Shown here piece by piece: positions 1 through 32,177 of a stretch of 32,177 nt of DNA. Location of the stretch: assembly GCA_938002255.1 (NCBI GenBank), contig CALLAL010000016.1, positions 139,038-171,214 of the forward strand, in the 5' to 3' direction. The stretch's first letter is position 1; each line of letters opens with the position of its first letter. The translations under genes and the position numbers were made by a program. The notes under the pieces were generated by a model that saw only the letters and a program-made list of their open reading frames with translations, searched no databases and had not been told where the DNA came from. Source of the DNA: an uncultured bacterium. GTDB taxonomy: Bacteria; Desulfobacterota; BSN033; UBA1163.

Positions 1-1
1 G

Positions 2-421
2 ATGTATCTATTCGATACGGATGCGATCAGTCAAGTGATCAAAAGGAACCCTTCCATTCCGTTTATTAGAAGGGTGGCGTCCATTGATATTGAGAAACAA
101 TTTACAACAGCCATCACAGTTGGCGAACTGGTTTACGGGGCATTGAAAAGCAACCGCCCTGAATATTTTATTGATAAACTCGAAAGGCTCGTCTGGCCGA
201 ATATCCAGATCCTCCCTTTCGATGAAGAATCCGCAAAGATTTACGGTAAGCTGAGGGCTGAATTGGAGAGAAAAGGAACACCTCTCATCGAACCGGATTT
301 GAGGATAGCCTCCATCGCCATCTGCCATGATTTAATCATCATTACGGGAAACATCAGGCATTTTTTAAAAATCCCCGGACTTAAAGTTGAAGATTGGATA
401 CACGGGAGGAATGAAAATTAA
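2..421 (+). CDS. vapC: VapC-family PIN-domain ribonuclease toxin
   Basis: This 139-residue PIN-domain protein is of the type II toxin VapC kind, a Mg2+-dependent endoribonuclease that usually cuts tRNA or rRNA. The sequence opens with the typical MYLFDTDAI (acidic D5 and D7). It has E42 in GELVYGA and D99 in PDLRIASIA, then ITGNIRHF near residue 115, the usual fourth position. Length and N-terminus match the family, so the ATG at base 2 is very likely the true start. The cognate antitoxin would lie just upstream, outside the window. Downstream lies a string of other toxin-antitoxin genes and remnants, so this looks like a TA-rich accessory patch. All key acidic residues are present, so it may be active. 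Confidence 0.85.
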   Translation: MYLFDTDAISQVIKRNPSIPFIRRVASIDIEKQFTTAITVGELVYGALKSNRPEYFIDKLERLVWPNIQILPFDEESAKIYGKLRAELERKGTPLIEPDLRIASIAICHDLIIITGNIRHFLKIPGLKVEDWIHGRNEN

Positions 422-480
422 GGTAAAAAACAAATGGAACTTTTAAGTGATCCACCTCCGCGGAATGTCCCGAAGGATAG

Positions 481-735
481 CAGAAGGTAGGAAAAAATGC
501 CGTTAGTAAGACGCTCGAGGGATTTAGAAAAGACCGAAAAGAGATCATTGGAAGCTGGATATTGCTTAGTATCAATAGAGACCTTCCAATTCCAGAGCTC
601 GGCCATTTCGGGGTAAAAAAGTTTAAAGAGATTGCGGCATAGATTTCAAAACTAGGCTCGATCTCTCACGGCAAATTGATTAAAAGGTTGAGATGGTTCG
701 GATTTCAGGGTTGCTGTCCTGTGGTTGAAAATATG
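481..735 (+). pseudogene. Probable HicA toxin remnant with unidentified upstream fragment
   Basis: This gap between vapC and the nucleotidyltransferase gene holds decayed coding sequence. In one frame, 643-735 reads ISKLGSISHGKLIKRLRW then FGFQG, which resembles the N-terminus of HicA/YcfA mRNA interferases (SH-x-LI-x-RL, GF-x-G). The next residues, CCPVVENM, sit where HicA normally has a PGGKH-M segment, and after that the sequence is the nucleotidyltransferase gene. No ATG precedes it and the rest of HicA is missing. Upstream in the same frame, 481-642 encodes an unrecognised stretch ending RDLPIPELGHFGVKKFKEIAA and a stop. It could be the tail of a HicB-like antitoxin, but I cannot show that. 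Confidence 0.42.
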
Positions 736-1155
736 CCGAAGAAAAAATTATCTACAAAGGAGAAAGAGGGGCTGGTTAAGAAGATATCCGATATCCTAAA
801 GGCAAAAGGGTATATTTCCTTTGCATACATTTTTGGTTCCTTTGTTTCTGAAAACGATTTTAAAGATATAGATGTGGCCGTTTTCGTTTCCAGCGATGGA
901 GGAGGGTCTCCGTTAAAACTTGAATTAAAGTTGGAAGGTGAGATAGGGGATGCGATTCACATCTCGACTGATGTAAGAGTCATTAACAATGCTCCGGTGC
1001 CCTTTGTTTACAACGTCCTAAAAGGCGGGATTATGATTGTAGATAAAAACAAGTTCCTCAGGTCTGATTTCGAAGGGTTGATCTATAAAAAATATTTTGA
1101 TTTTCAACATTTAAGGAATGAATATTTAAGGGGGATCACCAATGCCCCTCTTTAA
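733..1155 (+). CDS. MNT-type minimal nucleotidyltransferase (MntA-like antitoxin)
   Basis: A small nucleotidyltransferase of about 140 residues. It carries the pol-beta-superfamily signature GSF-x8-D-x-D: G35-S36-F37, then D45 and D47 in KDIDVAVF. MntA proteins of this type pair with HEPN-domain HepT toxins and neutralise them by AMP transfer onto the HEPN active site. The gene overlaps the following HEPN gene by 14 bases, the usual MNT-HEPN arrangement. I chose the ATG at 733. An upstream TTG (676) would extend the protein, but that extension looks like HicA remnant and is not part of the MNT fold. The antitoxin role is inferred from context, and its partner here looks broken. Confidence 0.72.
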   Translation: MPKKKLSTKEKEGLVKKISDILKAKGYISFAYIFGSFVSENDFKDIDVAVFVSSDGGGSPLKLELKLEGEIGDAIHISTDVRVINNAPVPFVYNVLKGGIMIVDKNKFLRSDFEGLIYKKYFDFQHLRNEYLRGITNAPL

Positions 1156-1741
1156 TCCAGATAAGATAACGAGATTGGTTTCTGAGATGCGTAAGGCCTT
1201 AAGTCGTTTGAAGTCCCTTGCCACCCTTGATAAAGAGTCATTCCTAAATGATCCGGACAAAATAGGAAGTGCAAAGTATTATTTCGTTATTGCCATAGAA
1301 TCTTGTATTGATCTATGTAACCACATTATATCTCAGAATAGCTATCGAGCCCCAGAAGATTACGCGGATACCTTTCAGGTTTTAGGAGAGCAAGGTGTTT
1401 TTCAAAAGGACTTTTTTAAAACTGGAGAAGCTTTAGTTTTTAACCAGAACAGGTTTGATGAAAAAAAGTCTCTTCCCCCTTTATCTTGGACCTTGAAGCT
1501 TATAGGAGATAAAAGGGATTATATTGAAAGCCACAAAGAACGGGCGAAGCGAGGACCGTCGAGATTCAAGACCTGCGATCTCAACGATTCACATAAGACA
1601 TTAAGCATCGATCTCACTGTTGCAGAAAAAGCAGTAGCCCTGAGACATTCTTATGGATGGAAACTTCGTGACGCTTTTCTAGGCAGCTCTTACAATCATC
1701 CATCATCTAAACCTTGCAGTTGCATAGAGGGCCATGGGTAA
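1142..1741 (+). pseudogene. Truncated HepT/DUF86 HEPN toxin fused to foreign sequence
   Basis: The first 90 or so residues match HEPN/DUF86 HepT proteins: helical N-terminus, YYFVIAIESCIDLCNHIIS, and YADTFQVLGEQGVF. At that point the family normally continues into the catalytic RNxxVHxY motif, but the sequence departs at about base 1415 into TGEALVFNQNRFDEKK and never shows it. The only R-x5-H is RDYIESH, much too late to be the motif. The reading frame stays open to 199 residues, against roughly 140 for the family. Its tail (bases 1600-1724) looks like a PIN-domain fragment. I read this as an inactivated toxin created by deletion or recombination. The 5' overlap with the MNT gene is intact. 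Confidence 0.62.
1600..1725 (+). pseudogene. Frameshifted C-terminal fragment of a PIN-domain (VapC-like) toxin
   Basis: The frame of the upstream HEPN gene reads LTVAEKAVALRHSYGWKL then RDAF (to 1678). This resembles the segment of VapC-like PIN proteins that leads into the third acidic residue. After DAF the matching continuation is in another frame: from 1683 it reads AALTIIHHLNLAVA, the usual helix after the (L)xDA(F/L) motif, and then meets a stop at 1725. A frameshift and a stop therefore separate the two halves, and the N-terminal half of the gene is missing. It is a relic. Confidence 0.5.
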
Positions 1742-1752
1742 GGTAACCTGCT

Positions 1753-1935
1753 CTCCAACGCTTCGAATGGCGGTTAATTGGATGTGTTTATAGAATGGCT
1801 GGATTTCGCCTCAGGTGAACTCCCGTATGGGTTATAAACGTGGGTGCTCATTAACCTGAAGGTTCGCCTCGAAGCCTTTCCGAACGGTTCACCCATGTCC
1901 GTTTGGTTCATTTTTTTGCAATGGTAAGGATAACA
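1753..1935. repeat. Dispersed intergenic repeat, copy 1 (inverted relative to copy 2)
   Basis: Bases 1859-1887 are identical, as reverse complement, to bases 6706-6734 (29 of 29). Bases 1753-1775 match the reverse complement of 6819-6841 at 22 of 23 positions. The spacing between the two blocks is nearly the same in both copies, and weaker similarity fills in between and extends to about 1935. The core contains short internal palindromes (GTTCG and CGAAC). This fills most of the 250-base gap before the methyltransferase gene. No transposase lies beside it. Confidence 0.75.
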
Positions 1936-1991
1936 AAGCAGAGACAAAGGCTTCCGAAGACATACGATTCCGTTTTGATATAAAATGTTCA

Positions 1992-2804
1992 ATGGTCTTT
2001 AATCACTTGTTAGGAAGAAAAAAGATCTGTGAGGCAATGTTAGGTCACCCGGCGGTTCAATATGGGCTCTCTTCCACTCTCATCAGGATCGCCAAGGCAT
2101 TCGGCTTCCTGTATATCCAATTCTTCGGATATCCGTTTGATATTCCGAGCCGAATCCTGGCAAGGAAAATGTTAAAGATCTTAAAGGGAAACCCCAAAGG
2201 AATCGTTTTAGATGTAGGGTGTTCGCATGGAGCCTTCGATTTTGAATTAGCCCGGCGGGGATATGAAGTCATTGGGATAGATCTTAATCAGGAAAGCCTT
2301 GAGGTTGGGAATAAGATAAAGGAGATCTTGGGAATTGGAAATGTTGCTTTTTACCAGATGAATATTTTAAATGGAATATTTCAAAACGAAAGATTTGATG
2401 CTATCTTGATGTTTGAAACGTTGGAGCATATTCAAGAAGATTCAAGGGCCATTCAAGAAATATATCGGCTGTTAAAAAAAGAAGGGGTTTTTCTCCTCTC
2501 TGTTCCCTACGCAAAAGAGCCTCAAGAATATGGGCATCCCATCGGAGCGTGTCAGGCCAAGAACGGATCTTTTGTCACGATTGGAGAAGGGGGGAGCCAC
2601 TTTCGAAATGGCTATCGCTTGGAGCAATTAGATGAGCTCTTGGAAAAGGCTGGATTCCGAGTGATTCAAGGAGAATATTTATGTCTTTCCCATTGGCTTC
2701 ATGCGTCCATCTTTACTTTTCCCCTTAAATTTCCCCTTTCTCTCGTTGGAAGGTATTTCAGCCGAAACCGTGTCAAGGTATTCGTTCTGGCTAAAAAAGA
2801 CTGA
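1992..2804 (+). CDS. Class I SAM-dependent methyltransferase (glycan-cassette associated)
   Basis: A 270-residue Methyltransf_11/12-type enzyme that transfers a methyl group from S-adenosylmethionine. Motif I is VLDVGCSHG (about 72-80), the acidic end of strand beta2 is D97 in VIGIDLNQ, and FDAILMFETLEHI (about 135-147) is the usual motif after strand beta4. The region after 165 (SVPYAKEP, HFRNGYR) resembles methyltransferases in polysaccharide clusters. There is no transmembrane segment and the substrate cannot be told. The ATG at 1992 has a poor ribosome site; an internal ATG at 2037, preceded by GTGAGG, is an alternative. It starts a five-gene same-strand cassette ending at 6531, which suggests modification of a surface sugar or lipid carrier. 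Confidence 0.8.
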   Translation: MVFNHLLGRKKICEAMLGHPAVQYGLSSTLIRIAKAFGFLYIQFFGYPFDIPSRILARKMLKILKGNPKGIVLDVGCSHGAFDFELARRGYEVIGIDLNQESLEVGNKIKEILGIGNVAFYQMNILNGIFQNERFDAILMFETLEHIQEDSRAIQEIYRLLKKEGVFLLSVPYAKEPQEYGHPIGACQAKNGSFVTIGEGGSHFRNGYRLEQLDELLEKAGFRVIQGEYLCLSHWLHASIFTFPLKFPLSLVGRYFSRNRVKVFVLAKKD

Positions 2805-2849
2805 TGAGAATCGAAATGACAACCCAACGAAAAGATAATGGAATAAGTG

Positions 2850-3575
2850 ATGAATAAAGTGATCGTCATTATTCCAGCCTTTAATGAAGAAGCCTCAGTC
2901 GGGAAAGTCATCACCGAAGTGAAACAATTTCTCCCAGACGCTAACGTTCTGGTGGTGAATGATGGTTCGTCTGATCGGACCTCTGAGACAGCCAAAGGGA
3001 AAGGGGCAATTGTTTTGGATCTTCCGTTCAACTTAGGGATTGGCGGGGCCATGCAGGCGGGGTACTGGTATGCCTTTGAGAAAGGGTATGAGGTTGCCAT
3101 CCAGGTGGACGGGGATGGTCAGCATGATCCAAAGGAAATTTTCAAGCTTCTCAAAGCACTCGAAGAGAAAGCAGTGGACCTGGTGATTGGTTCCCGTTTT
3201 ATCGGTGATTCGGAGTTTAAATCCTCGATGATGAGAAGGATAGGCATTCTCATCTTTTCGAAAGTGATCTCATGGATTGTCGGACACCCGATTACAGATC
3301 CCACCTCAGGGTTCAGGGCGGCCAATCGAAAGGCTATTGAGTTGTTTGCATTCGATTATCCCCAGGATTACCCGGAGCCAGAGGTTTTAGTTCTTATTCA
3401 CAAATGTGGGTTGAAAATGGCTGAGGTTCCTATCGGCATGAGTAAGCGCTACGCTGGAGAGTCCTCGATTACTAAAATGCGTTCTGTCTATTATATGACA
3501 AAAGTCCTTCTGGCGATTTTGGTGGATTGTTTTAAAAAACCCCGTTTAGATTCAGGAGGGAAATATGCTACTTAA
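2850..3575 (+). CDS. Family 2 glycosyltransferase, dolichyl-phosphate-mannose-synthase type
   Basis: A 241-residue GT-A fold enzyme of the DPM1/polyprenyl-phosphate sugar transferase type. It shows IIPAFNEE at the N-terminus, VVNDGSSD with D38, and VDGDGQHD with D87/D89 as the metal- and nucleotide-binding acidic cluster, followed by GSRF and DPTSGFR. There are no C-terminal membrane helices, so a membrane partner is expected, and the next gene (DUF2304) is one. A GTG at 2847 precedes the ATG at 2850 and could also serve as start. The stop overlaps the next gene by 11 bases, so the pair is translationally coupled. It probably loads a sugar onto a polyprenyl phosphate carrier for export. Confidence 0.88.
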   Translation: MNKVIVIIPAFNEEASVGKVITEVKQFLPDANVLVVNDGSSDRTSETAKGKGAIVLDLPFNLGIGGAMQAGYWYAFEKGYEVAIQVDGDGQHDPKEIFKLLKALEEKAVDLVIGSRFIGDSEFKSSMMRRIGILIFSKVISWIVGHPITDPTSGFRAANRKAIELFAFDYPQDYPEPEVLVLIHKCGLKMAEVPIGMSKRYAGESSITKMRSVYYMTKVLLAILVDCFKKPRLDSGGKYAT

Positions 3576-3954
3576 AGTTCAACTGATCGTGGGAGCCTTG
3601 AGCCTCGTTTTGATCGTCCTTACCTTCGAATTGATTCGGAAGGGGAGGCTTCGAGAGGAATATTCCATCCTCTGGCTCTCTACGGGCCTGGCCATTTTTT
3701 TATTCACCCTTTGGCCTGAATTTTTTCTTTCCCAGTTTTTTAGTCGGGTGACAGGGATTTTCTATCTTTCTGCCATTGTCCTTATCGCTTTTCTCTTCCT
3801 CCTGTTGATTGTGTTTCATTTTTCAGTCGTCATTTCGAGGCTCACTCATCAGAATAAGGAGTTAGCTCAACGATATGCTCTCTTGGAGCTGGAATTTCAG
3901 GCCTACAAAAAACAGCTTTCATCATTTCAACGTGGCGAACCTTGCAGGACTTGA
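3565..3954 (+). CDS. DUF2304 small membrane protein
   Basis: A 129-residue protein with three hydrophobic segments (about 3-22, 31-53 and 66-92) and a charged, coiled-coil-like tail (SRLTHQNKELAQRYALLELE). This matches DUF2304 proteins, which sit next to GT2 glycosyltransferases and are thought to anchor or assist them. Its start lies inside the upstream glycosyltransferase gene (11-base overlap), preceded by a good ribosome site (TCAGGAGGG). No catalytic motif is visible. The role as partner of the glycosyltransferase is inferred from the overlap and family context. Confidence 0.78.
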   Translation: MLLKVQLIVGALSLVLIVLTFELIRKGRLREEYSILWLSTGLAIFLFTLWPEFFLSQFFSRVTGIFYLSAIVLIAFLFLLLIVFHFSVVISRLTHQNKELAQRYALLELEFQAYKKQLSSFQRGEPCRT

Positions 3955-3993
3955 ATGAGTCCACCTTTCAGAAATCCCTAACAAGGGAGAACG

Positions 3994-5442
3994 ATGTCCT
4001 TTAATTCCCTCGCCTTTATTTTCTTTTTCCTTTTAGTCTCAACCCTCTATTTTGCCCTTCCACATCGCTGGCGATGGATTTGGCTCCTCGGGAGTGGTTA
4101 CTATTTTTACGTGACCTGGAAACCTGTTTTTCTTCTCTTCCTTGTGGCCCCAACGGTCCTGACCTATCTCTTAGCCTTACAGATGGGTAAGGTGAGCCTG
4201 TTCTCCAAAAGGAAAAGTTATTTACTCCTCTGTGTTCTGTTTAACCTCTCCCTCCTTTTTATTTTCAAATATTCCTATTTTTTTTATCATTCTTTTCGAG
4301 ACGTTTTGGGGCTTTCCTCCCATGCGCCTTCCTTTACGCTTCTTCTGCCGGTAGGGATCTCCTTTTATATTTTTAAATGCATAAGTTATGGTATGGATGT
4401 TTATCGGGGAACTCTAAAGCCTGAAAAGCATTTTGGAAGGTTTGCCCTTTATGTTTCTTTCTTCCCTCAACTTTTAGCTGGGCCCATTGAAAGGGCAACA
4501 AACCTCTTGCCCCAATTCTACCAAAGATTTCAATTTGATTATCAAAGGGTAACGGGCGGAATCAAAAGGATGCTATGGGGATTGTTCCAGAAAATGGTCA
4601 TCGCAGACAACGTGGCGAAACTGGTGGACTCCGTTTATAGCCAGCCAACTCAATATGAAGGCGTCACCCTGATGATCGCCACCGTTTTTTATGCCTTCCA
4701 GATTTACTGCGACTTCTCAGGTTACTCCCATATAGCTATAGGCGCAGCTCAGGTATTGGGATTCAAAACAATGGAGAATTTCAATCACCCCTATTTTGCC
4801 AAATCCATTCCTGACTTTTGGCGAAGATGGCATATTTCACTCTCCACATGGTTCAGGGATTATCTTTACATCCCCATGGGCGGCAAACGAGTTTCTATGC
4901 CTCGATGGTGTTTCAATTTGCTTATGGTGATGTTCATCTGCGGTCTCTGGCACGGGGCAAACTGGACCTTTGTGGTCTGGGGTGGGCTTCACGGATGTTA
5001 TCTCGTCCTGTCTGTAGCCACTCAACAGGTAAGGGAAAAGGTATGCGACGTCATTGGTCTGAAGAGAGTACCAAGATTTCATCAAGGACTGCGGATGGGG
5101 ATGACGTTTTGTCTCGTCTGCCTCGCCTGGATCTTTTTCAGGGCAAATTCAATCACAGATGCCCTCACGATCCTTCGCCATATATTTACAGGATGGGGAA
5201 ACCTTTCAGGAATCCTGGGACGTTTTCCTTTCTGGATGGAAATGCGATTTGAGTTCCTCATCGGGTTGATATCCATCGGAGTTCTTGTCGGGGTAGAGAT
5301 CTTAGAAAGAAAAGGGCCTCTTTTTTTTCTCCTCAATTCAAAACCCCTTTGGGTCCGCTGGTCTGTCTATTACACCCTTTTACTCTCCATCTTACTTTTT
5401 GGAGAATTTGGTTTCGTGCAGTTTATTTATTTCCAATTTTGA
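3994..5442 (+). CDS. MBOAT-family membrane O-acyltransferase (AlgI-like)
   Basis: A 482-residue polytopic protein of the membrane-bound O-acyltransferase family. It moves an acyl (usually acetyl) group across or along the inner membrane onto an exported polysaccharide. AlgI-type features are the N-terminal MSFNSLAFIFFFL, the LLPVGISFYIFKCISY segment, DFWRRWHISLSTWFRDYLYIP (about 275-295), and WHGANWTFVVWGGLHG, whose last histidine is the family's catalytic one. It has roughly ten hydrophobic segments. The length matches AlgI/PatA/DltB relatives. The next gene encodes an AlgJ/AlgX-like SGNH protein ten bases away, so the two likely act as an O-acylation module. Confidence 0.93.
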   Translation: MSFNSLAFIFFFLLVSTLYFALPHRWRWIWLLGSGYYFYVTWKPVFLLFLVAPTVLTYLLALQMGKVSLFSKRKSYLLLCVLFNLSLLFIFKYSYFFYHSFRDVLGLSSHAPSFTLLLPVGISFYIFKCISYGMDVYRGTLKPEKHFGRFALYVSFFPQLLAGPIERATNLLPQFYQRFQFDYQRVTGGIKRMLWGLFQKMVIADNVAKLVDSVYSQPTQYEGVTLMIATVFYAFQIYCDFSGYSHIAIGAAQVLGFKTMENFNHPYFAKSIPDFWRRWHISLSTWFRDYLYIPMGGKRVSMPRWCFNLLMVMFICGLWHGANWTFVVWGGLHGCYLVLSVATQQVREKVCDVIGLKRVPRFHQGLRMGMTFCLVCLAWIFFRANSITDALTILRHIFTGWGNLSGILGRFPFWMEMRFEFLIGLISIGVLVGVEILERKGPLFFLLNSKPLWVRWSVYYTLLLSILLFGEFGFVQFIYFQF

Positions 5443-5451
5443 AGGAAAGAG

Positions 5452-6531
5452 ATGAAAAAGTTCTTTTTGAGATCTTTACTCTTTTTACTGCCCTTCTTCG
5501 TCATCCTCTTCATCGAACTCTTTATGGTTCCCATAGATGTTTTCACTTTCCGAGCATGGGAATCTCTTGTGGTGCGGAAATACAAAACGGTTCTTCCCGG
5601 CCCATTCTATCCCAATCAAACACTGACGAAAGTAGAGGAAGGCGATTTGGCACACCACACTCCATTTGCGATCAAGAAGACTGTCCAATGGATCACAGAC
5701 CGTCATGGGTTTCGAAAATGGAATACGGATACGAAAAAATATCCGATGGTTATCATTGGAGACTCGAATATCGCAGGGGCCAGTTTGAGCCAAGAAGAGA
5801 TGCTGTCAGAAGTACTGGAAGCGGATTTGGGGATCAGTGTTTATCCTTTTGCCCCTGCCGGGATGAATTCTTTCTTAAAAGAGGAACGATTCAAGGAACA
5901 TCCACCAGACATCGTCATTTACGCAAGGGTCGAACGAGAGTTATTTGATTTATCCCCCATTAAACTGCGAAGAGATTGGAAGTGGGTATCCCGATTAAAA
6001 AATAGAGTAAGACATCTCGATTTCCTCCAAGCGATCTTTATCTATTTGGACCGTATGGCCAAAGGAAATATGCTCCATTACCTGAGGGCGAGTCTCAGAA
6101 GATCTTTTAGAGGGACACAGACTCATTCTCAAAGAGGAATGGAATCTATCTACGGCCGTCTCTTTTTCCTTCCACAGGCGAAGGAGGGCCAATCGATCTC
6201 TAAAGAAAAGATCAGAAACATCGCCGAAGTCATTCGATCCTACCGGGATGCGATGGCAAGCCGGGGAATTCGATTCATCTTTCTGCCCATCCCGGATAAA
6301 GAGAATATTTTTCATGAACTCCTTCAAATTTCAAAACCCACTTTTTTAGAACAATTGACAGATGAATTAGAGAGAGAAGGTGTGGAAACCCTCCATACAG
6401 TTAAGGCCTTTGAGGAGGCTTTTCGAGAAAAACAGATCCTCCTTTACCATCCAGATGACACCCACTGGAATGTCCATGGGGTAAAACTTGCTGCAACGTT
6501 GATCAAAAAACGATTAACGAATGAGAAATAG
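5452..6531 (+). CDS. AlgJ/AlgX-like SGNH-fold O-acetylation protein
   Basis: A 359-residue protein with an N-terminal signal anchor (about 5-27) and a predicted periplasmic body. SGNH-hydrolase features are GDSN at 103-106 (nucleophile S105) and DDTHWN at 335-340 (the Asp-x-His pair, with H338). AlgJ and AlgX of Pseudomonas alginate clusters share this layout and complete acetylation in the periplasm next to AlgI. The middle (about 190-240) is basic and less conserved. The gene follows the MBOAT gene by ten bases with the ribosome site GAAAGAGATG. The acyl-transfer role is inferred; the acceptor glycan is not identifiable. Confidence 0.78.
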   Translation: MKKFFLRSLLFLLPFFVILFIELFMVPIDVFTFRAWESLVVRKYKTVLPGPFYPNQTLTKVEEGDLAHHTPFAIKKTVQWITDRHGFRKWNTDTKKYPMVIIGDSNIAGASLSQEEMLSEVLEADLGISVYPFAPAGMNSFLKEERFKEHPPDIVIYARVERELFDLSPIKLRRDWKWVSRLKNRVRHLDFLQAIFIYLDRMAKGNMLHYLRASLRRSFRGTQTHSQRGMESIYGRLFFLPQAKEGQSISKEKIRNIAEVIRSYRDAMASRGIRFIFLPIPDKENIFHELLQISKPTFLEQLTDELEREGVETLHTVKAFEEAFREKQILLYHPDDTHWNVHGVKLAATLIKKRLTNEK

Positions 6532-7002
6532 ATTGATAGATAAAGGAGTTTTTGTTAAAAAAGTATCGTTAGAAGAACCCAATCGTATGGTGAGATTCGA
6601 AAATTTATTCAAATGGATATGAACATAAAGATCGAACAAGATATCATTTTGTTGGAGAGTGAACCCAGATGTCGCATGATTTCTGTTCAAACAGGCAAGG
6701 GGGATCCGTTCGGAAAGGCTTCGAGGCGAACCTTTTCTCGTATCGGCACAACCGTTTCGTTTCCCTGCTGGAATTCACGTTAAGTGAAGTCCCCCGTTTT
6801 CCAAAACATGATAAAAAAAACCGCCATTCGAAGCCTTGGAGGGCGGATTGCCCTTGCCCGTTTTTGCAACGGGGGGTTCATCAGTATCGAAAAAAAAGAG
6901 GGAACCAGAGTCTGGGCAACAGGGCCGTAATGATCGAGAAGGACGTACCAATAGGAATTTTATAATTTTTGGGAAGTCTTTTCATTTACAGAGGAGAAAA
7001 AA
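6532..7002. other. Intergenic region with repeat copy 2 and two tiny possible reading frames
   Basis: This 470-base gap separates the glycan cassette from the epimerase gene. It contains the inverted repeat copy (6665-6841) and a small hairpin (CCCGT at 6857-6861 against ACGGG at 6869-6873). Two short frames exist, 6521-6622 (33 codons) and 6619-6783 (54 codons, beginning MNIKIEQDII). The second runs into the repeat and picks up GDPFGKASRRTF, a string that the other repeat copy also encodes on the opposite strand. I do not regard either as a proven gene. Before the epimerase there is only a ribosome site (GAGGAG). Confidence 0.5.
6665..6841. repeat. Dispersed intergenic repeat, copy 2
   Basis: Inverted counterpart of the element at 1753-1935. 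It contains the 29-base identical core at 6706-6734 and the 22-of-23 block at 6819-6841. Together the two copies bracket the five-gene glycan cassette. The outer part (6665-6705) still aligns weakly with 1888-1935. Confidence 0.75.
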
Positions 7003-7959
7003 ATGGCGAAAGTGCTGGTGACAGGTGGGGCAGGCTTTATTGGGTCCAATCTGACGGAAGCTTTACTGAGGGCAGGTCATCTGGTTCGAGTGTTCGATAA
7101 TTTTTCAACAGGTAAAAAGGAAAATTTGATCTTTGATGAGGCGTATCCTTTTCTCGAAGTGATGGAGGGAGACCTCGGTGATTTTATAGCCTGCCAAAGG
7201 GCTACAGAGGGCATTGAATATGTCTTTCACCAGGCGGCCCTGCCATCTGTTCAACGGTCGGTTGAAGATCCGATGGGTTCCAATGAAGCCAATATTGTTG
7301 GAACCCTTCATATCCTCATAGCAGCAAGGGATGCTGGGGCGAAACGGGTGATCTATGCGGCATCGTCATCAGCCTATGGGGATACGCCGATCCTGCCCAA
7401 GAAGGAAGAGATGATGCCTAATCCGCTCTCTCCCTATGCCTTGCAGAAGCTGGTTGGAGAGCAGTATTGCCGGCTCTTTTATCAACTTTACGGGCTGGAA
7501 ACAGTTTCACTGAGGTATTTCAATATCTTCGGCCCCAAACAGGATCCTAACTCCATCTACTCAGCCGTTATTCCGAGGTTTATCGATGCTTTGACCTCTG
7601 GTCGCCCCCCCATCATTTTCGGCGATGGCGAACAGTCAAGGGATTTTACCTACATTGATAATGTCGTTTATGCCAATCTCTTGGCTATGAATGCGGAAAA
7701 AACTCAGGGAGAGGTAATCAATATCGCCTGTGGAAGGAGGGTCTCTCTTAACCAGTTATTAAAGATTCTTCAGGATATCACCGGTTCATATCTCTCACCG
7801 GTTTATGAGGAGCCTCGAAAAGGGGATGTAAGACACTCGATCGCAGATATTGGAAGGGCTAAAACCCTTTTAAACTATACGCCGGTGATTGGGATTGAGG
7901 AAGGATTGAGGAAAACAGTAGAATTTTTTAGAAAGCAAGGAAGATCGTCTCTTCATTAA
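7003..7959 (+). CDS. NAD-dependent nucleotide-sugar epimerase/dehydratase
   Basis: A 318-residue extended short-chain dehydrogenase of the GalE/WbpP kind, which probably interconverts UDP-sugars at C4. The N-terminal TGGAGFIGS (7-15) is the Rossmann NAD-binding loop, D32 binds the cosubstrate ribose, and the catalytic set is S121-S123 with Y145-x3-K149 in SPYALQKLVGEQY. YFNIFGP and RDFTYIDNV are the usual substrate-side motifs. The ATG at 7003 follows GAGGAG at good distance. It precedes a heptose kinase gene, which points to LPS or surface-polysaccharide precursor supply. The exact sugar (glucose, GlcNAc or uronic acid) cannot be settled from sequence alone. Confidence 0.87.
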   Translation: MAKVLVTGGAGFIGSNLTEALLRAGHLVRVFDNFSTGKKENLIFDEAYPFLEVMEGDLGDFIACQRATEGIEYVFHQAALPSVQRSVEDPMGSNEANIVGTLHILIAARDAGAKRVIYAASSSAYGDTPILPKKEEMMPNPLSPYALQKLVGEQYCRLFYQLYGLETVSLRYFNIFGPKQDPNSIYSAVIPRFIDALTSGRPPIIFGDGEQSRDFTYIDNVVYANLLAMNAEKTQGEVINIACGRRVSLNQLLKILQDITGSYLSPVYEEPRKGDVRHSIADIGRAKTLLNYTPVIGIEEGLRKTVEFFRKQGRSSLH

Positions 7960-8018
7960 ACAGGGGAATGCCTGAAAGAAGGTGCGATGATTGAATAGAT
8001 TAACCAGAGGAGTCCTCC

Positions 8019-9002
8019 ATGTTAACAAAAATCATCAAGAGATTTTCTGATGTAAGAATTCTGGTGATTGGGGATATCATGCTGGATCGATTCATTTGGG
8101 GTGGAGTCTCCCGGATCTCTCCTGAGGCTCCTGTTCCGGTCGTTGTCGTGGAGAAGGAGACCTTTCTCCTTGGAGGAGCCGCCAATGTGGTGAATAATAT
8201 CCATGCCCTGGGTGGAAAGGTTTCCCTGTGTGGTATGATTGGAAATGATGAGATGGGACAAAAAATTACGCAAAAGTTAGATGAGATGGGGATCGAACGA
8301 AAAGGAGTGGCTGTGGAGCCAGGAAGACAGACGACGGTCAAAACACGAATCATTGCTCATCACCAACAGTTAGTACGAATTGATAGGGAAACGACCCATC
8401 CTCCCACTGCCTCTACGATTCGGAACCTCTCTCATTATCTTGATCAAAACATTGACCAATTTAATGGGATCATCCTCTCGGACTATGGGAAAGGGCTACT
8501 CACCAAGGGATTCATCCAACATGCGATCCGTCTTGCAAAAGAGACAAAAAAATATATCATGGTGGATCCAAAGGTAAAAACGTTCTTTTTTTATCGAGGA
8601 GCCACGGTGGTTACTCCTAACACCATGGAAGCGAGCTCGGCATCGGGCATACCGATAAATGATACAGCCTCACTGGAAAAGGCAGGCAAAATGCTTTTAA
8701 AAAAATTGAAGTGTCAAGCCCTGGTAATAACCCGGGGGGAAGAGGGGATGGCCGTTTTTGAACCCTTGAAGAAACCTTTTCTTGTACCAACCCAAGCGAA
8801 AGAGGTTTATGATGTGACCGGTGCAGGAGATACCGTGATTGGAACAATGGCGCTTGCTTTGGGTGCTGGGGCCAGTATCCGATTAGCCGCTGATCTGGCC
8901 AACCATGCCGCTGGGATCGTCGTAGGAAAAGTGGGAACAGCGACAGTTGAACAGCAGGAGTTGATCCTTTCGATTGATGAGAAGGGCTCACGTAAGAAGT
9001 AG
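8019..9002 (+). CDS. rfaE1: D-glycero-beta-D-manno-heptose-7-phosphate kinase (RfaE1 domain)
   Basis: A 327-residue PfkB-family sugar kinase matching the kinase half of HldE. It phosphorylates D-beta-D-heptose 7-phosphate at C1 on the route to ADP-heptose for LPS inner core. Diagnostic stretches are GDIMLDRFIWG near the N-terminus, SPEAPVPVV, GGAANVVNNIHALGG (52-66), DYGKGLLT, and the ATP-site DVTGAGDT (265-272), where D271 is the catalytic base. The adenylyltransferase (RfaE2) half is absent, so that step must be encoded elsewhere. The ribosome site AGGAG precedes the ATG by a few bases. A hairpin lies directly after the stop. Confidence 0.93.
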   Translation: MLTKIIKRFSDVRILVIGDIMLDRFIWGGVSRISPEAPVPVVVVEKETFLLGGAANVVNNIHALGGKVSLCGMIGNDEMGQKITQKLDEMGIERKGVAVEPGRQTTVKTRIIAHHQQLVRIDRETTHPPTASTIRNLSHYLDQNIDQFNGIILSDYGKGLLTKGFIQHAIRLAKETKKYIMVDPKVKTFFFYRGATVVTPNTMEASSASGIPINDTASLEKAGKMLLKKLKCQALVITRGEEGMAVFEPLKKPFLVPTQAKEVYDVTGAGDTVIGTMALALGAGASIRLAADLANHAAGIVVGKVGTATVEQQELILSIDEKGSRKK

Positions 9003-9011
9003 TTTAAAAAA

Positions 9012-9057
9012 AAGCCCCATCTTTCTCGAGCCGAATGGGTCCAAAAAGATGGGGCTT
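9012..9057 (-). terminator. Intrinsic terminator, best oriented for the minus-strand dodecin gene
   Basis: A 12-base perfect stem (AGCCCCATCTTT at 9013-9024 against its complement at 9045-9056) with a 20-base loop. Read on the minus strand it runs into a long U-tract (complement of 9003-9012), so it is a strong terminator for the dodecin gene. On the plus strand only a short, interrupted T-run follows, but it may still help end the heptose kinase transcript. Confidence 0.85.
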
Positions 9058-9077
9058 CTAATCGAAGTTACCACCCT

Positions 9078-9290
9078 TTAGGTTTCAAGAACGAAAATCA
9101 CTTCCATCCTCACACGGTATTCAGTAATTTTTGAATTCTCAACAGCCACCCGAAACTCAACAATCCGAAGTCCTGTGATGCCCCTTAAGGTTTTGGTTGC
9201 TCTTGCAAATCCAATTTTAACGGCATCCTCAAACCCTTTTGGAGAACCTGCAATAATTTCTGTCACCCTTGCGACTCTCGGTTCTGCCAT
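9078..9290 (-). CDS. Dodecin-family protein, variant without the flavin-stacking tryptophan
   Basis: A 70-residue protein of the dodecin fold, small dodecameric proteins that store flavin or related ligands. MAEPRVARVTEIIAGSP, GFEDAVKIGFARATKTLRG, and the C-terminal YRVRMEVIFVL are the family pattern. Classical flavin-binding dodecins have a tryptophan after TLRNLR; here the segment is TLRGITGLRIVEF with no tryptophan, so the ligand may differ. I chose the ATG at 9290 because AAGGAGGTG lies eight bases upstream. A GTG three codons earlier overlaps that ribosome site. It has its own strong promoter and terminator and is a single-gene unit. Confidence 0.85.
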   Translation of the reverse strand: MAEPRVARVTEIIAGSPKGFEDAVKIGFARATKTLRGITGLRIVEFRVAVENSKITEYRVRMEVIFVLET

Positions 9291-9334
9291 CCTTATCACC
9301 TCCTTTTATAGAAATTTAAGCAAGTGCTAAAAAG

Positions 9335-9362
9335 TTTATACAGAAATCTTTTAGAATGTCAA
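9335..9362 (-). promoter_or_regulatory. Sigma-70 promoter for the dodecin gene
   Basis: On the minus strand there is a perfect -35 TTGACA (9357-9362), a 16-base spacer, and -10 TATAAA (9335-9340), about 45 bases before the dodecin start. It is the clearest promoter in the window. Confidence 0.8.
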
Positions 9363-9444
9363 TGAGAAAATAATCACATGCTAATAATTTTACCTCTCCA
9401 TAAAAATTGATGGAAAATAGATGATGATTTAAGGTAATTTCTTG

Positions 9445-9472
9445 TTGATAAATTAAGAATTTATGTTATAAG
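9445..9472 (+). promoter_or_regulatory. Possible sigma-70 promoter for xerC-hslVU
   Basis: TTGATA (9445-9450), 16 bases, then TATAAG (9467-9472) in a very AT-rich region, about 50 bases before the xerC start. It is a fair match, and it is back to back with the dodecin promoter. Confidence 0.5.
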
Positions 9473-9523
9473 ATACTTTTTTAGTAATGATTTTTATGAG
9501 TTGGATTCATTTCGGTGTGTAGA

Positions 9524-10492
9524 ATGGAGATTTCAATAAGAACACAGGAGGATTTCATTCGTCAATTTATCCATTTTTTATCCGCAGAAAAGAATGCCTC
9601 TGCTCACACGTGCCGATGCTATCAGAGAGACCTAAGAGAATTTGAAGAATTTTTAAAAGGTCCTGAGGTCCAACAGAAATCAGAGGGAAGATTGGATTGG
9701 AGTCAGGTGGATCGAATCACAATTCGCAAATACCTGAGCGTGCTCTATCGAAGGAACAAAAAGAGTTCCATCGCAAGAAAACTTTCAACGCTTCGTTCCT
9801 TTTTCAGGTATTTAGTTCGAGAGAAATTAGTTCCTACCAATCCAGCAAAAATCGTATCAACACCAAAAGTGGAGAAACCGCTGCCTAGGACCTTGACCGT
9901 GGATGAGACTTTTCAAATTTTGAACTCTCCTCCACCACCATCGGAAAAGATATCCGATCCTGAAGGAACAATTAGACTCTTAAGGGATCGTGCTATCTTA
10001 GAACTTCTTTACTCAAGCGGATTGCGGGTGGGAGAGCTTGTTGGACTTAGCTTGAACCATTTGAATATGAACCTGGGGATCGTCAGGGTCATGGGAAAGG
10101 GCAGGAAGGAGCGGATCGTTCCTGTAGGGGGGAAAGCCATAGAGGCTTTGAAATCCTATCTTGTCAGCCGGGGTGATGCTGATAGCGAAGAGCCCCTCTT
10201 TCTTAATTCAAGAGGAGGAAGGTTGACCAGCAGAAGTGTGGAGAGGCTGGTTAAGAAATACACAAAGGCATCAGGCATCGTTCGAACGGTGAGCCCCCAT
10301 AGCCTTCGCCATAGCTTTGCCACCCATCTCTTAGATGCTGGGGCTGATATTCGTGAAATTCAGGAGATGTTAGGTCATGCCAGCCTTTCGACCACCCAGA
10401 GGTACATTCACCTCAGCCCAGGAAAATTGATGGAAGTCTATGACAAATCTCATCCGAGGAGTTTTCGCAGTAAGGGTAAAGGAAAAGGGTAA
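9524..10492 (+). CDS. xerC: Tyrosine recombinase XerC
   Basis: A 322-residue site-specific recombinase that resolves chromosome dimers at dif with XerD and FtsK. An N-terminal SAM-like core-binding domain (about 5-100: [20 protein letters not shown]) is followed by the catalytic domain. It contains R168 in [10 protein letters not shown], a lysine in [13 protein letters not shown]259-x2-R262 in [17 protein letters not shown]285 in [14 protein letters not shown], and nucleophile Y294. An upstream GTG at 9515 could add three residues; no strong ribosome site decides. It heads xerC-hslV-hslU, the same order as codV-clpQ-clpY in Bacillus. This supports a housekeeping Xer recombinase and argues against a phage integrase. 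Confidence 0.93.
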
Positions 10493-10539
10493 ACCCATCA
10501 GTTGCATCCTTCGAGTCAATGTTTGATAGGGAGAGATAT

Positions 10540-11073
10540 ATGTTTCGTATCAAAGCAACAACCATTCTCTGTGTGCGTCATAAAGGGAAGGTGGTCATGG
10601 CAGGCGATGGGCAGGTCAGTTTGGGGCAGACCGTGATGAAACATACGGCAAGAAAGGTTCGTCGAATCTACCAGGATAGAGTGCTGGCAGGGTTTGCAGG
10701 TGCTACCGCCGATGCATTTACTCTTTTTGCCAAATTTGAGGAGAAGTTGGAACAATATAATGGAAATCTCCTCAGGGCAGCGGTTGAACTGGCGAAGGAC
10801 TGGAGAACGGATCGCATTTTGAGAAGGCTGGAGGCTTTACTCATCGTTGCAGATAAAGAGCATTCTTTAGTCATTTCTGGCAATGGGGATGTCATTGAAC
10901 CGGATGATGGGGTGACGGCTATTGGAAGTGGTGGTCCCTATGCCCATGCTGCGGCCAAAGCTCTTACTCAGTTTTCAGACTTAGATGCCAGAGCCATCGC
11001 AGAAGAAGCCATGAAGATTGCTTCTTCAATATGTATTTACACGAATGATAAAATTATCTTTGAGGAATTATGA
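10540..11073 (+). CDS. hslV: ATP-dependent protease peptidase subunit HslV
   Basis: The peptidase of the HslUV (ClpQY) protease, an N-terminal-threonine hydrolase forming a double hexamer. [19 protein letters not shown] and [10 protein letters not shown] match the family closely. In E. coli the catalytic threonine follows Met directly. Here the best start (ATG 10540, after GGGAGAGAT) places FRIKA before it, so T7 would be the nucleophile after removal of six residues. An earlier ATG at 10519 has no ribosome site. The stop overlaps the hslU start by four bases (ATGA). Confidence 0.95.
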
Positions 11074-12401
11074 ACCAGACCTTTACGCCACGCGAAATTG
11101 TTTCAGAGCTCGATAAATATATCATTGGTCAAAAGGATGCCAAGCGTTCCGTTGCCATCGCCTTAAGAAACCGATGGAGAAGACAACAGATTCCTCCCCC
11201 CCTCCGGGATGAAATTGCTCCCAAAAATATCATTATGATCGGTCCCACCGGGGTTGGGAAAACAGAGATTGCCCGAAGGCTTGCCAGATTAGCTCAAGCC
11301 CCCTTTCTTAAGATCGAAGCCTCAAAATTTACGGAGGTGGGGTATGTGGGAAGGGATGTGGAGTCCATGGTTCGGGATTTGACCGATCAGGCGGTCAATA
11401 TGATCAAGGCTGAAGAGACTCGAAAAGTCCAGCAGAAAGCTGAGGAGATCGCGGAAGAGAGATTACTCGATCTCCTTCTTCCTCCATCCAAGAAGAGTGG
11501 AACCCGAGAAGAGGGGGATTCAAAAGAGACACGGGAAAAGCTTAGAAAATTGCTAAGGGTGGGCAAATTGAATGACAAGTATGTAGAGGTGGAGGTGGTG
11601 GACAGAAACTTGCCTATGGTGGAGATCTTTACTGCTTCGGGAATGGAAGAAATGGATATCAATATTAAGGAGATGTTTGGCAGTTTATTTCCCAAGAAAA
11701 AAAAGCAGAGAAAGGTTAAGGTTCCCGAAGCGCTTCAGATTCTCTCCCAGGAGGAAGCGCAAAAATTGATCGACATGGATGCAGTCGTCAAACAGGCCAT
11801 TGAACGGGTTGAACAAGCCGGGATCATCTTTCTCGATGAGATTGATAAGATCGCAGGCAGGGAATCCACCTATGGTCCGGACGTTTCAAGGGAAGGGGTA
11901 CAGAGAGACCTCTTACCCATTGTAGAAGGAACCACGGTGTCAACCAAGTATGGAGTCGTCAAGACCGATCACATCCTCTTCATCGCTGCTGGAGCCTTTC
12001 ATGTTTCAAAACCCTCAGACCTCATTCCAGAGCTCCAGGGAAGATTTCCGATTCGGGTGGAGCTCGACTCCCTCAAGAAAGAGGACCTCATCAGGATCCT
12101 TACCGAACCAGAGAATGCCCTGATCAAACAATACACCGCTCTGATGGAGACCGAATCCGTGAAACTACAGTTTGAGAAGGATGCCATTGAAGAGATTGCA
12201 GAGATGGCCGCTCGCATCAATGAACGGACAGAAAACATTGGAGCCAGACGTCTTTACACCATTATGGAGAAGTTACTGGATGAAATTTCATTTGATGCTC
12301 CTGAGTTAAGCGGAAAGGTGATGGTCATCGATGCCAATTATGTCAAAGAGAAATTGAAGGGGTTCGTAGAAGATGAGGATTTAAGCCGGTTTATCCTTTA
12401 G
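11070..12401 (+). CDS. hslU: ATP-dependent protease ATPase subunit HslU
   Basis: A 443-residue AAA+ unfoldase, the same length as E. coli HslU, which feeds substrates into HslV. Features are the N-terminal [16 protein letters not shown], Walker A GPTGVGKT (58-65), the pore-loop region EVGYVGRD, a coiled intermediate I-domain (about 105-230, rich in charged residues), Walker B IIFLDEID (about 251-258), sensor [17 protein letters not shown], and the C-terminal [10 protein letters not shown] that docks on HslV. It overlaps hslV by four bases, so the two subunits are coupled. Confidence 0.97.
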
Positions 12402-12472
12402 TTTAGTGCGAAAGAAGGATTTTTGAGTTCGAGGAAGAACATAATATTTTTAGACGTCGAGGAATTAGAGCC

Positions 12473-13357
12473 ATGGATCATTCCACTGATAAGGCTAAAA
12501 TACTCATCGAGGCGCTTCCGTATATTCGAAGATTTTATAACAAAACCATCGTGATCAAGTATGGCGGAAGCACCATGGAAGGGGAAAGGCTAAAGAGGAG
12601 TTTTGCCCTTGATGTGGTATTGCTCAAATACATCGGTATCAACCCCGTCATCGTCCATGGAGGGGGTCCCCAGATCGGTGAAATGCTAACCCGTCTGGGG
12701 AAAAAGTCGCAATTTATTGATGGGCTAAGGGTTACGGACCAGGAAACGATGGATGTAGTGGAGATGGTCCTGGTGGGGAAAGTGAATAAAGAGATCGTCG
12801 CGATGATCAATCAACAGGGAGGCAAAGCGGTTGGGTTAAGCGGGAAGGACGGGAAATTGATTGTTGCCCAAAAATTGACCCTGGTGAAGAGGGTTGAAAA
12901 CGGGAAACATGAGAAAAGAATTGATATTGGGATGGTAGGAGAAGTGAAAGAGATTCATCCAGAGGTGATCGAGTCTTTAGAGAAGGAGAATTTTATTCCG
13001 GTGATTGCTCCCATTGGTGTGGGGGAGCAAGGCGAGACCTATAATATTAACGCCGATCTGGTGGCTGGGAAAATTGCCTCAGCCCTGAAGGCTGAAAAGC
13101 TGATTCTTCTGACCGATGTGGCAGGGGTGATGGATGAGACCCAACAGTTAATCCCCAGTCTCGATGTGAAGCGAGCCATAGAATTGATGGAACAGAAAGT
13201 CATCTCTTCAGGAATGATTCCGAAGGTGACCTGTTGTCTGAATGCTTTGGAAGATGGCGTCCACAAGACTCATATCATTGATGGTACCGTAGAGCACGCA
13301 GTCCTTTTAGAGATCTTCACCGATGTAGGGATCGGCACACAGATTCTAAAAGAATGA
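12473..13357 (+). CDS. argB: Acetylglutamate kinase
   Basis: A 294-residue amino-acid kinase that phosphorylates N-acetylglutamate, the second step of arginine synthesis. KYGGSTM (29-35) and [12 protein letters not shown] are the nucleotide- and substrate-binding loops. The N-terminal extension ([18 protein letters not shown]) is typical of the hexameric, arginine-inhibited form, and [10 protein letters not shown] and SSGMIPKV are further family signatures. It leads argB-argD-argG on the same strand, 71 bases after hslU and 50 bases before argD. Feedback inhibition by arginine is likely from the N-helix but was not tested. Confidence 0.96.
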
Positions 13358-13407
13358 AATTAGAGATTCGATATTCGGATTTCGTATTTTTGGGTTAAGA
13401 GGGACTT

Positions 13408-14601
13408 ATGGATTCTCAAACTCTGATGAGGCTGTCGGAACAGGTGATTGCCCATACCTATAATCGGTTTCCCATTCTTCCGGTAAGAGGGAAGGGAACG
13501 CGAATCTGGGATAGGGAAGGGAAAGAATATATTGATTTTTTTTCCGGGCTGGCCGTCTGCAATCTGGGCCACTGTCACCCCAGGGTCGTTCGTGCCATTC
13601 AAGATCAGGCAGAGAGATTGATCCATGTCTCAAATCTTTATTATATTGAGCCCCAGATCGAACTTGCTTCCCTGCTCTGTCAACACTCCTTTGCCGATAA
13701 GGTCTTTTTCTGTAACAGTGGGGCTGAAGCCAATGAAGGAGCACTGAAACTGGCAAGAAAATATGCCAAGGAGAAGATGGGGCAGGATCGATACGAAATC
13801 ATTACCATGGAACATTCTTTTCATGGAAGAACCCTTGCGACGCTGACCGCAACAGGCCAGACCAAATATCAGAAGGGCTACGCTCCTCTGATGCCAGGAT
13901 TTAAATATGTCCCTTTCGACAATCTGGAAGCGGTCAGAAAAGCGATTGATTCAAAGACGTGTGCTGTGCTTCTGGAACCGATTCAGGGGGAGGGAGGCGT
14001 CCGTGTTCCTAAAGAGGGGTATCTCAAGGGGCTAAGAGAGATCTGTCATGAGAAAGGAATCCTCCTCATTCTTGATGAGGTTCAGGTGGGAATGGGCAGA
14101 ACCGGCAAACTCTTTGCTTATGAACACGAGAATGTTGAACCAGATCTTTTAACCCTTGCCAAATCATTGGCAGGGGGTGTTCCAATCGGGGCCCTGCTGA
14201 TGAAAGAAGAGGTTGCCCGAAGTTTTGAACCAGGCGATCACGCCTCTACCTTCGGAGGAAATTTTTTAGCGACGGCCGCAGGGGTGGCAGCCCTTCAGGC
14301 GATCTTAGAAGAAGGAATGCTTGAGAATTGCCAGAAAGTGGGAGCCTACTTCCTAACGAAGCTCCAGGGACTCCAGAACAAATTTAATTTTGTGGCGGAT
14401 GTCCGAGGACGAGGACTCATCCTCGGGATGGAATTGAAGATCGATGGCGCCGAGATTGTAAAAGAGATGATGAAAAGAGGGTTTCTTGTCAACTGCACGA
14501 TGAACAACGTCCTCCGGTTTTTGCCTCCATTGATTATTACCGAAGAGGAGGTGGACCAGATGATTGAAGCGTTGGAGGAAGTATTCAAGAAAATCACTTA
14601 A
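13408..14601 (+). CDS. argD: Acetylornithine aminotransferase
   Basis: A 397-residue class III PLP aminotransferase that converts N-acetylglutamate semialdehyde to N-acetylornithine. Features are the [19 protein letters not shown]-terminal region, the phosphate-binding [46 protein letters not shown], and the PLP lysine K252 in [13 protein letters not shown]. Length and motifs are complete. Glutamate is the usual amino donor. It follows argB and precedes argG; argF, which often sits between argD and argG in related genomes, is absent here. Confidence 0.95.
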
Positions 14602-14650
14602 TTCAGAATTCCAAATAAAAATTCCAAAATCTGACAAAGAAGGGGGTTAT

Positions 14651-15853
14651 ATGAAGGGCGAAGTTAAAAAAGTGGTTCTGGCTTATTCCGGTGGGCTGGA
14701 TACCTCGATCATTCTAAAGTGGTTAAAGAACGAGTATGGATGCGAAGTCATTGCTTTCACCGCAGACATCGGACAGGCGGAGGAGTTGGACCATCTTGAG
14801 GAAAAGGCTATTTCCACCGGAGCCAGTAAAGTCTATATCGAAGACCTGAGAGAAGAATTTGTAAGAGATTTCGTGTTTACTGCCTTAAAGGCGAATGCGG
14901 TCTATGAAGGGACCTATTTAATGGGGACCTCCATCGCAAGGCCTCTCATTGCCAAGAGGCAGGTTGAGATTGCGCAAATAGAAGGGGCAGATGCCGTTGC
15001 CCATGGGGCCACAGGGAAAGGAAATGATCAAGTTCGATTTGAACTTACTTATTATGCCCTTAATCCCCATATCAAGGTGATCTCTCCCTGGAGACAATGG
15101 GCTTTTAAGTCCCGGGAAGAGTTGATGGCTTATGCCAGGGATAATGGCATTCCAATTCCAGTGACAAAGGAAAAGCCTTATTCAACTGATCGAAACCTCC
15201 TCCACATCAGTTTTGAAGGCGGCATCCTTGAAGATCCGTGGTCCGTACCACCAGAGGATATGTTTCTCCTCTCTGTTTCGCCTGAAAAAGCACCGGATCA
15301 GCCAACAATCGTTGATATCGATTTTGAAGATGGCGTACCTGTTCGAGTGGATGGAAAGGCCCTTTCTCCTGCTGATCTGCTCAGTTGTTTGAATGAGCTT
15401 GGTGGGAAGAATGGGGTGGGTCGGGTGGACATGGTAGAAAACCGTTATGTGGGGATGAAAGCGAGAGGGGTGTATGAGACGCCTGGCGGAACAATCCTTC
15501 ATGTGGCTCACCGGGCGATCGAATCGATTACAATGGACAGGGAAGTGATGCACTTCAGAGACAGCCTCATCCCGAAGATCTCGGAGCTCATCTACTACGG
15601 CTACTGGTTTTCACCTGAGATGGACGTCCTGAAGAAGGCGGTGGAGGAGACTCAGAAAGATGTAACCGGAACGGTTCGCCTTAAACTCTACAAGGGAAAC
15701 TGCACCGTATTGGGTCGTAAATCAGACAGATCCCTTTATCACGGTGCCTTTGCGACTTTTGAAAAGGATACGGTTTACAATCAGAAAGATGCAGAAGGGT
15801 TCATCAAGCTTAATGCATTAAGATTGCGTATCCGAAGAATGATGAGGGGATGA
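14651..15853 (+). CDS. argG: Argininosuccinate synthase
   Basis: A 400-residue enzyme that condenses citrulline and aspartate with ATP to argininosuccinate. The PP-loop AYSGGLDTS (11-19) is near the N-terminus, followed by [40 protein letters not shown], and the C-terminal [13 protein letters not shown]. The ATG at 14651 follows AAGAAGGGGG. The frame is open upstream to 14564, but that part overlaps argD and is not conserved. No argH follows; the next gene is leuS. Confidence 0.96.
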
Positions 15854-15942
15854 GGCTTTTACAAGGAGCCAAAAACCAGGAACGAGAGACCGAGAACAGA
15901 ACCAAAAGAATGACTTAGGATGGACAACAGGCAGGACAAGAG

Positions 15943-18540
15943 ATGAATCCCAAATATAACCCAAAAGAGATTGAAGAAAAGTGGCAACAGGTTTGGGAGG
16001 AGAAGAAACTTTTTAAAGTGACAGAAGATGTCAACAAAAAGAAGTATTATCTTCTGGAAATGTTTCCTTATCCTTCAGGTAAAATCCATATGGGCCATGT
16101 CAGAAATTATTCCATCGGCGATGTGGTCGCCCGTTACAAAACCATGAAAGGGTTTAATGTGCTTCATCCCATGGCTTGGGATGCCTTTGGCATGCCGGCA
16201 GAGAACGCTGCCATCGAGCACGGGGTCCACCCCGCCAAATGGACCTATGAGAATATCGCCTATATGAAAAAGCAGTTGAAGCGAATGGGCTTCAGCTATG
16301 ATTGGGACAGGGAATTTGCCACCTGTGATCCCTCCTATTACAAATGGGAACAACTCTTCTTCTTAAAAATGTATGAGAAGGGTCTGGCATACAAGAAACG
16401 CTCCACCGTCAACTGGTGTGAAATCTGTAAGACGGTTCTGGCCAATGAACAGGTCATGGGAGATGGGACGTGCTGGCGGGGCCATGCCGATGATCCAGGT
16501 GTGACCCAGAAAGAACTTGAACAATGGTTCTTCAAAATTACGGATTATGCTGAGGAGCTGTTAGAGTGGTGCGACAAACTTCCGGGATGGCCTGAGCGAG
16601 TTCTCACCATGCAAAAAAATTGGATCGGAAAGTCAGTTGGTGCGGAGATTCTTTTCCCGATCGAAAATTCAAAAGAGTCGATCAGAGTCTTTACGACACG
16701 TCAGGACACGGTCTTTGGCGCCACCTTTATGAGTTTGGCTCCAGAACATCCCTTAGCGATAAAACTTTCCAGAGGGACCCCCCAAGAGAAAGCGGTGAGG
16801 GATTTTATCGAGAGGATGAAACGTCAGGACCTGATGAAAAGGTTAGCCCCTACCACCGAAAAGGAAGGTGTTTTTACAGGGGGGTACTGCATCAATCCCA
16901 TGACCAAAGCGAGAATGCCCATTTTCGTTGCCAATTTCGTCCTGATGGAATATGGAACGGGCGCCGTCATGGCCGTTCCCACCCACGACCAGCGGGACTT
17001 CGAATTCGCCAAACAATATGAACTTCCCCTGATTGTTGTCATTCAGCCCGAAGGTCAGCCTCTTGATGCTAAGACGATGACAGAAGCCTATGAAGGAGAA
17101 GGCGTGTTGGTCAATTCCGGAGAGTTTAATGGTATGGAGAGTGCTAAGGCCAGGGAGGCGATTGCAAAATACCTCGAGGAAAAGGGATGGGGTGGGAAAA
17201 AGATCAGTTACCGATTAAGAGATTGGGGTATTTCGAGACAACGTTACTGGGGAGCGCCCATTCCGATTATCTACTGTGAGAAGTGTGGTGCTGTGCCGGT
17301 TCCAGAAAAGGATCTTCCGGTTGTTTTACCTGCCAATGTCGAAGTAACAGGTATGGGAGAATCGCCTCTGGTAGGAGTCAACGAGTTTGTAGAAACCACC
17401 TGTCCTCAATGTGGTGGACCAGGTCGTAGAGAGACGGATACCATGGACACCTTTGTCGAGTCCTCATGGTATTTTGATCGGTTTGCCTGTCCGGATTATG
17501 AGGAAGGGCCCCTGGATCGAAAGAGAGTGGATTACTGGCTGCCGGTGGATCAATACATCGGAGGCATCGAACATGCTATTCTCCATCTTCTCTATTCAAG
17601 GTTCTTTACTCGAGTACTGAAGGAGCTAGGGTGGTTGAAGATCGAAGAGCCCTTTACCAATCTCCTCACTCAGGGGATGGTATGTAAAGAGGTCTTCGAA
17701 TGCCCGAGGGATGGATATCTCTTTCCCGAAGAGGTCAAAAGAGAAGCAGAGGGGTTCCGCTGTGGCAAATGTGGCGTTCCGATAACAGCGGGAAGGCTTG
17801 AAAAGATGTCCAAATCGAAGAAGAATGTGGTGGACCCAGAGTATCTGGTTGAAAGATATGGGGCAGACACGGCACGGATTTTTTGCCTCTTTGCTGCCCC
17901 CCCTGAAAAAGATCTGGACTGGAGCGATCAGGGAGTAGAGGGAGCCTTCCGTTTTCTCAACCGGGTCTGGAGACTCTTCTTCGAACAGGTCCCCCGGGTC
18001 CAGAAGGTCATCCCGCTTCCCTTTGGAACGGATCTGGATGGAGCTGGAAAACTTCTCAGGCAGAAAGTTCATAAGACGATTAAGAAGGTGACCGAAGATA
18101 TCGAGCGCTTCCATTTCAACACCGCCATCAGTGCCATTATGGAGCTGGTGAATGAGGTCTATGGGTCTGAGGTGAAGGATCGGGATGATGAATTGTCGAA
18201 AAGATTGATCAAGGAAGCGATCGAGACGATGGTTATTCTTCTTTCGCCATTTGTCCCCCACTTTGCTGAAGAACTTTGGATGGCTTTAGGCAATCAAACA
18301 TCCATCATCAAAAGGGCCTGGCCTGAATATGATCCTGAAGCAGTTCAGGAGGATGAGGTCTTGATTGTTGTACAGGTCAATGGGAAGTTGAGAGACCGGA
18401 TGATGGTGCCTGCCTCTTATGGAGAAGAAGAAGTCAAAGCCTGGGCTCTGAAGAGCGAGAGGATACAAAAACTGGTTGAAGGGAAGACAATCAAACGGGT
18501 GATCCTCGTCCCCCGAAAACTGGTCAATATCGTATGTTGA
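15943..18540 (+). CDS. leuS: Leucyl-tRNA synthetase
   Basis: A full-length 865-residue class I synthetase charging tRNA-Leu. The HIGH box is HMGH (49-52) in [14 protein letters not shown] zinc-binding ribbon follows ([13 protein letters not shown]). The CP1 editing domain is visible from about 225 to 420, with the threonine-rich [15 protein letters not shown] second zinc-like module ([11 protein letters not shown]) comes next, and KMSKS is at 621-625. The C-terminal [12 protein letters not shown] is the usual tRNA-contact domain. The end overlaps the lptE start region, so the two genes are coupled. Confidence 0.97.
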
Positions 18541-19064
18541 TGATTAAGCGATTCCGAACTTCCAGCATGCTCTTTCTGATTATTTGGGTAAGCATGCTTC
18601 CAGGTTGTGGTTATCAACTGGTCGGGAAGGAGACTCATCTCCCCCCAGGAATTCAATCCCTTGCCATCCCCACTTTTTTAAACCAGACCTTTGAACCCGG
18701 CATTGAAATTCCTTTTACTCAAGGGTTTTTAAGGGAGTTCATTCACGACCGGAGGGTCAGAGTGGTTGAACGGAGTGAAGCAGATTCGATCTTAGAAGGG
18801 GTGATCAAATCGTTTCAGATCTATACCGTGGCCTATGATCGTTCTGGCATTGCTTTAGAATATCAGACAGCAGTTGTCATCGATCTGACGTTAAAGAGGA
18901 AATCCGGGGAGATCCTTTGGACCGAAAAAGGCCTATCGGATACAAGAGTTTACCGAGCCTCAACCAACGCTCTGATTAGTGAATCTAATAAGGCTGCTGC
19001 CATTCAGCTCCTGGCGAGATTTATGGCAGAACGAGTTCGAAACCGGTTCTTTTATAACTTTTAA
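18534..19064 (+). CDS. lptE: LPS-assembly lipoprotein LptE
   Basis: A 176-residue outer-membrane lipoprotein that plugs LptD and helps insert LPS. A signal peptide with hydrophobic core (12-22) ends in the lipobox LPGC, with C25 as the lipidated residue, then GYQLVGK, the family's hallmark start. [32 protein letters not shown] and [13 protein letters not shown] match LptE (DUF/LptE, RlpB). The start may be ATG 18534, overlapping leuS by seven bases, or ATG 18540, whose A is the last base of the leuS stop (TGATG). No separate ribosome site is evident, so coupling to leuS is likely. It shows the organism builds LPS. Confidence 0.9.
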
Positions 19065-19099
19065 TATGCCCGTGAGTCGGTCAAATGAAAGGATGAAGC

Positions 19100-19663
19100 A
19101 TGTATTCCGCATCAGATTTGAGAAAAGGGTTAAAGATTACCATTGACAACGAACCTTATGTGGTCACTGCCTTTGAATTCTCCAAGCCTGGGAAAGGCCA
19201 GGCTCTTTACCGAACCAAATTAAAGAATATGATTACCGGATTGACAATTGACCGGACCTATCGGGAGGGAGATACGTTTGAGCCTGCTTCCTTAGAGGAG
19301 AGGCCTATGCAGTATCTTTACAAAGAAGGGGAGCATTATTATTTTATGGACAGTGAAACTTATGAACAAATTATCATCAATGAAGAAACCTTGGGTGAGG
19401 GGAAGAATTTTCTTGTCGAAAATTTGAATGTGAAAGTTCTGATGTTTCAAGATAAAGCCATTGGTGTCGATCTTCCCAATTTCGTCAACCTCAGAGTGAT
19501 CAAAACAGAGATGTGGGTCAAAGGGGATACCTCCAAAGCAGATTATAAACCCGCTACCGTTGAAACTGGATATGAACTTCGTATTCCTCCCTTTGTTCAA
19601 GAAGGTGAGCTGATTACTATCGATACACGGACAGGCGAATATTCCACCCGGGTGAAGGAATAA
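19100..19663 (+). CDS. efp: Elongation factor P
   Basis: A 187-residue translation factor that rescues ribosomes stalled at polyproline stretches. All three OB/KOW domains are present. The modified lysine is K32 in SKPGKGQA, with the bacterial KPGKG loop that is recognised by the lysyl-transferase EpmA. Immediately downstream (7 bases) lies the gene for EpmA, and convergent to that is an EpmB-like aminomutase, so K32 is probably beta-lysylated. Ribosome site: AAAGGATGAAGC before the ATG. Confidence 0.96.
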   Translation: MYSASDLRKGLKITIDNEPYVVTAFEFSKPGKGQALYRTKLKNMITGLTIDRTYREGDTFEPASLEERPMQYLYKEGEHYYFMDSETYEQIIINEETLGEGKNFLVENLNVKVLMFQDKAIGVDLPNFVNLRVIKTEMWVKGDTSKADYKPATVETGYELRIPPFVQEGELITIDTRTGEYSTRVKE

Positions 19664-19670
19664 ACCCGTG

Positions 19671-20591
19671 ATGAAGAACTGGTCCTTGGCAAGGCGGAAG
19701 CATGCGCTCCAGCAGAGGGCTAACGTCATCCAGAAGATCAGAGATTTCTTTCATGAGAGAGAGTATTTGGAGGTTGAAACTCCTTATCGCATTCCTGTTC
19801 TGATCCCAGAATCTCATATTGATCCTGTACCCTCAGACCCATGGTTTCTCCATCCCTCTCCAGAGCTCTGCATGAAACGATTGTTAGTGGCAGGATATGA
19901 AAAAATTTTTCAGATCTGTCACTGCTGGAGAAGGGGTGAGCGAGGAGACCGGCATCTTCCCGAGTTTACCCTTTTAGAATGGTACCGGACGGGTGGAGAT
20001 TATCTGAATCTGATGGAAGACTGTGAGTCTCTGATTCGATTCCTGGCAACTGAAATCGGGCTTGGAGAAACCTTGGTCTATCGTGGCAGAGCGATTCACC
20101 TTACTTCACCCTGGGAGAGAATAACCGTTGACGAGGCCTTCAGGCGTTATACAGCGGTTACGACCAGAGAGGCAATGGATCAAGATATTTTTGATGAGGT
20201 GATGGTTCGGGATATTGAGCCAAAACTTGGGATGGAGAAACCAACCCTCCTTTACGATTATCCCGCGGAACGCAGATCCTTAGCCCGGTTGAAAAAGGAA
20301 AACCCTTCTGTAGCCGAACGCTTTGAGCTCTATATCGGAGGGCTTGAAATTGCCAATGCCTTCTCTGAATTGATCGATCCGGAAGAACAACGAAAGGTCT
20401 TCAACTCAGAGCTTGAGATTCGGCAATCTTTGGGCCGGCAGGTCTATCCGATGCCAGAAAATTTTTTAAATGAACTTGAGGCCATGCCTCCTTCTGCAGG
20501 AATCGCTGTGGGTGTCGATCGTCTGGTGATGGTCCTTTTAAATGCCGAAACGATTGATGAAGTGGTGGCCTTTACTCCTGAAGAACTTTAA
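19671..20591 (+). CDS. epmA: EF-P lysine lysyltransferase EpmA (truncated LysRS paralogue)
   Basis: A 306-residue class II synthetase core that attaches beta-lysine to EF-P. It resembles the catalytic domain of lysyl-tRNA synthetase and lacks the N-terminal anticodon-binding OB domain, which is what separates EpmA (GenX/PoxA) from LysS. Motif 2 is CHCWRRGERGDRHLPEFTLLEWY; motif 3 is GIAVGVDRLVMVLLN. YDYPAERRSLARL and IGGLEIANAFSEL are family sites. Its start (ATG 19671, or GTG 19668 just before) is a few bases after the efp stop, so the modifier is co-transcribed with its substrate. Confidence 0.94.
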   Translation: MKNWSLARRKHALQQRANVIQKIRDFFHEREYLEVETPYRIPVLIPESHIDPVPSDPWFLHPSPELCMKRLLVAGYEKIFQICHCWRRGERGDRHLPEFTLLEWYRTGGDYLNLMEDCESLIRFLATEIGLGETLVYRGRAIHLTSPWERITVDEAFRRYTAVTTREAMDQDIFDEVMVRDIEPKLGMEKPTLLYDYPAERRSLARLKKENPSVAERFELYIGGLEIANAFSELIDPEEQRKVFNSELEIRQSLGRQVYPMPENFLNELEAMPPSAGIAVGVDRLVMVLLNAETIDEVVAFTPEEL

Positions 20592-20595
20592 CCCC

Positions 20596-21633
20596 TTATT
20601 CCTCGAGATCTGGATATTCGACGATCTCACCCAGATCATTCCTCAAATAGAACATATTTCCATTCCTCTTTACCTGATCCGGGAAGAGGGGTACCTTTCC
20701 TTTGCCTCCGGGCAAGTCGATGACATAGGTAGGAATTGCCATTCCTGAAATGTGGCCTCTTAAGTAAGTCATGATCTCCAATCCTTTCTGAATCGAAGTC
20801 CGAAAATGGCCTGCTCCCTTGACCATGTCCATTTGATGGAGATAGTATGGCCGTACCCGAATGACCAGGAGCTTCTGCATTAACTCTTTCATCACCTCTG
20901 GAGTATCATTGACCCCCTTTAGCAATACGGTCTGGTTTCCCAGCGGGATACCAGCGCTTATGAGCCGCAGGCAAGCTTTTACCGAAGAAGGGGTGATTTC
21001 TCTTGGATGATTAAATTGAGTATTCACATAGAGCGGGTGATGTTCCTTTAGCATTCGACAGAGTTGAGTCGTAATTCGTTCTGGCAGCGTGACTGGGGTG
21101 CGTGTGTGAATTCGAATAATCTCCAGATGAGGAATGTTACGGAGCCTGATGAGCATTTTTTCCAGTTCATCGTCCGTTAACAGCAGAGGATCTCCACCTG
21201 AAAGGATCACTTCACGGAGGGAAGGTCTCTGTTCGATATACTCCATAGCCGGTTCGCCAAAGGACCAAGCGTTCCCTTCTCCTCCCATCCTGTTTTTCCG
21301 CATACAGAACCGGCATTGGGTCGAGCAGACGGAGGATGCCAACAGGACAACACGGTCAGGGTAACGATGGATCAGTCCAGGCACGGGCGAGCATCCATTT
21401 TCGTTGAGTGGATCGATGGAGAGATGATCCTGATCGAGTTCAGATGGGTCGGGGACGCATTGTCGCCAAATCGGATCACCTTGCTCAAGGATGAGGCTGA
21501 AGTAGGAACGGGTGATCCTAAAAGGGTATCGACGGACAACAGGAAGAAGTAAATCCTTGTCGATTGGGAAAAAAAGGGCAAGCTCATCGAGAGAGGAGAT
21601 GCTTTCGGAAAGGACCTTTTGCCATCGTTCCAT
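20596..21633 (-). CDS. epmB: Lysine 2,3-aminomutase-family radical SAM enzyme, probable EpmB
   Basis: A 345-residue radical SAM protein in the lysine 2,3-aminomutase family. The iron-sulfur site is C103-x3-C107-x2-C110 (CSTQCRFC); VILSGGDPLLLTDDEL and RIHTRTPVTLPERIT are family sites; the PLP lysine is probably K313 in GGKGKVPL. The length fits EpmB (about 340), shorter than catabolic aminomutases (over 400). EpmB isomerises (S)-alpha-lysine to (R)-beta-lysine for EpmA. The gene is convergent with epmA, four bases between stops, which supports that role. Some segments (PVPGLIHRYPDRVVLL) resemble true aminomutases, so a catabolic or osmolyte role is not excluded. Confidence 0.85.
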   Translation of the reverse strand: MERWQKVLSESISSLDELALFFPIDKDLLLPVVRRYPFRITRSYFSLILEQGDPIWRQCVPDPSELDQDHLSIDPLNENGCSPVPGLIHRYPDRVVLLASSVCSTQCRFCMRKNRMGGEGNAWSFGEPAMEYIEQRPSLREVILSGGDPLLLTDDELEKMLIRLRNIPHLEIIRIHTRTPVTLPERITTQLCRMLKEHHPLYVNTQFNHPREITPSSVKACLRLISAGIPLGNQTVLLKGVNDTPEVMKELMQKLLVIRVRPYYLHQMDMVKGAGHFRTSIQKGLEIMTYLRGHISGMAIPTYVIDLPGGKGKVPLFPDQVKRNGNMFYLRNDLGEIVEYPDLEE

Positions 21634-21654
21634 ATTTTTAAACTAAAGTACCTA

Positions 21655-21683
21655 TTGAATTTTAAACGGTTCGCGGATAGAAT
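21655..21683 (+). promoter_or_regulatory. Sigma-70 promoter for the RNA methyltransferase-holA pair
   Basis: TTGAAT (21655-21660), 17 bases, TAGAAT (21678-21683), about 40 bases before the methyltransferase start. A weaker minus-strand candidate for epmB (TTGACT, complement of 21698-21703) overlaps it, so the divergent promoters may interfere. Confidence 0.55.
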
Positions 21684-21724
21684 GCAAAAATTGATAGAGT
21701 CAATGCCAAGCGTTGAGGAAATTT

Positions 21725-22897
21725 ATGAATCTTTGGGGTAGAAAGAGCCGAATTGTCATTACCTGTGCCAAGGGAATCGTTCCTTTTTTAAAGGATGAGC
21801 TTCGGTTCCTTGAGTTTCCAATCCACTCGGAAGGGACGGCCAGCGTTGAGACGGAGGGAACCATGGAGGATGCCATGCGCCTGAATCTCTTTATCCGCAC
21901 TGGGCATCGGATTCTTTTTTTCCTGGAACGGTTTAAAGCAAAAACGCCAGACGAACTCTATCGAACCGTACATGAATTAAAATGGGAAGAGCTAATTCCT
22001 GAAGAAGGTTATTTTTGTGTGACCTCGACGGTTGATCATCCTGCAATCAAGGATACACGTTTTCCCAATGTGAAATGCAAAGATGCCATTGTGGACCGCA
22101 TTCGGAGCATCAGGGGCAGACGGCCAGATTCGGGCTCGGAAAGAGATCGCACAGTGATTCACCTTTTCTGGAAGGATGATATGGCTTCCATTTTTGTTGA
22201 TACCTCCGGTCAACCGCTTTCCAAACGGGGATATCGTAAAATTCCCTTGAAGGCCCCTATGCAAGAGACATTGGCAGCCGGGGTGATTCTTGCGACAGGT
22301 TGGAAGGGGAGTGATCACTTCATCAACCCGATGTGCGGAAGCGGAACCCTTGCCATTGAGGCAGCCTTGATTGGATTGGGCAGGCCTCCAGGTTTGCTGA
22401 GGAGTAATTACGGGTTTATGCATCTGAAGGGGTTTGATGAGTCTTCCTGGAGAGAGATAAGGCGGAAAGCAAGAGCAACGGCAAGGGACTGGATGGATGG
22501 AAAGATTATTGCTACCGATATCAGCGCAGAAGCTGTCGAGGGTGCACGAAGGAATGCCCAGACCGCAGGAGTGGAACGGTGGATTGAATTCGGGATCTGT
22601 CCTTATGAAGCTACACCTGTTCCCAATGGCGGTGGCGTGGTGGTGATCAATCCAGAATACGGGGAACGGCTGGGTGAAAAGGAAGCCTTGAGAGAGGTTT
22701 ATAAAGGGATAGGCGATTTTTTTAAAAAACGGTGCCAGGGATACCGTGGATATATCTTCACCGGAAATCTCGACCTTGCCAAGCGAGTGGGATTGAGGAC
22801 GACGAGAAGGATCCTGTTTTATAATGCTAATATCGAATGCAGGCTTTTGGAATATGATCTCTACGAAGGAAGTCAGAAAAAGAATGGTTTCCAATGA
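21725..22897 (+). CDS. THUMP-domain class I RNA methyltransferase (RlmL/YpsC-like)
   Basis: A 390-residue protein of the N2-guanine rRNA/tRNA methyltransferase group. A THUMP RNA-binding region spans about 45-155, followed by KAPMQETLAAGVI. SAM motif I is NPMCGSGTLAIEAAL near 201, and IIATDISAEAVEGARRNA is the motif II area. The catalytic motif IV reads NPEYG (309-313), where family members normally have NPPYG. There is no second RlmK-like domain, so it resembles Gram-positive YpsC more than E. coli RlmL. I chose ATG 21725 with GAGGAAA upstream; a TTG at 21713 has no such site. The target base is not known. Confidence 0.82.
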   Translation: MNLWGRKSRIVITCAKGIVPFLKDELRFLEFPIHSEGTASVETEGTMEDAMRLNLFIRTGHRILFFLERFKAKTPDELYRTVHELKWEELIPEEGYFCVTSTVDHPAIKDTRFPNVKCKDAIVDRIRSIRGRRPDSGSERDRTVIHLFWKDDMASIFVDTSGQPLSKRGYRKIPLKAPMQETLAAGVILATGWKGSDHFINPMCGSGTLAIEAALIGLGRPPGLLRSNYGFMHLKGFDESSWREIRRKARATARDWMDGKIIATDISAEAVEGARRNAQTAGVERWIEFGICPYEATPVPNGGGVVVINPEYGERLGEKEALREVYKGIGDFFKKRCQGYRGYIFTGNLDLAKRVGLRTTRRILFYNANIECRLLEYDLYEGSQKKNGFQ

Positions 22898-23927
22898 ACC
22901 TGGATTGAAAATTCGATCCGATATCTGCCCCATTTATTTCCTTTATGGCCCTGAGGATTATCTGATTGAAGAAGAGATTCGAAAATTATTGAACCAAACC
23001 CTGTCTCCTAAAGAAAGGGGATTTAATTTTCATCTCTTCAACGGTGAGGAACATAACGGCCAGGAGATCCTCCGGACAGCTGAGACACTTCCCATGTTTT
23101 CTTCTTATCGATTTGTCCTCGTCCGGCAGGCCGATCAGTTCGATGAAGAGAATGTTAAGGTTTTGCTATCCTATCTCCAGAGACCCTCTCCGAGCACCTG
23201 TTTGGTTCTATGTGGTCCATCCCTTGGGCCATGGAAAAAACATCAGAAGGAGATCGAACAGGTGGGGAAGGTGATTGAGTATCCTCGTCTGAAGGGGAAG
23301 GCCCTGAATATATGGGTCAAGCAAAGAATGGAGGAGAAAGGGAAACGCCTCTCTGCAGAGGCAATCCATTACCTTCTCGAGGTGTTGGGAGATCATCTTC
23401 AGGACCTGGATAATGCGTTGGAGAAGATTTACTTAGCCGTGGGAGACAGAACGAACATCGAACTTTCTGATGTTGAGGAGATGACCTCGGAAATCAGGAT
23501 CAACACAGTCTTTGACCTAACAGATGCCATTGGCCAGCAAAACCTCAAAAAAGCCCTTACCATTTTGGGAAAAGCTTTAGAATCGAAGGTTCTCCCTTTC
23601 AGAAAAGAAGAACCCGTCACACAAAGAAAGGATGATCCTGTTCCGCTCCTTGTGGGGATGATGTCCAGACACTACTGGAACATCTGGAGAGTGAAAGAGT
23701 TGGCGGCCAGCCGTGAAAATCTCGATGAGATGGCCAAAGCACTCCGGATGCAGGCATGGCATGTGAAGAAGTTAATGGAACAGAGTAGAAATTTTTCGAA
23801 CCCTTCTTTGCGTGAGGGGATTTTAAAATGTCACCAAACCGATTTGGCCATTAAAAAAGGAAGGGGCCCTAAAAATCTTTTGATGGAAAAATTGGTGATC
23901 GATCTCTGCCGTCCCCATGAAGGGTGA
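22884..23927 (+). CDS. holA: DNA polymerase III delta subunit
   Basis: A 347-residue clamp-loader subunit that opens the beta clamp. IYFLYGPEDYLIEEEIRKL near the start replaces a true Walker A, as in HolA. Domain III features are LEVLGDHLQDLDNALEKIYLA, INTVFDLTDAIGQQNLKKAL, and the C-terminal LLMEKLVIDLC. The ATG at 22884 lies inside the end of the preceding methyltransferase gene (14-base overlap) with GAAGGAAG upstream, so the two are coupled. It is convergent with rpsT, a common neighbour in Gram-negative genomes. Confidence 0.9.
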   Translation: MVSNEPGLKIRSDICPIYFLYGPEDYLIEEEIRKLLNQTLSPKERGFNFHLFNGEEHNGQEILRTAETLPMFSSYRFVLVRQADQFDEENVKVLLSYLQRPSPSTCLVLCGPSLGPWKKHQKEIEQVGKVIEYPRLKGKALNIWVKQRMEEKGKRLSAEAIHYLLEVLGDHLQDLDNALEKIYLAVGDRTNIELSDVEEMTSEIRINTVFDLTDAIGQQNLKKALTILGKALESKVLPFRKEEPVTQRKDDPVPLLVGMMSRHYWNIWRVKELAASRENLDEMAKALRMQAWHVKKLMEQSRNFSNPSLREGILKCHQTDLAIKKGRGPKNLLMEKLVIDLCRPHEG

Positions 23928-23944
23928 GTTGGTGGCATTGATAT

Positions 23945-24211
23945 TTACGAAGATAAAGCATTGACTGCCCGGGTTAACCTTGAAATCTTTCTCGCAGAGG
24001 TGTTTTTATGGAAAACCCCTTTAGAACATCCTTTTTGAATGAGGGGGATTGTTTTGAGCAGGGCTTTCTTGGCGGCTTCTACATCCTTTTTCTGGATGGC
24101 TTCCCTTACCTTTTTGACCGAACTCTTGACCATAGATTCAAAATGGCGGTTCTGGGCCCTCCTTTTTTCATTCTGTTTTGCTCTTTTAATTGCTGACTGA
24201 TGAGTGGCCAA
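23945..24211 (-). CDS. rpsT: 30S ribosomal protein S20
   Basis: An 88-residue basic protein of the small subunit: MATHQSAIKRAKQNEKRR, then a helical middle and KGVFHKNTSARKISRLTR at the end, complete relative to the family. The initiation codon is TTG at 24211-24209, with AAGGAGA eight bases upstream. No ATG exists at that position, and the product begins ATHQSAIKR as expected. E. coli rpsT also uses UUG and is autoregulated through that weak start, so the same control is plausible here. Confidence 0.96.
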   Translation of the reverse strand: MATHQSAIKRAKQNEKRRAQNRHFESMVKSSVKKVREAIQKKDVEAAKKALLKTIPLIQKGCSKGVFHKNTSARKISRLTRAVNALSS

Positions 24212-24266
24212 GACGAAATCTCCTTTCTTTTTTCTATTCCTCTTAACACAGAAAAAGCATTGATTT

Positions 24267-24295
24267 TTTTAACATTTTAAGATAGCGTGTGTCAA
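24267..24295 (-). promoter_or_regulatory. Promoter for rpsT
   Basis: Minus-strand TTGACA (complement of 24290-24295), 17-base spacer, then TTAAAA (complement of 24267-24272), about 55 bases before the start. The -35 is perfect and the -10 is weak. Confidence 0.5.
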
Positions 24296-24390
24296 GTGTG
24301 TTAAATGCGAACATCGCGAATCATCCTGTATTTGTGAAATTCGCTACCCTTTAATACAGACGCATTAAATCTTTTAACATCCCATTTCAT

Positions 24391-25962
24391 ATGATGACCG
24401 AAGATAGAAAGATCACTCAAGCTGCTTCAACCATTGGCCTGGGAACTCTATCCAGCCGAATCCTCGGATTTTTGAGGGATATGGTGATCGCCCATTTCTT
24501 TGGCGCCGGGATGGCGGCGGATGCGTTTTTTGTAGCCTTTCGAATCCCCAATCTCTGGAGACGGTTGGTGGGCGAGGGATCCATGACCATCTCTTTCATT
24601 CCCGTTTACACTGAATACCTTCACCATCGTTCCGAGGAAGAAGCAAGAGAAGTAGTCCATATTGCTTTTACGTTGATTGGATTGATTTTGTTAGGGATTA
24701 CCCTTTTCGGGATCCTCTTTTCCCCTGTCATTATCCAGATGATCGCCCCGGGATTTGTTAAGGTACCTGAAAAGTTTCAACTCACTGTTACGCTCAATCA
24801 GATGATCTTCCCCTACCTCTTTTTTATGGGGCTTTTTGCCCTCTCCATGGGAATTCTCAATTCCCACAGGCACTTTTTTGCTCCAGCCATTGCCCCCATC
24901 TTTCTCAATATCTCCATTATCCTCTCTGTTTTATTCTTTTATCATTCGTTTCAAAAACCGGTGATGACCCTCGCCATGGGTGTCCTTGCTGGAGGCGTCA
25001 TTCAACTGCTTTTCCAAATTCCCTTTTTGTGGCAGAAGGGGATTCGTTTTCAATTTAATTTTCGGTTTAGGCATCCTGCCATATTAAAGATAGGGGGTTT
25101 GATGATTCCGGGGTTGATTGGAACAGCGGTTTATCAACTGAATGTCTTCGTTGATACCATCTTCGCCTCATTTCTTCCGCTGGGAAGTGTTTCCTATCTA
25201 TTCTTCGCAGATCGATTGTTAGAATTCCCACTTGGAATTTTTGCGATCGCCATCGGCATGGCTTCCCTGCCGAGTCTTTCCGCATTGGCATCCCAGAACA
25301 AGAGGGAAGAATTTAAGAAGACTCTTTTTTTCAGCTTTCGTCTCACCGCTTTCATCAGCATCCCTGCCATGGTGGGGTTGATTGCTTTAAAAACTCCCAT
25401 CATCAACCTTCTTTTTCAAAGAGGCCTCTTCGACCATACTGCCACTTTAATGACTGCAAGAGCCCTGTTCTGTTATACGGTAGGTCTTTGGGCTATCGCA
25501 GGGGTAAGGACAATGGTCCCCGCTTTTTATGCCCTTCAGGACACCTGGACACCTCTTAAAATTGCCATTGTCTGTCTCATCGCGAATGCCCTTCTCAATA
25601 CCCTTTTCATCCTCTTCACCCCTTTAAAACATGCCGGCCTGGCCTTAGCAACAAGCCTTTCCTCTATCTTGAATTTGTTTCTTCTCAGCCAAAAGCTGAA
25701 TCTGAGATTAGGGAAGGTCGAGATGGGTAAGAATGCGAGGACACTTTTCCGAAGCCTGCTTTGCAGTCTCCCTATGGGGATCGTAGCCTACCTGATTTGT
25801 TCTGTAAGAAATTGGTCAAGCACGGGGGAGACTCTTGAAAAGGCATTGGTTCTTGGAGTGGCGATTTTTCTGGGCCTATCCATCTATTTATTCTGCTCCT
25901 TATGGATGAAAAATGAAGAGATGATCTTTCTGCTCAAAATATTAAAGAAAAAAACTCGATAA
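24391..25962 (+). CDS. murJ: Lipid II flippase MurJ
   Basis: A 523-residue MOP-superfamily membrane protein with about 14 hydrophobic segments. It moves undecaprenyl-PP-MurNAc-pentapeptide-GlcNAc to the outer face of the inner membrane. Signature stretches: TLSSRILGFLRDMVIAHFFG, ADAFFVAFRIPNLWRRL, SMTISFIPVYTEY, and the MVPAFYALQDTWTP loop. The usual C-terminal helices are present. The ATG pair at 24391 has no clear ribosome site. Divergent from rpsT across about 180 bases, a common neighbourhood. Confidence 0.95.
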   Translation: MMTEDRKITQAASTIGLGTLSSRILGFLRDMVIAHFFGAGMAADAFFVAFRIPNLWRRLVGEGSMTISFIPVYTEYLHHRSEEEAREVVHIAFTLIGLILLGITLFGILFSPVIIQMIAPGFVKVPEKFQLTVTLNQMIFPYLFFMGLFALSMGILNSHRHFFAPAIAPIFLNISIILSVLFFYHSFQKPVMTLAMGVLAGGVIQLLFQIPFLWQKGIRFQFNFRFRHPAILKIGGLMIPGLIGTAVYQLNVFVDTIFASFLPLGSVSYLFFADRLLEFPLGIFAIAIGMASLPSLSALASQNKREEFKKTLFFSFRLTAFISIPAMVGLIALKTPIINLLFQRGLFDHTATLMTARALFCYTVGLWAIAGVRTMVPAFYALQDTWTPLKIAIVCLIANALLNTLFILFTPLKHAGLALATSLSSILNLFLLSQKLNLRLGKVEMGKNARTLFRSLLCSLPMGIVAYLICSVRNWSSTGETLEKALVLGVAIFLGLSIYLFCSLWMKNEEMIFLLKILKKKTR

Positions 25963-26018
25963 ATTCCTCAAAAGGCTACCCTCATCATATCCATTCGAGT
26001 TTAAAGTGAGGTCCTAAA

Positions 26019-27173
26019 TTGGAAAAGGTTGCAGATGTTGTGATCATTGGTGGTGGCGTTATCGGCTTGAGCATTGCCTATCATTTAGGAAAAAAGAGGG
26101 CAGGAAAGATTGTTCTGCTCGAAAAAGGACAGTTGGGAGAAGGATCGACCGGTCGGTGTGTCGGCGGGATAAGGACTCAATTTTCAACAGAGATCAATAT
26201 CCTTTTTTCACTTGAATCAATAAAGACCTTCGATCATTTTAAAGAGGAGTTCGGGATCGATCCTGAATTCAGGAAGATCGGTTATCTCTTTCTGGCAACA
26301 ACCGATCTGGATGTGAAAATCTTTAAGCAGAATATCGCTCTTCAAAAGAAATTTGGCATTCCTGTGGAATGGCTGGACCCAGAGGAGATCACAAAGCGTT
26401 GTCCCTATCTGAAAGTTGACGATGTTTTAGGGGGAACATTTTGCTCCCTGGATGGATATGTCGGTCCGAGCGAAGTTCTCTCCGGATTTGCCCGGGATGC
26501 AAAAAGGGTGGGGGTGAAAATCTATGAGGGAGTTGAGGTTAAAGATATCTTAACCGATCAAGAAAGAATAACCGGGGTTAGGACAAATGGTGGAGAAATT
26601 TCTACCCCGGTGGTCGTCAATGCCAGCGGCCCCTATGCCTCACTCATTGGAAAGATGGCAAAGCTCGATATTCCGGTCAAACCCCTCAGGCGTCAGGTTT
26701 TTGTGACGGCTCCTTTCCATCTTACGGATCTTACGATCCCACTCACCATCGATTTCCAGAGAGGATGGTATTTTCGGCAGGAAGTGGATGGATTCCTGAT
26801 TTCTGGTCCCCTGGATCAGGAACCGAGTTTCAACACAAACACAGACTATGGGGCCATGCTGGAGGCTTCGAAGAATGCGATTTATCGGATACCAGCCTTA
26901 GAAAAGGCTCGCATTGCAAGAGGATGGGCAGGGCTTTATGAAATTTCTCCGGACCACCACGCCATCCTGGGAAAGGTTCCTGGCGTGGAAGGATTTATCC
27001 TGGCCAATGGGTTTAGCGGACACGGATTTCAGCACAGCCCTGCAGTGGGGAAGGTGATTTCAGAACTGATTGTTGACGGAAGAGCAAGCACCATTGATAT
27101 CTCTTCGCTTTCGCTTGAGCGCTTTGAAAAAGGCGACCACATCCTCGAACCCATGACCGCCTTCAAAGAATAA
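26019..27173 (+). CDS. FAD-dependent oxidoreductase, DAO/sarcosine-oxidase-beta type
   Basis: A 384-residue amine or amino-acid oxidoreductase of the DAO family. VVIIGGGVIGLSIAYHLG near the N-terminus is the GxGxxG FAD loop, followed by VLLEKGQLGEGSTGRCVGGIRTQFS; the Arg/Gly-rich segment is shared with sarcosine oxidase beta subunits and HcnC-like enzymes. ASGPYAS and the C-terminal FILANGFSGHGFQHSPAVGK complete the FAD site. The start codon appears to be TTG at 26019, after GTGAGG. No partner subunits adjoin it. The substrate (sarcosine, proline, glycine or D-amino acid) cannot be told from sequence. Confidence 0.82.
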   Translation: MEKVADVVIIGGGVIGLSIAYHLGKKRAGKIVLLEKGQLGEGSTGRCVGGIRTQFSTEINILFSLESIKTFDHFKEEFGIDPEFRKIGYLFLATTDLDVKIFKQNIALQKKFGIPVEWLDPEEITKRCPYLKVDDVLGGTFCSLDGYVGPSEVLSGFARDAKRVGVKIYEGVEVKDILTDQERITGVRTNGGEISTPVVVNASGPYASLIGKMAKLDIPVKPLRRQVFVTAPFHLTDLTIPLTIDFQRGWYFRQEVDGFLISGPLDQEPSFNTNTDYGAMLEASKNAIYRIPALEKARIARGWAGLYEISPDHHAILGKVPGVEGFILANGFSGHGFQHSPAVGKVISELIVDGRASTIDISSLSLERFEKGDHILEPMTAFKE

Positions 27174-27223
27174 ACATCATCAGAATAGGCATCATCAATG
27201 TTTACAGATCTTGCTTTTGGGGT

Positions 27224-28531
27224 TTAAGAGGCTACGGCCTGTAATTGCGGGCTATCAGGAATTGGATCTTCCTCAATCTCATAGATGGTGGGAGCAGAAG
27301 GTTCGGAGAGATCGAAAATCCTACCCTGATCATCTCCGATCATTGGGCACAAGGGACGGCCTGTGTGAGTTTCAACAATTATTCCTTTCGTTCCGTCTGA
27401 TAGGACTACTTTACGACCAGGGGAAAGTATATTCAGAAGTAAGAGAAAAGCGGATACGTATTCTTTGTTGAGTTTTTCTGCCAGGGCGTCTCTGATCAGG
27501 ATGGTAGCAGCTTTCGCGACAGATAATGCCGGTCGGTAAGGGCGGACGGTCCGAAGGGCATCATAGACATCGGAGATGGCTACCAGCTGGCTTGCAAAAT
27601 GAAGGGGATAATAAGGCAAACGATGCTGAATCTTGGGATAACCTGATTGATTGTAACCCATATGATGCTGGTAAGCGACTACCGGAAGAAGGGGATAATT
27701 AGTTTCAACATTAGGTATTTCGAGAAGTAATTTGGCACCCCAAAAAGGATGTTTTTCCATGAATTGCCATTCCTCTGGCTGAAGAGCTTTTTTCTGGTGC
27801 AAAATCTCCTTAGGGACTTCCTTTTTTCCAAGGTCATGGCAAAGGCCAGCCATGGCAATGGTATTGACCATCTCTTCAGAAAAGCGAAGGGCCCGTGCGA
27901 GGGCTGATGAAAGGATACAGACATTGAGGGCATGCGTATAGGTATAATCATCAAAATTTTTAAGCTCTCGAATAGGCTCGAACAATTCCCGGCCGATGGC
28001 TAATCGAGAGACAATGGTGCAGACGACCTCTCGTGCTCGAACAATGCCCTCAGGTTTTCTGGCTTCAAGATCCGTCAGAATTCCCTGGGCTTCAGCCAGG
28101 AATCCCAGATATCCCATAATGGAACGGGTCAGAAGGGATTGAGGAGAAGTTCGCTGCTGGAGGTTCATTGAACCAGCGACGATTTTATGACTTTGATAGG
28201 GTGTCCGGTTTTTTGAGACGATATGTTCAATCCAGTCAACCAAATCCTCAGCCTCTGCATCCGCCTCAATATGAATGCTTTCAAATCCGAGCTGTTGGAG
28301 GGACTGAAAAAAAGCTTGGAAAGAAAAAGGGATAGGATCGATCCTCCGGTCCTCGATAATGAGATCTTGTCCGAGGAGAGTAATTCTCACCGACCGTCCC
28401 CATTCAGATAGTCTCTGATGAGCCTGTTTGGCGGATTGAAGAACCTGCTTGCTTCCCTCCGGGTAGATTCGGCGCATTCTGAAGAGACCGCCAAGGTTAT
28501 TGAGAAAGTAGTTAAGAACGTCTTGTGCCAT
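27224..28531 (-). CDS. Degenerate HD-GYP-type protein with unidentified N-terminal domain
   Basis: A 435-residue protein. The HD part (about 190-345) shows H200 in YTHALNV, H232-D233 in CHDLGKKEVP, H261 in KHPFWGAK, H289-H290, and DVYDALRTVRPYR. In cyclic-di-GMP phosphodiesterases the GYP motif is HHExxDGxGYP; here it is HHMGYNQSGYP, so the Glu, Asp and first Gly are replaced. Metal-binding residues are kept, so it may be catalytically altered. Residues 1-110 (NLGGLFRMRRIYPEG...DLIIEDRRID) resemble the N-terminus of the protein encoded just upstream. Transcribed with it (17 bases between). A role in c-di-GMP or other nucleotide signalling is inference. Confidence 0.78.
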   Translation of the reverse strand: MAQDVLNYFLNNLGGLFRMRRIYPEGSKQVLQSAKQAHQRLSEWGRSVRITLLGQDLIIEDRRIDPIPFSFQAFFQSLQQLGFESIHIEADAEAEDLVDWIEHIVSKNRTPYQSHKIVAGSMNLQQRTSPQSLLTRSIMGYLGFLAEAQGILTDLEARKPEGIVRAREVVCTIVSRLAIGRELFEPIRELKNFDDYTYTHALNVCILSSALARALRFSEEMVNTIAMAGLCHDLGKKEVPKEILHQKKALQPEEWQFMEKHPFWGAKLLLEIPNVETNYPLLPVVAYQHHMGYNQSGYPKIQHRLPYYPLHFASQLVAISDVYDALRTVRPYRPALSVAKAATILIRDALAEKLNKEYVSAFLLLLNILSPGRKVVLSDGTKGIIVETHTGRPLCPMIGDDQGRIFDLSEPSAPTIYEIEEDPIPDSPQLQAVAS

Positions 28532-28548
28532 ATCCTTTTAATTCGATT

Positions 28549-30300
28549 TTAGGAGCCTGAGAGAGTCATGGGCAAAGATCCCTGCTCCTGTGCCAATGTA
28601 AGGTTATAGGTTATGGATTCAGCCCTCTTAAGTGCCTTCATGGCTTCTTTTTTAACTTTAGGATGGGGATGTTGAGTCAGAGAACGGAGGTGAGGGAGTA
28701 CCTGGGGAAAACCCTGTTGCCCAAGAACAATTGCCAGATTTCGAGTCACATACCAGGGCCCTAATCTTGATTTGGACACAAATATGGGTGTTGCGGCAAA
28801 AGAGAAACAGGACAAAAGGTTCACAAGAAAATAGCGGGTAGAGATGTTTTTTTCTTCGCTCAGTGCCTTAAGAGCAGTATCAAGAAGGCATTTTTCGTGG
28901 TTTACTGCAAAATGAATAAGCATCTGTCGCTCATGGAACGTTGCTTTTCCAATGGATGATAGGCATTTTTCAAATAGGGATCGGACGAGATAAGGGTTTG
29001 CGTCGAGAAGCCTTGGAAAGGTTCGATCAACCATGGCAATAAAACTGAGAACACCGAATGGCCCTAACTGTTCTGCACGAAACTTGATGCGATCGAGTAT
29101 TTTTTGTTGAAAGGATTCCTCTTCTTCGACCCCCATCGCCAAAAACAGGTGGTCTAAAAATTGTTCGGGTGATTCCAGAATAGAGTCCGTTGCCTCGTCT
29201 GAGGATAATACCCTTGAAGACTCCATTAAAAATCCGAGTGAGTCAGAATACTCCGAGTCCATGAATGGGTTATCACTCAGGTTTAGAATCAAGGTTTCTA
29301 CGGTTTTCCAGACGTCTACAGGAAAGCCGCTTTCCTCAGACTGTGCCATCCTCGATCGAACTAGCGATAGGATTTCATGAGGTTGGGCAACTGGAGTGAA
29401 CCGTCGATAAACCTCAATAAATTTTTGTGTACCCTGTTCTCCCATAGCTGCAAGGCCTGCAAGGAGGTCAACGAATCGTTCAATATCAATATCCCTCAAT
29501 AAGGACGACTTCCCGAGTCCCAGCCTTTTCGATTCCTGTCCTTCCCGTCCCACAATCCGAACCAGGTCTTTGATGGCAAGACACTTTCCCATCTGGGAAA
29601 GGTAATTCAGAATTTCTTCACGTTGTGCAGAGGGGAGAAGGGCCAGAGCCTCTTCGAGGCGTTCGCCCAGCTTGAGCAGAAACTCGGTAAACCCTTCTGA
29701 ATCGCCGAGTCCTGATCTTGTCCATTCCGCTTTAGCCGAATCCCAAAATTCCTGAGTAGCAAGAGCAGAGGCTAACTGCTCAACTGGCGCTTCCTGGCTT
29801 ATCAGGAAAAGCCAGGCTCGGCGTCGCCTCTCTTCAGGCGTTTCCTCGGAATCCTGAAGAGTATCCAATGCCCTGCGGTGAATCTCGTTAAGGTTTAAAG
29901 TGGTGATATCAATTGTCAGGACTTCGCTGCGGAGTTTTTCTCTCAATGCCTCCCCTTCAAGTTTTGGAGTGGACACTGCCCGAGCAAAAGCCCAGACATC
30001 GTCGAGAGAAACCTCTTTTTGCCAGACCAATTGAAGAATCTTCTTTTCATGGAGGATGGATGCCAGGTCGCTGGCTTTCCCTGTGATGAATTCCCCTGAG
30101 ACGATCAATTCTTTCGAAGTTACACCGATTGTCAATGCTCCTGGGAAATCCAGTGGTGCAGACTGTAGAACTTTTTTCGCTACTTCAATCATGGTGGGGT
30201 GTTTCGTTGGATAGACACGAACCCCCCGAATCAGGTGTAACAGATTGAGGGCAAAACCTTCCACTCTTCTGGCAATAGGAGATGAATTTTTAAGCTTCAT
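28549..30300 (-). CDS. Large alpha-helical HEAT-like protein of unknown function
   Basis: A 583-residue soluble protein with no signal peptide or membrane segment. Residues 1-110 (NLLHLIRGVRVYPTKHP, then TIGVTSKELIVSGEFI and VSLDDVWAFARAV) resemble the N-terminus of the downstream HD-GYP-type protein. The rest is helical; HEAT-like repeats are most visible near 500-570 (VLPHLRSLTQHPHPKVKKEA). No catalytic motif is recognised. The ATG at 30300 is preceded by GACGGGA. As the first gene of a two-gene unit, it may be a scaffold or sensor for the HD protein; this is inference. Confidence 0.7.
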   Translation of the reverse strand: MKLKNSSPIARRVEGFALNLLHLIRGVRVYPTKHPTMIEVAKKVLQSAPLDFPGALTIGVTSKELIVSGEFITGKASDLASILHEKKILQLVWQKEVSLDDVWAFARAVSTPKLEGEALREKLRSEVLTIDITTLNLNEIHRRALDTLQDSEETPEERRRRAWLFLISQEAPVEQLASALATQEFWDSAKAEWTRSGLGDSEGFTEFLLKLGERLEEALALLPSAQREEILNYLSQMGKCLAIKDLVRIVGREGQESKRLGLGKSSLLRDIDIERFVDLLAGLAAMGEQGTQKFIEVYRRFTPVAQPHEILSLVRSRMAQSEESGFPVDVWKTVETLILNLSDNPFMDSEYSDSLGFLMESSRVLSSDEATDSILESPEQFLDHLFLAMGVEEEESFQQKILDRIKFRAEQLGPFGVLSFIAMVDRTFPRLLDANPYLVRSLFEKCLSSIGKATFHERQMLIHFAVNHEKCLLDTALKALSEEKNISTRYFLVNLLSCFSFAATPIFVSKSRLGPWYVTRNLAIVLGQQGFPQVLPHLRSLTQHPHPKVKKEAMKALKRAESITYNLTLAQEQGSLPMTLSGS

Positions 30301-30640
30301 ATTTGATTCCCGTCAGTATTTCTCCAATAAGGTCATATTGTTAATCCAAAAATAGGTTTCTTTTTCTGGAATATTTAGCAATTCCAGTGCCATAGAAATT
30401 TTTATCTGTAACTCACTGAAATAACACAGATATTTTTGGATAAAATCTGTAAAAGAAGGCTCAAACTGCCGCATTTTGTCACGGGAAATTTAAAGGTTTC
30501 TTAGTAATCTAAAACCCTTAATCCCTAAAAAAGAGATAGGAACTCAAAGGAATAAAAAAATCCTTTTGGTCAAGAGGTTTCGGTGATATAGAATATCACC
30601 TGTAAGGTGAAACCAAAAGACCAAAAGGAGGTTGATAGTC
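30301..30640. other. Gap between HEAT-like gene and transposase
   Basis: This 340-base AT-rich region contains the presumed promoter and left end of the insertion sequence. Bases 30302-30322 include CCCGTCAGTATTTC, which resembles the reverse complement of bases near 32020-32040 and also the general form of IS1380 termini as I recall them. The match is short enough to occur by chance. The left boundary of the element is therefore not fixed. The leader hairpin near its right end is listed separately. Confidence 0.4.
30562..30628 (+). promoter_or_regulatory. Long hairpin overlapping the transposase ribosome-binding site
   Basis: Arms at 30562-30581 and 30609-30628 pair over 16 of 20 positions: CCTTTTGGTC and GGTTTC pair with GAAACC and GACCAAAAGG, with a four-base mismatch bubble between. 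A second hairpin (GGTGATA at 30582-30588 against TATCACC at 30594-30600) is nested inside. The right arm covers the first half of AGGAGG (30626-30631). In RNA it would hide the ribosome site when transcription starts upstream of it. Confidence 0.75.
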
Positions 30641-31963
30641 ATGATACAGCAAACCATCTTCCCATTCAAGATAGAAATGACGAAGGAGAGACTAACGGCC
30701 CATGGGGGTCTGGCCTTGATGGCAGAATTCAATCACGGAATTGGGCTGAGAGAGCTGACGGATCGATATCTTCCGGGTCCTGGGAGCAATCGGGGATTCG
30801 AGCCTTCGGAGGTGGTGGATGCAGTGGTGTTGGTGTTGCAAGGGGGTGGGAGAAGCCTGGAGGATTTAAGAGAGCTAAAGAATGAGGGAGGCTTAATGAA
30901 GCTGATTGGTCGAGGGGAGATTCCAGAGCCAGATACGGTGGGAGATTGGCTAAGGAGGATGGGAGATCCCAAGACAGGGCAGTTTGGATTAAAGGGGTTG
31001 GATCGGGTCAGAGACAAGATTAACGAGAGGATTTTGAAAAGGGATGGGATAGAGCAATACACTTTAGATGCTGATGCTACAGAGATTATTGGGGAGAAGT
31101 CTGATGCTTTCTTTACTTACCATGGGAACAAGGGTTACATGCCGATGGTTGGATTTTTATATGAGACGGCGGTTTGTCTTTATGATGAATTTCGGGAGGG
31201 CAATGTAGCCCCTGCCTATGGGCAGAAGGAATTTTATCTTGAGTGTAAGAGACGAATGCCTGAGGGCAAGAGGATTGGATATTATCGTTCGGACAGTGCT
31301 TCGTATCAGGCGGATCTTTTCAATCAGTTAGAGGAGGATGGGGTGAGGTATGGGATCACGGCGGATCAGGACAAGGCGGTGAAATTGGCCATTGCTTTGA
31401 TTCCGAGGGGGGATTGGAAGGAGCCGGTGCGGGGATGTGGTTATGAGTTAGCGGAGACAGTTCATTGCATGAACGGGACGAAGAAGGCTTTTCGTTTGGT
31501 GGTAAAGCGAGAGATTCGGAGGCAGAGGGAACTCTTTGAGAAAGGGGAACAGTATTTTTATCACGCTGTGGCGACGAATTGGTTGGGGGAGGAGAAGAAT
31601 ACGGAGGAGGTTCTTAGGTGGCATAATCAGAGGGGACAGTCCGAGAACTTCAATAAAGAACTCAAGATTGGGTTTGGAATGGAGCGGATGCCTTGTGGGC
31701 AGAGCTATGCCAATGCTGTGTTTTTTCGAATCGGAGTCCTTGCTTATAATCTTTTCATTGGATTCAAACGACTTTCGTGTCCAGAGTCATGGGCGAGACA
31801 CACTATTGCTACGTTTCGTTGGAAGATGGTGGAGGTGGCTGGTCGGATTGTGAAGCACGCTGGAGAGATGGTTTTAAAGTTGATGATCGATCTGGAAAAA
31901 CTGGAACTATTTCGGGGGATCAGGAAAAAATCATTTGAATTGAGTTTATGTCCAGACGGGTGA
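30641..31963 (+). mobile_element. IS1380-family transposase
   Basis: A 440-residue DDE transposase. YTLDADATEI (D143/D145), then GNKGYMPMVGFLYETAVCLY, YYRSDSASYQ (D218), and RGQSENFNKELKIGFGMERMPC (E335) are IS1380-family landmarks. I chose the ATG at 30641 because AGGAGG lies nine bases upstream. The frame is complete and uninterrupted, so the element may be active. Codon use is G-rich in the third position (GGG, GAG, AGG) and unlike the neighbouring genes, in line with recent transfer. Terminal repeats and target duplication could not be defined with confidence. Confidence 0.88.
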
Positions 31964-32044
31964 AAAAGGAGACGAATCCAGCGGACAAGAGCGGACGGAA
32001 AACAAAGCCAAGGAAGTAGTTTGCGTAAAAACTGACGAATAGCC

Positions 32045-32068
32045 AAGCCCCATCGGGGGCTTTCTTTC
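32045..32068 (+). terminator. Intrinsic terminator downstream of the transposase
   Basis: AAGCCCC, three-base loop region, then GGGGGCTT followed by TTCTTTCC: a compact GC stem with a broken T-tract, about 80 bases after the transposase stop. It likely ends the transposase transcript. The remaining 110 bases of the window show no gene. Confidence 0.6.
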
Positions 32069-32177
32069 CTGATACCGGATAGGGAGATAACTTGAAGAAT
32101 CGGGGATTCCTGGTTTAAAAAATCTCTCTAAATTCTCAAGGGCTGTTATGTCCATTTTTTCTATATCGGGATTTGGG

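Follow-up and report, generated by a model that had tools for sequence, protein, structure and literature searches.

Organization of the HEAT and HD-GYP genes

We analyzed a stretch of 32,177 nucleotides (the window) and found a pair of genes on its reverse strand. A gene for a HEAT-type protein is upstream of a gene for an HD-GYP-type protein (the HD protein), and the two are 17 bp apart (Table 1). The match of the window HEAT protein to HEAT_2 is weak and confined to a single stretch. In related ND proteins such as L186, L188 and L191, the HEAT_2 matches are strong and above the cut-off, in line with the first-pass annotation of this DNA, which had called the partner HEAT-like and helical. 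No solved structure was found by sequence for the window HEAT protein. Its C-terminal helical repeats are shared with HEAT-repeat proteins (Pfam HEAT_2, PF13646), from which it differs by an additional domain in front.

Table 1. Features of the gene pair (positions in the window)
Feature	Position	Strand	Details
HD-GYP-type protein gene	27224..28531	-	435 aa, second of pair; HD_5 65.8 bits (cut-off 27.2)
HEAT-type partner gene	28549..30300	-	583 aa, first of pair; HEAT_2 30.4 bits (cut-off 27.7)
ND of HD protein	28151..28531	-	residues 1-127; AlphaFold blocks mostly pLDDT 81-96
ND of HEAT protein	29896..30279	-	residues 8-135; AlphaFold pLDDT 88.8, pTM 0.81
NLxxLxRxxRxYP motif of HD protein, NLGGLFRMRRIYP	28460..28498	-	residues 12-24; Tyr23 invariant in alignments A3 and A5
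NLxxLxRxxRxYP motif of HEAT protein, NLLHLIRGVRVYP	30208..30246	-	residues 19-31; Tyr30 invariant in alignment A4
Helical linker from ND to catalytic domain, HD protein	27995..28135	-	residues 133-179, AlphaFold model
HD-GYP catalytic domain	27431..27976	-	~residues 186-367; H200, H232, D233, H261, H289, H290, D321 and K236 present
HHMGYNQSGYP, altered HHExxDGxGYP	27635..27667	-	residues 289-299 of HD protein
Small C-terminal beta-rich extension, HD protein	27272..27424	-	residues 370-420; model strands 374-377, 382-388, 396-399, 405-407, 416-419; lower confidence
HEAT_2 match, HEAT protein	28624..28758	-	residues 515-559

The two proteins share an N-terminal domain

We found that both proteins start with one homologous domain, ND, of ~125-140 residues. 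A profile made solely from HD proteins matched, in their N-terminal parts, 54 distinct ORFs that lie upstream and do not encode HD proteins (56 matched, minus two HD proteins; some are overlapping pieces of a single gene: L013/L062, L044/L079 and L050/L082). The ND profile had zero matches among 2002 reversed ORFs. When alignments of the HD and HEAT proteins were compared with hhalign, only the N-terminal 137 columns aligned (probability 98.7%, E 3.4e-16). These results rule out a chance likeness of the two N-termini.

The predicted structures agree with the profiles. Separately made AlphaFold models of the two NDs had an identical order of elements (helix-helix-three strands-helix-strand-helix-strand), and the HEAT-protein ND was modelled alone, from an alignment without HD proteins. 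A structural match of the two N-termini had been set beforehand as a test of the shared domain, and it was found. The first-pass annotation had been right to report NLxxLxRxxRxYP at both N-termini, where the motif is exact, and to propose that the proteins share a domain. It had described a strand-rich region of about 110 residues; the strands are there, but the fold is alpha+beta and the domain is longer.

That annotation could not name the domain, and neither could we. Among 51 HEAT-borne NDs, no Pfam family reached its cut-off (the best were DUF2482, E 0.004, and InvH, E 0.0026, both scattered), and NCBIfam gave no match for the N-termini of either window protein. Searches of the PDB with the ND sequence gave weak rows and no significant match. 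We judged two of these rows, the best one (Octarellin, a designed repeat protein) and a connected cytochrome, to be short-match artefacts. Searches of the PDB by fold gave a best Foldseek E of 0.23 and, from 850 Foldseek-ranked chains that were aligned, a best VIA Z of 2.9 over 44 residues at 2.6 A, to unrelated proteins; with this coverage, ND may yet have a known fold. PAS and GAF proteins were among the Foldseek rows and, with their scores (E 0.2 to 3, TM about 0.2), carry no weight either way.

The HEAT and HD genes are paired in many genomes

In the genome that contains the window, there were six ND matches at E <= 1. These were both halves of three HEAT/HD pairs, and ND was found nowhere else. 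Four of the seven HD matches in this genome did not have ND. In the phylum sample, among the matches listed, 106 of 150 ND places (from 63 of the 65 genomes in which ND was matched) fell in 53 same-strand pairs, and 5 of 20 single or tandem ND loci that we inspected turned out to be pairs too.

We compared HD proteins with and without ND at the named HD-GYP loci, which are the best 80 of one scan and not a random sample. An ND protein was encoded immediately upstream of 27 of the 30 ND-bearing HD proteins, as compared to none of the 54 that lack ND (for 26 of these no ORF lay within reach upstream, and for 28 the upstream ORF was unrelated). The Fisher value for this association is 5e-19, with related loci treated as independent. 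The three exceptions were the first HD protein of L094, with an upstream ORF that has HEAT only and is cut by the contig start; L114, which is at a contig start; and L141, in which the ND ORF is present and overlaps the HD gene too much for our pairing rule. The pairing is present in relatives; its absence there had been set beforehand as a refuting outcome. Pairs were found in records labelled with 11 phyla, although the labels were taken from MAG records and some could be incorrect (Cyanobacteria, Actinomycetes and Myxococcota where the record is named only Deltaproteobacteria bacterium).

The pairs have been inherited jointly and duplicated jointly, with conserved order and spacing. The two genes overlap by exactly 4 bp in 18 of 48 complete pairs, and in trees of the HD and HEAT proteins all 27 family pairs sorted into the same three clades. 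The unit does look isolated, in that no conserved flanking gene was found around the pair within the family (gene order and lengths were compared), as might be the case if two unrelated genes had come to lie side by side by accident and resembled each other at the N-terminus by chance. However, the pair recurs, which refutes this notion. The homology of the NDs, their split into classes (see below) and the matching clades also speak against it, and we give it almost no weight.

The presence of the pair across many bacterial groups suggests a signalling unit of two parts and of ancient origin. We found no description of it in open PubMed Central papers, and this HEAT/HD unit appears to be undescribed. 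None of the 2002 ORFs was a fusion of HEAT and HD in a single ORF, which would have been direct proof of contact. Taken by itself, joint inheritance is also what one would see for two proteins of the same pathway that do not touch.

Two classes of ND

The two ND classes separated long ago. In a tree of NDs, one change separated the 48 HD-borne from the 48 HEAT-borne copies (SH-aLRT 85; this tree, the extended one below and that of the catalytic domain are quick ones, with 145 to 173 columns). Cross-validated class calls were right for 94 of 96 NDs. With other ND proteins added to the tree, the HD group needed three changes and the HEAT group four, instead of one.

In other ND proteins the domain is joined to GGDEF, to PilZ/cNMP or, in a histidine kinase, to HisKA-HATPase, and one type, GGDEF-AAA-ND-ND-HEAT, has two NDs within one chain. 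ND was found without an HD partner in this histidine kinase and in solo HEAT proteins. Therefore, ND does not have to pair with a second ND in all cases.

The first-pass annotation had suggested that the pair may be a sensor module, which is plausible. It is possible that ND is a ligand sensor. Both proteins would then sense the same small molecule, each through its own ND, and respond to it without forming a direct complex, the HD-GYP protein by its enzyme activity and the HEAT protein by another output. The N-terminal place of ND is typical of sensors, and the outputs attached to it are varied. However, the unmixed ND classes, the strict adjacency of the genes and the tandem NDs are more in keeping with a domain that acts in pairs than with two independent sensors, and we consider it rather unlikely that ND acts in this way. 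A pairing (dimerization) domain fits the evidence at least as well as a sensor does.

The catalytic center of the HD-GYP protein is intact

The signature HHExxDGxGYP is incomplete in the window HD protein, as had been noted in the first-pass annotation. HH and GYP are kept and the Glu is replaced; therefore, the protein is a variant, non-canonical member of the HD-GYP family. This loss is the family norm. The canonical Glu was present in none of the 48 paired HD proteins, in contrast to all 54 of those without ND. In most paired HD proteins the position is Met, Leu or Ile, which marks the paired family, and the Gly of DG is absent in 38 of 48. With the Glu column omitted, a tree of the catalytic domain still placed the paired family in its own group (one change, SH-aLRT 89).

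The seven His and Asp residues listed for the catalytic domain in Table 1 align with the metal ligands of PmGH. All seven are intact in 47 of the 48 paired HD proteins, including that of the window, which rules out a loss of metal ligands. K236, GYP and H261 are kept in 48 of 48, and the equivalent of the guanine-contacting Arg314 of PmGH in 47. None of the metal ligands is affected by the change from HHE to HHM, nor are GYP, the Asp and Lys of the catalytic pair or the Arg that binds guanine. These findings do not support the earlier description of the protein as a degenerate phosphodiesterase.

The position of the third-metal ligand (E185) is Tyr in the window protein (Y196-T-Y). Among the 48 paired HD proteins, 43 have Tyr here and one has Phe. 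A Y/F subgroup of HD-GYP proteins, with Tyr or Phe replacing the E185 metal ligand in motifs such as Y-T-Y, is described in PMC4159591, and the window protein has the sequence that defines it. Based on the Tyr at this position, the HD-GYP protein is probably a binuclear (Y/F-type) enzyme, and as judged from its residues it most likely hydrolyzes c-di-GMP.

We compared the AlphaFold model with known structures. The model and PmGH (4mcw; VIA Z 19.1, 181 residues, 3.6 A), PA4781 (4r8z; Z 17.9, 189 residues, 5.2 A) and DvhD (9rbz; Z 19.4, 191 residues, 4.6 A) have the HD-GYP fold in common, and the seven ligands, the catalytic Lys and GYP are also found in the paired family. Unlike these three proteins, the paired family has an N-terminal ND, an obligate-looking HEAT neighbor, a hydrophobic residue for the HHE Glu and Tyr at the third-metal position. 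The best structural match was Bd1817, an unconventional HD-GYP protein from Bdellovibrio (3tm8/3tmb; VIA Z 24.5, 261 residues, 4.0 A, model residues 28..367). This alignment extends past the catalytic domain, to model residue 28; the ND model alone gave no Bd1817 row, and ND profiles did not find Bd1817 by sequence. Bd1817 is inactive and lacks the GYP Tyr, according to PMC4159591. The window HD protein retains this Tyr.

The HD-GYP protein might instead be a receptor for c-di-GMP or pGpG that does not turn its ligand over and relays the signal to the HEAT partner, which corresponds to the earlier notion of a degenerate enzyme. The hydrophobic residue in place of the Glu, the frequent loss of the DG Gly and the inactivity of the closest structure are consistent with this, as is the proposal that slow HD-GYP enzymes are sensors (PMC3774798). 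However, loss of ligands is expected if a site degenerates. The intact metal ligands, along with the invariant K236, GYP and H261, count against a receptor of this kind, and we regard it as unlikely.

Given the losses of the HHE Glu and the DG Gly, the substrate could differ. The enzyme could be active on another nucleotide (pGpG, a dinucleotide of the cGAMP type or some other phosphodiester), with HH[M/L/I] marking the changed specificity. The Glu is replaced in all of the paired proteins and in none of those without ND, and the separate grouping of the catalytic domain persists when that column is omitted. In addition, the top PDB sequence match of the family profile was V-cGAP3, a 3'3'-cGAMP phosphodiesterase from Vibrio cholerae (5z7c; E 1.5e-42, catalytic domain). 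No ND or HEAT part was matched in V-cGAP3, and its aligned motif, HHEKLDGTGYP, keeps the Glu. Against a changed substrate, the residues of PmGH that contact the guanines of c-di-GMP are largely kept, the Ala reported as missing from PA4781 (PMC3774798) is present as A325 in the window protein, and the HHE Glu is not among the metal and substrate ligands named in the available part of PMC4159591. Activity on another nucleotide seems improbable.

A model for the two-gene unit

HD-GYP enzymes are usually viewed as single proteins under the control of a fused sensor or receiver. We favor, with some reservation, a different arrangement for the paired family: a bicistronic c-di-GMP module in which a HEAT scaffold, by contact between the two NDs, controls a probably active binuclear HD-GYP enzyme. 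The link to c-di-GMP is based on the residues kept in the 48 paired HD proteins (all seven ligands in 47, GYP in every one), the HD-GYP proteins that are the closest structures, and the presence of GGDEF and PilZ in other ND proteins and in the same genome (5 GGDEF and 6 PilZ matches). The two genes would form a cytoplasmic control module, with each protein carrying its own ancient version of ND. The HEAT protein, made first in coupled translation, would capture the HD-GYP enzyme as the two NDs bind one another. The HEAT repeats, acting as a putative scaffold, could then contact a client protein, thereby placing or gating the phosphodiesterase and causing a local change in c-di-GMP.

In this large and old branch of HD-GYP proteins, enzyme and scaffold appear to form a two-gene unit, which can be recognized by one residue (HH[M/L/I]) and one domain (ND). 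If the partners bind, this would be a simple route to local control of c-di-GMP, and would at once give a function to adjacent genes for HEAT and HD-domain proteins in many bacteria from the environment. The paired unit also lends itself to predictions as to which proteins bind each other and whether the signature residue sets the partner or the substrate.

More tentatively, and with somewhat less than even confidence, we suggest that ND is a previously undescribed domain whose copies act in pairs. One ancient event would have given rise to a HEAT-scaffold version and an HH[M/L/I]-type HD-GYP version, and the resulting two-protein machine would have been kept across many phyla as an unrecognized branch of cyclic-dinucleotide signalling, possibly with an altered choice of substrate. 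The GGDEF-AAA-ND-ND-HEAT proteins would be a single-chain, synthesizing counterpart.

The two NDs of a tandem protein are not a mixed pair, with one from the HD class and one from the HEAT class. All ten tandem NDs fall together in a supported group of their own; by score, 8 of them lie closer to the HD class.

A HEAT/HD-GYP gene pair with a shared N-terminal domain

We found that two genes near the end of the window, one for a HEAT-type protein and, 17 bp downstream, one for an HD-GYP-type protein (the HD protein), encode proteins that begin with the same domain of ~130 residues (ND). The contig (171 kb, in a genome of 3.27 Mb) ends where the window ends. One neighbour of the pair is an FAD-dependent oxidoreductase gene on the other strand; the second is an IS1380 transposase gene. 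Neither of the two proteins has an obvious membrane segment (maximal 19-residue hydropathy 1.5 and 1.8).

The first-pass annotation had proposed a common N-terminal motif and a shared domain behind it. The motif NLxxLxRxxRxYP is exact in both proteins, and profile matches, a profile-profile alignment and separate models agree on the domain. A profile made from 26 HD proteins and nothing else matched 54 distinct non-HD ORFs lying upstream; the matches were in register and fell in the N-terminal part. When the HD and HEAT alignments were compared, they matched over columns 1-137 alone (probability 98.7%). For the HD protein, the model was built with its HD relatives (pLDDT 82.2). The HEAT N-terminus was modelled separately (pLDDT 88.8, pTM 0.81) from an alignment of 51 rows, HEAT-borne and other non-HD, that contained no HD protein. 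In both models, two helices lead into three strands, which are followed by a helix, a strand, a helix and a strand; in the HEAT model, an additional helix precedes the last strand. None of the 51 ND members reached a Pfam cut-off, and sequence and fold searches found no convincing solved relative of the ND.

Features in the window and in loci from other genomes (L numbers)
Feature	Position	Strand	Remarks
HEAT-type protein	window 28549-30300	minus	583 residues
HD-GYP-type protein	window 27224-28531	minus	435 residues
C-terminal beta-rich extension of HD protein	window 27272-27424		in many, not all, of the 26 aligned HD proteins
IS1380 family transposase	window 30632-31963		divergent from pair, near contig end; NF033539, 304.6 bits, cut-off 180
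AlgX-like protein adjoining MBOAT acyltransferase	window 3994-6531		
Three consecutive genes: HD, ND-HEAT, HD	L094:1298-6356		MAG labelled Cyanobacteria
ND + HisKA + HATPase_c protein	L189:4394-6112		
GGDEF, STAND-like AAA, two NDs, HEAT repeats	L175:1530-5771		1414 residues
ND protein	L180:3686-5902		~740 residues, no Pfam domain over cut-off
ND protein	L185:4404-6626		~740 residues, no Pfam domain over cut-off

The pair is inherited as a unit

Absence of the pairing from relatives, which would have counted against the first-pass reading, was not seen: pairs recur across a phylum sample and among the best 80 HD-GYP loci of one scan. In the pair's own genome, the six ND matches at E <= 1 are both halves of three HEAT/HD pairs. 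The ND is present in 65 of 148 genomes of the phylum sample. Among the matches listed (150 ND places), 106 make up 53 pairs on the same strand, 36 are single and 8 are tandem copies within four proteins; of 20 single or tandem loci that we inspected, 5 had a weaker partner after all and so are pairs too. In the best 80 loci, an ND protein lies immediately upstream of 27 of 30 ND-bearing HD proteins, and of 0 of 54 HD proteins without the ND.

We assembled 48 complete distinct pairs; 22 are from relatives, and the other 26 are from records whose labels span 11 phyla. In 18 of the 48 the genes share exactly 4 bp, an overlap that suggests translational coupling. For 27 pairs of the window's family, the HD and HEAT trees show the same three types; thus, the two genes are duplicated and passed on together. 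In L094, two HD-GYP genes flank one HEAT gene.

The NDs fall into two classes. On a tree of 96 NDs, the 48 HD-borne and 48 HEAT-borne domains were separated by a single change (SH-aLRT 85), compared to ~32 changes with shuffled labels, and profiles of the two classes placed 94 of the 96 NDs correctly in cross-validation. Adding NDs of other architectures slightly blurred the split (3 and 4 changes). The simplest account is that the ND diverged once, early on, into two versions, each specific to its partner, which have not been swapped since. In the most likely mode of action, the HEAT protein would be made first and its ND would bind that of the HD-GYP enzyme; HEAT contacts with a putative client would then place or gate the predicted phosphodiesterase. 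A chief rival to such binding is that each protein uses its own ND to sense a ligand, independently of the other.

The catalytic domain keeps its ligands but lacks the HHE glutamate

We compared the HD protein to PmGH (4mcw), an HD-GYP protein of solved structure whose ligand list and mutants we took from PMC4159591. All seven ligands common to both HD-GYP groups are present, as are the catalytic Asp and Lys, GYP and the guanine-binding Arg; 47 of the 48 paired proteins keep all seven ligands. In the window's HD protein, Tyr replaces the eighth ligand, which that paper ties to a binuclear centre. The structures closest to the HD protein model are HD-GYP proteins: Bd1817 (3tm8/3tmb; Z 24.5, 261 residues, 4.0 A), followed by DvhD (9rbz; Z 19.4, 191 residues, 4.6 A) tied with PmGH (Z 19.1, 181 residues, 3.6 A).

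The altered HD-GYP motif noticed at first pass is indeed there, and is a mark of the family. The Glu of HHE is missing from all 48 paired proteins (Met in 22, Leu in 15, Ile in 5, others in the rest) and kept in 54 of 54 ND-less proteins from the best 80 loci; this position was not part of the scan patterns. Even on a tree made without the Glu column, the catalytic domains separated by one change (SH-aLRT 89), so the split may be a single old event, to be counted once. Two further chief rivals concern this site: the protein could be a non-hydrolysing receptor, or an enzyme with a changed substrate.

Because fold and ligands fit, the HD protein is of the HD-GYP kind. It is set apart within that kind because it departs from the canonical HHExxDGxGYP motif and has its own partner-bound architecture. 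Among titles and abstract starts in the open literature, with subscription papers mostly outside this scope, we found no paper on such a HEAT/HD pair; no earlier description is apparent, though one may exist. The C-terminal extension of the HD protein is possibly a small barrel domain.

The ND in other signalling proteins

Other proteins carry the ND as well. L186, L188 and L191 have single ND-HEAT proteins, and L179 has an ND protein of 1680 residues that also carries HEAT, cNMP and PilZ domains. The L175 protein is possibly a single-chain, c-di-GMP-producing counterpart of the pair; ORFs in L176, L177 (twice) and L178 resemble it in length and ND layout, as judged by ND matches and length only. 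By length and ND layout, L181-L184 have ND ORFs like those of L180 and L185; the L185 protein has a weak GGDEF trace (E 0.004). Given these architectures (HisKA, GGDEF, PilZ and others), the ND belongs to signalling proteins. It is repeatedly linked to the synthesis, binding or degradation of c-di-GMP, and two copies tend to go together, either in separate proteins or within one chain. The pair's own genome has 5 GGDEF and 6 PilZ matches and therefore likely has c-di-GMP signalling.

By eye, the ORF after the L189 ND gene starts like a response regulator, and the ~300-residue ORF preceding the ND gene in both L180 and L185 starts like a protein kinase. The AlgX-like and MBOAT genes are arranged as in polysaccharide O-acetylation systems, and they share the window with a c-di-GMP-type module.
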